NCBI GenBank assembly: GCA_022510505.1
Contig: JAFLTL010000011.1
Location: 1-64,000, forward strand
Origin: Muribaculaceae bacterium
GTDB lineage: Bacteria > Bacteroidota > Bacteroidia > Bacteroidales > Muribaculaceae
DNA length: 64,000 nucleotides
Direction: 5' to 3'
The translations under genes and the position numbers were made by a program. Shown piece by piece: positions 1 through 64,000 of the stretch. Position 1 is the stretch's first letter; each line of letters begins with the position of its first letter. The notes below the pieces were generated by a model that saw only the letters and a program-made list of their open reading frames with translations, was not told the DNA's origin and ran no database searches.

Positions 1-428
1 ATAACATATTTTTTTATCAAATCAAGTTTTTCTTCAGCGTATTTCATGTCAATATGGCCCTTAGAATTAAAACAAATAGCCTCATGATGAGCTATTCGAT
101 TTCTAAAGGGTTTAATATCTTGAAGTTCATTATAAATAGTTCGCTGTCCTACTCCTGAAGTCTTATTTGGGAATATCTTTAATAGGTTCATGCCCCCGCT
201 TCTATATGGAATTTGATTGAAAAGATACGTCCAAAAGCCAAAAGATAAAGAGGATACAAGTCTATCAATTGAGATTTGTTCGTCTTCAATCAGGTGATAT
301 TGTTGCCAAAGTTTAGCTTTTGTCGGGTTAGGGGCGTCTGCCATTGGTACAATTTTCTCTCTTATCTCAGCCAATTTTAAATCGTTTTGCTTGAAACGAC
401 GGTCGTGATTTTCAATAATTTCGGCCTT
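1..428 (-). pseudogene. Abi-like (HEPN) protein, 5'-truncated, running off the left edge
   Basis: The minus frame stays open from an in-frame TAA at 429-431 to the left edge. The reading contains SFGFW, then IFPNK, then RNRIAHHE (bases about 81-104), the order seen in the C-terminal half of Abi-like proteins, where R-x4-H is the HEPN RNase-like motif. Family members are usually over 200 residues with an N-terminal half of roughly 90-100 residues; none is readable upstream of the stop, where an unrelated-looking segment begins. The only in-frame ATG is at 344-342, too late for a full protein. I infer a decayed or recombined abortive-infection or toxin-type gene. A short functional product from ATG 344 cannot be excluded, and the C-terminus lies outside the window. 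Confidence 0.6.
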
Positions 429-650
429 TTACGTCCGGGATATTAGGCTACTTATGGGAGTCCGGAACGCCAGGACTAAGAACAGGTGCAACTGAGTTAC
501 AAGTTCTTAATTCGAATTGTTGAGTTTTAGAATGAAGATTTTTTTTTAATTTTGAGAAGGGAAAGAATCTTAATAAACAATAATGGGACACCGCGAAAAA
601 GAAAATTCGCAAAATGAAAATATATTTCCATCAATGAGGCGATCGAATGG
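429..650. other. Non-coding junction with a possible dispersed repeat
   Basis: No convincing gene lies here. Bases about 431-520 look different from the AT-rich DNA around them: they are more GC-rich and contain an AGTCC/GGACT dyad (about 459-477). The segment starts exactly where the Abi-like reading is cut off. The remainder, 521-650, is AT-rich and leads into the nuclease-like gene; an ATG at 583 opens a short frame (stop near 660) that is out of phase with that gene. The first segment may be a dispersed intergenic repeat, which only a genome-wide search could show. Confidence 0.35.
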
Positions 651-1289
651 TTGGCGAAGTTAGCTTCGGCTGATGGGGTACTGACTCCAAATGAATTTGC
701 AATCCTGAAGGAGTTTGGGGAGAAATATAATATTGGATTCCCACTTATTTATAAAAAAGCAAAGGGATATGAGGAACGTGTGAATCTTCCCGAAGTGGAA
801 TATTTCACGGACACGGAAATGAAGGGAAAGTTATTTGAGAAGTTTGTAGTTGACCTAATCCCTATTAACCTTGGGTTCAAATTGCTTTCGTGGAGGGGTG
901 ATAAAGTACACGCAAATATATATTCACAGGATTCGCTGTATCCCGATTTATGGATTCAACATCCTATGAGTTCGGGATCAATTGATTACTATATTGAATG
1001 TAAGTATAGATCGTGGTGGGATGACAATGAGGTGATATTTGAGGATTGGCAAATCAAGCGCTACAAGGATTTCCAAAGGGAGAAGAAGCGGAAGATTTTG
1101 ATTGCGTTAGGAGTTGGCGGTTCTCCTGAAAAGCCCGAGACGTTAATGATTGTTCCTTTGGATTCTATAAATGACGGTAGAATAAAAAAGATTGACACCC
1201 AGTTTGTGGTTACTCCAACGAGTGACAATTTCGTGAAATATATGAATAATTATTTTTATACAGTATTCTCCAAAACGAAAGAGAAATGA
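651..1289 (+). CDS. TerB-like / PD-(D/E)XK nuclease-like protein, start uncertain
   Basis: I do not recognise a named family. The N-terminal stretch (ASADGVLTPNE) resembles the helix-DG-x-E pattern of TerB-like domains. From residue about 58 comes KGKLFEKFV, then YPDLWI (about 97-102) and YYIECKYRS (about 112-120), matching the E...D...ExK arrangement of PD-(D/E)XK restriction-endonuclease folds. The given start is TTG. Coding-like sequence (NEAIEW) continues upstream in frame to a TGA at 615-617 with no ATG, while ATG 583 opens a frame ending at SQNENIFPS that is one base out of phase. So either TTG is the true start or a one-base shift has damaged the 5' end. It sits in AT-rich DNA beside the Abi-like remnant, which suggests a defence or DNA-processing role; this is inference. 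Confidence 0.55.
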   Translation: MAKLASADGVLTPNEFAILKEFGEKYNIGFPLIYKKAKGYEERVNLPEVEYFTDTEMKGKLFEKFVVDLIPINLGFKLLSWRGDKVHANIYSQDSLYPDLWIQHPMSSGSIDYYIECKYRSWWDDNEVIFEDWQIKRYKDFQREKKRKILIALGVGGSPEKPETLMIVPLDSINDGRIKKIDTQFVVTPTSDNFVKYMNNYFYTVFSKTKEK

Positions 1290-1591
1290 GATGGATAGAG
1301 AAATAATTGGAAAATAACAAATAATATTAAAATTATGACATATTTAATATGTTGAAAAAAAAACAGTTATAGAATTGTTAAAGGAATCTCATTAAAATTG
1401 ATGTTGGTTGTTTAGCTAATTTAGTTATCGTAGCCTAATAGTTCTTGGAGCTATTTTAGCTTAGGTTACCCTGGTAGATATAGGGGCTTGGATAGCTAAC
1501 AGATTACAGGTTACAGTAGGTGGTTATGTATTGTCGGGTATAAGTTAAAAATTATTACCTTTGTAGATTATAATACAAACAGTTCTAAGGT
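1290..1591. other. AT-rich intergenic stretch of about 300 bp
   Basis: No ORF or recognisable RNA is visible. The stretch is strongly AT-rich with short A runs. GTAGCCTAATA at 1430-1440 is the exact reverse complement of 441-451, so an 11-bp inverted repeat brackets the nuclease-like gene. The right end carries the likely glnS promoter. Confidence 0.4.
1530..1563 (+). promoter_or_regulatory. Putative glnS promoter
   Basis: TACCTTTG at 1556-1563 fits the Bacteroidetes -7 consensus TAnnTTTG. ATTG at 1530-1533 is a partial -33 (TTTG) element 22 nt upstream, slightly long. It lies 29 nt before the glnS ATG. Confidence 0.5.
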
Positions 1592-3301
1592 ATGGCTGAA
1601 AAGATTGATTTGAATGATGAAAACTCCGAAAAGAAGGGTTATAATTTTGTTGAACAAATAGTTGCCGACGATTTGGCTGCCGGGAAGAATGGAGGAAGAT
1701 TGAACACTCGTTTCCCACCCGAGCCGAACGGGTATCTGCATATTGGTCATGCGAAGGCTTTTTGCATGGATTTCGGTGTGGCAGAAAAATTCGGTGGCAC
1801 CTGTAACCTGCGTTTTGACGACACTAATCCGGTGAAGGAAGATGTAGAATATGTTGATGCTATCCGTGAGGATATCCATTGGATGGGTTTTGACTGGGGA
1901 AATCGTGAATATTATGCATCGGACTATTTTCCTCAATTGTTTGACCTGGCTGTTCGTTTGATAAAAGAGGGGAAGGCCTATGTTGACGATCAGTCGTCGG
2001 AGCTGATAGCCGAGCAAAAAGGCACGCCGACCCAACCGGGTGTAAACAGTCCATACAGAGACAGGACTCCTGAAGAGAACCTTGACCTTTTCATCAGGAT
2101 GAACGAGGGTGAATTCGCTGAGGGTTCGAGAGTTTTGCGTGCGAAAATCGACATGGCGTCGCCCAACATGCATTTCCGTGACCCGATCATGTATAGGATT
2201 ATCAAGACACCTCATCACCGCACCGGCACGAAATGGAAAGTCTATCCGATGTATGACTTCGCTCATGGTCAGAGCGACTTTTTCGAAGGTGTGACCCACT
2301 CGATTTGTACACTGGAATTTGAGGTTCACCGTCCTCTCTATGAATACTTCGTGAAGGAACTTGCCGACGATTCTTATTGTCCACGTCAGATCGAATTCAA
2401 CCGATTGAATTTGACCCACACCGTGATGAGTAAGCGTAAGCTTCTGCAACTAGTCAAGGAAGGATTAGTGAGCGGTTGGGACGATCCTCGCATGCCGACA
2501 CTATCGGGTATGAGACGTCGTGGTTTCACACCCGAATCAATCAAGAGTTTCATCGACAAGATCGGTTACACGAAATATGAGGCCTTGAACAGCATTTCGC
2601 TTCTGGAGCATGCTGTGAGAGAAGATCTCAATAAGAAGGCTACTCGCGTCATGGCGGTTATGAATCCTCTGAAGGTTGTCATCACCAACTATCCCGAAGG
2701 TCAAACTGAGACTGTCGAAATGGAAAACAATCCCGAAGAACCGGAAAGCGGCACACATTCGATGCCTTTCTCGCGAGAGATTTACATTGAAAAAGATGAT
2801 TTCATGGAGAATCCTCCCAAGAAGTTTTTCCGTTTGTCACCCAGAAATGAGGTGAGACTGAAAGGCGCCTACATAATCAAGTGTGAGGAAGTGGTGAAAG
2901 ATGAAAACGGAGAAATCGTTGAGTTACGATGTACCTACGACCCCGACACTCGAAGCGGACTGCCAGGCGCAGCCAGAAAAGTAAAAGGGACGTTGCATTG
3001 GGTATCTGTGCCACATGCAGTTGATGCGACTGCTCGATTGTATGACAGACTTTTTGCTGTCGAGAATCCGTCGGCCGAGGAAGGAGATTTCCGCGACATG
3101 CTCAATCCCGAGTCGTTGAAAGTAGTCGAAGGAATCAAGCTGGAGCCCTATATTGCCGAGAATGCCCGCAAAGGAGAGAAATTCCAATTTCAAAGAATCG
3201 GTTATTTCACACCCGACTATGACTCTACATCCGAGAAACTGATATTCAACCGCACGATTGCGTTGAAGGACAGCTGGGAGAAAGAACAAAAGAAGAACTA
3301 A
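1592..3301 (+). CDS. glnS: Glutaminyl-tRNA synthetase
   Basis: Class I aminoacyl-tRNA synthetase charging tRNA-Gln in the cytoplasm. The 569-residue product has the [12 protein letters not shown] signature (HIGH at 50-53), the RFDDTNP motif near 74-80 and a KMSKS-type VMSKRK loop at 278-283, followed by the anticodon-binding beta-barrel region. Length is normal for bacterial GlnRS, which is slightly larger than Glu[14 protein letters not shown] and RFDDTNP separate it from GltX. The start ATG lies 29 nt behind a good -7 box. prfC follows after 12 nt, so the two translation genes are probably co-transcribed. Several long antisense frames across this gene are shadows. Confidence 0.97.
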
Positions 3302-3313
3302 GAGGTTTTAGCT

Positions 3314-4894
3314 TTGTCAATACTAACCGACGAAATAAAAAGGCGCAGGACTTTTGCGATTATTTCCCACCCTGACGCCGGGAAAACCACGCTAACCGAG
3401 AAACTTTTACTTTTCGGAGGAGCTATTCATGTTGCCGGTGCTGTCAAATCTAACAAAATCAAGAAGACGGCGACGAGCGACTGGATGGAGATAGAGAAGC
3501 AACGTGGAATTTCAGTAGCAACCTCTGTGATGGGATTCAACTACGGTGACTATAAGATAAACATACTTGACACACCGGGTCACCAGGACTTTGCCGAAGA
3601 CACCTACAGGACATTGACAGCGGTTGACAGTGTCATCATCGTGGTGGATGTTGCAAAAGGAGTTGAGCAGCAAACGAGGAAGCTGATGGAAGTGTGCCGC
3701 ATGAGGAACACACCAGTGATAATCTTTGTGAACAAACTTGACCGCGAGGGTCGGGACCCGTTTGACATCTTAGACGAACTGGAGAGCGAGTTGAAAATAT
3801 CGGTGAGACCCTTGTCTTGGCCCATCGGAATCGGTGAGAAATTCAAGGGTGTCTACAACATCTATGAGAACACCCTTGATCTATTCAAGCCAGATAAACA
3901 AAAAGTAAGCGAGCGCCTTGAGATAAAAGATATAGATGACCCTTTGATAGACGAGACTGTTGGCGAAGCCGAAGCAAATAAGCTGCGCGAAGACATCGAG
4001 CTAATTGAGGGAGTGTATCCCGATTTCGACCCGGAAGCTTACCGTGAAGGAAGAATTGCTCCGGTTTTCTTCGGCTCGGCTCTGAACACCTTTGGTGTGA
4101 AAGAATTGCTTGACTGCTTTGTAGAAATAGCACCTTCACCAAAGCCGGTTGCATCGAAAGAGCGCGAGATAGACCCGAATGAGGAAAATTTCTCGGGATT
4201 CGTGTTTAAAATCCATGCCAACATGGATCCGAACCATCGTTCCTGCATAGCATTTGTAAAAGTTTGTTCCGGCAAATTTGAGAGAAATGCGCCCTATAAA
4301 CACATTCGTTCAGGGAAAGTTCTGAGATTTGCTGCCCCGACGGCATTCATGGCCCAGAAGAAGAGCATAGTTGACGAAGCTTATCCTGGCGATATAGTTG
4401 GAATACCGGATACCGGCACGTTCAAGATTGGCGACACACTGACTTCAGGGGAAGAGATACACTTCAAAGACCTGCCGAGCTTTTCACCCGAGATGTTCAA
4501 ATATATCGAGAACACTGATCCGATGAAGTCGAAGCAGCTGGAGAAAGGCATACAGCAGCTGATGGACGAAGGTGTAGCCCAATTATTCATCAACCAGTTC
4601 AACGGTAGAAAAATCATTGGTACAGTTGGACAGTTGCAATTTGAGGTGATACAGTACCGTTTGCTGCATGAATATGGAGCGAGCTGTCGTTGGGAACCGA
4701 TATCATTGTATAAGGCATGTTGGATTGAGAGTGACGACCAAGAGGCGCTTGAGAATTTCAAGAAAAGGAAGCATCAGTTTATGGCGAAGGACAAAGAGGG
4801 AAGGGATGTGTTTCTTGCCGACTCTAATTATGTTCTTCAAATGGCTCAGAATGACTTTCCGTCAATCAGGTTCCATTTCCGCAGTGAGTTTTGA
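3314..4894 (+). CDS. prfC: Peptide chain release factor 3 (RF3 GTPase)
   Basis: Translational GTPase that recycles RF1/RF2 from the ribosome after termination. The 526-residue product shows G1 HPDAGKTT (19-26), switch I region ending in RGISV (64-68), G3 DTPGHQD (86-92) and G4 NKLD (140-143), followed by domain II and the RF3-type C-terminus. The frame begins at a TTG codon 12 nt after glnS. Family members begin with a short helix before [16 protein letters not shown], which fits this start and leaves no room for a much earlier one. It is the last gene before a perfect bidirectional hairpin. Confidence 0.95.
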
Positions 4895-4937
4895 TTGAAG
4901 ACTATTATAGTACTTCAGTTTACAGTTACAAACCAAA

Positions 4938-4979
4938 TAAATGAAAAAGGACGCGACTTCTCGCGTCCTTTTTCATTTA
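4938..4979. terminator. Bidirectional intrinsic terminator
   Basis: Perfect 19-bp inverted repeat (4938-4956 with 4961-4979), four-base loop CTTC, GC-rich core GGACGCGA and flanking A/T runs that act as a T tract on either strand. It lies between convergent prfC and the lipoprotein gene and can stop transcription from both. Confidence 0.9.
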
Positions 4980-5000
4980 ACATATATTTATGAAGTGGAT

Positions 5001-5645
5001 TTATTCGGGCATCGTTTCCTTGATAACCTGACGGTGGAAAACACATTCTTTATCAAGGATTTCACAATTCATTTCGTCTTTATCGATGATGTGGATATCA
5101 TCAATCTTTTTGATGCTGAAGAGATAGTCTTTCACCTGAGTATCGAACATCGCCTGGATTTTAGCTGAGAGCTGCGGTTTAACCGAATCGACTTCAGCGG
5201 CATTTTCACCCGAGAGGATATTGTCGCGCAAAAGAATTCCTGCGGGATCAACATAGGCTGAGAAAGACTCCGGGTCAAAATCCAGAGCCACCTCATCATC
5301 ATCGACAACTTTCCAGGTTCCGGATACTGAAGCAAGTGTTGTAGCGGTGAACGAATAGGGTTCAACTATTGCATCGGAAGGAGGCATAGCTCCGGTGATA
5401 GTAAAGACAAAAGCGTAGTTCACAACACCATCGGTTGATTCACTTCCAGAAACCGGTGCATTGAACTGGATCATGCTCATCTCGGTAGCATCAAGTTCAT
5501 TGATTACCTTTACTTTTTTAGGAGCGGTTGAAGCCCAAGTACCTTCTATGTCGCGTGCCAGTTTAGCCTTAGAATCACAAGAAGTCAAGCCGGCAGTGAA
5601 AGCCAGCAGAGTCATAGCAGAGATAAAAGAGGCAATTTTTTTCAT
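5001..5645 (-). CDS. Conserved-type lipoprotein of unknown function
   Basis: The 214-residue product starts with a lipoprotein signal peptide (KK, hydrophobic core, lipobox LTSC with Cys23), so it should be lipid-anchored in the cell envelope. The mature part begins with a DIEGTWAS stretch and has alternating beta-strand-like segments with acidic patches; the DIEGTW and GTWKVVDDDE segments recall the strand pattern of lipocalin-like or DUF4923-type lipoproteins, but I cannot assign a family. It is the last gene of the tpiA-SPOR-folE cluster, 27 nt after folE, and ends close to the shared terminator. No catalytic motif is visible. Confidence 0.7.
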   Translation of the reverse strand: MKKIASFISAMTLLAFTAGLTSCDSKAKLARDIEGTWASTAPKKVKVINELDATEMSMIQFNAPVSGSESTDGVVNYAFVFTITGAMPPSDAIVEPYSFTATTLASVSGTWKVVDDDEVALDFDPESFSAYVDPAGILLRDNILSGENAAEVDSVKPQLSAKIQAMFDTQVKDYLFSIKKIDDIHIIDKDEMNCEILDKECVFHRQVIKETMPE

Positions 5646-5672
5646 TGTAGGTATGATTTAATTAATTATCCT

Positions 5673-6242
5673 TCAAATGTGTTTAAGTGACTCAAAGAAC
5701 TCATTTCGGAGACTTTGATTTTCGGCAAATTCTCCGAGATATTCCACCGTTGTAGTAGCCGCATCTTGCTTTTCCACTCCCCGCATTTTCATACAGAGGT
5801 GATCGGCAGTAGCCACGACAATGGCACCGCGAGGAGCCAGAGTCCGGTAAATTTCCTGACAAATTTGGAATGTCATTCTTTCTTGTACCTGGAGCCGTCG
5901 GGCGTAGGCGTTCACCACACGAGCGATTTTACTAAGTCCGACAATTTTATCGGACGGCAGATATCCTACTGATACTTTACCGAAAAAAGGTAGGATGTGA
6001 TGTTCGCATAGAGAATAAAATTCGATATCCTTGACAATAATCATTCGTGAACCGTCATGCTGGAAAATTGCTTCACGAATAATGTCGGAGGGGTTCAAAT
6101 CGTAGCCCGATGTAGCAAAAGCGATTGCTTTAGCGGCCCTCATAGGTGTTTTCAACAGCCCTTCCCTTTCGGGATTTTCTCCGAGAAGTCGAAGAATAGC
6201 TTGATAATGAGCAGCTATCTGTTCTATAGTGTTCTGATCCAC
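5673..6242 (-). CDS. folE: GTP cyclohydrolase I
   Basis: Converts GTP to 7,8-dihydroneopterin triphosphate, the first step of tetrahydrofolate (and queuosine-related) synthesis. The 189-residue product has the zinc ligands Cys79 and His82 in SLCEHH and Cys150 in DHLCMKMRG, plus the GLSKIAR and QERMT motifs of type I enzymes. The start is GTG: the in-frame codon three triplets upstream is the TGA that ends the SPOR gene, so no earlier start is possible. folE therefore lies in the same frame as its upstream neighbour, separated by 9 nt. Second-last gene of the tpiA cluster. Confidence 0.95.
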   Translation of the reverse strand: MDQNTIEQIAAHYQAILRLLGENPEREGLLKTPMRAAKAIAFATSGYDLNPSDIIREAIFQHDGSRMIIVKDIEFYSLCEHHILPFFGKVSVGYLPSDKIVGLSKIARVVNAYARRLQVQERMTFQICQEIYRTLAPRGAIVVATADHLCMKMRGVEKQDAATTTVEYLGEFAENQSLRNEFFESLKHI

Positions 6243-6251
6243 TCGTTGATA

Positions 6252-6782
6252 TCATTTATTAATGCGGTCTTTCACAACCCTTACCTCACGGGCATAGGAA
6301 GGAAAAAGCTTTTTGATTTCATCGGCAGCAGCCTCAGCCTCCGACTCAGTCGTAAAGTCTCCGACCTTCAATCTCCAGAAAGGTGACTGATAGACGACAT
6401 AGGTTCGATATTGTGGAAGGCGAGCCGAGATGCTCTGAGCTTTATTGCGAGCTTCACTTTTTGCGGTTCGCGCATTATTGTCACTAAACACCTGCACCCG
6501 GTAACCGGCAGTTTTGACACTGCCAGCGCCCGAGGAGGAATTTCCTTCATTAGAAGAAGCATTGTCAAGAGATTGATTGCCAGTGGCTATCGTAGATAAC
6601 TCACCGACTTTCCCGGCTGATTTCAATCGGTTTGCCAGTCCTTGTGGCTGTTCGATAAAGATCACGCCGCCGGCTTCTATAGCCTCTACAATAGAGGGTA
6701 CAGAATCGGTTGGCGTTTGTCCCCACGACATCAAAGATATCATGAAAGCCAGGACGGCCAGACAAGTTCTTCCTTGAACCAT
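6252..6782 (-). CDS. SPOR-domain secreted protein
   Basis: The 176-residue product carries an N-terminal signal peptide (hydrophobic residues 7-20, likely cleavage after the SWG region) and a C-terminal SPOR domain (about 94-172; GYRVQVFSDN, then FWRLKVGDF). SPOR domains bind denuded glycan strands of peptidoglycan, often at the division site, so a periplasmic cell-wall role is likely. The middle is low-complexity, rich in Ser, Asn and Gly. It lies 16 nt downstream of tpiA and 9 nt upstream of folE. The function beyond glycan binding is unknown. Confidence 0.85.
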   Translation of the reverse strand: MVQGRTCLAVLAFMISLMSWGQTPTDSVPSIVEAIEAGGVIFIEQPQGLANRLKSAGKVGELSTIATGNQSLDNASSNEGNSSSGAGSVKTAGYRVQVFSDNNARTAKSEARNKAQSISARLPQYRTYVVYQSPFWRLKVGDFTTESEAEAAADEIKKLFPSYAREVRVVKDRINK

Positions 6783-6798
6783 TGAAAAGTGAAAATTA

Positions 6799-7554
6799 TC
6801 AGAAGGCGTTTACAATACCCATGAATGATTCCGCATCAAGCGAAGCTCCACCGATCAATCCACCATCGACATCGGGTTTTGCAAACAAACCGGCAGCATT
6901 AGAGGGCTTACAGCTTCCGCCGTAGAGAATCGAGATGTTCTCACTAACCTTCTTGCCGTATTGTTTTTCGATGACATCGCGAATGAAAGCGTGCATTTCC
7001 TGAGCCTGATCATCGGTAGCAGTCTTTCCGGTACCTATAGCCCAGACAGGTTCGTAGGCAAGAATCAATTTTGAGAAGTCGTCGGCCGACAAACCGAAGA
7101 GAGCTTCTTCAATCTGGCTCTTTACGACATCGAGGTAGGTGCCGTTTTCACGCTGTTCAAGCACTTCACCGATACAAAAAATGGGGGTAAGATTATTCTG
7201 AAGTGCAAGATTTACCTTAGTCTTAAGAGTATCGGAAGTCTCACCGTAGTACTGACGACGTTCGGAGTGACCCAGAATGACATAGGTGGCTCCGGTAGAA
7301 GCGACCATAGGAGCCGAAACTTCTCCAGTGTAGGCACCTTTATCATGGTCGGCACAGTTTTCAGCACCAAGTCCGAGTTTTGACTGGTCGATTACATCGT
7401 TAACGGGAGCGAGATGAGTGAAAGGCACACAAATTACCACATCACACTTAGGCTGAACTTTTTTCAAAGCTTCATTTACATCCTTCGCCAGTCCGACACC
7501 TTCCTGAAGGGTGGTGTTCATTTTCCAGTTTCCTGCGACAATTTTCTTTCTCAT
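6799..7554 (-). CDS. tpiA: Triosephosphate isomerase
   Basis: Interconverts dihydroxyacetone phosphate and glyceraldehyde 3-phosphate in glycolysis. The (beta/alpha)8 signatures are GNWKMN at the N-terminus (catalytic Lys11), GHSERR (catalytic His region), [10 protein letters not shown] (catalytic Glu) and GGSCKPSN near the phosphate site. I chose ATG 7554, which gives 251 residues beginning [13 protein letters not shown], the family's usual start; an upstream in-frame ATG at 7593 would add 13 non-conserved residues and lies inside the promoter region. First gene of the tpiA-SPOR-folE-lipoprotein cluster. Confidence 0.96.
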
Positions 7555-7580
7555 AATCGAATGATATTTATATTTCTTTG

Positions 7581-7612
7581 CAAAATTACTCAAATTAAAT
7601 CAATGAGTCAAA
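7581..7612 (-). promoter_or_regulatory. tpiA operon promoter
   Basis: On the minus strand TTTG (7612-7609), a 20-nt spacer and TAATTTTG (7588-7581) match the Bacteroidetes -33/-7 consensus at the preferred spacing. The -7 box ends 26 nt before the ATG at 7554, and the box overlaps the codons just after the alternative start at 7593, which argues against that start. This is the best promoter match in the window. Confidence 0.7.
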
Positions 7613-7755
7613 ATTAGGTTTTAGGATTATCCTCATTAAGACTCAAAAACCAATTTCGTGACCCCTACAGGTTTCAAGGTTAATTTTGTTAAATCCCAAT
7701 GAGGCTATATAGAAAGACGGTGAACTCGGGTAACACGACTTTAGGGATTATAAAA

Positions 7756-8658
7756 TTAGGTTTTATGCCGCGAGACCACAAAATAGGTAACCGAGAAGAG
7801 GACGACCGCAATTCCAGCCAGGTTCAAGGGTGTCAACACTTCCCCGAACATAAAACAGCCGACAAACAAAGCCGTTACAGGTTCAATGGCTTCAAGAACT
7901 GAGGTAGGCACGGGGCCAATCGACTGAATAGCAACTGTCATGGCTATCAATGACACAATCGTGGGGAATATAGCCAATCCCATTACATTGTAAACGCCAG
8001 ATACCGTCAATGGCATAGGAGTCAGATTTTGACCGAAATTCATGCAAATCAAAAAAAGGATCAGACCTACGATAATGCAATAGAACGTCAACGGTACTAT
8101 GTGCATTTGGTTGAGTGCAGTTTTATTTATTAGGACCATATATACAGCATATACCAGAGCCGACAGAATCACCAATGCGATTCCGAAAGGATTTTGAATT
8201 GTGCTGTCCTGCTTGACCGAGATCATTCCTATACCTGCCATAGAAACCACAATACACAATATGCCAGTCCCCGAGATTTTCTGCTTGAAGAAAACCGCCA
8301 TTATAAACGCGACAAAGAAGGGCGTGACATAGAGAATCGTCGATGCGATTCCCACATCCATGTATTTATAGCTTCCAAAAAGAGTCAAGGACGAGAGTGC
8401 GAAGAAAACTCCAGCGAGAATCAACGGCAAAACCGCTTTTCGTGGAATTGCAAAAGACTGACGACGCATAGCCATTATCACTCCCAGAATCAGTGCAGCG
8501 AACAAATATCGGTAGAACAATACCGACAAGATGTCGAGCCCCATTCCATAGAGAGGCAATGCGAACATTGGATTGAGACCATAGGTCATAGAGGCCAATA
8601 TGGCCAAAAAATACCCCTTGGCTATTTCACCATGGGGTCGAGGTATGGACAAATTCAT
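7756..8658 (-). CDS. EamA (DMT) family membrane exporter
   Basis: The 300-residue product is almost entirely hydrophobic with about ten membrane helices in two EamA repeats, the usual drug/metabolite transporter layout. It begins close to the first helix (GYFLAILASMTYGLNPMF) and has the proline- and glutamate-containing end of repeat 2 (VLEAIEPVTALFVG), a common DMT feature. The family exports amino acids, nucleosides or other small metabolites; no substrate can be read from the sequence. Its ATG overlaps the rnr TGA by 4 nt (ATGA arrangement), so it is translationally coupled to rnr in the gyrB-rnr operon. Confidence 0.85.
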   Translation of the reverse strand: MNLSIPRPHGEIAKGYFLAILASMTYGLNPMFALPLYGMGLDILSVLFYRYLFAALILGVIMAMRRQSFAIPRKAVLPLILAGVFFALSSLTLFGSYKYMDVGIASTILYVTPFFVAFIMAVFFKQKISGTGILCIVVSMAGIGMISVKQDSTIQNPFGIALVILSALVYAVYMVLINKTALNQMHIVPLTFYCIIVGLILFLICMNFGQNLTPMPLTVSGVYNVMGLAIFPTIVSLIAMTVAIQSIGPVPTSVLEAIEPVTALFVGCFMFGEVLTPLNLAGIAVVLFSVTYFVVSRHKT

Positions 8659-10904
8659 CGCGATTTCTTCGACTGAAGACGCTTCTTTTTCGGATTGATT
8701 TGGTTTGACTTGTTTCTGAGAACTTCACGGACCGACACCTTAACACCGAGTTCATCCTCCTTAGCACGCAGCATTTTATCATCGACAAGCGAGAAATCGA
8801 CCTGTCGTTTTTCTATGTTTGTTCGTGCGACCCTGACGTTGACTGCGTCACCAAGTTGAAAACGGTTGTGTTTCTTTCGTCCCACAAGCATATAATTCCT
8901 CTCATCGAAGTCATAATAGTCGTCATCGAGGTCGCGAATAGGAATCAATCCTTCACATTTATTCTCGATCAATTCGACATAAAGTCCCCATTCGGTGACC
9001 CCGGAGATTATTCCTTCGTAGACATGTCCCAGCCGTTCAGAAAGATATTCGACCTGTTTAAACTTGATGGAACTCCGCTCGGCATTGGCCGCAACCTGTT
9101 CCATATCGGAGGAATGTTTACACTGTTCTTCCAGCTTGTTGACATTCACGCTGCGTCCGCCGTCGAGATAACGTTCCAGCAATCGGTGAACCATCATGTC
9201 GGGATAACGACGTATGGGTGAAGTGAAATGGGTGTAATATTCAAATCCTAGGCCATAGTGACCAATATTATCGGTAGAGTATTCAGCCTTAGCCATGCAT
9301 CGTAGTGCAAGAGTCGAAAGGAGGTTCTCCTCCCCTTTTCCCTTAATGTCGACCAAAAGTTTGTTCAGCGACCGGTTTATATCCTTAGCGCTGCCTGTGG
9401 TCCTCAGCTTATAGCCAAAAGCCTTGGCGAGATGTGCCAGATCCTCGAGCTTTTGCTGGTCGGGTTTATCATGAACACGATAGACGAAAGCCTTAGGTTT
9501 CACTTTTCCTTTGACCTTCCCGATTTCAGCTGCAACAGTCTTGTTGGCCAGAAGCATGAATTCTTCAATTAGCTTGTTGGCTTCCTTTGACTCCTTAAAA
9601 TAGACTTCTACGGGACGTCCTTTATCGTCAATATTGAAACGCACTTCAATACGGTCGAAATCGACCGATCCATGTTCATAGCGTTCCTTACGAAGAATCT
9701 GTGCAAGTCGATTCAAGGTCAAGATTTCATCCTTGAAGTCACCTTTTCCGGTTTCGATGACCTGCTGTGCTTCCTCATAGGAGAAACGTCGGTCGCTATT
9801 GATAACACAACGACATATCTTGTGTTTAACAACCTTCCCGAGTTCATTAATTTCAAATAGCACCGAGAAAGTCAGTTTTTCTTCGTTGGGTCGAAGCGAG
9901 CAGACGAAATTGCACAGGTGTTCGGGCAACATGGGCACGACACGGTCAACAAGGTAAACCGAAGTAGCGCGTTTCTGTGCCTCTTTTTCTATTACACTAT
10001 CAGGAGTAACATAATGGGTGACATCGGCGATGTGGACACCGATTTCATAATTTCCGTTTTTGAGTTTTCTGATTGAAAGTGCATCGTCGAAATCCTTAGC
10101 ATCATGGGGGTCAATGGTAAATGTCACAACCTTTCTCATGTCGACTCTCCTTGCTATTTCGGCAGAAGTTATTCCGGCTTCGATTTTTGAAGCGGCTTTC
10201 TCTACATTCTGAGGATAAGTGTAGGGCAAGTCATATTCAGCAAGAATAGCATGAATTTCGGTTTCGTTCTCACCCGTTTTTCCAAGAATTTTAACAACTT
10301 CTCCAACCGGGTTCTTAGCATCATCGGGCCATGAAGTGATTTTCACGACAACCTTATCATCGTTTTTTGCTCCTTTAAGCTTATTTTTCGGGATAAAGAT
10401 ATCGGTTGCAAGGTATTTGGAGTCGGTTATAAGATAGGCGTAGTGGCGTTCGCATTGCAATCGTCCGATAAACGTCTGGTCCTTTTTCTCGATTATTTCG
10501 ATGACCTCTCCTTCGGGTTCATTACCTGAAGTCTTTGCAGCGACAGCGACCTTGACCTTATCACCGTTCAGCGCGTGCATAGAGTTTCTTTCAGCAACGA
10601 ATATCATCTCACCGTCGTCATCAGTCAGCACGCTGTTTTTACCGTTGCTACGGCGCACGAAGGTACCTTCGACGACATTGTTTCGTTCGATTTTCTTGTA
10701 ACGTCCCGGTGTGACTTCAACGATTTCGCCGTCGGCAGCGAGTGCTTCAAGCACCAGTGCCACTTCCTCAAAACGGTTAGCCTTGACACCGATTCCTTTG
10801 GCAACTTGACGATAATTGAACTTACCTTTACCTTGAGCAGCGATAAAATCTCGGACTTGTTCAATCAGAATCTCAAGGTTCTTTCTACCCGATTTCTTAG
10901 CCAT
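8655..10904 (-). CDS. rnr: Ribonuclease R
   Basis: Processive 3'-5' exoribonuclease that degrades structured RNA. The 749-residue product has an N-terminal winged-helix-like segment, cold-shock-type OB domains, a central RNB domain with the catalytic Asp cluster HDAKDFDDA, the HFTSPIRRYPD motif, an S1 domain near 640-720 (YEGIISGVTEWGLYVEL) and a basic Lys/Arg-rich tail. Length fits RNase R rather than the shorter RNase II. It begins 5 nt after gyrB stops and overlaps the downstream EamA gene by 4 nt. Confidence 0.95.
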   Translation of the reverse strand: MAKKSGRKNLEILIEQVRDFIAAQGKGKFNYRQVAKGIGVKANRFEEVALVLEALAADGEIVEVTPGRYKKIERNNVVEGTFVRRSNGKNSVLTDDDGEMIFVAERNSMHALNGDKVKVAVAAKTSGNEPEGEVIEIIEKKDQTFIGRLQCERHYAYLITDSKYLATDIFIPKNKLKGAKNDDKVVVKITSWPDDAKNPVGEVVKILGKTGENETEIHAILAEYDLPYTYPQNVEKAASKIEAGITSAEIARRVDMRKVVTFTIDPHDAKDFDDALSIRKLKNGNYEIGVHIADVTHYVTPDSVIEKEAQKRATSVYLVDRVVPMLPEHLCNFVCSLRPNEEKLTFSVLFEINELGKVVKHKICRCVINSDRRFSYEEAQQVIETGKGDFKDEILTLNRLAQILRKERYEHGSVDFDRIEVRFNIDDKGRPVEVYFKESKEANKLIEEFMLLANKTVAAEIGKVKGKVKPKAFVYRVHDKPDQQKLEDLAHLAKAFGYKLRTTGSAKDINRSLNKLLVDIKGKGEENLLSTLALRCMAKAEYSTDNIGHYGLGFEYYTHFTSPIRRYPDMMVHRLLERYLDGGRSVNVNKLEEQCKHSSDMEQVAANAERSSIKFKQVEYLSERLGHVYEGIISGVTEWGLYVELIENKCEGLIPIRDLDDDYYDFDERNYMLVGRKKHNRFQLGDAVNVRVARTNIEKRQVDFSLVDDKMLRAKEDELGVKVSVREVLRNKSNQINPKKKRLQSKKSR

Positions 10905-10909
10905 TTCCT

Positions 10910-12835
10910 TTAAGCGTCAATATTGGCATAATTTGCGTTGGATTCGATAAAGTCTCTTCGTGGCGCTACATCTTCTCCCATCAACATGGAGAAAATGCGG
11001 TCGGCTTCGGCAGCGTCGTGGATGTTAACTTGCTTGAGTAGACGTTGGTTCGGATCCATTGTAGTGTCGCGCAACTCTTCAGCGCTCATTTCGCCGAGAC
11101 CTTTATATCTTTGAACCTTTGTTCCCTCGCCATATTTGTTGATAAATTGCTGCACCTGAGCTTCGGTCCAGCAGTATTCCTCGTTCTTTCCCCGCTTGCA
11201 TTTATACAAAGGAGGAGTGGCAAGATAGAGATATCCCTGTTCGATGATGGGCCTCATTCGGCGGAAGAAGAAAGTCATCAGCAAGGTTGCGATGTGGCTT
11301 CCGTCGACATCGGCATCGGTCATGATAATTATCTTGTGATAGGCAAGTTTAGAGAGATTTGCTTCCTTGGGGTCATCGGGAGTTCCTATAGTGACTCTCA
11401 TAGCTCTGAAGAGATTAGTGATTTCCTCACTGTCGAAAATTTTGTGTTCCATTGCTTTTTCGACATTAAGGATTTTACCTCTCAATGGGAGGATGGCCTG
11501 GAACTGACGATCGCGTCCCTGCTTAGCCGTTCCGCCTGCCGAGTCACCCTCGACCAGGAAAAGTTCACAATCTTCGGCGGTTCTTGAAGAACAGTCGGCG
11601 AGTTTGCCCGGGAGTCCACCTCCGGTCAGCGGAGATTTTCTCTGGACTTTAGCACGAGCATTATAGGCGGCATGACGAGCCTGTGCTGCCAGAATGACTT
11701 TGTCGACAATTGTTCGTGCCTGCTTGGGATGTTCTTCAAGATAATTCTTCAGTGCATCGCTAACAGCAGTCTGGACGGCTCCAATTACTTCAGAGTTTCC
11801 GAGCTTGGTTTTTGTTTGTCCTTCGAACTGCGGTTCCATAACCTTCACTGAAATCACAGCGGTCAGTCCTTCTCGGAAGTCATCGCTGGATATTTCAACC
11901 TTTGCCTTTTCGAGAAGCTTGTTATCCTCGGCATATTTTTTCAGAGTGGAAGTCAAACCACGACGAAATCCGGTCAGATGTGTTCCTCCCTCGATAGTGT
12001 TTATATTGTTGACATAGGAATAGATATTCTCGTTATATGTGTTATTGTAGGTCAACGCAACTTCAACGGGTATACCCTGTCGTTCGGTAGCGAGGTGGAT
12101 GACATCGTTAATCAGTGATTCCTTGTTAGAGTCGATATAGGTAACGAATTCGCTCAAACCGTCGGCTGAATAGAAAGTCTCAGTCCGGTAGTTATCTTCT
12201 CCACCACGTTTATCGGTCAATGTAAGTGTAATTCCTGCATTAAGGTAAGCCAAATCCCTCAAACGGTTAGCCAAAGTACTGTAGTCATATTCGGTTACAG
12301 TGAAAATCGATGAATCGGGCTTGAAAGTGATGGTTGTTCCGGTTGAATCACTTTCTCCTACAATCATCAAATCGGTAGTTGGTTTGCCGCAGGAATATTC
12401 CTGAGCCCAGACCTTACCGTTTCGACGCACCTCGGCACGAAGATAGGTCGAAAGAGCATTCACGCAAGAAACACCGACCCCGTGAAGTCCTCCGGAGACC
12501 TTATAGGAACCCTTGTCAAACTTACCGCCAGCGTGCAGTACAGTGAGGACTACTTCGAGAGCGCTTTTCTTTTCCTTTTCATGATAGTCGACCGGGATTC
12601 CTCTTCCGTTATCGACAACAGTGATAGAATTGTCGGGATTAATGGTTACGTCAATTTTGGTTGCGAATCCGGCTAGGGCTTCATCGATGGAATTGTCAAC
12701 GACCTCATAAACGAGGTGATGGAGTCCTTTGGCGCTGATATCGCCGATATACATTGCAGGACGTTTTCTAACAGCCTCCAGTCCCTCCAACACTTGGATA
12801 TTACTGGCGCTGTATTCCTCTTTATTTTCTGCCAT
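10910..12835 (-). CDS. gyrB: DNA gyrase subunit B
   Basis: ATPase subunit of gyrase, which introduces negative supercoils with GyrA. It has the GHKL ATPase motifs (EVVDNSIDEA, DNGRGIPV, GGLHGVGVSCVNALS), the transducer region, the TOPRIM motifs EGDSAGG and DADVDGSHI, and the C-terminal QRYKGLGEM segment. I start it at ATG 12835, giving 641 residues beginning MAENKEEYSASNIQVLEGLEAV; the frame is open 69 nt further upstream but that part is not conserved and overlaps the promoter zone. GGLHGVGVSCVNALS with a full-length TOPRIM favours GyrB over ParE. First gene of gyrB-rnr-EamA, divergent from rprY. Confidence 0.95.
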   Translation of the reverse strand: MAENKEEYSASNIQVLEGLEAVRKRPAMYIGDISAKGLHHLVYEVVDNSIDEALAGFATKIDVTINPDNSITVVDNGRGIPVDYHEKEKKSALEVVLTVLHAGGKFDKGSYKVSGGLHGVGVSCVNALSTYLRAEVRRNGKVWAQEYSCGKPTTDLMIVGESDSTGTTITFKPDSSIFTVTEYDYSTLANRLRDLAYLNAGITLTLTDKRGGEDNYRTETFYSADGLSEFVTYIDSNKESLINDVIHLATERQGIPVEVALTYNNTYNENIYSYVNNINTIEGGTHLTGFRRGLTSTLKKYAEDNKLLEKAKVEISSDDFREGLTAVISVKVMEPQFEGQTKTKLGNSEVIGAVQTAVSDALKNYLEEHPKQARTIVDKVILAAQARHAAYNARAKVQRKSPLTGGGLPGKLADCSSRTAEDCELFLVEGDSAGGTAKQGRDRQFQAILPLRGKILNVEKAMEHKIFDSEEITNLFRAMRVTIGTPDDPKEANLSKLAYHKIIIMTDADVDGSHIATLLMTFFFRRMRPIIEQGYLYLATPPLYKCKRGKNEEYCWTEAQVQQFINKYGEGTKVQRYKGLGEMSAEELRDTTMDPNQRLLKQVNIHDAAEADRIFSMLMGEDVAPRRDFIESNANYANIDA

Positions 12836-12901
12836 AAATAAGATTATATTTCTGAAATCTAATTCTTTACCTATTTGGACACCTTTTATCCAATCTTTGT
12901 A

Positions 12902-12942
12902 CAAATGTAATGAAAATTTATCAATTTTATTTGTTAAATTTG
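12902..12942. promoter_or_regulatory. Divergent gyrB / rprY promoter region
   Basis: Two -7-type boxes point outward: CAAATGTA at 12902-12909 (TACATTTG on the minus strand, toward gyrB) and TAAATTTG at 12935-12942 (toward rprY). No good -33 box was found at normal spacing for either, so these are moderate calls based on position. Confidence 0.45.
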
Positions 12943-12974
12943 TGGCAAATTGAACTAAAAACTATCATTATCCC

Positions 12975-13733
12975 ATGCAAATAAGAATTCTTGTAATAGA
13001 CGATGAGGAGCCCATGTGTGAGATACTGAGCTATAACCTTGAGAAGGAAGGTTATGAGGTAGACTATGCACTGAGTGCTGAAGAGGCTCTTGAAATGGAT
13101 TTAACTCCCTATAATCTAATAATCACCGACATCATGATGGATAAAATGTCGGGGTTCGATTTTGCAAAAAGAATCAAGAACAATCCTGCTCTTGAGCACA
13201 AGCCGATCATTTTCTGTTCGGCCCTAAACGGAGAAGATGACACTGTTAAAGGTTTGAATATCGGAGCGGATGATTATATCACCAAGCCTTTTGCAATCGG
13301 AGCTGTAATAGCCCGAGTCAGAGCAGTGTTAAGGCGTGCCGGAGTCAACAACCAAAATATATTGACAACAATTCAAGGGGCACCTGCGGTGCAGCAGGTT
13401 GAACCGCAAAAACAAGTTCAGACAGCCAACACCGGCAAAGAACTTTCGTTCAGGAGTCTGGTGATGAACATGGACGAGAAGAACGCATATGTCAATGGCA
13501 AGCCGTTGAAACTAACAAGGAAAGAATTCGACCTGTTGAAATTCTTTCTGGAGAACCGTGGCAAGATTTTCTCACGCGAGGAGATCAGAGAGAATGTTTG
13601 GGGAGAAGACGTGGTGGTTTCGCAACGCGCGATTGACACCAATGTAACACGACTCAGAACCAAAATTGAAGACTACAGTTCGCACATAGTAACGCGAAAC
13701 GGCTTCGGTTATGGCTTCCAAGAAGAAATATAG
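12975..13733 (+). CDS. rprY: OmpR-family response regulator (RprY-like)
   Basis: DNA-binding response regulator. The receiver domain (1-120) has the acidic pocket D9-D10, phospho-acceptor D52 in TDIMMD, S82 and K104 in TKPF. A Gln/Pro-rich linker follows, then a winged-helix Trans_reg_C domain (about 155-250; RKEFDLLKFF and SQRAIDTNVTRLRTKI). Length (252) and partner fit RprY of Bacteroides, whose partner kinase is RprX. It overlaps the kinase gene by 23 nt and lies divergent from gyrB. The linker is longer than in most OmpR regulators, as in RprY. Target genes cannot be read here. Confidence 0.88.
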   Translation: MQIRILVIDDEEPMCEILSYNLEKEGYEVDYALSAEEALEMDLTPYNLIITDIMMDKMSGFDFAKRIKNNPALEHKPIIFCSALNGEDDTVKGLNIGADDYITKPFAIGAVIARVRAVLRRAGVNNQNILTTIQGAPAVQQVEPQKQVQTANTGKELSFRSLVMNMDEKNAYVNGKPLKLTRKEFDLLKFFLENRGKIFSREEIRENVWGEDVVVSQRAIDTNVTRLRTKIEDYSSHIVTRNGFGYGFQEEI

Positions 13734-15135
13734 GTTTACATACAGACTAAAACTTTTTCTTCCCTCGGTACTCCTTATTTGGATTACCCTTGGCCTTATG
13801 GCATGGTATTCTTTTGAAAGAGAAAAAGAATACAGGGCAAAGAATGTCGAATCGGACATTGCGTTGATTAATAACCGAATCATCGACATGATCCAACAGA
13901 ACTTTCCTGTGGAAAGATTCATGAAGTTCATTGACAACTATTATTCCAAGGGGGATCTTGAGGGCATCAGAGTATCAATTTTCAGAGCGGACAGCATATA
14001 TCCTACCGATTGGGTTGGAGAGCCATTGTTGACAAATTTCGAAGACATGCACAAGAAGGATCTTGATTCCTTCTATCGTGTCCTGGAAGCGCAGGATCCC
14101 GTATCGGGCGTAAGAATCAGAACAGCGCTTCCTTATAACGTTTCCTTGGATTCTTGGCTGGAGTTCGATTCGGGTTTTTGGATTTTTGTCATTATAATGG
14201 GACTGTCAGTTACTATTCTGACCTATATCAATGCCTCACACACGGCGAAAAACATCACGTTGTTGCGTGACCTGATTGACCGTGCGACGACCGACCAGGA
14301 CTTTGACCCGACCGAGAAGTTCACAAATGACGAACTAGGCGACATTTCGAGGCGCATAGTTGAGATCTACAATAGCCGAAATGCAGCCCAAAGAGCTCAT
14401 GACCGAGAGCACATCATAGCTCTCAGGGCGACCGAAGAGCGTGCGCGGTTCCGCAAACAGCTAACCGACAACGTGAACCATGAATTAAAGACCCCGGTTG
14501 GAATTATCCGAGGCTATATCGACACGATAGTAGGGAATCCCGACATGGACGAGGCGTCGCGTCGTCATTTTCTCGAGAAGACGCAGAACCAGGTAAACCG
14601 ACTGGTTCTGATGCTTGACGACATATCGGTTTTGGCACGTCTGGACGACGCAAGCGGAAAGATTCCCACCAAGAAAGTCAATCTGAACGAACTTTTGGCT
14701 GTACTTGACGAAGAGATCTATGAAAGCGGAATAGGCGGTGAGCTAACATTCGTGTATGAGTTGCCACCCGAATGCAACGTGATGGGCAGCGATTCACTGA
14801 TAAATGCCGCCATCCTCAACCTTGTCAAGAATGCCGCAGCCTATTCCAAGGGTAGCGAGATGGGGCTTTTATGCACGGGATCAAACGATAAGTTTTATGA
14901 CTTTGTCTTTTACGACAACGGAACCGGAGTTGACGACGAGTACATTCCCAAACTTTTCGACCGATTCTTCAGGGTTGAATCAGGTAGGTCCCGAAAAACC
15001 GGGGGCACTGGTCTTGGTTTGTCAATCGTAAAATCCACGTTTATAGGAATGGGCGGATCTATATCGGTAAGAAACCGTGACACCGGCGGCTTGGAATTCA
15101 TCTTCACATTACTTAAATGGAAGGAGAACCAATAG
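13711..15135 (+). CDS. rprX: Sensor histidine kinase (RprX-like)
   Basis: Inner-membrane sensor kinase partner of the upstream regulator. The 474-residue product has TM1 (16-32), a periplasmic domain of about 120 residues, TM2 (155-173), a signalling linker, the HisKA box with phospho-acceptor H257 in VNHELKTP, and a HATPase domain with N-box LNLVKNAAAYS, G1 DNGTGVDD and G2 GGTGLGLSIVK. The start overlaps the rprY end by 23 nt and its own end overlaps murI by 19 nt, which suggests coupled translation. The pairing with rprY and the order match the Bacteroides rprXY locus; the stimulus is unknown. Confidence 0.88.
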   Translation: MASKKKYRFTYRLKLFLPSVLLIWITLGLMAWYSFEREKEYRAKNVESDIALINNRIIDMIQQNFPVERFMKFIDNYYSKGDLEGIRVSIFRADSIYPTDWVGEPLLTNFEDMHKKDLDSFYRVLEAQDPVSGVRIRTALPYNVSLDSWLEFDSGFWIFVIIMGLSVTILTYINASHTAKNITLLRDLIDRATTDQDFDPTEKFTNDELGDISRRIVEIYNSRNAAQRAHDREHIIALRATEERARFRKQLTDNVNHELKTPVGIIRGYIDTIVGNPDMDEASRRHFLEKTQNQVNRLVLMLDDISVLARLDDASGKIPTKKVNLNELLAVLDEEIYESGIGGELTFVYELPPECNVMGSDSLINAAILNLVKNAAAYSKGSEMGLLCTGSNDKFYDFVFYDNGTGVDDEYIPKLFDRFFRVESGRSRKTGGTGLGLSIVKSTFIGMGGSISVRNRDTGGLEFIFTLLKWKENQ

Positions 15136-16016
15136 AAAAGGGACCGATAGGCATCTTTGATTCGGGATATGGCGGATTGACTATACTGTCAAAAATACGT
15201 CGACTACTTCCCGAATATGACTATATATACATGGGCGACAATGCTCGTGCGCCCTATGGCACCCGTTCTTTCGACAGTGTGTATCGGTTCACCCGTGAAG
15301 CCGTATTCGACCTGTTTGACCGTGGTTGTCGTTTAGTGATATTAGCCTGCAACACAGCATCGGCGAAAGCGTTGAGGACAATTCAGCAAATCGACCTACC
15401 AAAACGAGACCCGTCGAGAAGGGTTTTAGGAGTCATAAGGCCGACAGTTGAAGCAGTCGAAGCAATTACAAAGACCGGCGTAGTTGGTGTTTTTGCGACT
15501 CCTGGAACGATTGCCAGTGAATCCTACCGGCTCGAAATAGAGAAAATACATCCCGGCTTCACAACCATTGGGCAGTCGTGTCCGATGTGGGTCCCTCTAA
15601 TCGAGAACAATGAGACCGACAACGCGGGTGCCGAATTCTTCATAAAGAAATACACCGATGAATTGATGTCGAAATCGGCTTCGATCGACACAGTAATTTT
15701 AGGATGTACCCACTATCCACTTATAGGGAAGGCCATAGCGAGGCATCTGCCTAAAAGAATAAAAATAATTGAACAAGGAGAGATAGTGGCATCAAGCCTG
15801 AAGGACTACCTTCATCGTCATCCTGAAATTGAGACGAGATGTTCAAAGGGGTCCTCAATAGAATACCTGACAACCGATGACGAAAAACGTTTTGACCGTT
15901 TGGCCTCCTATTTTCTTAAAGAGGAGGTTAATTCACGAAGAGTAATAATAGAACATAATGATAGGAATAATCGTGGCAATGGACAAGGAGTTGAATCTCC
16001 TTCTGCCACTAATTGA
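15117..16016 (+). CDS. murI: Glutamate racemase
   Basis: Makes D-glutamate for peptidoglycan. The 299-residue product carries the two-cysteine catalytic pair: D15 in IFDSGYGG with C78 in ACNTAS, and C197 in GCTHYP. Its start overlaps the end of rprX by 19 nt. The last 20 codons are shared out of frame with the start of mtnN (59-nt overlap); this tail (after KEEVNSRR) is not a conserved part of the enzyme and is Asn/Gly/Ser-rich. An envelope-stress or growth link with rprXY is possible from the overlap but is inference. Confidence 0.95.
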   Translation: MEGEPIEKGPIGIFDSGYGGLTILSKIRRLLPEYDYIYMGDNARAPYGTRSFDSVYRFTREAVFDLFDRGCRLVILACNTASAKALRTIQQIDLPKRDPSRRVLGVIRPTVEAVEAITKTGVVGVFATPGTIASESYRLEIEKIHPGFTTIGQSCPMWVPLIENNETDNAGAEFFIKKYTDELMSKSASIDTVILGCTHYPLIGKAIARHLPKRIKIIEQGEIVASSLKDYLHRHPEIETRCSKGSSIEYLTTDDEKRFDRLASYFLKEEVNSRRVIIEHNDRNNRGNGQGVESPSATN

Positions 16017-16617
16017 TGACCAAAGAGAATTTATAGCCGGAAGATTCACGTTTCATCTCGGGGCCATAGGCGAACAACAGATTGCCATAATGAAATCGGG
16101 CATTGGGAAAGTCAATGCTGCTTTGGCGACCCAGTGTATGATAGATAACTTTGCGCCGCGTGTAATCATAAATTCGGGCGTTGCCGGTGGTGTTGGCGGC
16201 GCTGCTGCTGTTTTGGACGTAGTAGTTGCCGACAGAGTTTGCTACAGTGATGTTTGGTGTGGTCCCGGAACCCTATGGGGTGAGGCATCGCAATGCCCTC
16301 TATTTTTTACCACTCACGAGCTTGGAATCGAGCCTGCATCCAACATCAAAAAGGGACTCATTTGTTCCTCGGACAAATTCATTTCGAAGTCATCGGAGGT
16401 AGAATTCATCAAAAAACATTTTCCCGATGTCATGGCCGTTGACATGGAGTCGGGAGCGATAGCTCAGACCTGTTATTTGAACGACACGCCTCTGGCAGTC
16501 ATCAGAGTTGTCAGCGACACGCCCGGAGAGGCCGACAACATAACTCAATATGAGGATTTCTGGCAGAAAGCACCCGAAGCCACTTTCAACATCATAAGAG
16601 ACCTCCTCTCAAAATAG
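15958..16617 (+). CDS. mtnN: 5'-methylthioadenosine / S-adenosylhomocysteine nucleosidase
   Basis: Cleaves MTA and SAH to adenine plus thioribosyl products, recycling methionine-cycle and polyamine by-products. The 219-residue product has E11 near the N-terminus (AMDKEL), the GVAGG nucleoside-site motif (74-78), the ribose-binding M163-E164 in VDMESG and catalytic D187 in VVSDTPGEAD. The sequence DVWCGPG in the middle is of the Bacteroidales type. Its start, ATG ATA GGA, lies 59 nt inside murI; this is fixed by the conserved MIGIIVAMDKE start. nspC in the same window would be one source of need for MTA turnover, though not linked in operon. Confidence 0.93.
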   Translation: MIGIIVAMDKELNLLLPLIDDQREFIAGRFTFHLGAIGEQQIAIMKSGIGKVNAALATQCMIDNFAPRVIINSGVAGGVGGAAAVLDVVVADRVCYSDVWCGPGTLWGEASQCPLFFTTHELGIEPASNIKKGLICSSDKFISKSSEVEFIKKHFPDVMAVDMESGAIAQTCYLNDTPLAVIRVVSDTPGEADNITQYEDFWQKAPEATFNIIRDLLSK

Positions 16618-16622
16618 TTTTG

Positions 16623-16630
16623 TAATTTTG
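16623..16630 (+). promoter_or_regulatory. Possible -7 box upstream of tyrS
   Basis: TAATTTTG lies 23 nt before the tyrS ATG, in the 36-nt gap after mtnN. No -33 match at normal spacing, so tyrS may be read both from here and from upstream. Confidence 0.35.
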
Positions 16631-16653
16631 CAGAAACAACAATTCTTGACAAA

Positions 16654-17952
16654 ATGAACTTTATTGAAGAACTGACCTGGCGTGGAATGATCCATTCGAT
16701 GATGCCAGGAACCGAAGAACAGCTACAGAAAGAGATGACCACGGCCTACTTGGGAATTGACCCAACGGCTGATAGTCTCCACATAGGCCACCTGGTTGGG
16801 GTCATGATGTTGAAACATCTTCAACGTGCGGGCCACAAACCCATAGCTTTGGTTGGTGGAGCCACCGGAATGATTGGCGACCCCTCGATGAAAAGCCAGG
16901 AGCGCAAACTTATTGACGAGCCTACACTTCGACACAATCAGGAAGCCATAAAGAAACAGTTGTCAAAATTCCTTGACTTCGAAAGCGAGGAGCCAAACCG
17001 TGCCGAGTTGGTAAACAACTATGACTGGATGAAGGATTTCACATTCCTAGGATTCATTCGTGACATTGGGAAACACATCACAGTCAATTACATGATGGCA
17101 AAAGACTCGGTCAAAAAACGTTTATCCGGAGAATCTCGTGACGGAATGTCGTTTACAGAATTCTCCTATCAGTTACTTCAAGGGTACGATTTCCTACATC
17201 TTTTCAAAGAGAAAAACTGCAAAATGCAACTTGGAGGCAGCGACCAGTGGGGAAACATGACTACCGGGACCGAACTGATTCGCCGAATAGAGGGTCGAGA
17301 GGACGCCTACGCCTTGACATGTCCCTTGATAACCAAAGCTGACGGAGGCAAATTCGGCAAAACGGAGAGTGGAAACGTGTGGTTGGATCCCAAGAGAACT
17401 TCCCCCTATAAATTCTACCAGTTCTGGTTGAACGTGTCGGATGCCGATGCCGAGAAATACATAAAAATATTCACGACCTTGTCGCGTGAGGAGATTGAAG
17501 ACCTTGTCAAGCAGCAGAATGAAGACCCCGGACAAAGGCCTTTGCAGAAACGTCTTGCCAAAGAACTGACCATCATGGTTCATTCCATGAACGACTATGA
17601 AATGGCAGTTGAAGCATCACAGATCATGTTCAGCAACAAAGCTGCCGACATTCTGAAAAAAATCGACGAGGACACACTTCTGGCTGTCACCGAGGGCGTA
17701 GAGCGCCACGAGGTCAGTCTCGAGCGAATTAACTCGGGAGAAGTCAAACTTGTTGATTTTCTGACCGACGATGCTCCGGTTTTCCCCAGCAAGGGTGAGA
17801 TGCGAAAGATGACTCAGCAGGGGGCTACATCAATCAACAAAGTGAAAGTAACCGACCCTTATCAGCTAGTAGGGCCCGAGATGTTATTGAACGGTAAATA
17901 TATACTTGCGCAGAAAGGGAAAAAGAACTATTCCCTTTTGATTGCACGATAA
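16654..17952 (+). CDS. tyrS: Tyrosyl-tRNA synthetase
   Basis: Class I synthetase charging tRNA-Tyr. The 432-residue product has the HIGH motif at 43-46 ([11 protein letters not shown]), tyrosine-site residues in [11 protein letters not shown], the [12 protein letters not shown] segment, a KMSKS-equivalent KFGKTE at 233-238 and a C-terminal S4-type RNA-binding domain (about 365-425). Length is typical. The TAA at 17950-17952 directly abuts the TGA of the convergent acetyltransferase gene with no base between. Confidence 0.96.
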
Positions 17953-19011
17953 TCATTCCAGCATAAGCGACATAAACGGTCGTTGGGAAGGAAGATCAAA
18001 CAGATTTCCAACCGAAGGAGAATTAAACAGGATCTCGGCGAGTGTCTTGACCGACACGTCGAGATCCAATTTTTTCGATTTCTCGTCGAGTTTTACAACG
18101 TCACCTTTGTCAATAAAAAAGAGACCGTTGTTCCCGGGGATAATCGAATCGGAGACTTTGACTTTAGTTGAAAGATTGGGATTTGCCGTGGCAATAATCC
18201 TCAATGTTTCAGGAACATTCACAATTCTCAACATACCACGCGACTCCATCGAAACGATTCGGTCATCGGGAACCGATTGAACCGTTATTTCAAATTCTCC
18301 GTAAAGGCTTCTGATTTCCGACAGAATAGCTTCGGCAGCATCAGAATCGGTTGCCAGAACCTCCCTCACAAGGATTTGACCGGGCTTCTTAACAACGAAT
18401 CCTATTCCGACGACTTCGTCATCGACATCATTTCTGACAGTTATTACCGAACCGTTGTCAAGTTCAAGATCCCAAAGAATATTATCAAGGTCATCTGGAC
18501 CATGATAAATTCCAGCCCTCCTTGACTCCTGAAGTTTGAGGAATGCTTGTTCATAGATTTCTTTGGGAGGGTTAATTTCGGTTATATATTTTGATTCAGG
18601 GCGGAAGCGGTGAACCGATGTGTAACGTTCTTCCTTTATAAAGAAGACAGTCGAGAAATCAAACCTATCATAATAAAAATATAGTTCACGAGAAGCCGGA
18701 ATGAGAACTGTGAAAAGATTACCCTTTTCCCGCGACTCATTCAATGCCTTTTTCATCAGTTGGGTCATCATGCCCTTGTTTCTAAAGTGTTTCCTAGTTG
18801 CCGCAGCATAAACATAGGTTGACTTAACTATTTCACCCTGGAACATAAAGTCATAGGGCAAGAGCATCATCGAACTGACCGGCTGGGCGTTGTCGAGGAT
18901 CACTGAGGCATATTCTTCTTTGAAGACTCTTTCAAAAAAAAGCTCCTTCCATTCAAAAGGGTCGGAGAAACATTCGTCCCAGATTATTCTAACACATTCT
19001 TTTGCGGTCAT
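17953..19011 (-). CDS. GNAT-family N-acetyltransferase, Eis-like architecture
   Basis: The 352-residue product has an N-terminal GNAT fold: strand MMLLPYDF, strand STYVYAAATR, then the acetyl-CoA loop FRNKGMM (about 76-82) and the helix LMKKAL. The second half (about 150-352) is a further GNAT-like and sterol-carrier-like region, with a closing stretch GLFFIDKGDVVKL and SPSVGNLFDLP. This two-part layout resembles Eis-type acetyltransferases; the substrate is unknown. It lies 43 nt downstream of another acyltransferase-fold gene on the same strand, and ends flush against tyrS. Confidence 0.75.
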   Translation of the reverse strand: MTAKECVRIIWDECFSDPFEWKELFFERVFKEEYASVILDNAQPVSSMMLLPYDFMFQGEIVKSTYVYAAATRKHFRNKGMMTQLMKKALNESREKGNLFTVLIPASRELYFYYDRFDFSTVFFIKEERYTSVHRFRPESKYITEINPPKEIYEQAFLKLQESRRAGIYHGPDDLDNILWDLELDNGSVITVRNDVDDEVVGIGFVVKKPGQILVREVLATDSDAAEAILSEIRSLYGEFEITVQSVPDDRIVSMESRGMLRIVNVPETLRIIATANPNLSTKVKVSDSIIPGNNGLFFIDKGDVVKLDEKSKKLDLDVSVKTLAEILFNSPSVGNLFDLPSQRPFMSLMLE

Positions 19012-19054
19012 TGTTATTTCTGTTTTACAGAGAGCCTTTATAATGTCTTTCTTT

Positions 19055-20011
19055 TTAAACAGTTTTTATAAAGAAAGTGTTTTTTAAGGTTCTAACAGCA
19101 CCCAGTGATTCCTTGAAATGGCTTAATCCCTTCGATTCAAAACCATCAGATGCGGAAGGTCCCAAATCGATCACTTTTAAATCGGGGCGTTGGGTTTTCA
19201 TCCACGACATCATGTCAAATCCTAATTTTGGCATCGTGGGCAATTTTTCTCTCAGTTCCACCCTATCGCCCCATGAAATCAATTGGACAACCGACGTGCG
19301 CGTTACATAGCATATAGCGCCTGATAGTATTTCATCATCAAGAAAACAACCGAACAACAAGACCGACACTATGGCAGAAGTCTTCAAATAATCTTCAAGG
19401 GTCATCCTAACGGGATAACCCAGTTTAACATGATTCTCCCTGATGACTTCATATACCTTTTGAAAGTTTTCCATGCTTGTTTCCATTTGACGAAACTGAA
19501 CCCCGGCTTCTTCGGCTCTAAATTTCCGGCGAAGAATGTCATGGTCGACAGTAGGAAAAAGATCCAGAGGAATGTGATGATTAACATTCGTGCATATATC
19601 CGTATTGTTACCGAGGATTGTTAATTGTTCGGAAAACAACTGGTTGGAGACCACGACACGGTCATCACAAACCCGGGACGGGAACGTTATTAGAAGATCG
19701 AGTCCTTTTTCATGACAAACATCCAGTAATTTCTCTGCGACCTGTCTCAGATTGTCAACAAAGAGTTCTTTGCCAATTGTAATTCCGCCATAGGGCGCAG
19801 AAAAGGGAGAACGGGCCAAACCATCTTTTTCTCCAAGAATAATCCCCGCAACTATTTCATCTTCGTCACTAAAGAATATAAGAGGAGCCAACCGGTCAAC
19901 TTTCGATGAATTCAATTCATTGAAATTCATTGAAAGAAAAATGTCATTATCAAACGGGGCGACCAGTTTCTGATAGTCCCGAATTGAAGCGGTTTTGGTC
20001 TTTATAATCAC
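19055..20011 (-). CDS. FemAB/GNAT-like acyltransferase
   Basis: The 318-residue product resembles the FemAB/CelD-type GNAT proteins of Bacteroidetes: SAPYGGIT (about 90-97), a central RRKFRAEEAGVQFRQ region, and a second GNAT half containing ILSGAICYVT and ending in DLGPSASDGFESKGLSHFKESLG, a pattern common to this group (F/Y-K-x2-x-G near the end). Such proteins transfer acyl or aminoacyl groups in cell-wall or surface polymer assembly; the substrate here is not known. The start is GTG at 20011. It probably forms an operon with the Eis-like gene that follows. Confidence 0.72.
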   Translation of the reverse strand: MIIKTKTASIRDYQKLVAPFDNDIFLSMNFNELNSSKVDRLAPLIFFSDEDEIVAGIILGEKDGLARSPFSAPYGGITIGKELFVDNLRQVAEKLLDVCHEKGLDLLITFPSRVCDDRVVVSNQLFSEQLTILGNNTDICTNVNHHIPLDLFPTVDHDILRRKFRAEEAGVQFRQMETSMENFQKVYEVIRENHVKLGYPVRMTLEDYLKTSAIVSVLLFGCFLDDEILSGAICYVTRTSVVQLISWGDRVELREKLPTMPKLGFDMMSWMKTQRPDLKVIDLGPSASDGFESKGLSHFKESLGAVRTLKNTFFIKTV

Positions 20012-20177
20012 TAGAACAGGGTCTCAGGGAATTGTGGGATTGCTACAAAATTACACAAGATTTGTGAAAATACATCGTGGTAGGGCGAAGCGTATTTTCG
20101 CAAACAATCAAAATTCAGTTCGGGATGTAACTTAATCGAGAATGTCATCGTCTATTAGGAAAAGTGTAATTAAAGTT

Positions 20178-22271
20178 ATGAAAAAAGTAATCCTATCATT
20201 ATCATTTTTGATTCCTCTGACATTGTGGTCACAGGATTTTACACCGAAAGATTCTTTAAAATATGATTTGGAAGAGATAATCGTAAGCGCTCCGAGCGTT
20301 ATCAGAAAAGTCGACAAGAATATTTACCAGGTCAGCGAAGAGATAAAGGAGAGGTCATCATCGGCTGTCAACCTGATAAACAATTTGAAAATCCCAAACA
20401 TTTCTGTAAATGAGGTGATGGAGAAAATAACGTCATCATTGGGGACAATCGAGATTAGAGTCAACGGAAGAACTGTTGATATTTCCCGGCTTAAATCAAT
20501 AAATGTCGACGACATCCAACGGATAGAATGGATTGACAATCCCGGGCTCAGGTATGGCACCGATTTGGGAGGTGTTGTAAATATCATTGTCAGAAATCCC
20601 ACAACCGGGGGTTCATTCAATATTTATGTGTCGGAGGGACTAACGTTGCTTTTTAACAACTCTCAAACCAATCTAACACTCAACCAGGGCAAATCCCAGT
20701 GGCAAATTGGTGGAGGATCTAATCTGAGAGGAGGAATAGAACTTTATAGAGAATATTTCGACAGCTACAAACTTCCGGACGGTTCGGTTTTACAAAGAAC
20801 TCAGACTCCATTGGGCGGAAGGTTCGACAATGCCAGCATTTGGCCCTATATATCCTATAATTACATGAATTCCGACACGATGAACCTCTATGTCGGGTTT
20901 AATTACTATGGAGGTTGGAATCAGAAAATGAGGTTCGAAGGACTTATTGACAGTGACTTCTCAAGAGCAGGTGAACTCATAAAACTTACCGAGACAGAAA
21001 AATGGCCTCGTCGTTCTTCTCCCTCGATTAATATTTATTTCGAGCAAAAATTACGAAAGAACCAAACATTGGTTTTCAGTGGTTCTCTTTCCTATAATGA
21101 AAGTAAAACGGGCAGGGATTATAGTGAATATGACATGACAAACGAAGAGTCCATTATTGATATTGAGAATAATATAAAAAGTCAAACTGTTGGATATTAT
21201 ATAGAAGGGAACTACATCAAAACATGGAAAAAAGCCGGAAAAGTGACAGCAGGATTCAGTTACAACGGCAGCAATTCTCGTTCGGTTTATATTGACTATG
21301 ATGATCAGGAAATTAGACAGATTCTCGATAAATTATATTTCTTCGGCGAGTACATGATGCCCATCAAGAAAGTCACATTGACAGCCGGTGTTGGAGGAAC
21401 ATTGAACAAGAACCGGATAAAAGGAGGTAAAAGTGAAAATTCCTTCAATTTCACCCCACGGTTCTCGGCCAATTGGAGGCTGAACGATTTTTCTCGATGG
21501 AATGTGACCTATTCCAATAGTGTAGTCACTCCATCAAGCACTCAGCTTTCCCCCATCACTCAGGAGATTGACGGTATCCAGATAGAACATGGAAATCCCG
21601 ATTTAAAATCTTATTTATCTCATAGACTGAGATTCAGTTACAATTATTCAAACAACAGCAATCTTTACATTTCTCCTAATGTTTTCTATACCCATATTTC
21701 AAATCCCATCATGAAATATTATTCCTGGGAAAACGACAAAATATTGAGGAGTTACAGCAATGAAGGCTTACACAACATGCTTGGCGTAAACCTTTCTATA
21801 TCCTATCAACCCATACCCGACTGGGTGTCGTTATCGGCCGATGTGACCTATTATCATTACCATAACCATGGCAAAGGTTTCGCTCATACTCTCGACTCAT
21901 GGGAAGAGAGCTTCAGTTTCCAGTTGTACCATTGGAATTGGACATTAGGATTTGATTTTATGAATCCTGGGGCCACTCTATGGGGAGAAACGATAAGCCG
22001 TGGGGAACGTTTCAACACATTGTCGTTAAGTTACCGATGGAAAGACTGGAATTTCACAGCGGCGATGTTCATGCCTTTTGGTCGATACAGTCAATCGGAG
22101 AAAATAATAGCCGAACTAGTCAATCAATCGACAACATTGAGGACTAATATCAGGATGCCAATGATAGAGATTTCCTATAACATCAACTGGGGGCACCAAA
22201 AAGATGCGTCGCGAAGAAAACTTTCGGGTAGAATTGAAAACAATGATGGTGCCGCGGCTGCGGGAAGATAA
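20178..22271 (+). CDS. TonB-dependent outer membrane receptor
   Basis: Starting at ATG 20178 the product has a clean signal peptide (MKKVILSLSFLIPLTLWSQ); an in-frame ATG at 20142 would prepend 12 residues that spoil it. After residue 20 comes a TonB-box-like LEEIIVSAP, a plug domain (about 35-135, with IEWIDNPGLRYGTDLGGVVNIIV) and a long barrel with alternating aromatic strands. No N-terminal carboxypeptidase-like domain is present, so it is not a SusC type. The last strand (MIEISYNINWG) is followed by a charged tail ending Gly-Arg. No SusD-like partner or substrate gene is adjacent, so the ligand is unknown. Confidence 0.85.
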   Translation: MKKVILSLSFLIPLTLWSQDFTPKDSLKYDLEEIIVSAPSVIRKVDKNIYQVSEEIKERSSSAVNLINNLKIPNISVNEVMEKITSSLGTIEIRVNGRTVDISRLKSINVDDIQRIEWIDNPGLRYGTDLGGVVNIIVRNPTTGGSFNIYVSEGLTLLFNNSQTNLTLNQGKSQWQIGGGSNLRGGIELYREYFDSYKLPDGSVLQRTQTPLGGRFDNASIWPYISYNYMNSDTMNLYVGFNYYGGWNQKMRFEGLIDSDFSRAGELIKLTETEKWPRRSSPSINIYFEQKLRKNQTLVFSGSLSYNESKTGRDYSEYDMTNEESIIDIENNIKSQTVGYYIEGNYIKTWKKAGKVTAGFSYNGSNSRSVYIDYDDQEIRQILDKLYFFGEYMMPIKKVTLTAGVGGTLNKNRIKGGKSENSFNFTPRFSANWRLNDFSRWNVTYSNSVVTPSSTQLSPITQEIDGIQIEHGNPDLKSYLSHRLRFSYNYSNNSNLYISPNVFYTHISNPIMKYYSWENDKILRSYSNEGLHNMLGVNLSISYQPIPDWVSLSADVTYYHYHNHGKGFAHTLDSWEESFSFQLYHWNWTLGFDFMNPGATLWGETISRGERFNTLSLSYRWKDWNFTAAMFMPFGRYSQSEKIIAELVNQSTTLRTNIRMPMIEISYNINWGHQKDASRRKLSGRIENNDGAAAAGR

Positions 22272-22348
22272 CCGATACTTGCATCTTAAAAAGAATGAAT
22301 TAACCTTAGTTTAACATCACCTCTCTTCATTTAGACCGACATATTGAG

Positions 22349-22356
22349 TAACTTTG
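22349..22356 (+). promoter_or_regulatory. Possible cstA -7 box
   Basis: TAACTTTG, 36 nt before the cstA ATG, in the gap after the receptor gene. The -33 region is weak. Confidence 0.4.
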
Positions 22357-22392
22357 CATTATAATCCAAACGACCAAAAACGTTAATAGAGA

Positions 22393-23859
22393 ATGCATGC
22401 ACTTTTACTCGGCCTAGCTGTCCTTATAGGAGGTTATTTTCTTTACGGCACCTTTATCGAGAAGATTATCGGTGTGGACTCGAAAAAGGTGACTCCTGCC
22501 TATGAAAAGCAGGATGGCGTAGATTTCATTCCGATGCCCACATGGAAAGTCTTTTTGATTCAGTTCCTCAACATTGCCGGCCTGGGTCCTATTTTTGGTG
22601 CTATCATGGGGATAATGTTTGGTCCGGCGGCATTTCTTTGGATTGCATTGGGGACCATATTTGCCGGAGCCGTCCATGACATGACGTCGGCCTTCATCTC
22701 TCTTAGATCGGGCGGTGCATCTCTCCCCGAGATTATCGGTGACCAGCTTGGCATGAAGATAAGAAACACCATGAGAATTTTTTCCCTGATCCTCATGATT
22801 CTCGTGGCAGCAGTATTTGTAGTTACTCCGGCCGATTTGCTTGCCGGCATGACCCCCGACTACCTTGACAAGACCTTTTGGATTGTTGCCATATTTGCCT
22901 ATTACATGTTGGCAACTCTACTTCCAATTGACAAGATTATAGGAAATTTCTATCCCATATTCGGTTTTGCGTTGCTATTCATGGCAGCCGGCATCCTCGG
23001 CGTATTGATTTTCGGCGATATCGAAATTCCTGCCGGTCTTGAATCGGGTTTCTTCAACCGTTATCCCGAGGAGACACGAGACCTTCATCCGATTTTCCCG
23101 ATGATGTTCGTTTCAATAGCCTGCGGCGCCATATCGGGATTCCATGCTACACAATCGCCTATGATGGCAAGATGTTTAAAAAATGAGAAACTGGCTAAAC
23201 CGATATTCTATGGCGCAATGGTCGCCGAAGGCATAGTCGCAATGATTTGGGCTGCGGCAGCCATAGCATTCACGGGAGGTTACGAATATCTGTCGGATTA
23301 TATGAGTCAGGGCAATACAGCAGGAAGCCTTGTAAAAGACATCTCGATGAGCTGGCTTGGCACAATGGGTGGAATCCTTGCTCTGTTAGGTGTCATATGC
23401 GCGCCTATAACTACCGGTGACACTGCTTTGAGAAGTGCACGCCTGATAGCATCGGACTTTCTCAAGTTCAGTCAGAACAAATTGATGAAAAGGGTTTGGT
23501 TGTCGATTCCGATTTTCCTATTAACCATGGGAGTGATGCTGATAGACTTCAATGTTCTGTGGAGATATTTCGCATGGTGCAACCAAACTCTTGCCGTCTT
23601 TACCTTGTGGGGTGTAACAGTTTGGTTGGTGCGCAGAGGCAAGAATTATCTGATTACTCTTTTGCCGGCGCTTTTCATGACGGCTGTTTGCGTGAGCTAT
23701 ATTCTTTTCGCCCCCAAGCCCGAAGGCATTGGATTGCCGATGGAAGTGGCTTTAGGAATCGGGCTGGCAGCAGCAGCGGCATTACTGATTATTTTCATAA
23801 AGACGTCAGTCAAATCAAAATATGAATACACAGGCATTAATAGCAGAGCTGGAGAATAA
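22393..23859 (+). CDS. cstA: CstA-family carbon starvation transporter
   Basis: Inner-membrane protein of the CstA family, known for peptide and pyruvate uptake during carbon starvation. The 488-residue product has some twelve or more hydrophobic helices and the motifs GPIFGAIMG, GAVHDMTSAF, CGAISGFHATQSPMMARCLKNE and PITTGDTALRSARLI, all typical of the family. It is much shorter than E. coli CstA (about 700 residues), matching the short Bacteroidetes form. The next gene overlaps its end by 38 nt. Confidence 0.9.
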   Translation: MHALLLGLAVLIGGYFLYGTFIEKIIGVDSKKVTPAYEKQDGVDFIPMPTWKVFLIQFLNIAGLGPIFGAIMGIMFGPAAFLWIALGTIFAGAVHDMTSAFISLRSGGASLPEIIGDQLGMKIRNTMRIFSLILMILVAAVFVVTPADLLAGMTPDYLDKTFWIVAIFAYYMLATLLPIDKIIGNFYPIFGFALLFMAAGILGVLIFGDIEIPAGLESGFFNRYPEETRDLHPIFPMMFVSIACGAISGFHATQSPMMARCLKNEKLAKPIFYGAMVAEGIVAMIWAAAAIAFTGGYEYLSDYMSQGNTAGSLVKDISMSWLGTMGGILALLGVICAPITTGDTALRSARLIASDFLKFSQNKLMKRVWLSIPIFLLTMGVMLIDFNVLWRYFAWCNQTLAVFTLWGVTVWLVRRGKNYLITLLPALFMTAVCVSYILFAPKPEGIGLPMEVALGIGLAAAAALLIIFIKTSVKSKYEYTGINSRAGE

Positions 23860-24646
23860 CAGTCTATATACGCTTCATGCCCATACTCAGTTCTGCGATG
23901 CACATGCCTCGATGCAAGACTTCGTTGAACGAGCCATAAGGGACGGATTTACTCATTATGGCTTCACGCCTCACTCGCCTATTCCAATAGCATCGCCATG
24001 CAACATGAACAAAGCAGATGTGCCTGTTTATCTTGAGGAAATAGAACGACTTAAAGATTTATTCGGAGACAGCATCAAGATATATGCCGGGATGGAGGTA
24101 GATTATCTGTCGACCAACTGGGGTGCCCATTCAGAATATTTTAGGAAGATGCCATTGGATTATCGAATCGGTTCGGTACATTTCATCCAGTCTCAGAACG
24201 GGGAGTTCGTAGACATAGACGGAGGTCACGAGCAGTTCATGAGGAAAATGTCAGTTCATTTCCATAATGACATAGATTATGTTGTCAAGAAGTTTTTTGA
24301 GAGTACCCATGAAATGATTGAGCTAGGTGGATTTGAAATCATTGGACACTTTGACAAAATAAGTGACAACGGCTCGTTTTTCAAGCCTTCTCTTGAGGAA
24401 GAAGCAGTTTATAATGACTTTGTAGAGGAAGTTATCGACCACATTGCCTCGAAGGACATAATAGTAGAAATTAACACTAAAGCCAAGGAAAAGAACAACC
24501 GATATTTTCCTTCGGAAAGATGGTGGAAAGTGCTTTTAGAGAAGAATGTTCCCCTGATAGTTAACAGCGATGTTCATTATGTGGATCTCATAAACGCCTC
24601 AAGGGATTATCCCTTGAAATGGCTAAGGAATTATCAGAGGAATTGA
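23822..24646 (+). CDS. PHP-family histidinol-phosphatase-like protein
   Basis: The 274-residue product has the PHP metal-binding motifs: HAHTQFCDAHAS (18-29), FTPHSP (about 49-54), GMEVDYL, GSVHFI, IIGHFDK, and NSDVHYVD near the end. These match HisK/HisJ-type histidinol-phosphate phosphatases (step 8 of histidine synthesis). No other his genes are in the window, so an alternative phosphoester substrate is possible. It begins 38 nt inside cstA and is convergent with the cobalt/nickel transporter operon. Confidence 0.82.
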   Translation: MNTQALIAELENNSLYTLHAHTQFCDAHASMQDFVERAIRDGFTHYGFTPHSPIPIASPCNMNKADVPVYLEEIERLKDLFGDSIKIYAGMEVDYLSTNWGAHSEYFRKMPLDYRIGSVHFIQSQNGEFVDIDGGHEQFMRKMSVHFHNDIDYVVKKFFESTHEMIELGGFEIIGHFDKISDNGSFFKPSLEEEAVYNDFVEEVIDHIASKDIIVEINTKAKEKNNRYFPSERWWKVLLEKNVPLIVNSDVHYVDLINASRDYPLKWLRNYQRN

Positions 24647-24659
24647 TGAATTTAATAAT

Positions 24660-25355
24660 TCAAATTGTCGGAGGGTAGTGCACATTCTCAATAGGGCCAT
24701 CGAATTTCACCACTCCGTCATCAAGGACAATAGCACGGTTGCACAATTTTCGTGCCAGAGTCAAATCGTGTGTAGACAACAAAAAAGCATGGGGTAAAGC
24801 CTGTATCACCTCTATAAAATTTCTTTCACCTTCATAGTCCAATCCGGCAGTTGGTTCGTCAAGGAGAAGCAATTTAGGTTCCATGGAAAGGACGGTTGCA
24901 ATTGATACAAGTTTTTTCTGTCCACCCGAAAGCTCATAAGGCCGACGTTTCATCAAATCATAAGTGCCTGTTGTTTTAAGTGCAGACTCGACACGAGAAG
25001 ATACCTCGTTATGGGAAAGGCCCATGTTTCGTGGACCGAATGCGACATCGTCAAAAACCGATGGCATGAAAAGCTGGTCATCGGCATTCTGAAACACCAT
25101 CCCGACTTTTCTTCTGATTTCGATAATATCCTTTGAGGCTGTATCGACACCGGCAACATTAACATTTCCTTCGGTTGGTTTCAACAGGGCAGCTGAAAGA
25201 AGCAGCATTGTAGATTTCCCCGAGCCATTTCGTCCGAGAATGACAACACGTTCCTTTTCTTTGAGAAAAAAAGAAATGTTTTTGAGAGCTTTGATACCTC
25301 CAGGGTATTGATAGGCAACGTTATCGAAGGAGAGCAGGGGTTCGTCGGTAATCAT
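24660..25355 (-). CDS. cbiO: ECF transporter ATPase (CbiO-like)
   Basis: Cytoplasmic ATPase of a metal-uptake ECF transporter. The 231-residue product has Walker A GRNGSGKST (41-49), Q-loop VFQNADDQLF, signature LSGGQKK, Walker B LLLLDEPTAGLD and the H-loop STHDL. The QNADDQLF sequence is characteristic of EcfA/CbiO ATPases. It is the third gene of cbiM-cbiQ-cbiO and lies 9 nt after cbiQ. A single ATPase gene is present, as in group I metal transporters. Confidence 0.9.
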   Translation of the reverse strand: MITDEPLLSFDNVAYQYPGGIKALKNISFFLKEKERVVILGRNGSGKSTMLLLSAALLKPTEGNVNVAGVDTASKDIIEIRRKVGMVFQNADDQLFMPSVFDDVAFGPRNMGLSHNEVSSRVESALKTTGTYDLMKRRPYELSGGQKKLVSIATVLSMEPKLLLLDEPTAGLDYEGERNFIEVIQALPHAFLLSTHDLTLARKLCNRAIVLDDGVVKFDGPIENVHYPPTI

Positions 25356-25364
25356 AAACTGGAT

Positions 25365-26162
25365 TTATCCTTGCCAATGGGCAATTACCCCCGACAGGTC
25401 AACAAATTTAAGAATCAAGAACACAGAAGTCCAAACCATACAGTAGACAGTATCATCGGTATTCCACTTTTTATTACCGCTGATTGGCATGCTGCCATTA
25501 AATCCTCTTGCCTCCATAGCCATCGCAATTCGTCGGGAACGTTCTATTGACCTTACCAAAAGACTACCTACAAATGGCGCCCAAAGGACTATGGACAAGT
25601 TTCGTTTACCATAACCTCTTGCAACACGCGCTCTATTCATTGTCAAGGCTTCTTCAAGCAGAACAATGATATAACGGTAGACCATCAGCAATTGGGTAGT
25701 CAGCACCGACGGGACTCCAAGTCTTCTCAAGGAATTGCATACTTCTATAAAACCGCTGACATTCACTAGTATCAAAAGGGCCTGAAAAGCTATAATTCCT
25801 CTTACAATCAATGAAAAAAATGTCAGCCACCCGTTTGATATGCCAACATTTCCGATAAAAAAAATCGGGTTGCTGTCGTAAACCGGATTAAAAACAGCTA
25901 TAAGCAAGATCAAAGGCAGAATGAATAATGACTGTTGAAAAAGCCTAGCGTATTTTAAATGGGACAGAGGGGCCATTATAATGGGGTAAACGGCAAACCA
26001 TATAGTTCCTCCCAGGTCAGACAAAGGCATGGACAATAGAAAGAGGAGATAGAGCAATGTCATCGACAGGATGGCACGCGAATCAATCTCGGAAACATGT
26101 GACATATTTTCCCGGGAAGATTGTCGGGAATTCAAAATTGTTATTGCCCTTTGGAGATCCAC
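25365..26162 (-). CDS. cbiQ: ECF transporter transmembrane protein (CbiQ-like)
   Basis: T component that couples CbiO to the substrate-binding CbiM. The 265-residue product has several membrane helices (about 30-160 and near the C-terminus) and the coupling-helix motifs RGYGKR and MEARGF typical of CbiQ/EcfT, which contact the ATPases. The start is GTG at 26162, 14 nt after cbiM stops; a later ATG (about 19 codons in, SHVSEID) is possible. Confidence 0.87.
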   Translation of the reverse strand: MDLQRAITILNSRQSSRENMSHVSEIDSRAILSMTLLYLLFLLSMPLSDLGGTIWFAVYPIIMAPLSHLKYARLFQQSLFILPLILLIAVFNPVYDSNPIFFIGNVGISNGWLTFFSLIVRGIIAFQALLILVNVSGFIEVCNSLRRLGVPSVLTTQLLMVYRYIIVLLEEALTMNRARVARGYGKRNLSIVLWAPFVGSLLVRSIERSRRIAMAMEARGFNGSMPISGNKKWNTDDTVYCMVWTSVFLILKFVDLSGVIAHWQG

Positions 26163-26176
26163 CGGAAGTTGAAAAA

Positions 26177-27118
26177 TTAAATTCCCGATTGTTTGCTTTT
26201 ACTTAGACGGGAAAAGATGATGTTTGTAATAGCCCAGATCATGACCATGACGATTACGGAGCCTACAATACCGGCGAGCGACGAGTCATAATCGGGCATT
26301 ATAGCCGTTGCCGGTTTTGCCGAACTGAAAGCGAACATACTCGAGGCCTTCTCGATTGACCACTCCAAACCATCAGGGTAATCTGACGCCATCCATGTAA
26401 AACCGACGGCAAAAAGGACTGTCAGCACTCCCAACATCAAAAAAGCAGGTTGTAGCTTACTGTTTTCTTTAGCCGATTTGTCGAGATTGAAGACCGAGGG
26501 CTGATATTTTGCCATAAACACGAGAACAGCGGCTGTAGCCAAACCCTCAATCAAACCAATCACAAAATGAATTGGCAACATAAACCGCAGGAATTTGACA
26601 AAGGGAAGGGAAGTTATTCCTGAGAACTCAGTTTCAAGCGTAACTCCAAACGCTCCAATTTCCAAAGCTACAATAGATGCCACGACCGAAGCTATCACTA
26701 TCCTCCAAGGTTTCAGTGAAGAACCGGCAATGGGTCTATAACACAGAGGATAACCAATCAAACAGCTGGTTGCAGCCATGTTCACGATGTTACAACCCAA
26801 AGCAAGTAAGCCACCATCAGCGAATACAAGGCATTGAACAATAATGACCGAACACAATGAGATAAATGCAGCCCAAGGCCCCAAAACGGCCGATAAAAGT
26901 ATTCCCCCAATCAAATGACCACTTGAACCTGTTCCCGGAATGGTAAAATTAATCATTTGTGCGGCAAAAACAAAAGCTCCCATAACTCCCATTAACGGCA
27001 CAATTCCGTTATTGTTGAGGTTCTTCAATTTTCGGGAAGCCAAGGCTATCAATGTAGTTGCGATGATTCCTCCCGTGACAGCTACAGCTGGAGAAACCAA
27101 AGCGTCATTCATGTGCAT
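26177..27118 (-). CDS. cbiM: Ni/Co ECF transporter S component, CbiM fused to PDGLE domain
   Basis: Substrate-binding membrane subunit for Co2+ or Ni2+. It begins MHMNDALVSP, the place of the MHIPDGFLSP-type start whose His2 and N-terminal amine bind the metal. About six helices form the CbiM part (1-215); residues about 235-305 form a C-terminal CbiN/NikN-like part with the PDGLEW signature. This CbiM-PDGLE fusion is commonest in nickel systems, but cobalt cannot be excluded. A -7 box lies upstream in a gap of only 76 nt, too short for a cobalamin riboswitch. Neither cobalamin synthesis nor urease or hydrogenase genes are nearby. Confidence 0.9.
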   Translation of the reverse strand: MHMNDALVSPAVAVTGGIIATTLIALASRKLKNLNNNGIVPLMGVMGAFVFAAQMINFTIPGTGSSGHLIGGILLSAVLGPWAAFISLCSVIIVQCLVFADGGLLALGCNIVNMAATSCLIGYPLCYRPIAGSSLKPWRIVIASVVASIVALEIGAFGVTLETEFSGITSLPFVKFLRFMLPIHFVIGLIEGLATAAVLVFMAKYQPSVFNLDKSAKENSKLQPAFLMLGVLTVLFAVGFTWMASDYPDGLEWSIEKASSMFAFSSAKPATAIMPDYDSSLAGIVGSVIVMVMIWAITNIIFSRLSKSKQSGI

Positions 27119-27149
27119 TTTCAGTTCCTGTTAAAGTTGCGATTCATTA

Positions 27150-27157
27150 CAAAGATA
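27150..27157 (-). promoter_or_regulatory. Putative cbiMQO -7 box
   Basis: CAAAGATA (TATCTTTG on the minus strand) lies 31 nt before the cbiM ATG and would let the transporter be read apart from the Nudix gene. The -33 element is weak. Confidence 0.45.
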
Positions 27158-27194
27158 TAAAATAAACCTTCGCGAAACTGTTTCTTCAGAAAAA

Positions 27195-27587
27195 TTATTC
27201 CAGCGTTTCCTTAATCAATGGAAGGATTTGATAGTCGGCCGGCAACCAATTAATATCCTCCAATTCGTCGGAGGCGAGCCATCGGCTATCTAAATGTTCA
27301 GTCAATGTAAATTCTCGTGTTATATCACATAAGTAACAGTCCATGACAAGATTGAAACCGGGATAGGAGAATCTTATTGTGGTTAGAAAAGATGGGTTCA
27401 GAATTTCAACTTTCAATTCTTCACTCAGTTCGCGAACCAGAGCTTCAATTGATGTCTCGTTCTCCTCAATTTTTCCTCCCGGGAATTCCCAATAACCCTT
27501 CCATTGCCCGGTTCCTCTTTGAACCGCCAGAATCCTTCCGTTTCTCTTCAATATTCCGGCTGCTACATGAATTTCTTTCTTATTCAT
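27195..27587 (-). CDS. mutT: Nudix hydrolase, MutT-type
   Basis: Hydrolyses nucleoside diphosphate-X compounds; the N-terminal layout matches the (8-oxo)-dGTP diphosphatase group. The 130-residue product has AAGILKRNGRILAVQR, WEFPGGKIE, and the Nudix box G-x5-E-x7-RELSEEL (the Gly normally near the box end is Lys here), then the late WLPAD motif common in MutT. The gene is 76 nt upstream of cbiM, which has its own likely promoter. Sequence alone does not prove the 8-oxo-dGTP substrate. Confidence 0.85.
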   Translation of the reverse strand: MNKKEIHVAAGILKRNGRILAVQRGTGQWKGYWEFPGGKIEENETSIEALVRELSEELKVEILNPSFLTTIRFSYPGFNLVMDCYLCDITREFTLTEHLDSRWLASDELEDINWLPADYQILPLIKETLE

Positions 27588-27754
27588 GAAACATCTAAGT
27601 TTAAATCAGTGTACCATTTGTTCACAGCAAATTTATAATGTTTAACTTTAAAATTATATTTTATTGCATAACAATCAGTAATTTTGGTAAAATTTAAGTT
27701 AGGAATACATATGTCTTTGGCATAATAGATAAATTTGAAGAATCAATAAAATAA
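27588..27754. other. AT-rich divergent intergenic region
   Basis: No gene. It holds outward-facing -7-type boxes: CAAATTTA at 27628-27635 (minus, toward mutT) and TAAATTTG at 27730-27737 (plus, 17 nt before the small membrane protein). Neither has a clear -33 box. Confidence 0.35.
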
Positions 27755-28036
27755 ATGGATATAAATTATAATATAAAAAGGGGAATCCGAACAATTAAAG
27801 GATGGTTGGAAAAATTATCGTTCCAAACCGGATTAATTATATTATTGCTTTGTATACCATGTTATATCATATCCTTCGCCCAAATGGCGTTACCCATAAG
27901 CGTGTCGGCAAAAAGTGCATTATGGGTATTGTTCTTCGGCCTTGCAAAAGCCTTTCAATATGGAGGTCTAACTATATTAGGGGCTGAAGGAATAAAACGT
28001 ATTAAATCCTGGTGGACACTAAAACAAGTTAAATAA
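27755..28036 (+). CDS. Small two-helix membrane protein, unknown function
   Basis: 93 residues: a basic amphipathic start, helix 1 (about 25-45, TGLIILLLCIPCYIISFAQ), a short loop, helix 2 (about 52-75), and a basic end (IKRIKSWW). I do not recognise a family with certainty. It has a plausible -7 box just upstream and ends 10 nt before the alcohol dehydrogenase ATG, so it is probably expressed and may be co-transcribed. Positive residues at both ends suggest an N-in, C-in topology. Real gene by context and composition; role unknown. Confidence 0.65.
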   Translation: MDINYNIKRGIRTIKGWLEKLSFQTGLIILLLCIPCYIISFAQMALPISVSAKSALWVLFFGLAKAFQYGGLTILGAEGIKRIKSWWTLKQVK

Positions 28037-28046
28037 TAAATTGATT

Positions 28047-29216
28047 ATGTTAGGAAATTTCATTTACTACAATCCAACTAAACTGTATTTCGGTAAGGAA
28101 GTTCATAAGAACCTGCTGGATGCACTAAACGGTTTTGGGAAAAAAGTGCTGCTCGTCTATGGAGGAGGCTCTATCAAGAAGAACGGCATATATGACACGG
28201 TGATTTCGGCTCTGAATGAAGCCGGGAAAGAAGTTACCGAGTTATCGGGAGTCATGCCAAACCCTTCTTTAGAGAAACTCAATGAGGGAATAAAGGTTGC
28301 CCGCGAAAGTGGTGCCGATTTGATTTTGGCAGTAGGTGGTGGATCCACTATAGATTATTCGAAGGGGGTTGCCGCATCGGCCTATTATGACGGCAATGCA
28401 TGGGAGAGATTTTGGCTAGGCGGCAAAGAGCCGGATGCCGATCAGAAAATAATCCCGGTCGGTTCAGTCCTGACTCTTGCGGGAACAGGTTCGGAAATGA
28501 ATGGAGGGTCGGTAATCACAGACGAGTCTAACAAGCTGAAAGTTGGGAAAGTGTTTGACGACCGTCTAATGCCGAAGTTCGCCATACTTAATCCCGAATA
28601 CACTTACAGTTTACCTAAAAATCAAATGGTTGCGGGCATCTTCGATATAATGAGCCATTTGATGGAGCAATATTTCTCGGATGACGATGATTCGACCACC
28701 GACTATCTGATAGAAGGACTCATGAGGTCGGTTGTGGCTTCAAGCCGTGTAGCGGTTAAAGATCCTGAAAATTACGAGGCTCGTTCGAACATCATGTGGA
28801 GTGCGACTTGGGCACTCAATACTTTACTGAAGATGGGCAAGAGCGGAGACTGGATGGTCCACATGATAGCCCATGCTATCGGAGCCTATACCCACGCAAC
28901 ACACGGCATGGCACTTGCAGCAATCTCCCCTGCCTATTATCGTCTTGTTAAAGGTTTTGGGTTGCATCGGTTCGCTCGTTTCGCAAAAGTTGTTTGGGAA
29001 GTACCAACTGAGGGAAAGACTGAAGAACAACTTGCCGATGCCGGAATTGACAAGCTTGCAGATTGGATAAAAGAGATTGGTGCTTCATCCAACATTTCCT
29101 CACTTGGAGTGACCACAGAAATGTTTGACGGGATTGTGGGAGCCACATTCCTGGGAGGCGGATATAAACAGATCACAAAGGAGGATGTCAAACAGGTTTT
29201 AAACGACAGTTTGTAA
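28047..29216 (+). CDS. Iron-dependent alcohol dehydrogenase (YqhD/BDH type)
   Basis: Group III alcohol dehydrogenase reducing aldehydes to alcohols with NAD(P)H, probably for redox balance. The product (389 residues from ATG 28047; the frame also opens at a TTG 6 nt upstream) starts MLGNFIYYNPTKLYFGK, has the GGGST nucleotide-binding motif, TLAGTGSEMN, and the metal ligands in FDIMSHLMEQYF and the HAIGAYTHATHG segment. These features fit the butanol-dehydrogenase/YqhD branch. A terminator follows at once, and a small membrane protein gene precedes it. Confidence 0.9.
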   Translation: MLGNFIYYNPTKLYFGKEVHKNLLDALNGFGKKVLLVYGGGSIKKNGIYDTVISALNEAGKEVTELSGVMPNPSLEKLNEGIKVARESGADLILAVGGGSTIDYSKGVAASAYYDGNAWERFWLGGKEPDADQKIIPVGSVLTLAGTGSEMNGGSVITDESNKLKVGKVFDDRLMPKFAILNPEYTYSLPKNQMVAGIFDIMSHLMEQYFSDDDDSTTDYLIEGLMRSVVASSRVAVKDPENYEARSNIMWSATWALNTLLKMGKSGDWMVHMIAHAIGAYTHATHGMALAAISPAYYRLVKGFGLHRFARFAKVVWEVPTEGKTEEQLADAGIDKLADWIKEIGASSNISSLGVTTEMFDGIVGATFLGGGYKQITKEDVKQVLNDSL

Positions 29217-29285
29217 TCGGACGGACAATTTTGAAAAGCAGTGAAAAAGAGAAATTAAATCATCTTTGAGATATACCGTTTCAGG

Positions 29286-29318
29286 AACTCCTTGTCTTGC
29301 TTTGACAAGGAGTTTTTT
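29286..29318 (+). terminator. Rho-independent terminator after alcohol dehydrogenase
   Basis: Stem AACTCCTTGTC (29286-29296), 7-nt loop, GACAAGGAGTT (29304-29314), T run 29313-29318. A clean hairpin with T tract, 70 nt after the stop codon. Confidence 0.85.
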
Positions 29319-29340
29319 ACCTCATTTCAAAATTTATTGG

Positions 29341-29371
29341 TTGGTCGTATTTATATTTATTTTTAATTTTG
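29341..29371 (+). promoter_or_regulatory. Putative promoter of the M28 peptidase / GH43 pair
   Basis: TTGG (29341-29344) as a -33-like element, 19-nt spacer, then TAATTTTG (29364-29371), 31 nt before the peptidase ATG and right after the preceding terminator. Confidence 0.5.
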
Positions 29372-29402
29372 TATTTACTAATCAATTTATTGCAATAAAA
29401 CA

Positions 29403-31055
29403 ATGAAAATTAAATCGATTCTGTTTCTTTCAGTATTAGGTATTGCATTTTCAACGTCCCATAAAGTCGAAGCTATTCAAAATGCAAATGATTCTGTAGT
29501 CGAAAAAATCCTTGCCATGGGCAGGACTGACAACCAAACAATGAATCATCTGGACGTGATGTGTAATAGATTCGGTGGCCGACTCCTTGGTTCAGGAGCC
29601 TATGAAGATGCCGCAAAATGGGCATTGGCGACCTTTAAGAATTGGGGGTTGGAAGCCTATCTGGACACTGTTGGAGAACTCCCTGTAGGATTCAATCGTG
29701 GCCCATGGTTTGGGCGCATGATTGGCGGTGAAGGGATGACACTTCATTTCACAACACCGTCCTATACTTCAGGTACGAAAGGTGTTCAGCGAGGCCATGT
29801 TGTTCGTGAACCTTACACAACTGCACAATTTGAAAGGATGAAAGGCACGATAGACGGAGCCTGGGTGTTGATTGGCGGCAAAAGCAGCGGATGGCCAATA
29901 GACTACACCGAGAAGGCCAATGAGGAACGTGCCCAGATAATAGCAGAAAACGATTCTATCGAGAATTTAAATTCCGCTATTCGTCGTCGCAACTATGAGA
30001 CCTATTCAAAACGGCGCACACTGGAAAGGGAGATTACAGCCGAGACCGACCTTAAGGTTAAGAAAAAGAAACAGGCAGAACTGGACGCGCTTCCTGAACC
30101 TGAGAAAATGGTCCCGTTGAAAGAAGTTCCCGGTCTTTTCTACAAACAGATGGCTGATGCCGGAATGTTGGGTGTGATTCAGTCGGCACCAGTTCCCATT
30201 ACAACATTATATGACCGTAAAAACATTGATTCAATGACATGGGAAACCCTACCGGTGATTCCCGACATAAAACTTGACGAGGAACAGTTTAATAAAATTG
30301 CCAATCTTGTTGACCGTCGTGAATACTTTCAACTGGAGTTTGACATACGCAATCATTTCCGTCCCGGACCGATCCCATACTATAGTGTTATTGCAGTTCT
30401 CCCGGGGACTGAATTACCCGATGAATATGTAATTACATGCGGGCACCTGGACAGTTACGACGTTGCGACGGGCGGAGTAGACTGTGGAACGGGTATAGCT
30501 CCGACAATGGAAGCAGCCCGAATTTTGGCCGAGAGCGGTGCAAAACCCAAGCGCTCGATTATGTTCTGTTTGTGGGCCGGAGAAGAATTTGGACTTTTAG
30601 GCTCAAAATACTGGGTGGAAAATAATCCCGACAAGCTTCCAGCAATCATAAATCTATTTAACCGCGACGGTGGACCAACTGTTGCCGAATCTTTGGAAGT
30701 GCCCCAGGAATGGTATGAGTCACTGGTTCCGGTTGTCGAGCCTTTATCAGATTTCAATCCTGAGCTACCATTCACCCTGAAGGTTGGTGAGCACTATCCC
30801 ATGGAAAAACCAACAACCCCCGGAGGATCGGACCATGCCTACTTTGCCATGAGTGGAGTACCTGTTATAAGTTTCGGTACTGGAGACCCAAAGGGTTATA
30901 ATTTCGATTACATGGAAATTTGGCACACCGACCGCGATCTATACAACAAGAGTATTCCCGAATATATGGATCAAACCTCAGTTGTCAATGCCATTGTGTT
31001 ATATGGTATAGCTAATCTTGACAAGCGTTTGGAATCCGGTGCAGTCTATAAATAA
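29403..31055 (+). CDS. Secreted M28-family aminopeptidase
   Basis: Zinc-dependent exopeptidase expected in the periplasm or at the surface. Signal peptide at 1-24. Residues about 100-290 contain a PA-type insert with a Lys/Glu-rich coil. The M28 di-zinc ligands are visible in order: GHLDSYD, VDCGTG (bridging Asp; DNASG in many relatives), the catalytic Glu pair in AGEEFG, the Asp of FNRDGG and the last His in IWHTDRD. Total length of 550 is normal for multi-domain members. The downstream GH43-like gene starts 13 nt after it, so they form an operon. Substrate unknown. Confidence 0.88.
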   Translation: MKIKSILFLSVLGIAFSTSHKVEAIQNANDSVVEKILAMGRTDNQTMNHLDVMCNRFGGRLLGSGAYEDAAKWALATFKNWGLEAYLDTVGELPVGFNRGPWFGRMIGGEGMTLHFTTPSYTSGTKGVQRGHVVREPYTTAQFERMKGTIDGAWVLIGGKSSGWPIDYTEKANEERAQIIAENDSIENLNSAIRRRNYETYSKRRTLEREITAETDLKVKKKKQAELDALPEPEKMVPLKEVPGLFYKQMADAGMLGVIQSAPVPITTLYDRKNIDSMTWETLPVIPDIKLDEEQFNKIANLVDRREYFQLEFDIRNHFRPGPIPYYSVIAVLPGTELPDEYVITCGHLDSYDVATGGVDCGTGIAPTMEAARILAESGAKPKRSIMFCLWAGEEFGLLGSKYWVENNPDKLPAIINLFNRDGGPTVAESLEVPQEWYESLVPVVEPLSDFNPELPFTLKVGEHYPMEKPTTPGGSDHAYFAMSGVPVISFGTGDPKGYNFDYMEIWHTDRDLYNKSIPEYMDQTSVVNAIVLYGIANLDKRLESGAVYK

Positions 31056-31068
31056 TTCAGGTATCACC

Positions 31069-32673
31069 ATGAAAAAAACAATATTCCTAATTCTTATATC
31101 TTTGGGTTATGGAATAGCATCGACCCATGCAGTTAATCCTTATCTGCCATTATGGGAACACATCCCCGATGGAGAACCCTATCTTTTCGATGACCCTGAC
31201 AATCCCGGGCAAAAAAGGGTCTATATTTACGGATCTCATGATATAGAACGATCAGATTATTGTGGGAGAAACCAGGTCGTTTGGTCGGCAAATCCCGATT
31301 CACTAAATAATTGGAGATTTGATGGGGTAATCTTTGAATCAGTCACCGATGGTGCCGGAAATCTTTTGAGAGAAGACGGTCGTGGTGATATACTGTTTGC
31401 ACCTGATGTTGCAGTCAAAACACTCTCCGATGGGTCAAAGCTTTATTATCTTTATCCAAACACCCAGGACTGGAAGCGAAATGGACAAATCGCTGTATCA
31501 CATAGACCCGACGGCCCATTCAAGGTTTGTAACTGGGACACAGAAGACCCTCAGAAAACAATTGGAGTTTTGAAGTTTGACCCGGGAGTTTTCGTGGATG
31601 ACGACGGACGTGTTTACGGTTACTGGGGGTTTTGTCGAAGCTATGCTGCAGAACTAGATCCAGAGACAATGTCAACGGTAAAACCTGGTACCCAAATCAT
31701 TGAAGATTTGATTCCCAGTATGGATCAAGAAGGAGATTTCAAATTTTTCGAAGCTTCTTCCATTAGAAAAATAGAGGATAAATATGTCCTGATTTATAGT
31801 CGAATGACAAAAGATGGGGAGTGGGGATTGCCAACGACCAACTACACTCTTGCCTATGCCTATTCCGACTATCCCTTGGGGCCCTACACCTATGGTGGCA
31901 CCATTATTGACGCCCGAGGCCGTGACACTGATGCTGACGGTCGCACAATCCCAACTACTACTCCATTCGGCAATACCCATGGATCAATCCTTGAGATAAA
32001 CGGACAATGGTGGGTTTTCTATCATCGTCAAACCGGTTTAGACGAATATGCCCGACAAGCGATGGTGTCACCCATTGAAGTAAAGGTTGAACCGGGAAAA
32101 GGTGGCAAAGTTGAGATCAGCGAAGCGGAACTGACTAGTGAAGGATTTGAAATAACCGGATTGGACCCATTCAAAAGATATCCGGCCGGAATTGCATCTC
32201 ATACGACCGGGCCGGGACCAGTGAAGCATGAATATCCCAAAAATATCTATACAGGTCCCTATTTCGAGTCATTCTATCTTAACGGTCAAAGTATTTCGGA
32301 GCCCTATGGAGAAGACATCAATGTCTCACGCATAGTTAATTGCACTGATGGATCCATAGTCGGCTATAAATACTTCGATTTTTCTAAGTTTAAAGAAACC
32401 GATGATCCAACTGTTTTAATAAGCCTGATACCACAAGGTGTTGACGGCCAGATTGAATTTTTTATAGATGCACCATGGAAAGGGAAACCCAAAAGCGTGG
32501 GGAAACTGAACCTGAACTCATCAATGCCAATGGAAACTACAATCCTAGAAACTCGATTGAAAGGTTTGACAGAGAAAACAGGCAGAAATCCCTTATACCT
32601 GGTGTTCAAATCTAAGGAAAAAGGGAAATCAATGGCAACGTTGGAATCAATAGAATTCCGAACTGCCAAATAG
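31069..32673 (+). CDS. Secreted GH43-like glycoside hydrolase
   Basis: Probable arabinan/xylan-type glycosidase of family GH43 (five-bladed beta-propeller). From ATG 31069 it has a signal peptide (MKKTIFLILISLGYGIASTHA); an earlier in-frame start at 31018 would overlap the peptidase gene and hide this signal. Propeller features include PYLFDDPD, IYGSHD, RGDILFAPDV, FDPGVFVDDDGRVYGYWG, FFEASSIRK and TTPFGNTHGS, placing likely catalytic acids in the DPD and FEASS blades. The C-terminal 150 residues look like a beta-sandwich carbohydrate-binding module. It pairs with the M28 peptidase. Substrate not determined. Confidence 0.82.
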   Translation: MKKTIFLILISLGYGIASTHAVNPYLPLWEHIPDGEPYLFDDPDNPGQKRVYIYGSHDIERSDYCGRNQVVWSANPDSLNNWRFDGVIFESVTDGAGNLLREDGRGDILFAPDVAVKTLSDGSKLYYLYPNTQDWKRNGQIAVSHRPDGPFKVCNWDTEDPQKTIGVLKFDPGVFVDDDGRVYGYWGFCRSYAAELDPETMSTVKPGTQIIEDLIPSMDQEGDFKFFEASSIRKIEDKYVLIYSRMTKDGEWGLPTTNYTLAYAYSDYPLGPYTYGGTIIDARGRDTDADGRTIPTTTPFGNTHGSILEINGQWWVFYHRQTGLDEYARQAMVSPIEVKVEPGKGGKVEISEAELTSEGFEITGLDPFKRYPAGIASHTTGPGPVKHEYPKNIYTGPYFESFYLNGQSISEPYGEDINVSRIVNCTDGSIVGYKYFDFSKFKETDDPTVLISLIPQGVDGQIEFFIDAPWKGKPKSVGKLNLNSSMPMETTILETRLKGLTEKTGRNPLYLVFKSKEKGKSMATLESIEFRTAK

Positions 32674-32696
32674 GAATCAACATCAAGAAACTATAT

Positions 32697-32741
32697 GAAA
32701 GACCGCTTCAGAGCTTCAGATTATGGCCCATGCGGTCTTTC
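32697..32741. terminator. Possible bidirectional terminator overlapping the ribBA 3' end
   Basis: GAAAGACCGC (32697-32706) and GCGGTCTTTC (32732-32741) form a perfect 10-bp stem with a 25-nt loop between the convergent GH43-like gene and ribBA. One arm lies in the last codons of ribBA and T-rich sequence follows on each side. The long loop makes it a weaker call. Confidence 0.45.
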
Positions 32742-33916
32742 TTCGTTTGCATATAGAACTTATTATAAGAATTGGGTGCAATTTCTATTGGCACATTTTC
32801 TACCACTTCAAGACCATAACCTTCGAGTCCGACACGTTTGACAGGATTATTTGTCATCAAACGCATTTTTGTAATACCCAACATTCTAAGAATTTGAGCT
32901 CCTACACCGTAATCACGTTCATCGGCAGCATGACCTAAATGAAGATTTGCATCTACGGTATCAAATCCCTGTTCCTGCAGTTTATAAGCTTTTATCTTAT
33001 CCATGAGTCCAATTCCACGTCCTTCCTGACTGAGGTAGATGACAGCTCCTCGACCTTCTTTTTCTATCATCTGCATGGCCTTGTGCAATTGATCCCCGCA
33101 ATCACATCTTTTCGACGCAAATATGTCGCCTGTTGCGCAAGAAGAATGAACACGCAACAGTACAGGGTCTCCCGTCGACACATCTCCCTTCAGCAATGCG
33201 ATGTGTTCAAGTCCGTTGTTTTTCTGACGGAAAGGTATAAGCCGGAAATGTCCGTAGGCGGTTGGCATGTCTACTTCTTCCCCCATTTCAACAAGACTTT
33301 CAGTCTTCAATCGATATGCTATAAGGTCGTTGATTGAAACAAGTTTCATGCCCCATTCGTCAGCGAGTTGGCGAAGTTGTGGCAACCGAGCCATGGTGCC
33401 ATCATCATTCATTATTTCAATCAGTGCCGCTGCAGGCTGCAACCCGGCTAACCGTGCAAGATCAATAGCTGCTTCGGTGTGACCTGCACGACGAAGCACA
33501 CCGTTATCCTGGGCGAAAAGTGGGCTGATGTGACCAGGACGGCCAAAAGTGGAAGGTGTGGATGAGGGGTCGGCCAAAGCATTTATTGTAGCACAACGAT
33601 CATGGATGGATACTCCGGTGGTGCAACCCTCGAGTTTGTCAACAGTTACTGTGAACGGTGTGCCGAGAACCGAGGTGTTTTCATCAACCTGAGGTGGGAG
33701 TTTCAATTCATGTGCTCTTGAAAGAGTTATTGGCGCACACAATACTCCCCTACCGTTTTTTAGCATGAAATTCACCTGTTCGGGAGTAACTTTTTCGGCC
33801 GATACAATCAAATCACCTTCATTCTCGCGGTCTTCGTCATCGACGACTATTATCATTTTACCATTTCGGAAATCCTCTATGGCATCTTCTATATTATCAA
33901 GTTTTATTTTGTCCAT
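32708..33916 (-). CDS. ribBA: Bifunctional 3,4-DHBP synthase / GTP cyclohydrolase II
   Basis: Catalyses two entry steps of riboflavin synthesis. The N-terminal domain (about 1-205) has the acidic DEDRENEGD motif (27-35) and HTEAAIDL of RibB. The C-terminal domain (about 210-402) has the RibA zinc cysteines in [16 protein letters not shown] and the EGRGIGL motif. Both halves look intact. It follows the LptF/G-type permease by 8 nt on the same strand, and no FMN riboswitch is visible upstream. Its 3' end contributes to a possible terminator hairpin. Confidence 0.95.
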
Positions 33917-33924
33917 AAGAATGT

Positions 33925-35697
33925 CTATTTGTTCATGTTATCACCCTCTTCAAAAAGGGCCAACAGTTTATTGTTAGTCTCTTTTAATTTAGAAAGCAAT
34001 CCTTTCTTATAGTTTATTAGGAAAGGATACTGATTAAGATAGTAAATCACACGGTTATCACGAGTATCGGACAAATAGTTCAAGACATGTCCCATTTCTC
34101 TTTCAAGTGATTCAATGCCACCAATTGTCATTATTTTCAGCCATATTCGTCGAGCCGGATTGGCGTTTTCATATTGAGCCATCACGCTCTCAATCGAATT
34201 ATTGAAAGCGTTGATGAGGCTTCTGGCTTCGAGAGGTAACACCTCACTCATGGGGAATTCCTTAAGTTGAATCTCGCGTTCAAGTTTTCCGGTCAGTCGC
34301 TTGAAAAACAGCTTATAGGCATCGGAGTTAAATACCGCCGAGTCATTGACAGCCTTGTAGGTGAAAAAGATACCTAGAGGCAGAAGCACCATGGAACTCA
34401 ACCACATGCCGGCCCAGATTGGCCATCGCCCATCGCGGGCAAGTTTGTAGCCCGAATTATCAAAAATATAATATACGATGAAAAGCAGGACCGATATCAC
34501 TATTGGCGTTCCAAGACCTCCTTTTCTTATGATGGCTCCTAAAGGCGCTCCGATAAAGAAAAAAACTATACATGCAAACGACAGGGTAAATTTCTTCATC
34601 AATTCTATCTGATGGATACGAATAACCTTTCGGTCATCTTCCATTGTAAAGGACTTGAATTCATATTCCTGTTTCTGACGTTTTGCTTTAGCCAAAGCTT
34701 GATTCAGTATAGTTTTTGCATTGGAAGGAGATGAACCGGCAAAAACCGAATCAAGTATAATTGCCTCCACTGTAGTTGGAGCCGCTTTCCCCTCCTGAAC
34801 AAGCTGTTTCCTGATTTGAGAAGAATAGTTGGTTCCAACGCTGTCAATCTTATATCTCACCGAATCAACCGTGTGGAGAAGTTCCTGCATGTTTTTTCCT
34901 ATATATTGATTGCCCATGACGCTTTCATCCATTCTGTTGAAGTTAGCGTCGAATGGCACCAGGATTTCCTTGACAGTGAACATTTCTCTTCGATAGGGAA
35001 CATTCTTGGAGCGCCCTCCAGCCGACTGTTCGCGAAGATTCTCAAACTGCTCTCCATCCCAAAGTCTAAGAAACAAATGGGTTTTATCTTCAGTCACACT
35101 CATTTTGCCGGAATCGGCAAGGATGATTCTTGCGTTCTCAAATCCTTTCGAAACATCATAGATCATCATGGAATAAAGCATCCCGGTTTCAGAATCCTTT
35201 TTTTCCACGAATAGATTGTAATTAGGAATTTGATCGTAAAAAGCACCTTCGGGAATTTCCAGCTCAGGTGATTTTTGGCGCATTGAATAAAGGAGCGTCC
35301 ACATCTTTGTCTGTGCTAAAGGCAAAACATCATTTTGAAAAAAGAACGCACCAATTGCAATGAGAACCATCGTAATAATCAACGGCCGCATAGTTTTGAG
35401 CAACGACACTCCACTTGCTTTCAATGCAGTCAACTCAAAATGCTCTCCTAGGTTTCCAAAAGTCATCAGCGAGGCAAGGAGGATGGCAAGAGGGAGCGCC
35501 AAAGGTACCATTGTGAGAGATGCATATAGAAACAATTCGCCAATGACTCCGAACGTCAATCCTTTACCTACCATATCATCGATATATTTCCACAAAAACT
35601 GCATCAACACAATGAAGAGGCAGATGAGAAATGTCATCAGAAATAGCGGCAGGAATGTCTGCAGCATGAAAGTGTATAGTCTTTTTACTCTCAGCAT
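33925..35697 (-). CDS. LptF/LptG-family permease
   Basis: Membrane subunit of the LPS-export ABC complex that pulls lipopolysaccharide from the inner membrane. The 590-residue product has three N-terminal helices (about 12-32, 52-82, 100-122), a periplasmic beta-jellyroll region (about 130-350), then three more helices ([21 protein letters not shown] onward), the YjgP/YjgQ layout. An extra C-terminal cytoplasmic part of about 150 residues, rich in helices, is longer than in E. coli LptF and common in Bacteroidetes. It cannot be assigned to F or G with certainty. ribBA is downstream in the same transcript. Confidence 0.87.
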
Positions 35698-35706
35698 CGA
35701 TGCAAA

Positions 35707-35739
35707 TTTACAAAATATAGAACAAGTTAATTATCTTTG
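35707..35739 (+). promoter_or_regulatory. Putative promoter of the sugar porter / kinase pair
   Basis: TATCTTTG at 35732-35739 as the -7 box, TTTA at 35707-35710 as an imperfect -33 with a 21-nt spacer; 34 nt before the porter ATG. A minus-strand box (CAAATTTA, 35703-35710) overlaps and points to the permease gene. Confidence 0.45.
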
Positions 35740-35773
35740 TTTTCAAAATTGACAAATCTAATTGTACTATACC

Positions 35774-37051
35774 ATGTCAACTAAGTCCGATTGGAAAAAA
35801 CAATACGCGATACCGTTTCTCCTGGTTTCATTGCTTTTCCTAATGTGGGGAATCGCCAACAACATGAACGACACTCTTTTGGCAGCTTTCAAGAGAATAA
35901 TGTCAATCAGCGACTTACAGAGTTCTTTGGTTCAATTCGCATTCTATGGTGCATATTTCTGTTTCGCAATCCCCGCAGCTCTTTTCATAAGAAAATATAG
36001 CTATAAATCCGGTATCATTCTCGGTTTGGGTCTTTATGCTTTAGGTACTTTACTCTTCTTCCCGGCTGGTAAAGCCTCTTCCTATATCTTTTTTCTTTTC
36101 GCTATATATGTCATGGCGGGAGGATGTGCCGTATTGGAAACGACAGCTAATCCCTATATTCTTTCAATGGGAGATTCTAACAGTGCTACCAGAAGATTAA
36201 ATATCGCCCAAACATTCAATCCCGTCGGAGCCTTGGGCGGTATACTTCTTAGCCGACATTTTATCCTGTCCTCTCTAAATTCAGCCGGAGCCGAAGAAAG
36301 ATCCATGATGAGCTCCGAGGCCCTGAAAGAGATTCAACATTCCGAATTCAACGCTGTATCCGAAGCCTATCTAGTTATCGGAGCAATTTTGATTTTGTTA
36401 CTTATTGTTATTGCAATAACCCGAATGCCTCTAGACAAAGACACCTCAAAGACTGATGGGTTTGGCTCTACATTCAGCCGCTTACGCCATAATAGGTCAT
36501 ATTGTCGGGGTGTCATAGCCCAGTTTTTCTATGTCGGAGCTCAAACATGCGTTTGGTCCTTTACCATAAGATATGTAATGGAACAGACCCATTCGCTTGA
36601 ACACAGTGCGTCTTTGGTGTTTCTTTGGTCAATAATAGCATTTACGGCATTCAGATTCATATTCACCTGGTTGATGAAATATTTTAAGCCCTCTTATCTG
36701 CTATTCATCTCATCGATGTTTGCTATTCTTGCGACCTGCATAGTGATTTTCGCGAATGGGAAAATAGCCATTATAGCTTTGATATCAATCTCGGCATTCA
36801 TGTCACTCATGTTCCCTACCATTTATGGAATATCACTCGAAAGGGTAAATCTTAGCGATGCGAAAGTTGCTGCCTCAGGTTTAATAATGGCAATCCTTGG
36901 TGGTGCACTATTAACTCCATTACAAGGATGGATTTCCGATGAAACTACCATATCGACTTCTTTTGTCGTAACTTTAGGATGCTTCGTCATCGTTTCAATC
37001 TTCGCGCTAAATGCCACATTTGAAAACAGAAAAAATGAAAAACACAGCTGA
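35774..37051 (+). CDS. FucP-family sugar:H+ symporter (MFS)
   Basis: Inner-membrane proton-coupled sugar porter of the FucP group. From ATG 35774 it has 425 residues and about twelve helices. FucP-type marks are FLMWGIANNMNDTLLA near the start, FYGAYFCFAIPAAL, the loop before TANPYILSMG and the FNPVGALGGILLSR segment after the QTFN motif. Related members carry L-fucose, glucose/galactose or N-acetylglucosamine, so the sugar cannot be named. The 3' end overlaps the cytidylyltransferase-GHMP kinase gene by 17 nt, which points to that enzyme acting on the imported sugar. Confidence 0.88.
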   Translation: MSTKSDWKKQYAIPFLLVSLLFLMWGIANNMNDTLLAAFKRIMSISDLQSSLVQFAFYGAYFCFAIPAALFIRKYSYKSGIILGLGLYALGTLLFFPAGKASSYIFFLFAIYVMAGGCAVLETTANPYILSMGDSNSATRRLNIAQTFNPVGALGGILLSRHFILSSLNSAGAEERSMMSSEALKEIQHSEFNAVSEAYLVIGAILILLLIVIAITRMPLDKDTSKTDGFGSTFSRLRHNRSYCRGVIAQFFYVGAQTCVWSFTIRYVMEQTHSLEHSASLVFLWSIIAFTAFRFIFTWLMKYFKPSYLLFISSMFAILATCIVIFANGKIAIIALISISAFMSLMFPTIYGISLERVNLSDAKVAASGLIMAILGGALLTPLQGWISDETTISTSFVVTLGCFVIVSIFALNATFENRKNEKHS

Positions 37052-38213
37052 AGAAAAACGGCCCAAAGTTTTTGTATCGGGTTGTTATGACATGCTTCAT
37101 TCGGGGCATGTAGCCTTCTTCAAAGAGGCTTCTCGCCTTGGCGATCTATATGTTGGAATTGGGTCGGATGCTACAATAAAAGAATTGAAGAACCGACCAA
37201 CTGTATATTCCGAAAAGGAACGCCTTTATATGGTAAAATCTATCAGGTATGTTACCGATGCATTTATTAACACCGGTTCGGGCATGATGGATTTTGTTGA
37301 GATTGTTGACAAAATAAAACCAGACTATTTTGTTGTAAACAGTGATGGTGGCAGTTCTACAAAAAGAGAATTCTGTAAGGAAAGAGGGATAGAATATGTT
37401 GAACTGGAAAGAATTCCAGAGAAGGGTCTGGAAGCACGCTCCACTACATCACTGAGAAAGGATGTAAAATCACAGTTGCCCTATAGAATTGATATTGCCG
37501 GAACCTGGATAGACCAACCCTATGTTTCTCAATATGGTGCAGGTTGGGCAATCACAGCTTCTATTGAACCAACGCATGAATTCATGGAGCGTGGCGGAAT
37601 GTCTACATCGACCCGAAATTCGGCAAAAAAAATATGGCCATATCAGCTTCCTGAATCAAACGAAGAGATGTTGGCCAGGGTGTTATTTTGTTTTGAAAAT
37701 GAACCGGAAGATAACAAGGGACATATTTCAGGAGCTCAGGATGCAATTGGTATTTGCATGTCGGGGTTAAATCGCCATTTCTATGATAATTGTTATTGGC
37801 CTCAAAAAATAGAATCAATTCATGATGAGGGAACCCTTAGATGGCTTGAGGAACATCTCGCTATTGTTCCCATGTTCCCCCGTGCACCCGGTTGTTCTGT
37901 TATAGAGGGGAAGGACATCAACCCTGAAAAGGTCAAAAGGCTAACCGACGCTGCAGCTCGTTGCTGGGACGCCATCCAAAACCATGACTTAAATAAATTT
38001 GCAGAATCATTTAAAGATTCATTCAATGCCCAAGTTGCCATGTTTCCAGCCATGATGCAACCAGGAGTTGATGAATTCATTGAAAGAATGAAGAACGAGG
38101 GTGCACTGGCATGGAAAATGATGGGAGCCGGCGGTGGAGGACATCTTCTTATTGTTCATGACGGCTCGGCACCATCCGGCTCAATTCCTTTAAAAATCAG
38201 GAGAAGATGTTGA
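37035..38213 (+). CDS. Cytidylyltransferase-like / GHMP kinase-like fusion protein
   Basis: The 392-residue protein (ATG 37035; an earlier ATG at 37011 is possible) fuses two domains. Residues 9-145 form a TagD/HldE-type nucleotidyltransferase with HSGH (22-25), YSEKERLYMV (58-67) and the RSTTSL signature (135-140), all apparently intact. Residues 149-392 look like a GHMP kinase: PYRIDIAGTWID (149-160, motif 1), GHISGAQDAIG near 240 and MGAGGGGH (363-370, motif 3); a canonical GLGSS motif 2 is not obvious, only GGMSTST. Expected job: phosphorylate a free sugar at C1 and transfer a nucleotide to it. It is coupled to the sugar porter by overlap. Substrate and nucleotide are unknown. Confidence 0.75.
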   Translation: MKNTAEEKRPKVFVSGCYDMLHSGHVAFFKEASRLGDLYVGIGSDATIKELKNRPTVYSEKERLYMVKSIRYVTDAFINTGSGMMDFVEIVDKIKPDYFVVNSDGGSSTKREFCKERGIEYVELERIPEKGLEARSTTSLRKDVKSQLPYRIDIAGTWIDQPYVSQYGAGWAITASIEPTHEFMERGGMSTSTRNSAKKIWPYQLPESNEEMLARVLFCFENEPEDNKGHISGAQDAIGICMSGLNRHFYDNCYWPQKIESIHDEGTLRWLEEHLAIVPMFPRAPGCSVIEGKDINPEKVKRLTDAAARCWDAIQNHDLNKFAESFKDSFNAQVAMFPAMMQPGVDEFIERMKNEGALAWKMMGAGGGGHLLIVHDGSAPSGSIPLKIRRRC

Positions 38214-38225
38214 AGTCTCCGATTA

Positions 38226-39188
38226 TTATTTTACCAACGGGATGAGATTGCCATACCCTTCAGCCTTCATTTCATCTAATGGTATAAACTTCAGAGATGC
38301 GCTGTTGATACAATAGCGTAAGCCTCCCATTTCTTTAGGCCCGTCGTTGAAAACATGTCCCAAGTGACTATCACTGTTCTTGGAGCGCACTTCAATTCGA
38401 TCCATCCCATGTGAAAGGTCACGTTTTTCAACAATCAGATTATCATCTATTGGACGTGAAAAACTTGGCCATCCACATCCCGAGTCGAACTTGTCGGTGG
38501 ATACGAACAACGGCTCGCCAGATACAATGTCAACATAAATGCCTTTGCGGTGTTCGTTCCAGTATTCGTTACGGAATGCAGGCTCGGTACCGTTTTTTTG
38601 AGTAACATTGAATTGCATCGGTGTCAAACGTCTCTTTAAAGATTCCTCTTTGGCCATTTGAAACAATCGACGGTCAATGTGACAATAACCGTTTGGATTT
38701 TTGTCAAGATAATCCTGATGATACTCCTCGGCCTTATAGAAATTTCTCAGTGGAAGCACCTCAGTAACTATGGGGCGACTGAAGTATCCACGCAAAGAAT
38801 CAATGGTCTCGTTGATTATTTTTCTCTGTGAATCATTAGTATAGTATATTCCAGTTCGATATTGGGTTCCTATATCATGACCCTGGCGATCCTTTATCGT
38901 TGGATCGATGGTTGCAAAATATAACGTGATGAGATATTGAAGGTCGGTTATCGCCGGGTTGTAAGATACTTCTACGGTTTCAGCCGCACCCGTATCCCCA
39001 GTACATACCTCTTGATAGGTAGGATTGGGAACATTTGAATTAGCATAGCCAACCTCGGTGGATATAACTCCATCAATTTGCTTCATATAATGCTCAGTCC
39101 CCCAAAAACATCCACCGGCGAAATAAATCGTCTCGATCTTTTCCTTCGAATTGTATCCTGCCATATCAGGAGCAACTTGTGAGACCAT
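38226..39188 (-). CDS. msrAB: Bifunctional methionine sulfoxide reductase A/B
   Basis: Repairs both S- and R-methionine sulfoxide in proteins. The MsrA half (about 18-170) has the catalytic C27 in GGCFWG and the later YHQDYL motif; the MsrB half (about 185-310) has SGCGWPSF, the HLGHVF histidines and the catalytic Cys293 in RYCINS. The CxxC zinc pairs of some MsrB enzymes are absent. There is no signal peptide, so it probably works in the cytoplasm. It lies 11 nt downstream of the DJ-1-family gene, forming an oxidative-stress pair, and is convergent with the fusion kinase. Confidence 0.93.
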
Positions 39189-39199
39189 AATTTTCGATT

Positions 39200-39751
39200 T
39201 TATTTGTTCATCATCTGAGAACTGATATTTTCAGCCTCATCTATTCCTATCTCAGCAGCAATTATCGCCAAAGAGAATTTCAATGCCGTTGCAGGTCCAT
39301 TTGCCGTTATCAAATTATCACGAGAAACCACCGAATCATTCAAATGATTGGCACCTTTCAATAGGTTCTCAAATCCGGGATAACAAGTGGCATCTTTTCC
39401 TTTCAGAAGTCCTAACTGACCCAAGACAACAGCCGGAGAGGCGCAAATTGCAGCAATATTACCTTTTTTCGATGCATGCTTTTTCAATTGTTCAGTCAGA
39501 GGTCTATAGTCAAATAAATTCTGAGCTCCTGGCATCCCACCGGGAAGTATCAACCAGTTACTATCGGCAAAATCCACTTCATTGAAAAGCAGGTCGGCTA
39601 TCACCTTGACACCGTGAGCTCCAATAACCTCAGATTTTTCACCTATTGCGACTATTTTTACGTCAAGACCTGCACGACGCATTACGTCAACCGGAGTTAT
39701 GGCTTCTACTTCTTCAAATCCATCGGCCAGAAAAACATAATTTTTATTCAT
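39200..39751 (-). CDS. DJ-1/PfpI-family protein
   Basis: The 183-residue product is a class I glutamine amidotransferase-like fold of the DJ-1/YajL branch. It has [11 protein letters not shown] at the N-terminus (the buried Glu next to the active site), [10 protein letters not shown] and the nucleophile-elbow Cys103 in [12 protein letters not shown], ending in [11 protein letters not shown]. YajL/DJ-1 proteins are tied to protection from carbonyl and oxidative damage; the exact reaction is debated. The pairing with msrAB supports a stress role. Divergent from apbE. Confidence 0.87.
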
Positions 39752-39920
39752 AATTATAAAATTTCAATGTTTATATTTTAAATATTAACCTTTAAGAACT
39801 ACTAGTGGTTTAGAATTAAGAATTAAACCTTCTGAAATTTAAGTATTTTTAACTTATTTTCACAGAGACTTCTATTTAAACGTCAATAATTTTGAATAAC
39901 CTTATATAATCCTCAGAAAT
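39752..39920. other. Divergent region between DJ-1 gene and apbE
   Basis: AT-rich, no gene. TAATTTTG at 39887-39894 is a possible apbE -7 box, 27 nt before the ATG. A six-bp dyad (GGTTTA at 39807-39812, TAAACC at 39824-39829) may be an operator or chance. No clear minus-strand promoter was found. Confidence 0.35.
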
Positions 39921-40994
39921 ATGTCACGTACACGAATATTTATTTTTGGTGTAGTATCACTCTTTGTGATGTCAATAACATCATGTCAAACCAAACAGAA
40001 GAATTGGTATTCCATGAATGGAGCTGCCTGGAATACAATATATAATATACTTTATGAAAGTAATAAAAATCTTGATGATTCCATTTTCGAGCTGATTACC
40101 CATATAGAGAATTCCCTTTCAGTATTTAATGACTTCAGCATTATTACATCAGTTAACAATGGTGACACTGTGGAGGTCGATTCCGATTTTATAAAGGTTT
40201 TCGAAGCTTCTCGCGAAGTGTCGATTTCGAGCAAGGGATGGTTTGACCCTACAGTTGGTCGACTAGTGAATCTGTGGGGATTTGGTACTACGGGGAAAAA
40301 CCGAACGACCGATCCCACACAGGAAGAACTCGACTCGGCTCTATCTACCGTGGGGATAGTGGACTGCATTATTGAAAATGGTCGGATAATCAAGAAAAAT
40401 CCAAAAACAATCATCAATTTTTCGGCCATAGCAAAAGGATTCGGTTGTGATCTCATAGGGAATATGATGGAGAAACACGGCGTCGAGAATTTTCTTATAG
40501 AAATCGGAGGAGAAATCTTTTTGAAAGGTCACAATCCTAACGGGTCAAAATGGGTCGTACAGATTGATGCACCGGTAGAACGTTCTGCCACCGGGGAACT
40601 TCATGAACAACTTTTAAAAATCGCGGTGACTGATTGTGGAATAGCAACATCAGGTAACTATCGCAATTATCGTTATTCGAAGAAAAGAGGAAAATTTGGT
40701 CACACCATCAATCCCTTTACGGGATATCCTATAGAAACCACTACCCTAAGTGTTACAATCATTTCGCCCGATGCCATGAAAGCCGATGGTTTTGCAACTG
40801 CTTGTATGGCTATGCCAATAAACGACGCTATAAGAATGATTGGAGAAGATGATAAGGCGGCCGGTTTGTTTGTTACGGCAATTGACGAATTGGATATTGA
40901 TGTAGTACATCAGTATCACTGTCGACGGTCCATCATTCCCGGCACCGGATGGGTGATGGTTGAGACTGAGAACTTTCCGCGTCCTATCGACTAA
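39921..40994 (+). CDS. apbE: FAD:protein FMN transferase (ApbE-like lipoprotein)
   Basis: Attaches FMN covalently to Ser/Thr of target proteins such as the NqrB/NqrC or RnfG subunits. The 357-residue product has a lipobox ending at Cys22 (MSITSC), so it is probably lipid-anchored and periplasm-facing. ApbE features include FNDFSIITSVN near 95-105, FDPTVGRLVNLWGFG, the INFSAIAKGFGCD motif, IEIGGE and TSGNYRNY, then the HTINPFTGYP motif and the metal-site Asp in MKADGFAT. No nqr or rnf genes lie nearby. The stop codon shares three bases with that of the opposite ABC exporter gene. Confidence 0.93.
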   Translation: MSRTRIFIFGVVSLFVMSITSCQTKQKNWYSMNGAAWNTIYNILYESNKNLDDSIFELITHIENSLSVFNDFSIITSVNNGDTVEVDSDFIKVFEASREVSISSKGWFDPTVGRLVNLWGFGTTGKNRTTDPTQEELDSALSTVGIVDCIIENGRIIKKNPKTIINFSAIAKGFGCDLIGNMMEKHGVENFLIEIGGEIFLKGHNPNGSKWVVQIDAPVERSATGELHEQLLKIAVTDCGIATSGNYRNYRYSKKRGKFGHTINPFTGYPIETTTLSVTIISPDAMKADGFATACMAMPINDAIRMIGEDDKAAGLFVTAIDELDIDVVHQYHCRRSIIPGTGWVMVETENFPRPID

Positions 40995-42817
40995 AATTTT
41001 TGCATGTCAACTAAACGGGAATAATATCCCCGTAAGGCCAACAATTCCTGATGTGTGCCCTGCTCTACAATTCTACCTTCATGCAGGACACAAATTTTAT
41101 CGGCATTGGAAATCGTTGATAACCTGTGAGCTATCACTAAGGTCGTTCTCCCTTTCATCAAACGATCAAGTGCCTGTTGAACAAGATGTTCGCTTTCTGA
41201 GTCCAGAGCCGAAGTTGCTTCATCAAGTATAAGAACAGGAGGATTCTTTAATATTGCCCTGGCAATCGACAATCTTTGACGTTGACCACCCGACAAACGA
41301 CAACCTCCGTCACCGATATTCGTATCATAACCGTTTTCGGTTGCCATGATGAACTCATGGGCGTTTGCAATTTTCGCAGCCTGCTCAACCTGTTCAAGAG
41401 TTGCATTATCAACGCCAAAAGCTATATTGTTAAAGAAAGAGTCATTAAACAATATAGCGTTTTGATTGACGATTCCCATCAATGAACGAAGATCATAAAC
41501 ACGCAAGTCACGAACATCCACTCCATCAATAGATATCGAACCCTCATTTACATCATAAAATCTTGGCAATAAATCGGCCAAAGTGGACTTTCCCGATCCG
41601 GATTGGCCGACAAGGGCCACAGTTGAACCGGCTTGTATTTTAAGATTTATATTGTGCAAAACATCTGTTTCTCCGTAACTGAATGTTACGTTACTGTAAT
41701 CTATCGCCGGATTTGTAACCGATATTTCCACAGGATTCACTGGGTCTTTAATAGGATTTCCCGATTGTAGTATCTTGTCGACCCTTTCCATCGATGCCAA
41801 CCCTTTCTGTATAGCATAACTTGCCTTTGTCAAATCTTTTGCCGGATTTATTATGGAATAGAAAATTACCATATAGTAAATGAATGAGGGGGCCGTCATG
41901 CTCGTGTGATGACCTAATATCAAAGAGCCACCAAACCAAAGAACTATAGCAATGGCTGTTGTTCCTAATAACTCACTCATCGGATGGGCAAGTTCCTGTC
42001 GACGTGATACCCTGTTAGATATATCATAATAAATCTCATTCTCCTCATGAAATCTTTTTTCAACTTTACTCTCGGCATTGAAAGCCTTGATAACACGAAG
42101 TCCACTCAGAACCTCTTCAATCATGGACATCAACATTCCCCATTGATTTTGACCTTCCAATGATTTTCTCTTCAAAGATTTACCCACTTTCCCCATCACC
42201 AATCCGGCGATTGGAAGCAATATGAAAACAAATAATGTCAACTGCCAACTGATTGCTATCATCATTCCAAGACAAACGATAATCATCACAGGATCCTTGA
42301 ACATCATGTCTAATGAAGACATTACTGAATTCTGAATTTCTGCAACATCTCCGCTCATACGAGCCATAACGTCCCCTTTCCTTTCGTTGGTAAAGAAACC
42401 GATGGGAAGTGATACGATTTTGTCATAAATCGAATTTCGGATGTCACGCACAATACCAGATCTCATCGGAATGATAAAATAGGAACTTAAATATGTGACA
42501 CCCACTTTCAGAGCCGTCATTACGACAAGTAAACCTGCAAGAGAAGCCAAAGTCACTGAGGGGCCCCACTTCCTTATTGCTTCCTGGGTATAATAATAAA
42601 AGTTATTGACAACTACTTCCTTTAACGAAGCGGTTCCAGGAGCAATGTATTCATAAACTGTGTCTTTTACTTGAAAAAGCAATTCCAGGATCGGAATAAT
42701 AATAGCAAACGAAAAGAGCGTTAAAATAGCCGCCAGAATGTTGAAGAAAATATTTAAAACAAGATATTTCTTATATGGCGGAACAAACCGTTTTAATAAT
42801 CCAAAGAAACCTTTCAT
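40991..42817 (-). CDS. MsbA-like ABC exporter (membrane + ATPase fusion)
   Basis: The 608-residue half-transporter has six N-terminal helices (about 18-320) and an ATPase domain with Walker A GQSGSGKST, Q-loop (NQNAILFND), signature LSGGQRQRLSIARAI, Walker B LILDEATSALD and H-loop (AHRLST). The layout matches MsbA/LmrA-type exporters of lipid A or other lipophilic molecules. The gene is adjacent to no LPS gene, so the substrate is inferred only from similarity. It is convergent and overlaps the apbE stop by 4 nt (CTAA carries both stops). Confidence 0.88.
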   Translation of the reverse strand: MKGFFGLLKRFVPPYKKYLVLNIFFNILAAILTLFSFAIIIPILELLFQVKDTVYEYIAPGTASLKEVVVNNFYYYTQEAIRKWGPSVTLASLAGLLVVMTALKVGVTYLSSYFIIPMRSGIVRDIRNSIYDKIVSLPIGFFTNERKGDVMARMSGDVAEIQNSVMSSLDMMFKDPVMIIVCLGMMIAISWQLTLFVFILLPIAGLVMGKVGKSLKRKSLEGQNQWGMLMSMIEEVLSGLRVIKAFNAESKVEKRFHEENEIYYDISNRVSRRQELAHPMSELLGTTAIAIVLWFGGSLILGHHTSMTAPSFIYYMVIFYSIINPAKDLTKASYAIQKGLASMERVDKILQSGNPIKDPVNPVEISVTNPAIDYSNVTFSYGETDVLHNINLKIQAGSTVALVGQSGSGKSTLADLLPRFYDVNEGSISIDGVDVRDLRVYDLRSLMGIVNQNAILFNDSFFNNIAFGVDNATLEQVEQAAKIANAHEFIMATENGYDTNIGDGGCRLSGGQRQRLSIARAILKNPPVLILDEATSALDSESEHLVQQALDRLMKGRTTLVIAHRLSTISNADKICVLHEGRIVEQGTHQELLALRGYYSRLVDMQKF

Positions 42818-42867
42818 CAGTTTATTTTATTGATTTACAAATTTACGTTTTTTTCATAGAAAATCAG

Positions 42868-42875
42868 TAAATTTG
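42868..42875 (+). promoter_or_regulatory. Possible manA -7 box
   Basis: TAAATTTG, 35 nt before the manA ATG, in the 93-nt divergent gap. A minus-strand box CAAATTTA (42838-42845) faces the ABC exporter. Both lack a good -33. Confidence 0.4.
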
Positions 42876-42910
42876 CGTCAGAGACCTTAAAAAGCTCGTG
42901 TCAATTTGAA

Positions 42911-43891
42911 ATGAAATCGTTTAAACTATATCCTTTAAAATTTGAACCTCACTATAAAAGTGTTTTGTGGGGAGGGACCCGAATAGGGAGATTCAAAGGT
43001 GTAGATATAGGCTGTAACGATACGGGGGAAAGCTGGGAGATATCGGCTATTCCGGGCTTTGAGACAAAAGTAGCAAACGGTTTCCTAAAGGGAAAAACTC
43101 TAAATCAACTAATCCACGAGTTCGGAAAAGATCTGGTTGGAGACAATGTCATAAAACGTTACGGCGACCGTTTTCCGTTGCTCATCAAACTGATTGATGC
43201 AAATAAGGATTTATCAATTCAAGTCCATCCCGATGACACACTTGCACGAGAGCGTTACGGATCTCTTGGAAAATCGGAAATGTGGTATATCATAAACTCC
43301 GATAAGGGAGCGAAAATTCTTTGTGGCTTGAAGTCGTCGATGAATGCCGAACAATACCCTGAGATAGTTTCACAGAAGAATATAGTCGACTATCTTGCGG
43401 TTCATGACTCAAATCCTGGAGATGTATTCTATATACCGGCAGGTAGAATCCATGCCATCGGAAGTGGAAATCTACTTGCTGAGATCCAGGAATCGAGCGA
43501 TATCACGTTCCGGATATATGATTATGACCGTCTTGACAAAGACGGTAAGCCCAGGGAGTTACACACCGAGCAGGCTAAAGAGGCAATTGATTACAAAGTT
43601 TATGATAATTATAAAACACGATATGACCAAGAGTCCTCAATTAGCCAAATCGCTAACAATCAATTCTTTCATTGCCACCTCCTAAAAGTTTCAACAGGAG
43701 AACAAATTGAATTACCGTGTCACGCCGGCTCTTTCATTATTATAATAGGACTTGAAGGATCAGTAGTCATAGAACATGATAACGACAAGACTCAAATTGT
43801 CCAAGGAGAGACATTTCTGATTCCGGCAGCGCTTAAAGATCTAAAACTATCGGGTGTTGGAAAGGTTTTGACATCCCACATCCCAGCATAA
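42911..43891 (+). CDS. manA: Mannose-6-phosphate isomerase, class I
   Basis: Zinc isomerase linking fructose 6-phosphate and mannose 6-phosphate, supplying GDP-mannose precursors. The 326-residue product has WGGTRIGRFKG, GESWEIS, the zinc ligand segment QVHPDD (104-109), GKSEMWYII and IPAGRIHAIGSGNLLAEIQE. It is a short form without the extra C-terminal lobe of E. coli ManA. The ROK kinase gene follows after 42 nt, so the two sugar-phosphate enzymes likely share a transcript. Confidence 0.93.
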   Translation: MKSFKLYPLKFEPHYKSVLWGGTRIGRFKGVDIGCNDTGESWEISAIPGFETKVANGFLKGKTLNQLIHEFGKDLVGDNVIKRYGDRFPLLIKLIDANKDLSIQVHPDDTLARERYGSLGKSEMWYIINSDKGAKILCGLKSSMNAEQYPEIVSQKNIVDYLAVHDSNPGDVFYIPAGRIHAIGSGNLLAEIQESSDITFRIYDYDRLDKDGKPRELHTEQAKEAIDYKVYDNYKTRYDQESSISQIANNQFFHCHLLKVSTGEQIELPCHAGSFIIIIGLEGSVVIEHDNDKTQIVQGETFLIPAALKDLKLSGVGKVLTSHIPA

Positions 43892-43933
43892 ATAAATGAA
43901 AAACAACCTTAAACCAAAAATACTTAAAAGAAA

Positions 43934-44935
43934 ATGGGCACATCAGCTATTGACACAACTAAGCCCTATGTAATGGGAATTGACATAGGTGGAACAAACA
44001 CAGTTTTTGGACTCGTTGATGCACGTGGAACTGTTCTTGGTACAGGGTCAATTAAGACTCAGAAACATTCAAACTTCCAAGACTATGTTGACGAGCTTTA
44101 CGAAAAAGCGTCGATTCTGATCAAAGACCATGATGCTGAGGGTAAGATTCATGGCATTGGGATTGGAGCACCAAATGGCAATTATTACACTGGAATGATA
44201 GAAACCCAAGTAAATCTACCCTGGAAAGCGCCAATACCATTAACAAAACTTATTTCAGAAAAATTCGGCATCCCGGCAGCTGTCACAAACGATGCCAATG
44301 CTGCTGCCATCGGAGAAATGACCTATGGTGTGGCCAGGGGTATGAAGGACTTCATCATGATTACCTTAGGAACCGGCGTGGGATCGGGAGTTGTAGTCAA
44401 CGGTACCATGGTCTACGGCGCCGACGGAATGGCAGGAGAACTGGGACACATAACAGTCAGAAGAAACGGTAGAACATGTGGTTGCGGACGTCATGGATGT
44501 CTTGAAACCTATTGTTCGGCTACAGGAGTTGCAAAAACCGCACGCGAATTCTTGGAGGCAAGAAAGGACGAGCCGTCGTTGCTTCGCGACATGCAGGTAG
44601 AGGATATCACTTCGAAAGATGTCTATGATGCCGCCATTGCCGGTGACAAACTCGCCAAAGATGTTTATGACTTTACAGGAAAAGTTCTGGGAGAAGCTTT
44701 GGCCGATTTTGCTGCATTCACATCACCTGAAGCGTTCGTTATCTTCGGGGGTCTCGCAAAGAGCGGCGATTTATTGATGAAACCGTTGCGTGAGGCATTC
44801 GAAGCAGATTGCATGCCAATGCACAAAGGGAAAATCAAAATTCTTCTTTCCGAACTTAAAGAAAGCGATGCGGCTGTTCTAGGAGCAAGTGCTCTCGGAT
44901 GGGAAGCCAAAGAACCTGTAGAAACCGCTAAATAA
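43934..44935 (+). CDS. ROK-family glucokinase-like protein
   Basis: Sugar kinase of the ROK group, probably phosphorylating glucose (or another hexose or amino sugar). The 333-residue product has DIGGTNT near the N-terminus (phosphate-binding loop), GIGAPNG, the VTNDANAAAIGE motif with the catalytic Asp, GTGVGSGVVVNG, the GELGH sugar-binding segment and the zinc cluster C182-x-C184-x4-C189 (CGCGRHGC). Glucokinase cannot be separated from other ROK kinases by eye. It follows manA and is closed by a terminator. Confidence 0.88.
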   Translation: MGTSAIDTTKPYVMGIDIGGTNTVFGLVDARGTVLGTGSIKTQKHSNFQDYVDELYEKASILIKDHDAEGKIHGIGIGAPNGNYYTGMIETQVNLPWKAPIPLTKLISEKFGIPAAVTNDANAAAIGEMTYGVARGMKDFIMITLGTGVGSGVVVNGTMVYGADGMAGELGHITVRRNGRTCGCGRHGCLETYCSATGVAKTAREFLEARKDEPSLLRDMQVEDITSKDVYDAAIAGDKLAKDVYDFTGKVLGEALADFAAFTSPEAFVIFGGLAKSGDLLMKPLREAFEADCMPMHKGKIKILLSELKESDAAVLGASALGWEAKEPVETAK

Positions 44936-44958
44936 TAATTTCGCAGTACATTCAATTA

Positions 44959-44994
44959 TTAAGTGCTCGCCAAGCCGGCGGGCACTTAATTTTA
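44959..44994 (+). terminator. Rho-independent terminator after the ROK kinase gene
   Basis: Stem 44959-44971 with 44977-44989 (13 bp, one G-U pair, GC-rich centre), 5-nt loop, then TTTTAT. It separates the manA-ROK unit from the polysaccharide locus. Confidence 0.85.
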
Positions 44995-45028
44995 TATCAT
45001 GTTAACGAATAATACGACAAATAATTGT

Positions 45029-45036
45029 TAACTTTG
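45029..45036 (+). promoter_or_regulatory. Possible -7 box of the polysaccharide export / rhamnose operon
   Basis: TAACTTTG, 50 nt upstream of the Wza-like ATG and after the terminator. No good -33 at usual spacing, so confidence is moderate. Confidence 0.4.
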
Positions 45037-45086
45037 CAATCTACTGTGGACCTACAGTTATTTTCCATTGAAAATTAATAAAATAC

Positions 45087-47591
45087 ATGATACGAGTCAA
45101 TATTGCCCGAATAATCCTTCTCTCGGTTTTGTTCATTCTTCCTTCAGTCCTAAAGGCTGAAATGACCGACAAACAGGTGATGGAATATGTAGAAAATGCG
45201 ACATCCCAAGGAAAGTCTCAGCAACAAATCGCCAAAGAACTCCTCATGAGAGGCGTCACACAGGCTCAGTTGCAAAGAATCAAAAAACAATATGACCAGC
45301 AAAAGGGGACCACCAAGTCAACAGGAGCCTCTTCTCAGAGTACTACAAAACGTGGCGTATCCTCAGGCATAAACAATTCCAAAACATCGGGTTCTAACTC
45401 ATCTATGAGTTCGGCAAATCAGATGTTCATATTGGATGCAGGTCAGGTTCCCGGGGAGTCATCCCGTAATATATTCTTTTATATTGACCAGGACGGTGAT
45501 ACGACCTACATGATGCTCAACGGTCAAAGAAATGCTTCAAACATATATGGACATGACATTTTCAGCAACAGCGAAATCTCCTTCGAACCAAATGTCAACG
45601 TTGCCACTCCTGAAGATTATCGACTTGGTCCAGGCGATGAGGTGGTAATCAACATTTGGGGAAACAACGAGGATAATATCCGCGATTTTATTTCACCTGA
45701 GGGATCCATAATTGTTTCCAACATCGGACCGATTTATCTCGGAGGCATGACTGTCAAGGAAGCTAACAGATATTTAAAAAATATATTCGCACAAAAATAC
45801 GGAGACATAGCCGATTCAAACTCCGATATATCCCTCGTCCTAGGTGATTTAAGAACAATTCAGATTGATGTGATGGGAGAAGTCAGTCAACCCGGCTCCT
45901 ATCGACTTTCACCTTTCTCGACTGTTTTCCATGCACTTTACAATGCGGGAGGGACGACTGAGAACGGAACCCTTCGCGACATAAAAGTCTATCGCAACGG
46001 CAAAGAAATTGCAACTGCCGACCTATACGAATACCTCTTCCAAGGCAAGTCGTCGGGAAATATTCGATTGCAGGAGGGAGATGTGATAGTTGTCACCCCC
46101 TATGAAAGTCTGGTCACATTTGGCAGTGGAGTCAAGAATCCAATGACCTACGAGATTAAGAAGGGAGAGACGGCTAAGGATGCTCTCGGTTATGCAGGAG
46201 GGTTTGCTGGAGGAACATTCAGAGACCAAATCACAATTACTCGATCCGGGAGCAATGGAATGTCGGTGCTCACGGTTGACGCAAATGATTTTGCCAACAC
46301 TCCACTGGTCGACGGAGACATGATTACCATCTCTCCTGCGATGACTCGTTATGGCAACCGTGTAGAAGTCAAGGGAGGGATCAACATCCCGGGCATTTAC
46401 GCTATTGGAGAAGAAATATCAACAATTAAGGACCTGATACAAAAAGCTAACGGTTTGACTGAGGATGCTTTTATAGGTCGTGCCGTATTGTACCGTGAAG
46501 CAGAAGATCTGACCCAAACTGTGGAGGCACTTGATTTGGCAGGTATTCTTAGCGGAACCTCACCTGATATTACACTTCAAAACAATGATTTCCTCGTAAT
46601 TCCGTCAGTACTGGATTTGATGCCGAAAGGAGACTTCACAATTTCAGGTGCTGTTTCCAATCCTGGACGTTATCCCTATGCCGAAGGAATGACAGTAGAA
46701 GATCTGATTGTATTGGCAGGAGGTCTTCAGGAAGGTGCTTCGGAAGCAAAGGTTGATATTTCAAGGCGCATTGTGGACTCGGGAGCAATGTCATCGGAAT
46801 CGAAGATAGCAGAAAATTACTCCATATCTCTCAAAGACGGACTGGTAGTTGATGGCACTCCGGGATTCCAGCTACAACCAAATGACATTGTGGATGTCAG
46901 GTTCTCACCTTCTTTCATTCAGCAACGCCGTGTTTCGGTCGAAGGAGAAGTACCATTTGAAGGAGAATATACTCTTGGGAATCGAACAGAACGGTTGAGC
47001 GACCTGGTTAAGAGAGCGGGTGGTGTTTCGCAATATGCCTATGTAAAAGGAGCGAGTCTCACCCGTCAGTTTACTGAAGAGGAGAAAGCAACCATGGAAG
47101 AAACCATGAGAATTGCACGTAACGCTTCCACTGACTCTATTACGGACGAAATGTTCTTGACAAAAGAATACTACAACGTCGGAATAGACCTTGAAGCAGC
47201 GCTTCAAAATCCTGGCGGTTATGAAGACCTGGTGCTTCAGCCCGGCGACAGACTCTATATACCTGAGCTGGTTAACACGGTTAAGATAACCGGAGAGGTC
47301 CTATATCCCAATTCGGTGATATATGTTCCCGGCAAGAAATTGAAATACTATATAGACCAGGCCGGAGGTTATGGTAACCAAGCTTACAAAAGCAAAGCCT
47401 TCGTTGTATATATGAATGGTCAAGTTGCCAAGGGCAAGAATGCCGAAATCGAACCGGGATGTCAAATAATAATCCCGACAAAGGAAAAGGTCGACAACGT
47501 AGCTAATCTACAGAAATGGCTCGCTATCGGCTCATCGGCCGTCTCATTGGGAACTATGGCCGCTACAATTGCAAGTTTGTTCAGAAAATAG
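45087..47591 (+). CDS. Wza-like polysaccharide export protein with SLBB repeats
   Basis: Outer-membrane/periplasmic export channel component for a surface polysaccharide. The 834-residue product has a signal peptide (about 1-25), a Gln/Ser/Thr-rich low-complexity region (about 30-115) with a helical GKSQQQIAKELL segment, a Poly_export domain (about 170-260, starting YRLGPGDEVVINIWG) and several SLBB domains (from about 265 onward), then a C-terminal helix (residues about 808-830) near RK. It is much longer than E. coli Wza, as in the SLBB-rich Bacteroidetes forms. The chain-length gene follows after 4 nt. No lipobox is visible. Confidence 0.88.
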   Translation: MIRVNIARIILLSVLFILPSVLKAEMTDKQVMEYVENATSQGKSQQQIAKELLMRGVTQAQLQRIKKQYDQQKGTTKSTGASSQSTTKRGVSSGINNSKTSGSNSSMSSANQMFILDAGQVPGESSRNIFFYIDQDGDTTYMMLNGQRNASNIYGHDIFSNSEISFEPNVNVATPEDYRLGPGDEVVINIWGNNEDNIRDFISPEGSIIVSNIGPIYLGGMTVKEANRYLKNIFAQKYGDIADSNSDISLVLGDLRTIQIDVMGEVSQPGSYRLSPFSTVFHALYNAGGTTENGTLRDIKVYRNGKEIATADLYEYLFQGKSSGNIRLQEGDVIVVTPYESLVTFGSGVKNPMTYEIKKGETAKDALGYAGGFAGGTFRDQITITRSGSNGMSVLTVDANDFANTPLVDGDMITISPAMTRYGNRVEVKGGINIPGIYAIGEEISTIKDLIQKANGLTEDAFIGRAVLYREAEDLTQTVEALDLAGILSGTSPDITLQNNDFLVIPSVLDLMPKGDFTISGAVSNPGRYPYAEGMTVEDLIVLAGGLQEGASEAKVDISRRIVDSGAMSSESKIAENYSISLKDGLVVDGTPGFQLQPNDIVDVRFSPSFIQQRRVSVEGEVPFEGEYTLGNRTERLSDLVKRAGGVSQYAYVKGASLTRQFTEEEKATMEETMRIARNASTDSITDEMFLTKEYYNVGIDLEAALQNPGGYEDLVLQPGDRLYIPELVNTVKITGEVLYPNSVIYVPGKKLKYYIDQAGGYGNQAYKSKAFVVYMNGQVAKGKNAEIEPGCQIIIPTKEKVDNVANLQKWLAIGSSAVSLGTMAATIASLFRK

Positions 47592-47595
47592 AGTA

Positions 47596-48753
47596 ATGGA
47601 AAAAGAATATAACGAGAAAACCAAAGCACATGGTGCCGAGGAGGAAGAACAGGAAATTGACCTTCTGGAGCTCGGAATGAAGTTATGGGATTCAAGAAGA
47701 AGAATCCTGATATGGGCCGGATGGGGAGCTCTCTTGGGTTTGATTATCGCATTCTCTATTCCACGGGAATATACTGCCTCGGTTAAGCTGGTTCCCGAAT
47801 CGGGCGACTCTGGTAAATCGATGGGCAGCTTTGGATCTTTGGCAGCTTTGGCTGGGATAAACATGTCGATGGGAACCGGTTCCGATGCAGTTTATCCCGA
47901 CCTATATCCCGAAGTTGTTTCATCCACTCCGTTTACAACTGAACTTTTTAATGTTGTTCTCCCAACAGATATTGAAGATCTACCTCAAGCAACCCTTTCG
48001 GAGATTATTGTCGACCACACTTCAACACCATGGTGGTCGGCCATAATTGGACTTCCCGGCAAAGCAATCTCCGGTGCAAAAAGTCTTTTTTCTTCGAATG
48101 ACGAAGAAGGAGATGAAGAGGAAATTATTGATCCTTTCCGTTTATCTCCCGCACAAGCAGGTATCGCCGGCGCCATAAACCAGAGGATTGAAGCTGACGT
48201 TGACAACAAAACTTCTGTCATTACAATTTCGGCAACCCTGCAGGATCCACTTGCCGCTGCCAGTTTGGCCGATACAGTGGCACAGAGGCTTCAGGAATAT
48301 GTCGTAGCCTATCGCACGGGAAAGGCAAGAAATGACCTGGAATATGCAAAAAAAATAAACAAGGAGGCACGAGAAACTTATTATAAAGCCCAGCAACAAT
48401 ATGCAGCTTTTGCCGATCGCAATCAGGGCCTCGTTAGCAAATCGGCTGCCATTGAAACCGAACGACTTCAGAACGAGGCTACTTTAGCTTTTGATTTATT
48501 CAACTCTACTTCACAACAGGTGCAACTTGCTGAAGCAAAAGTGCAGTCAAATACTCCCGTTTTTACTGTAGTGCAACCGGCATCTGTCCCATTGACACCG
48601 ACCAAACCACGCAAGATGCTAATTTTGATAGGATTCATTTTTCTGGCTGTGGTCGTGGCATGCGCCTACACCCTCTTCGCGCCGGGACTTATCAAGGCGG
48701 TCACTGAGAAAAAGAAAAACCTGAGCGAAAACAACATAAGCGAACAATCATGA
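47596..48753 (+). CDS. Wzz-type chain-length determinant
   Basis: Inner-membrane protein that controls polysaccharide chain length with the export machinery. From ATG 47596 it is 385 residues: TM1 at about 38-60 ([17 protein letters not shown]), a large periplasmic loop with long helices and coiled-coil, and TM2 at about 345-365 ([18 protein letters not shown]). An earlier TTG frame at 47569 lies inside the previous gene. No C-terminal tyrosine-kinase domain, so it is Wzz-like rather than Wzc-like. It overlaps rmlA by 4 nt. Confidence 0.86.
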
Positions 48754-49658
48754 AAGGAATAGTACTTGCCGGAGGTAGTGGAACCCGGCTTTATCCCATT
48801 ACAAAAGGTGTTAGCAAACAATTGCTGCCGGTTTATGACAAACCGATGGTCTACTATCCCATTTCGGTATTGATGCTTGCCGGGATAAAGGAAATATTGA
48901 TAATTTCTACGCCTCATGACTTGCCTATGTTCAAACGTCTTCTTGGTGATGGCAGCGACTACGGCGTAAAGTTCTCCTATGCTGAACAGCCTCGTCCTGA
49001 AGGACTGGCTCAAGCATTCATCATCGGAAAAGATTTCATCGGTGATGACTCGGTTTGTCTCGTTTTGGGCGACAATATCTTCCATGGTTCAGGCTTCACG
49101 GAAAAACTTTACAATGCCGTCAGCGATGCCGAAAAAAATGGAAACGCTACTGTTTTTGGGTATTGGGTAAGTGATCCCGAACGTTATGGAGTGGCTGAAT
49201 TCGACAGTAATGGCAAATGTTTGTCAATTGAGGAAAAACCTGCCAACCCAAAGTCCAACTATGCCGTTGTCGGTCTCTATTTCTATCCTAACAAAGTTAT
49301 CAAGTTGGCTCATGAAATCAAACCTTCTTCGCGCGGAGAGCTGGAGATAACAACCCTGAATCAACTTTTTCTTCAGGAAGAAAAACTGAAAATACAACTC
49401 TTGGGCCGAGGTTTTGCGTGGCTTGATACAGGCACCCACGACTCTCTTCATGAAGCCGGAGCCTATATTGAAACCATCGAGAAACGACAAGGTCTTAAAG
49501 TGGCTTGTCTGGAAGGAATAGCCTTCAGAAAAGGCTGGATTACAGCCGAGAGACTCAAGGAGATAGCCGAACCTATGATCAAAAACCAATATGGTCAATA
49601 TCTTCTGAAAGTCATCGATGAGGTCGAAAGAACCGGAAACGAAAATCTTGATTATTGA
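48750..49658 (+). CDS. rmlA: Glucose-1-phosphate thymidylyltransferase
   Basis: First step of dTDP-L-rhamnose synthesis: dTTP + glucose 1-phosphate gives dTDP-glucose. The 302-residue product starts [22 protein letters not shown], the classic nucleotide-binding signature, with [17 protein letters not shown] (metal/substrate site) and [10 protein letters not shown]. Length and motifs fit RmlA rather than GalU. It overlaps the chain-length gene by 4 nt (ATGA) and is followed after 21 nt by rmlC. The four rml genes in order A-C-D-B form a complete pathway. Confidence 0.96.
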
Positions 49659-49679
49659 TCGATTCGATCTGTTTTAAGT

Positions 49680-50252
49680 ATGGAAATCACTAAACTCGAC
49701 ATTGAAGGACTGGTAATAATCGAACCACGGGTGTTTCATGATGACCGTGGATATTTCTTTGAAAGTTTTTCTCAAAGAGAGTTTAACGAAAAAGTCGCGC
49801 CAACGGTCTTTGTCCAGGACAACGAGTCGAAATCGGTGCGGGGAGTAGTCAGAGGATTACATTTTCAATGTCCTCCCCACGCTCAGGCCAAACTTGTCCG
49901 TTGTGTTGTCGGTTGTGTCATTGACATCGCACTCGATATCCGTAAAGGTTCGCCAACCTACGGAAAATATGCAGCCGTTGAACTTTCAGCCGACAATCAC
50001 CGACAGTTCTTCATCCCCGAAGGATTCGCCCATGGTTTTGCAGTTGTAAGCGACACTGCCGTTTTCCAATACAAATGTAACAACTATTATGCTCCTACGT
50101 CAGAAGGTGGAGTTGACATAAATGACTTGGAGCTCGGCATAGAACTTCCAATTGACTTCTCTCAAAGAATATTCTCCGAGAAAGATCTTCGCCATCCCAA
50201 GTTCAAGGATTTTGTCTCACCATTTAATTTTTCGACAACTTCACGTCAATGA
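49680..50252 (+). CDS. rmlC: dTDP-4-dehydrorhamnose 3,5-epimerase
   Basis: Third step of dTDP-L-rhamnose synthesis. The 190-residue cupin has VIEPRVFHDDRGYFFESF, the VRGLHFQCPPHAQAKLVRCV segment (catalytic His region), and FIPEGFAHGFAVVSDTAVFQYKCNNYY typical of RmlC. It overlaps rmlD by 4 nt, again an ATGA arrangement. The last residues (FSTTSRQ) are a short tail. Confidence 0.96.
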   Translation: MEITKLDIEGLVIIEPRVFHDDRGYFFESFSQREFNEKVAPTVFVQDNESKSVRGVVRGLHFQCPPHAQAKLVRCVVGCVIDIALDIRKGSPTYGKYAAVELSADNHRQFFIPEGFAHGFAVVSDTAVFQYKCNNYYAPTSEGGVDINDLELGIELPIDFSQRIFSEKDLRHPKFKDFVSPFNFSTTSRQ

Positions 50253-51133
50253 ACATTCTTGTAACAGGAGCAAACGGGCAACTTGGAACATGCATCCGTC
50301 TCGCTTCAGAATCGAAGAACGACAATTATATATTCACCGATATCGCCGAACTTGATATCACCGATCCCAATTCTGTCGCAAAATTTATAAGCGACAACAA
50401 TGTGGATTTAATTATAAATTGCGCGGCCTACACCAATGTCGACAAAGCTGAGGACGAGCCTTTAATTGCTGAGAAAATAAATGCCAGGGCTGTTAAAATT
50501 CTTTCCGAAGAGATAAAGAAAAGAAACGGGTGGATAATCCACGTCTCAACCGATTACGTATTCGGAGGAAATCTCAACAACACTCCATGCAGTGAGGAAC
50601 AGCAACCAAATCCAACCGGAGTTTACGGGCTGAGCAAGCTCCACGGAGAAGAAGCGATAAAAGAATCGGGATGCAACGGAATTATCATCCGAACCTCATG
50701 GCTCTACTCGGAATATGGCAAGAACTTTGTCAAGACAATGCTCGACCTGACATCTCGCCTTCCCCAACTCAATGTCGTCTTCGACCAGTGTGGAACTCCA
50801 ACCTATGCCCAAGACCTTGCCGATTCGATTGTGGATATAATCGACACCCGGAAGTTCATAAACAAAGCGGGCACCTATCATTACTCAAACGAAGGTGTTA
50901 CGTCGTGGTTCGATTTCGCGCGACTCATCGGACAATTGGCCGGGAATCAAGCCGAGGTGAATCCGTGTCATTCCAATGAATTTCCGTCAAAGGTTACTCG
51001 GCCTCCCTATTCTGTTCTGGACAAGACCAAGTTCAAGGAAACTTTCGAGATAAAAATCCCCTACTGGACCGATTCGCTTAAAAAATGCGTCGAGAATTTG
51101 ACATCACAAACCGAAAACAACTCGAAATCATGA
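50249..51133 (+). CDS. rmlD: dTDP-4-dehydrorhamnose reductase
   Basis: Last step of dTDP-L-rhamnose synthesis, an NAD(P)H-dependent SDR. The 294-residue product has the nucleotide motif TGANGQLGTCI near the start, ADVDKAE-type INCAAYTNVDKAEDEP, STDYVFGG, the YGLSKLHGE (Tyr-x3-Lys) active site and RTSWLYSEYGKNFV. It is translationally coupled to both neighbours: start overlaps rmlC by 4 nt and stop overlaps rmlB by 4 nt. Confidence 0.95.
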   Translation: MNILVTGANGQLGTCIRLASESKNDNYIFTDIAELDITDPNSVAKFISDNNVDLIINCAAYTNVDKAEDEPLIAEKINARAVKILSEEIKKRNGWIIHVSTDYVFGGNLNNTPCSEEQQPNPTGVYGLSKLHGEEAIKESGCNGIIIRTSWLYSEYGKNFVKTMLDLTSRLPQLNVVFDQCGTPTYAQDLADSIVDIIDTRKFINKAGTYHYSNEGVTSWFDFARLIGQLAGNQAEVNPCHSNEFPSKVTRPPYSVLDKTKFKETFEIKIPYWTDSLKKCVENLTSQTENNSKS

Positions 51134-52263
51134 AGAATATTGTTATAACAGGCGGTGCAGGATTCATTGGCAGCCATGTTGTTCGTTTATTTGTCAACAA
51201 ATATCCCGAATATAACATAATCAATGTCGACAAACTGACCTACGCCGGAAATTTGGCAAACCTTAAGGACATCGAAAAAGCTCCCAATTATAAGTTTGTC
51301 CGTGCCGACATTTGTGATTTCGAGGCGATGAAGAAAGTTATCGTCGAAAACAAAGTCGATGGAATTATTCACCTCGCGGCCGAAAGCCATGTTGACCGAT
51401 CCATCCTCGATCCGTTCACTTTCGCACGCACAAACGTCTTGGGGACCCTGACCCTATTACAAATAGCCAAAGACTACTGGAGCTCACTTCCCGAAAAATT
51501 CGAAGGAAAACTGTTTTATCACATTTCCACCGACGAGGTCTATGGAGCCCTTGAACTGACCCATCCCGAAGGTACAGAGTCACCATTCACGACAAAAGCT
51601 TCATCGAGCGAACACCACAAAGCCTTCGGAACGGAATTCTTCCTCGAAACCACCAAGTATTCGCCCCATTCCCCCTATTCCGCATCGAAAGCATCAAGTG
51701 ACCATTTCGTCAGGGCTTATCATGACACCTACGGACTTCCGACGATTATCACGAATTGTTCCAATAACTACGGCCCCTATCAATTCCCCGAAAAACTCAT
51801 TCCGTTATTTATAAACAATATTCGTAAGGGAAAGAGTCTGCCGGTCTATGGAAAAGGAGAGAATGTTCGCGATTGGTTGTTTGTCGAGGACCATGCCCGT
51901 GCTATCGACCTGATTTTCCATAAAGGAAAGATTGCCGACACCTACAATATCGGTGGATTCAACGAATGGAAGAATATCGATCTCATAAAGGTAATAATCA
52001 AGACAGTCGACCGACTTCTTGGCAACCCTGAAGGTCACAGTGAAAAGCTGATAACTTATGTGACCGACCGTGCCGGACATGACCTTCGTTATGCAATCGA
52101 CTCTCGGAAACTTCAGAAAGAGCTGGGATGGGAACCATCGTTGCAGTTTGAGGAGGGAATCGAGAAGACCGTCAAATGGTATCTCGACAACCAGGATTGG
52201 ATCGACAACATCACTTCGGGCGATTACGAGAAGTACTACGACATGATGTATCAGGACCGTTGA
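51130..52263 (+). CDS. rmlB: dTDP-glucose 4,6-dehydratase
   Basis: Second step of dTDP-L-rhamnose synthesis. From ATG 51130 the product has 377 residues: Rossmann motif GGAGFIGSH, the DKLTYAGN loop, AAESHVDRS, the STDEVYG segment with catalytic Asp/Glu, the YSASKASSD Tyr-x3-Lys pair and the NNYGPYQFPEKLIPL region. An in-frame ATG at 51085 lies inside rmlD and is not used by the family. The start overlaps the rmlD TGA. It is followed 6 nt later by rlmD. Confidence 0.96.
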   Translation: MKNIVITGGAGFIGSHVVRLFVNKYPEYNIINVDKLTYAGNLANLKDIEKAPNYKFVRADICDFEAMKKVIVENKVDGIIHLAAESHVDRSILDPFTFARTNVLGTLTLLQIAKDYWSSLPEKFEGKLFYHISTDEVYGALELTHPEGTESPFTTKASSSEHHKAFGTEFFLETTKYSPHSPYSASKASSDHFVRAYHDTYGLPTIITNCSNNYGPYQFPEKLIPLFINNIRKGKSLPVYGKGENVRDWLFVEDHARAIDLIFHKGKIADTYNIGGFNEWKNIDLIKVIIKTVDRLLGNPEGHSEKLITYVTDRAGHDLRYAIDSRKLQKELGWEPSLQFEEGIEKTVKWYLDNQDWIDNITSGDYEKYYDMMYQDR

Positions 52264-52269
52264 CAAAAC

Positions 52270-53688
52270 ATGAGCCGTAAGAAAGGGAAAGAGCTACCCG
52301 TTATAGAAGATATCGAGATAACCGGAATAGCAGCCGAAGGGAATTCTATAACCCGGCATAATGATAAAGTCGTGTTTATCCCCTACGGTGCACCGGGCGA
52401 CATAGTCGATGTTAAAATTGACCGTCGTCGCAGTTCCTATTCCGAAGGACACATAGTAAATATCAAGAAGCCTTCTCCTTTACGAGTCACGCCGTTTTGT
52501 GTTCATTTCGGAACCTGCGGAGGATGTAAGTGGCAACATCTCCCCTACTCTTACCAACTCGAATTCAAACGTCAGCAGGTTGTCGATGCCTTGACACGCA
52601 TCGCAAAAATCCCCTTTCCCGAGGTCAATCCTTGCCTGCCATCGGAAAACCAGATTCGCTATCGCAACAAACTGGAATACACCTTCTCCAACAAAAAATG
52701 GCTTACATTCGAGCAGCTAGGTAGCGGCCTGGAATTTCCCGATAGGGATGGAGCCGGATTCCACATACCCGGTTGTTTCGACAAAGTCCTCGATATCGAG
52801 GAATGTCATCTTCAGGAAGAGTTCGGAAATCGGTTGAGGTTGTTTATCAAAGATTACGCCAAGAGAAATGGATGGTCTTTCTATGACCTGAAAGGACAGA
52901 GTGGTTTCATGAGAACACTGATGATCAGGACACTCGATTCAGGGCAGAAAATGGCCGTTATGGTTTTCGGAGAGAACGATAAGGCTAAGATTGACGAGTT
53001 AATGGATGCCGTTTCCAAAGAGTTCCCCGAAATTACGTCACTCAGTTACGTTGTCAATCTCAAGGTGAACGACACGATAACTGATCAGGATGTCATTCCC
53101 TGGAATGGTTCGTCCCCTTATATCGAAGAGATAATGGGAGAACTTAAATTCCGAATCGGACCAAAATCGTTTTATCAGACAAATTCCCGCCAGGCCCATC
53201 GTCTCTACGCCACAGCCGAGCGTATGGCTAATCTTAAGGGCGACGAGCTTGTATATGACCTTTACACCGGCACAGGAACAATTGCCAATTTCGTGGCAAA
53301 CAAATGTAAAAGAGTAATTGGAATAGAATACGTTCCCGAGGCAATAGAAGACGCTAGAATAAATTCATCGATAAATAAAATTGATAACACCGAATTTTTT
53401 GCAGGCGACATGAAAGATGTCCTGACCGATGAATTTATAGCTCGTCACGGTCGCCCCGACGTGATGATTGTCGATCCACCCCGTGCCGGCATGCATGCCG
53501 ATGTTGTTAAGGTCATAAAAAATACGAAACCAAAGCGAATAGTATATGTGAGTTGTAATCCTGCAACACAGGCACGTGACCTGGCCGACCTATACGAACT
53601 ATATGACATCGTAGAAGTGCAACCGGTCGACATGTTTCCCCACACTCACCACGTTGAGAACGTAGTGGCATTGACCTTAAGAGGTTAA
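52270..53688 (+). CDS. rlmD: 23S rRNA (uracil-5-)-methyltransferase RlmD/RumA family
   Basis: SAM-dependent m5U methyltransferase acting on 23S rRNA. The 472-residue product has a TRAM domain (about 12-66), iron-sulfur cysteines C77, C83 and C86 in CVHFGTCGGCKWQH with a fourth near CHL, the FYQTNSRQA motif, the SAM-site YDLYTGTGTIANF and the catalytic Cys in YVSCNPATQARDL with MFPHTHHVENV. The 23S position (1939 versus others) cannot be fixed by eye. It shares the rml operon only by position, and its end overlaps the opposite CYTH gene by 12 nt. Confidence 0.92.
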   Translation: MSRKKGKELPVIEDIEITGIAAEGNSITRHNDKVVFIPYGAPGDIVDVKIDRRRSSYSEGHIVNIKKPSPLRVTPFCVHFGTCGGCKWQHLPYSYQLEFKRQQVVDALTRIAKIPFPEVNPCLPSENQIRYRNKLEYTFSNKKWLTFEQLGSGLEFPDRDGAGFHIPGCFDKVLDIEECHLQEEFGNRLRLFIKDYAKRNGWSFYDLKGQSGFMRTLMIRTLDSGQKMAVMVFGENDKAKIDELMDAVSKEFPEITSLSYVVNLKVNDTITDQDVIPWNGSSPYIEEIMGELKFRIGPKSFYQTNSRQAHRLYATAERMANLKGDELVYDLYTGTGTIANFVANKCKRVIGIEYVPEAIEDARINSSINKIDNTEFFAGDMKDVLTDEFIARHGRPDVMIVDPPRAGMHADVVKVIKNTKPKRIVYVSCNPATQARDLADLYELYDIVEVQPVDMFPHTHHVENVVALTLRG

Positions 53689-54141
53689 TTTTTTCATTAG
53701 GTTGGAATTATAATATTCGGGATTGCCACTGACTTCCTCCCCAATGAACGGTGGTAATTCAACTTCTGTCTCGACCGACGGCAATTCCACCTCGGCCAAA
53801 ACCAGCCCCTTTAACCCTTTGTGAAATTCGTCGATTTCCCAGGTTCTTCCCTTATAGTCCACCAGATATCTTGTTTTTGACAAATAGCTCCCTTCATAGA
53901 TGTGATGGACAATCATTTCACGTGCATCCTCAATGGGGATTTCATATTCCCATTCGTTTCTGGAAATTCCACGAGTTCTCCCTTTAACTGTAAGCCATGC
54001 TTTGGAATCTGTCAGTCTCAGTCTGACAATGCCGTCGGGCCGATGAGAAATATAAGCTTGGGTTATATTCATCGAAGCCCTCGCCATATCACGCCATGAA
54101 TCGTTGGTCACTAAAAATTTTCGTTCTATTTCGGCTGCCAT
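53677..54141 (-). CDS. CYTH-domain protein
   Basis: The 154-residue product starts MAAEIERKFLV, containing the ExExK signature of CYTH tunnel enzymes, which act on triphosphates (inorganic triphosphate, thiamine triphosphate) or as class IV adenylate cyclases. Further charged strands include GIVRLRL, KAWLTVKG, NEWEYEIP and TWEIDEFHKGLKGLVLAEVELP, the usual barrel pattern. Inorganic triphosphatase is the commonest bacterial role, but none is shown here. Its ATG directly follows the TAA of the binding-protein gene without a gap. Confidence 0.82.
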   Translation of the reverse strand: MAAEIERKFLVTNDSWRDMARASMNITQAYISHRPDGIVRLRLTDSKAWLTVKGRTRGISRNEWEYEIPIEDAREMIVHHIYEGSYLSKTRYLVDYKGRTWEIDEFHKGLKGLVLAEVELPSVETEVELPPFIGEEVSGNPEYYNSNLMKKLTS

Positions 54142-54948
54142 TTACTTTATCTTGTATTTCTGTTTCAACCTTTCGAACTCAGGTTTTTCTTTGAAATTAT
54201 CCAGCCAGCAGTCAATCGTGTCACAAAGAATAGAATCACCAGGAGCAATGAGCCAACATTTGAACTGACTGAACGACAATTCAGTTGAAATGTCAATTTG
54301 AGGATAATGTTCGCTTAGTGCACGAGCCCTTATAAGGCCGACTGCTGCACGCTCTATCTCGCCGAGAGCTACAAGAATTAGCAATTCTTCCTCCGAACTG
54401 TCGGTAGAGTCATTAATGATGATATCTCCGCCAATTTCATCACTCAGATTCCTTAGACGCTCGGCTACCGATGTTTCTCGTGCAGCCCATACTTCCTTTC
54501 CGGCAAGTTCATGTGGATATTTCACCAGAGACGTGTCTGTCTCAATGTTTTGAACAAGAACAATCCTGTCGGTATAAATAGGTTTTGTTGCCAAAAACTC
54601 CTCTTTGAGTGGAATAGTCAACGGAAGATTCGACACGAGTAAGTCAATGTGACCCTTCCTGAGATCATCCAGTGCTTCTTTCATGTTACTGTAGCCCTTC
54701 AGTTTATGGTTGAAACCATGTTCAGCTACGAGATAATTCAGAATATCATAGGAGAAGCCCTCGATTGTGTCACCCATCGTCGAAACAGTAGTGGGTGACA
54801 GTTCGATTCCTACTCTCAACGTGTCACCTCGTTCAAGATGTGGAGAATGATCTTTGTGTTTTCCCCCACAATTAACAAAAAACAAAGGAAGAAGCAGTAA
54901 AATCATTAGCGACGCCAGCTGACGTCCTGTATACGTTGACCCGACCAT
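54142..54948 (-). CDS. Solute-binding-like lipoprotein (SBP_bac_3 fold)
   Basis: The 268-residue product (ATG 54948; the frame also opens at a TTG two codons upstream) has a lipobox ending at Cys27 (FFVNC) and a periplasmic binding-protein fold: LRVGIELSPTT, EGFSYDILNYL, DLLVSNLPLTIPLKEEFLATKPIY and RAAVGLIRARAL. These features match the SBP_bac_3 fold also used as the N-terminal domain of MltF-type lytic transglycosylases, but no transglycosylase domain is present. No ABC permease or ATPase is adjacent, so it may sense or regulate rather than transport. It abuts porin upstream and CYTH downstream. Confidence 0.8.
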   Translation of the reverse strand: MVGSTYTGRQLASLMILLLLPLFFVNCGGKHKDHSPHLERGDTLRVGIELSPTTVSTMGDTIEGFSYDILNYLVAEHGFNHKLKGYSNMKEALDDLRKGHIDLLVSNLPLTIPLKEEFLATKPIYTDRIVLVQNIETDTSLVKYPHELAGKEVWAARETSVAERLRNLSDEIGGDIIINDSTDSSEEELLILVALGEIERAAVGLIRARALSEHYPQIDISTELSFSQFKCWLIAPGDSILCDTIDCWLDNFKEKPEFERLKQKYKIK

Positions 54949-54954
54949 CGCCAA

Positions 54955-56961
54955 TCAGTTGAGGAATTGAATTGAGAGCCCCAGCTGGAATCTGCGCGGA
55001 TTCAACGGATAATGGGGCAAAGAGAAATAATCGGGTTTGCCAAACAGCCCTTGATTCACGTGAGAGAACATGACATAGAAGACCGTTTTACCGAGTTTCA
55101 TGTTCAAATAGGCGTTCATAAACGGAAAACCGCCGAGTTTAATTCTTTCCTCTGCGTCGGGAACATTGTAATTGTGGAAAGTCATCGTTTCGGGTTGATA
55201 CCCGATTGCATCATATTTTGTGTAATAATCACAATTCACACCGAATTGAACATCCAGCACTCTTGCGATCTTGAATCTCAAATACATGTTGGAGTTTACC
55301 ACAAACTTCGGCATAGGGATGACATCACTGTTGGATGATGTTTGCAAAATAAGCTGATTGTCCCAGTGCCATGCCTTGAAGGCGAAGTTCTGCCACAGCA
55401 TCGCACTGAAGATCTGCACGTTTCCGTCGTGTTGAACCGGCATGCAGTTATAATCGAAATAAATATAGTTCTGTATGTTTTCCACCCCAATGTTAAGTCG
55501 GGTTCTGCTGAAGGGAACGGTCAGCTCACCTCCCAGTCTGACGCGCCTTGTCTTGCCGAAGTCGTTTTTCCAGATAAAGTGGTTTGAGATGAAATTCTCC
55601 ACGAAATAAGACGGTGCCTCATTCTTGAAACTACCGTAGGCCATCAATCCCAGTGAATCCTTAAAAATTGGAATCTTCGTGTTGATGTTTCCGTCTATTT
55701 TGACATCTCCGGCGGTTCGTCCGGTAACACCCAGCTCGGCAGTCGCTTCATATTTCAGAATAGAGCCCGTTTGCTTAGTCAGCTGTGCTCCTATGCTGAA
55801 TTGAGCCTCATTCTTGTGTGACACGGGTATCTCACCCATGTATTCGTCGAGTCCGCGAGGTTTCTCTTCGACCGGCATGTAGAGCATACTATCGGCAGTT
55901 TGTTTGTAGGATCGAAGGTCGATAGAGGCATAAGCAGCCAACCCGAATTTGGCATATTTGTTGAAACCTTCAAGCAACGACAATCCCAGCGTGTTCTTGA
56001 CCGACGAATAGGACGTATGGTCGGTTGTTCCGTCGGCCGTCAAATATCTCTCGGGCCAGAATTCTGCATCCTGTTGGGCGTTGGCATTGGTAAACTTATG
56101 CTTACCCTCATTCCAGTTGAGAGTCCATGTGAATGCCGTGACAGGCACATATTCCTCGATTACAGTCGAGTCTTCCTGAAGTATGTCACGATAGAAACCA
56201 AGCTTATACTTGGCATTGATGAACACGTCGGTGCTCTTTGTTCGGTTCTGGGCTTGAGTCAGATTGGTCGGGATGCTCTTGGGATTGATTGAGGTTGTTC
56301 CTCCCTGAACCTCAGCCGGGTCGGTGATATACAGATCATCGGTGATTCCCCCGTTCTCGCGGTTTGACAAATTGTAATGATAATGATAGAACTGCACCTC
56401 AAACTTGTCGGCTATATAAGATCCGTTGAGGCCCCAAGTGAAATTCTTCACTGCCTGGTTATCATAACTTCCCTTTGAGTAGAGATAGTCCAGAATAGCG
56501 CCAAATTGCAGCTGCTTGTTGACGTTCCCCGAAAAGATGGCATTCAACCGGTCTTGTCCGTTATAGCGGTCGCCCCCGAAATTATAGGACACCAAAGTCA
56601 TTGGAATCCGTGTGTTGTAGAACTTTATTTTTTCCAGCGATGGAACCCAAGGCCACAAACCGTCGGCAAAAAAGAAATCGGTCATAGGCTTTCGGTCGAA
56701 GAAAATCAGGTTTGTGCCGGGGTCGCCCAAATTGCCGGTAGTAGCCCATGCAGGTGTCACAGCCGATGGCACCGATCTCAGCGAGTAGTCGATGAAGGCC
56801 GTGTCGATTGTCGACGGTTCCCTCAGTCCTAACGGCTGAAGGTCGGTCCACGCATAGGCGGTGCTCAAGTCGGGCAACTTCTCTTTCGATTGCCCCTGAA
56901 CGAGTTGACAAACCGCTACACTTAAACTTAAAAGAAACAGTTTAAGAGGTTTCATAGGCAT
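54955..56961 (-). CDS. Putative porin, Porin_10 type
   Basis: Outer-membrane beta-barrel of the Bacteroidetes putative-porin family. The 668-residue product has a signal peptide (about 1-24, cut after GQ), an N-terminal segment with a conserved TNLIFFDRKPMTDFFF-like motif and a long series of amphipathic strands ending in Phe-rich RFQLGLSIQFLN, which is a typical OMP C-terminus. Start choice lies between ATG 56961 and 56955 two codons later. It is the first gene of the porin-binding protein-CYTH unit and divergent from rsfS. Confidence 0.85.
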   Translation of the reverse strand: MPMKPLKLFLLSLSVAVCQLVQGQSKEKLPDLSTAYAWTDLQPLGLREPSTIDTAFIDYSLRSVPSAVTPAWATTGNLGDPGTNLIFFDRKPMTDFFFADGLWPWVPSLEKIKFYNTRIPMTLVSYNFGGDRYNGQDRLNAIFSGNVNKQLQFGAILDYLYSKGSYDNQAVKNFTWGLNGSYIADKFEVQFYHYHYNLSNRENGGITDDLYITDPAEVQGGTTSINPKSIPTNLTQAQNRTKSTDVFINAKYKLGFYRDILQEDSTVIEEYVPVTAFTWTLNWNEGKHKFTNANAQQDAEFWPERYLTADGTTDHTSYSSVKNTLGLSLLEGFNKYAKFGLAAYASIDLRSYKQTADSMLYMPVEEKPRGLDEYMGEIPVSHKNEAQFSIGAQLTKQTGSILKYEATAELGVTGRTAGDVKIDGNINTKIPIFKDSLGLMAYGSFKNEAPSYFVENFISNHFIWKNDFGKTRRVRLGGELTVPFSRTRLNIGVENIQNYIYFDYNCMPVQHDGNVQIFSAMLWQNFAFKAWHWDNQLILQTSSNSDVIPMPKFVVNSNMYLRFKIARVLDVQFGVNCDYYTKYDAIGYQPETMTFHNYNVPDAEERIKLGGFPFMNAYLNMKLGKTVFYVMFSHVNQGLFGKPDYFSLPHYPLNPRRFQLGLSIQFLN

Positions 56962-56995
56962 GCAAAATTACAAAAAAACTATCAAAGAAATTTAT

Positions 56996-57003
56996 TAACT
57001 TTG
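56996..57003 (+). promoter_or_regulatory. Putative rsfS -7 box
   Basis: TAACTTTG at 56996-57003 lies 45 nt upstream of ATG 57049. It overlaps the in-frame TTG at 57001 that would otherwise extend rsfS, so that earlier start is unlikely. A minus-strand box (CAAAATTA, 56963-56970) sits directly before the porin start. Confidence 0.5.
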
Positions 57004-57048
57004 CATATTAAATGGCCTAACGTTAAAGGTAAACCATCAAACGGCAAT

Positions 57049-57408
57049 ATGACCGATAAATCTTCAGTAATTCCGAAAATAATCGAAGGCATCCAGGAAC
57101 GTAAGGGACGCGGCATCACCGTCATCGACCTTTCCGAGGTCGAGAATTCAGGCGTCGACAGCTTTGTCATCTGCCAGGGAACCTCGCCTACCCATGTCGC
57201 CGCAGTGGCCGACAGTATTCGCGAGCATCTCCACGAGAAATATGGCATAAAACCCTATAACTACGACGGTTACCGCAACGCCCAGTGGATTGTGATTGAC
57301 TACGGTCCCACATTGGTCCACGTCTTCACTCCTGAAAACCGCCTTCTCTACAATTTAGAGGAACTTTGGAGCGATGGAAAAATCTCCACTGTTCCCGATT
57401 TAGACTAA
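57049..57408 (+). CDS. rsfS: Ribosomal silencing factor RsfS
   Basis: Binds L14 of the 50S subunit and blocks subunit joining under starvation. The 119-residue product (ATG 57049) has the conserved DSFVICQGTSPTHVAAVADSI and YRNAQWIVIDYGPTLVHVFTPENR regions, ending YNLEELWSDG. A TTG at 57001 would add 16 residues but lies in the promoter box. ftsH follows after 26 nt, the common rsfS-ftsH order in Bacteroidetes. Confidence 0.94.
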   Translation: MTDKSSVIPKIIEGIQERKGRGITVIDLSEVENSGVDSFVICQGTSPTHVAAVADSIREHLHEKYGIKPYNYDGYRNAQWIVIDYGPTLVHVFTPENRLLYNLEELWSDGKISTVPDLD

Positions 57409-57434
57409 AAATCAAGAAATTCCAATAAAATCAA

Positions 57435-59528
57435 ATGGAACCTCCCAAAAAGAAAAAGACCATCAAATTCAGTGTGTATTGGATGTATGCCGTGATTCTC
57501 CTGTTATTGGCAGGCATCTTCTACCTTGATGATAATTCGATAACAAAGGATGTCAGCTATTCCGACTTCGAGAAATACGTCGAATCGGGAGGAGTTGACC
57601 AAATCATCGTGTTCTCCAAAAAGGACCAGGCCGAGGCGGTTCTCAACGACTCTTTGGCCCGTGTCATTTTCCACGAGTCCCAGTTCCAGAAGTCGTCGGG
57701 CATCGCAGCACGTGTGGTAACCGAGATTCCTTCGGCTTCGAAGCTTCAGGACAAGATCGACGAATGGAAAGCCCAGGGTTATTTCAACGGTGAAGTGAAA
57801 TATGAAAAAGGCAGCGACTTCTTATCGTTGTTATGGACTTTCGGTCCCGTGTTGCTGCTCATTGCCTTCTGGATTTTCTTCATGAAGAGAATGTCGGGCG
57901 GATCCGGCGGAGGAGCTGGAGGAGTATTCAGCGTTGGCAAATCGAAAGCTCAGATATTCGACAAGGACGGTCCGGTAAAGGTCACTTTCAAGGATGTAGC
58001 GGGACTTTCCGAAGCGAAAACCGAAATAGAAGAAATTGTTGAATTCCTTAAGAACCCCCAACGTTACACCGATCTTGGAGGAAAGATACCCAAGGGAGCA
58101 TTGTTGGTGGGACCTCCGGGAACCGGTAAGACTCTTCTTGCTAAGGCTGTGGCCGGTGAGGCCAACGTTCCGTTCTTTTCAATGTCGGGTTCCGATTTCG
58201 TTGAGATGTTCGTCGGAGTTGGAGCATCGCGTGTGCGCGACCTTTTCCGCCAGGCCAAGGAGAAAGCGCCATGTATCGTGTTCATCGATGAGATTGATGC
58301 TGTAGGACGTGCCCGCGGGAAAAACCCCAACATGGGTGCCAACGATGAACGTGAGAACACCCTCAACCAGTTGCTGACCGAGATGGACGGTTTCGGGACC
58401 AATAGCGGTGTGATTATCCTCGCCGCCACCAACCGAGCCGACATTCTGGACAAGGCTTTGCTTCGTGCCGGTCGTTTCGACCGTCAGATCTACGTTGAGC
58501 TACCCGACCTGAACGACCGTGTGGCAATCTTCAACGTTCACCTGAAGAAGATTAAACTCGATGACTCGGTAGATGTAGAATTGCTGGCACGCCAAACCCC
58601 CGGTTTCTCCGGAGCCGAGATAGCAAATGTTTGTAACGAGGCCGCTCTGATTGCAGCGCGTCACAACAAGACCACTGTAGGACGCCAGGATTTCATCGAT
58701 GCAGTCGACCGAATCATTGGCGGATTGGAGAAAAAGACAAAGATAACAACCGACGAGGAAAAGCATGCGATAGCGGTCCATGAGGCCGGACATGCCACCG
58801 TTTCGTGGCATCTTAAATATGCCAACCCTCTGATTAAGGTAACAATTGTGCCTCGCGGCAAAGCTCTGGGTGCTGCATGGTATCTGCCCGAAGAACGTCA
58901 GATAACCCCGTCCCAGGCATTGCTTGACGAGATGTGCGCTACTCTTGGCGGCCGTGCTGCCGAGGAGGTGTTCCTTGGACGCATCTCTACCGGAGCTGCC
59001 AACGACCTTGAGCGAGTTACCAAGCAGGCCTATGCTATGGTTGTCTACTATGGCATGAGCGACAAACTTCCCAATCTGTCCTACTACGACTCCACCGGTC
59101 AGGACTACGGCTTCTCTAAACCCTATAGCGACCACCGTGCCCGCATGATCGATGAAGAAGTATCGAGAATCGTGGCCGAGCAATATGAGCGTGCCAAACA
59201 GATACTGCGCGACAAAGCAGCTGGTCACAACGAACTGGCCGATACCCTCATCACTCGCGAAGTAATCTTTACCGAAGATGTAGAACGAATCTTCGGTAAA
59301 CGCCAGTGGGCATCACGAACCGAGGAAATCCTGGCAGCCAACGCAAAGAACCAGGAGGTTCCCGCCCTTCCGGCCGATGCCAAGGATGAATCGCAGGAGG
59401 AAGATGAAACCGGAAAATCGGAAAACGAAACACCGGGCGACAACGAGGTGACCGAACCTCAGGCCACTTCTGACGTGACCGATGTAGAGGCCGAGGAACT
59501 CCCGCCGCTTCCTTCTGACGAAAAATAA
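57435..59528 (+). CDS. ftsH: ATP-dependent zinc metalloprotease FtsH
   Basis: Membrane-anchored AAA+ protease for membrane and short-lived proteins. The 697-residue product has TM1 (about 15-30), a periplasmic domain, TM2 (about 128-150), Walker A G226-T233 (GPPGTGKT), Walker B FIDEIDA, the second region of homology with RPGRFDR-like RAGRFDR, and the zinc motif H449EAGH453. The C-terminus (about 640-697) is a long acidic tail rich in Glu, Asp and Pro, longer than in E. coli FtsH and typical of the phylum. Second gene of the rsfS operon. Confidence 0.97.
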
Positions 59529-59535
59529 CATCACG

Positions 59536-59715
59536 ATGGACCAACTCCCACAGGATCCGTTCATCCTTCTCAGCTGGACCAATACGATGTTGCGCGACCG
59601 TTATGGTTCGCTCGACGAGTTGTGTGACGACCTCGATATTGCCCGGGAGGAACTCGAGGATAAACTTCGTGCGGCAGGTTTCACCTATTCGGCTGAAACA
59701 AACCGGTTCCTATAA
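59536..59715 (+). CDS. DUF4250 small protein
   Basis: A 59-residue protein, short enough to be missed. It reads MDQLPQDPFILLSW near the start, LRDRYGSLDELCDDL in the middle and ends YSAETNRFL. The layout LPxDPxxLLSxxNxxLRDxYxSLDELCxDL, followed by a G-x-Y and a final N-x-F, matches DUF4250. This family has no known function. It begins 7 nt after ftsH stops and ends 26 nt before uvrD, within the operon. Codon use matches the neighbours. Confidence 0.85.
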   Translation: MDQLPQDPFILLSWTNTMLRDRYGSLDELCDDLDIAREELEDKLRAAGFTYSAETNRFL

Positions 59716-59741
59716 GCGGGCTTAACTGTAAAGGGAGAACT

Positions 59742-62075
59742 ATGGACGATTATCTGGCTCAATTAAACCGGCAACAACGCGAGGCTGTCCTTTGGCTCGA
59801 CAGCCCCCAGCTTGTCATAGCTGGAGCCGGATCGGGCAAAACCCGTGTGCTGACCTATAAGATAATCCACCTGCTCGCCAAAGGCTACAAACCGTGGCGC
59901 ATAATGGCTCTCACCTTCACCAACAAGGCAGCGCGCGAGATGCGCGAGCGAATCGATGCCCTGGTGGGCGATGAGGTGAGCAAGCGGTTGTGGATGGGCA
60001 CCTTCCACTCCATCTTCCTTAGAATCCTGCGTTCCCATTCCGAAAAAATCGGCTACCGAAAGGATTTCACCATCTACGATGCCGACGACTCCAAGGCCTT
60101 GGTCAAGACTATCATCAAAGAGATGAACCTTGACGACAAGATTTATAAAGTCTCGTCAGTTTTGGGAGCTATCTCCGCCGCAAAGAACGCTTTGATTTCT
60201 CCGGCTGCCTATGCTGCCGATAAAGACATTCGTGACCAGGACTTTCGCTCACGTCGCCCGTTGATCCATCGCATCTACGACACCTATCAGCGTCGTTGCT
60301 ACATGGCCAACGTCATGGACTTCGACGATATCCTGTTTTTCACGAACATGCTGTTGCGTGACTGTCCCGAGATTCTCAACCATTACCGCGAATATTTCCA
60401 ATACATCCTGGTCGATGAGTATCAGGACACTAACTTCGCCCAACATGCAATCATCAGGCGTCTGACGGAAAATCAGACCAATCTTTCGGTTGTTGGCGAC
60501 GATGCCCAGAGCATCTACTCATTCCGTGGTGCCAACATCGGGAACATTCTCAACATGCAGAATGTCTACCCCGACCTGCGCATCTTCAAGCTCGAGCAGA
60601 ACTATCGTTCCACAAAGACAATCATCGAGGCTGCCAACTCCCTGATATCAAAGAACACACGTCAGATTCCAAAGCAGATCTTCTCAAAAAACGAGGATGG
60701 AAAGCCCATCGAGATAATAAAAAGCTACAGCGACTTCGAGGAAGGCTACCTGATCGCCAACCGAATCAGCCAGATGAAACTCTCATCCCACGATTCCTAT
60801 AGCGATTACGCCATCCTCTACCGCACAAACGCCCAGTCGCGAACCCTCGAGGAATCGCTGCGCAAGCGTAATATCCCTTATCGTATCTACGGTGCACTTT
60901 CTTTCTATCAGCGCAAGGAAATCAAGGATGCCATCGCCTACTTTCGTCTCGTTGTGAATCCCTCCGACGAGGAAGCCTTCCGGCGCATCATCAACTATCC
61001 GGCTCGGGGTATCGGTGAAACCACCGTTTCTAAAATCAGCGATGCGGCCACCATCGGATCCACATCCTTGTGGAATGTCATCAACGATCCCTCGACCTAT
61101 TCGCTGAATGTCAACTCGGGCACACGTCGCAAGCTCGAGGGATTCGCCAACCTTATTCGTGAATTCATCGAAGCAAATTCAGGCGGCATGAATGCCTACG
61201 AACTCGGCGAGCTGATAATTCGCAAGACTCAGATTCTGTCCATACTCCTGAGCGACCGCACTCCCGAGAGCATTTCTCGCCAGGAGAACCTCCAGGAACT
61301 CCTCAACGGCTTGCGCACCTTTGTCCAGAATCGCCTTGAAGAGGGTGAAACCGAGAGCATCTCGATGAGCGACTTCCTCTCGGAAGTCTCCCTCGCCACC
61401 GACTTCGAACGCAATGAAAACAACGATGGCGAAGCCGTCTCGCTGATGACCGTTCACTCTGCCAAAGGATTGGAGTTCAAGAACGTCTGTATTGTAGGTG
61501 TAGAGGAGGACCTTTTTCCGGCCATGCTCTCCACGATGTCGTTCGACGATATCGAGGAGGAGAGGCGCCTGCTTTATGTTGCCATCACCCGAGCGAAGAA
61601 ACAATGCATTCTCTCCTATGCCGCATCTCGCTACCGCAACGGCCAGACCACCACATGCTTCCCTTCGCGGTTCCTGCGTGATATCGATAGCCGCTATCTC
61701 CGGGAAGCCGGAACCACCAGCAGTCTGACATCCAATTTTGATACCTGGGATAGGAGTCCTCAAGTCTTCAGGCCGGCAAGTTTTCAGGGCGGCAAGTCTT
61801 CAGGGGGGCAAGTCGGCAAGTCGTCAAGTCGTAATGAAAACTCGAAGACTCGACAACCTGAAAACTCTACGACTCTAAAGCCTGATGACGGCTACAGTCT
61901 ACACGAGGCCGGAGAGTTGAAAGTTGGCATGAACATCGAACACAACCGGTTCGGACGCGGACACATCGTCTCCATCGACCGGTCGAGCACCGACGATCGA
62001 ATCGTGGTGTCATTCTCCAATGTCGAGACCAAAACGCTCCTCCTCAAATTCGCTCGCTTTAAAATCGTCGATTAA
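59742..62075 (+). CDS. uvrD: UvrD/PcrA-type DNA helicase
   Basis: Superfamily 1 helicase for repair and replication restart. The 777-residue product has the Q-motif LNRQQREAV, Walker A AGAGSGKT (27-34), motif Ia ALTFTNKAAREM, motif II VDEYQDTN (about 224-231), VVGDDAQSIYSFRGA, EQNYRS, MTVHSAKGLEF and EERRLLYVAITRAKK. Near residues about 674-714 a linker is encoded by tandem repeats (61761-61832). The C-terminal part has a GMNIEHNRFGRGHIVSID segment as in UvrD/PcrA tails. The start follows the DUF4250 gene by 26 nt; its TAA overlaps the nspC ATG by one base. Confidence 0.95.
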   Translation: MDDYLAQLNRQQREAVLWLDSPQLVIAGAGSGKTRVLTYKIIHLLAKGYKPWRIMALTFTNKAAREMRERIDALVGDEVSKRLWMGTFHSIFLRILRSHSEKIGYRKDFTIYDADDSKALVKTIIKEMNLDDKIYKVSSVLGAISAAKNALISPAAYAADKDIRDQDFRSRRPLIHRIYDTYQRRCYMANVMDFDDILFFTNMLLRDCPEILNHYREYFQYILVDEYQDTNFAQHAIIRRLTENQTNLSVVGDDAQSIYSFRGANIGNILNMQNVYPDLRIFKLEQNYRSTKTIIEAANSLISKNTRQIPKQIFSKNEDGKPIEIIKSYSDFEEGYLIANRISQMKLSSHDSYSDYAILYRTNAQSRTLEESLRKRNIPYRIYGALSFYQRKEIKDAIAYFRLVVNPSDEEAFRRIINYPARGIGETTVSKISDAATIGSTSLWNVINDPSTYSLNVNSGTRRKLEGFANLIREFIEANSGGMNAYELGELIIRKTQILSILLSDRTPESISRQENLQELLNGLRTFVQNRLEEGETESISMSDFLSEVSLATDFERNENNDGEAVSLMTVHSAKGLEFKNVCIVGVEEDLFPAMLSTMSFDDIEEERRLLYVAITRAKKQCILSYAASRYRNGQTTTCFPSRFLRDIDSRYLREAGTTSSLTSNFDTWDRSPQVFRPASFQGGKSSGGQVGKSSSRNENSKTRQPENSTTLKPDDGYSLHEAGELKVGMNIEHNRFGRGHIVSIDRSSTDDRIVVSFSNVETKTLLLKFARFKIVD
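61761..61832 (+). repeat. In-frame tandem repeat inside uvrD
   Basis: Three 16-bp units (61761-61776, 61777-61792, 61793-61808; each CAAGTyTTCAGGsssG) are followed by three 8-bp units CAAGTCGG/CAAGTCGT (61809-61832). Downstream 61850-61875 carries sequence complementary to the units, with CCTGAAAACT (61857-61866) opposing AGTTTTCAGG (61779-61788). Neither unit length is a multiple of three, but three copies of each keep the frame. The encoded stretch is a Ser/Gly-rich linker. Confidence 0.8.
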
Positions 62076-63220
62076 TGAAACTCGAGCTCCCTACACCTTG
62101 TTTTGTCATCTACGAAGAGAAGATCGACCGCAATCTTGAGCTGATCGACCGGGTTCGTCACGAAGCAGGCGTGGAGATTGTAATGGCGTTCAAAGCCAAT
62201 GCGGTTTGGCGCACCTTCGAGTTGTTGCGTCATCGCGGTTTTGGGTTTGCGGCCAGTTCCTTGAACGAGTTGCGCCTTGGCTACGAGGAACTGCATCGCC
62301 GCGGTCACACCTACTGTCTGGCTTATAAACCCGAAACATTCGGCGAAGTCCTCGCCATGAGCTCCCATCTCACCTTCAACAGCATAACCCAGTGGGAACA
62401 GTTCCGGGGCAAGATTGATGCGTGGAACACTACCCATCCCGACAGTCACGTATCACCCGGACTACGCGTCAACCCGCATTGCAGTGTTATTGAAACCGAT
62501 CTCTATAACCCGGCCCTACCGGGGTCCCGCTTCGGTGTGGCAGCGGCCGATCTCGCCGAATTGCCTCAGGGTATTGAGGGACTGCACTTCCATCAGCTGT
62601 GTGAGTCCTCCTCGGCCGACCTCGAGAAAGTTCTGGATGCCTTCGAGAGCTCCTTCGGTCATCTTCTGCCGGCTGTCGAGTGGGTAAACATGGGTGGCGG
62701 CCATCTCATGACGCGTGAGGGCTACGACATCTACCACCTTGTGAAACTGCTGCGAGGTTTCCGTGAGCGCTATCCCCAGATAAGTGTTATCCTCGAACCC
62801 GGGAGCGCCTTCATGTGGCAAACCGGTGACTTACTGGCCACAGTTATGGATGTCGTTGTTAACGATGGTGTGGCTACTGCCATCATCGACGCTTCATTCA
62901 CCTGTCACATGCCCGACACCCTCGAGATGCCCTATAAACCCGCCATTGCCGAGGCCCTTCCCGAAGGTTCCTGCGGCCACAGCTACACCCTTGGGGGAAA
63001 CTCCTGCCTCAGTGGCGACTACAAAGGCGAATGGACCTTCGCCGAGCCGTTGAAGCCGGGCGATCGGCTGACATTCCGCGACATGAACCACTACACAACC
63101 GTCAAGACCACTATGTTCAACGGCCTCGACCATCCGTCGATTGCCATTGTCAGGAGTAACGGTACGGTTGAAATCCTTCGGCAATTCACCTACGACGACT
63201 ATAAATCCCGCATGTCATGA
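62075..63220 (+). CDS. nspC: Carboxynorspermidine decarboxylase
   Basis: PLP-dependent decarboxylase of the alternative spermidine/norspermidine route, converting carboxy(nor)spermidine to (nor)spermidine. The 381-residue product has the PLP lysine K40 in MAFKANAV, the HFHQLCES segment, GGGHLMTREGY, EPGSAFMWQTG and the late CLSGDYKGEW motif, of the alanine-racemase-fold group IV type. Relatives DapF/LysA differ at the HFHQLCES and CLSGD motifs. The ATG overlaps the uvrD TAA by one base and its TGA overlaps the next ATG by 4 nt. The partner dehydrogenase gene was not seen. Confidence 0.93.
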   Translation: MKLELPTPCFVIYEEKIDRNLELIDRVRHEAGVEIVMAFKANAVWRTFELLRHRGFGFAASSLNELRLGYEELHRRGHTYCLAYKPETFGEVLAMSSHLTFNSITQWEQFRGKIDAWNTTHPDSHVSPGLRVNPHCSVIETDLYNPALPGSRFGVAAADLAELPQGIEGLHFHQLCESSSADLEKVLDAFESSFGHLLPAVEWVNMGGGHLMTREGYDIYHLVKLLRGFRERYPQISVILEPGSAFMWQTGDLLATVMDVVVNDGVATAIIDASFTCHMPDTLEMPYKPAIAEALPEGSCGHSYTLGGNSCLSGDYKGEWTFAEPLKPGDRLTFRDMNHYTTVKTTMFNGLDHPSIAIVRSNGTVEILRQFTYDDYKSRMS

Positions 63221-64000
63221 ACAGCTCCGCACCATCTGCTCCCCGCTTCTCGGTCATCGTGCCTGTCTATAATCGCCGTGACGAAATCGAGGAGCTCCTT
63301 TCCTCCCTGGCTGCCCAAGTTGATATTCCTCGGGGCCTCTTCGAGGTAGTAATCGTTGAGGATGGCTCTACCGATCCCTGTGGCGATATTTGTGAGCGTT
63401 ACGCTGCTGAAGGATTGCCCGTGTCCTACTTCTACAAGGAAAACGAAGGACGCTCCATCGCACGAAACCATGGGATGGAGCACGCACGTGGAGAATGGTT
63501 TCTGTTTTTCGACTCCGACTGTGTCATTCCGGCGCGTTACTTCCACGACCTCGATTCCGATCCACGCCTCCCGGAGATTGACTGCTTCGGAGGACCCGAT
63601 GCCGCCCATGAATCCTTCAGCCCCGTCCAGAAGGCCATAAACTTTGCCATGACCTCCTTCCTGACCACCGGAGGCATCCGTGGCGGAAAAGTCAGTATGG
63701 AGAAATTCGTGCCACGCACCTTCAACATGGGCTTTCGCCGCGAAGTCTACGACCGCGTCGGAGGCTTCCGCGAGATGTATAGTGAGGATATCGACATGAG
63801 CACCCGAATTCGCAATGCCGGATTCACCATAGCCCTGCTTCCCGACCAGAAAGTCTACCACAAACGTCGTGTCGACTTCAAGAAATTTTTCCGGCAGGTC
63901 TACATCTTCGGCCGTTCACGCATTACCTTGAAATTCCTCTACCCGGGATCTCTCAAGGCTGTCCATGTTCTCCCTGCGCTGTTCGTCCTCGGCTTAGTTG
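63217..64000 (+). CDS. Family 2 glycosyltransferase, running off the right edge
   Basis: Partial gene of at least 261 codons with no stop before the window end. It starts MNSSAPSAPRFSVIVPVYNRRD, has IVEDGST (nucleotide-binding), the ENEGRSIARNHG segment, the metal DxD at D99-D101 in FFDSDC, and a later SEDIDMSTRIRNAG acceptor region, the GT-A arrangement. A hydrophobic segment begins near the edge (VLPALFVLGL), suggesting a membrane-linked transferase. It overlaps the nspC TGA by 4 nt, so it is coupled to it. Sugar and acceptor unknown. Confidence 0.88.
   Translation, partial: MNSSAPSAPRFSVIVPVYNRRDEIEELLSSLAAQVDIPRGLFEVVIVEDGSTDPCGDICERYAAEGLPVSYFYKENEGRSIARNHGMEHARGEWFLFFDSDCVIPARYFHDLDSDPRLPEIDCFGGPDAAHESFSPVQKAINFAMTSFLTTGGIRGGKVSMEKFVPRTFNMGFRREVYDRVGGFREMYSEDIDMSTRIRNAGFTIALLPDQKVYHKRRVDFKKFFRQVYIFGRSRITLKFLYPGSLKAVHVLPALFVLGLV

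Follow-up and report, generated by a model that had tools for sequence, protein, structure and literature searches.

The UvrD/PcrA-type helicase gene in the 64,000-nt stretch of Muribaculaceae DNA analysed here (hereafter the window) contains, in frame, an inverted repeat built from an octamer that is dispersed through the same genome, chiefly between genes, and that is absent from the helicase genes of relatives. We consider it likely that this repeat is a genic copy of the dispersed intergenic element, captured by the linker between the helicase core and its C-terminal Tudor domain, where it most likely acts as a passive spacer at the protein level. The features on which this account rests are as follows, numbered from the first position of the window.

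59742–62075, plus strand: UvrD/PcrA-type helicase gene, 777 aa
61753–61760, plus strand: degenerate outermost unit GGAGTCCT, in octamer phase and within a 3-mismatch match
61761–61808, plus strand: left arm, three 16-bp units of two octamers each
61809–61832, plus strand: left arm, three 8-bp units, matching the octamer pattern with 1 mismatch
61835–61885, minus strand: right arm, inverted octamers, minus-strand match to the octamer pattern with 1 mismatch
61796–61864, minus strand: match of the helicase copy to covariance model R1 (see below), 39.7 bits, E 1.6e-5 genome-wide
61923–62054, plus strand: Tudor domain PcrA_UvrD_tudor (Pfam PF21196), residues 728–771, E 3.5e-6

Pfam places UvrD-helicase at residues 8–276 (E 1.7e-83) and UvrD_C at residues 283–628 (E 4e-78), so that the core domains end at residue 628; the top NCBIfam match, pcrA, falls under its cut-off (741.6 of 911.2 bits). 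The repeat encodes residues 674–715, between the core and the Tudor domain, and the latter remains in frame downstream. The stop codon of the helicase gene and the start of the gene after it (381 aa) overlap at 62073–62077, which suggests coupled translation of the two; the product of the downstream gene is a putative carboxynorspermidine decarboxylase. Binding to RNA polymerase is reported to be governed by the Tudor domain (PMC7585439; PMC5397179; PMC8318588).

A first-pass annotation of this DNA had described three 16-bp and three 8-bp units followed by complementary sequence able to fold back, and a direct reading bears this out, with the units at 61761–61832 and the inverted arm after them. 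The 16-bp units begin at 61761, 61777 and 61793 (CAAGTCTTCAGGCCGG, CAAGTTTTCAGGGCGG and CAAGTCTTCAGGGGGG) and the 8-bp units at 61809, 61817 and 61825 (CAAGTCGG, CAAGTCGT and again CAAGTCGT); in place of the CAAGTC core attributed to all of them, the middle 16-mer carries CAAGTT. On the minus strand, the right arm at 61839–61860 reads CAGGTTGT CGAGTCTT CGAGTT, and the best inverted pair (61754–61785 with 61844–61875) is 72% complementary. The label ‘Ser/Gly linker’ approximately fits the residues encoded by the left arm, but in those of the right arm Asn, Thr, Lys and Pro abound. No other tandem repeat in the window is as strong (Tandem Repeats Finder scores of 89, 87 and 67, against no more than 44 elsewhere). 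Self-identity at a lag of 16 bp, measured over 72-bp stretches, is 0.80 at the repeat (window mean 0.25, sd 0.06), a value reached in the 64 kb only by the stretches starting at 61760 and 61761.

The reading frame is kept because nine octamers make up 72 bp. Computed cases confirmed the frame arithmetic proposed earlier: when 8 or 16 bp are lost or duplicated, translation stops after 694–714 residues, short of the Tudor domain that starts at 728, and a change of 24 bp preserves the frame. Length change thus shifts the frame by computation, as in phase-variable repeats, and slippage among the octamers could remove or restore the Tudor tail, leaving part of the population with a helicase unable to bind RNA polymerase; such a switch would have meaning because of the role reported for that domain, and one perfect octamer doublet is present. 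However, slippage normally needs long perfect tracts and the octamer units have diverged (lag-8 identity 0.58). The Tudor tail is, moreover, retained in 81 of 82 homologues, the remaining one being cut by a contig end, and most of the octamer family lies outside genes, in places with no reading frame to disturb. We regard phase switching as very improbable, and the copy-number switch of the tail suggested by the first-pass annotation finds no support in the diverged units and the retained tail.

Evidence for a dispersed family came from searching the genome that contains the window (2.14 Mb, 55 contigs, 91.75% complete) with a degenerate three-octamer string, CRAGTYNTCRAGTYNTCRAGTY, with the reversed pattern as control. 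At up to 3 mismatches, the pattern gave 87 matches against 2 for the control, and at up to 1 mismatch, 25 against 0. The 87 matches group into 28 clusters, counting the window’s own, and 19 of these contain a match with no more than 2 mismatches. With gene context judged by long open frames, 16 of the 19 lie outside genes, two are in frame within genes and one (C17:11885), close to the start of a 167-codon open frame, is ambiguous. The other nine clusters have 3 mismatches at best, a cut-off at which about two chance matches are expected: three lie within long frames (C2:43321, C5:7130 and C4:26889) and are probable chance matches, and six lie outside them (C5:37212, C24:13148, C24:13267, C34:1232, C37:4219 and C45:40346). 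A count that kept the six and left out the three would be skewed towards intergenic sites, and the genic count is therefore restricted to the 19.

The family consensus is CRAGTYNT. Complete copies run from left octamers through a short centre, such as CAAGATTATCTTG, to right inverted octamers; several copies are single-armed, and the ends differ from copy to copy. The helicase element, with tandem CRAGTYNT octamers and several matches at 1–3 mismatches, belongs to this family and is joined to other element loci by exact stretches of up to 18 bp: its right arm has the 18-mer ACTCGACAACCTGAAAAC in common with a locus on contig C34 (L132), whereas the best stretch for the reversed element is 13. 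The earlier suggestion of an intragenic mobile repeat therefore holds to the extent that the octamer family occupies 19 places (28 at up to 3 mismatches), mostly outside genes; that copies have moved is probable on this distribution.

The same genome contains a second family of short units, heptamers of the form AGTTCYT, for which a search allowing up to 1 mismatch gave 30 matches and no control match; its loci include C12:64805–64949, C10:17534–17587 and C54:7114–7132. At C54:7114 the heptamers directly adjoin an octamer hairpin, and 7-bp AGTTTAC-like units occur in the flanks of some octamer arrays.

A simple local tandem duplication in a low-complexity linker, unrelated to other sequences, would account for some of these observations. 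The 16-bp unit occurs nowhere else in the genome at 0–1 mismatch (at 2 mismatches, there are 8 other places against 2 control matches), and the linker is of ordinary length. The 8-bp units, both arms and the long exact stretches are, however, common to other loci; the helicase genes of 82 homologues contain no match to the octamer pattern; and local tandem duplication alone would not yield an inverted arm of the octamer unit. The first-pass annotation had proposed a genome search for both units and had taken a lack of other copies as the mark of simple local duplication: copies of the octamer were found, mainly intergenic, and argue against that reading, but the 16-bp unit had none at 0–1 mismatch. 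Local duplication is thus disfavoured and improbable as an account of the whole element, and is retained for the tripled 16-bp sub-unit, since the absence of that unit elsewhere points to local tripling of one octamer pair.

REPs are likewise dispersed palindromes, mostly intergenic, with a genic minority, and have already been described within UvrD/REP helicase genes and other repair genes; the survey that lists them in such helicase genes of other bacteria (PMC3733652) favours the reading that the element is a classical REP, inserted in the helicase gene by a REP-associated Y1 transposase. One Y1 transposase match exists in the genome. However, REPs are described there as palindromes of 20–40 bp tagged GTAG or CGTC (PMC3733652), whereas the octamer family is an array of variable length with no fixed tag; position 7 of the unit, the base that would complete CGTC, is T in 42, G in 39, A in 9 and C in 6 of 96 units. 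Even with 5 mismatches allowed, the 3.3-kb locus of the Y1 (RAYT-like) match contains no octamer triple, and its gene is bordered on both sides by a different palindrome; the association is thus lacking in this genome, which at 91.75% completeness may be missing a transposase gene. With no fixed end tag in the consensus and no octamers in the Y1 neighbourhood, a REP mobilised by a RAYT is disfavoured, and we give it little credence.

The Y1 locus itself (L174, C19:17337–17678 plus flanks), the sole such match, has the palindrome CCCCGCACGCAAGCGT(A/G)CGGGG on both sides of the gene and GGGCGCGACATGTCGCGCCC twice downstream of it, and is possibly a REP system of its own.

The inverted layout was examined with a covariance model, R1, trained on eight complete intergenic hairpins, neither coding copy being included. 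The genome-wide search, in which 150 of 685 first-look candidates were scored, returned at least 46 matches at E up to 10. Both strands of the helicase copy matched, as is appropriate to an octamer unit with an inverted second arm: the minus-strand match listed above reaches E 4.7e-7 when the window is searched alone, and the plus strand scores 36.9 bits (E 7.3e-5 genome-wide). In the consensus hairpin from the alignment of the eight intergenic copies, each octamer contributes seven pairs and one mismatch, and 86.8% of cells pair across those copies.

Such a hairpin might act in the helicase mRNA or DNA, for example by causing a pause during which the core folds ahead of tail synthesis. The sequence at 61753–61890 folds better than 197 of 200 shuffles both as DNA (z −2.5) and as RNA (z −2.4); the RNA value is, however, only −1.4 once 25 bp of flank is added on each side. 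Across the eight training hairpins, the covariation score was not above shuffles (it was reached by 62 of 500), and none of five pairing measures stood clearly above them (62 to 100 of 500). Folded singly, 6 of 25 elements (C2:43321, C5:7130 and C4:26889 excluded) had z of −2.0 or lower. No Rfam family matched at E up to 1 within 61400–62400, and the homologues’ helicase genes, as noted, lack the element. A functional RNA hairpin was rejected on the covariation and single-element folding results, and an acting hairpin of either kind seems highly unlikely. Pairing falls to 25–53% when the arms are slid by 1–3 columns, as expected for arms of one unit, and the use of that unit in both arms may by itself be enough to give the hairpin. 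The arms look as if each had been drawn independently from a single degenerate unit, a pattern more in keeping with copying than with a selected RNA.

The setting of the element in the protein is one in which a captured repeat could be accommodated. In an alignment of 83 proteins—our own and 82 homologues—the linker of the window’s helicase is 99 aa long (median 98, range 67–151), and a net insertion relative to relatives was rejected on this ordinary length. Among 81 homologues, identity has a median of 0.57 for the core and 0.43 for the tail but 0.10 for the linker, which is hypervariable and probably disordered; the repeat thus sits where sequence is free to vary. The nearest helicase homologues found are only 62–65% identical in protein, and for this reason the insertion event itself is not seen but inferred.

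We compared the composition of the helicase copy with that of intergenic copies, for which we tabulated 21 elements (leaving out C2:43321, C5:7130, C4:26889, C5:37204, C45 and the two coding copies). G+C is 0.51 in the helicase copy and 0.58 in its left arm, against 0.39 in the intergenic elements and 0.52 in the whole gene. Open frames number 6 of 48 in the eight complete intergenic hairpins and 45 of 126 over all 21 elements, many of them single-armed; the helicase copy is open, and direct reading finds CGA or CTA where canonical units give an in-frame TGA. Its mean hydropathy of −1.42 lies about 1.4 sd from that of translated intergenic copies (−0.40, sd 0.72), the lowest intergenic frame being lower still at −2.57. 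We read the higher G+C, the lost TGA positions and the hydrophilic residues as probable adaptation after capture, with drift towards the gene’s own G+C as an alternative.

The second in-frame element, at C5:59717–59776, was matched by R1 on the plus strand (49.5 bits, E 6.9e-8), although held out from training like the helicase copy. It lies near the N-terminus of a gene that starts at C5:59603 and within which contig C5 ends. The last 55 bp of C5 (59837–59891) recur unchanged at the end of contig C3; C5 and C3 are therefore likely to be adjacent and to carry one gene of more than 700 codons, about 640 of them on C3. Pfam has no family for the product; the first 96 aa have no match in 58 other genomes of the family, and the 638-aa part on C3 has one weak match (20% identity, E 4e-11) in 118 other genomes of the order. 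As RNA, this copy folds no better than shuffles (z +0.2).

Among close relatives the octamer is scarce. A survey of 149 genomes of the family, including our own, found matches at up to 1 mismatch in three, the other two with one match each; three congeners (62, 87 and 71% complete) had none at that cut-off, and two congener helicase loci had none at up to 3 mismatches. With up to 3 mismatches allowed, the loci around 80 homologues (680 kb) gave four matches, each lying upstream of the helicase match, against one control.

Across the order, nine of 393 genomes, again including our own, match the octamer pattern. Five distant ones, from three other families, are enriched, with 168, 49, 34, 14 and 6 matches against 0 controls; the remaining three have 2, 1 and 1 matches against 3, 3 and 1 controls. 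We looked at 34 loci from four enriched genomes (three of them from the richest, G320) and three from single-match genomes, which together hold 41 arrays. Five of the 41 are spanned by an open frame of 150 codons or more, and in each at most 36 codons lie on the shorter side of the array; within the limits of this partial sample, internal genic copies such as that in uvrD thus seem to be exceptions. Two loci of one distant genome (L146 and L253; G419, contig C119) carry arrays of a related octamer, GGCTTGAA, one of them near the edge of an open frame.

The reversed control, representing YTGARCTN-type octamers, is itself enriched in five genomes of the order (G505, G442, G250, G267 and G302) and one of the family (G020); in G505 and G442, which have no forward matches, it gave 17+5 and 2+11 matches. 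Octamer families of other sequence evidently also arise, which argues against a single common origin of the arrays across the order.

One of the closest published parallels is provided by heptamer repeats such as TAACTGA, described as intergenic direct repeats in Beggiatoaceae, Cyanobacteria and five Bacteroidetes (PMC4679880). As far as that account goes, they resemble the octamers in having tandem units of 7–8 bp in many sets in some genomes, mostly intergenic, in being patchy across species and spread by no known mechanism, and in having some copies in or overlapping genes, mostly outside regions of assigned function; genic copies of heptamer arrays are described in a Beggiatoaceae genome (PMC4679880). 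They differ in unit length and sequence, and most TAACTGA sets in the main genome studied are direct repeats that immediately precede start codons (PMC4679880), whereas complete octamer copies join both orientations into hairpins and their units vary at fixed positions. Rickettsia palindromic elements (about 150 bp, ten families, 44 gene integrations in R. conorii) are reported in frame within unrelated genes (PMC10969869; PMC3733652). The helicase copy behaves like them, as an in-frame palindrome in a conserved gene with intact domains on both sides; in this comparison, which is by description, the octamer family differs in its unit and in having 2 of 19 places genic. The BrickBuilt MITE of Porphyromonas gingivalis, with 19 copies in strain ATCC 33277, is likewise a dispersed element with tandem units in the Bacteroidales (PMC4596501). 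Palindromic repeats within genes, including UvrD/REP helicase genes, are thus already described, on the evidence of the REP survey (PMC3733652). The octamer hairpin family did not appear in our searches of open-access full texts, in which a single paper, on yeast, contains one of the strings.

Capture by the linker would have proceeded from a family residing mainly between genes, one copy of which landed in, or grew within, the variable and probably disordered stretch between core and Tudor domain. That copy would have survived if the array, from the outset or after some change, was free of in-frame stops and kept the gene in frame. Subsequent changes—more G+C, TGA replaced by CGA or CTA, hydrophilic residues—could have merged it into the linker, and one 16-bp octamer pair would then have tripled locally. 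We identified neither a mobilising enzyme nor a common element end for the octamer family. An undescribed process might copy octamer arrays into hairpins, spread them in single Bacteroidales lineages and occasionally seed in-frame linkers; we think this rather unlikely, but, if true, it would account for patchy, lineage-specific families and would have seeded new linker sequence in a repair helicase and one further gene.

Taken by itself, the helicase offers nothing out of the ordinary. The wider interest lies in the route by which non-coding repeats can come to encode protein: a conserved repair enzyme accommodates one in its variable linker, which makes such linkers natural entry points for new sequence, and the patchy amplification of the octamer family across a single order raises the question of what copies it.
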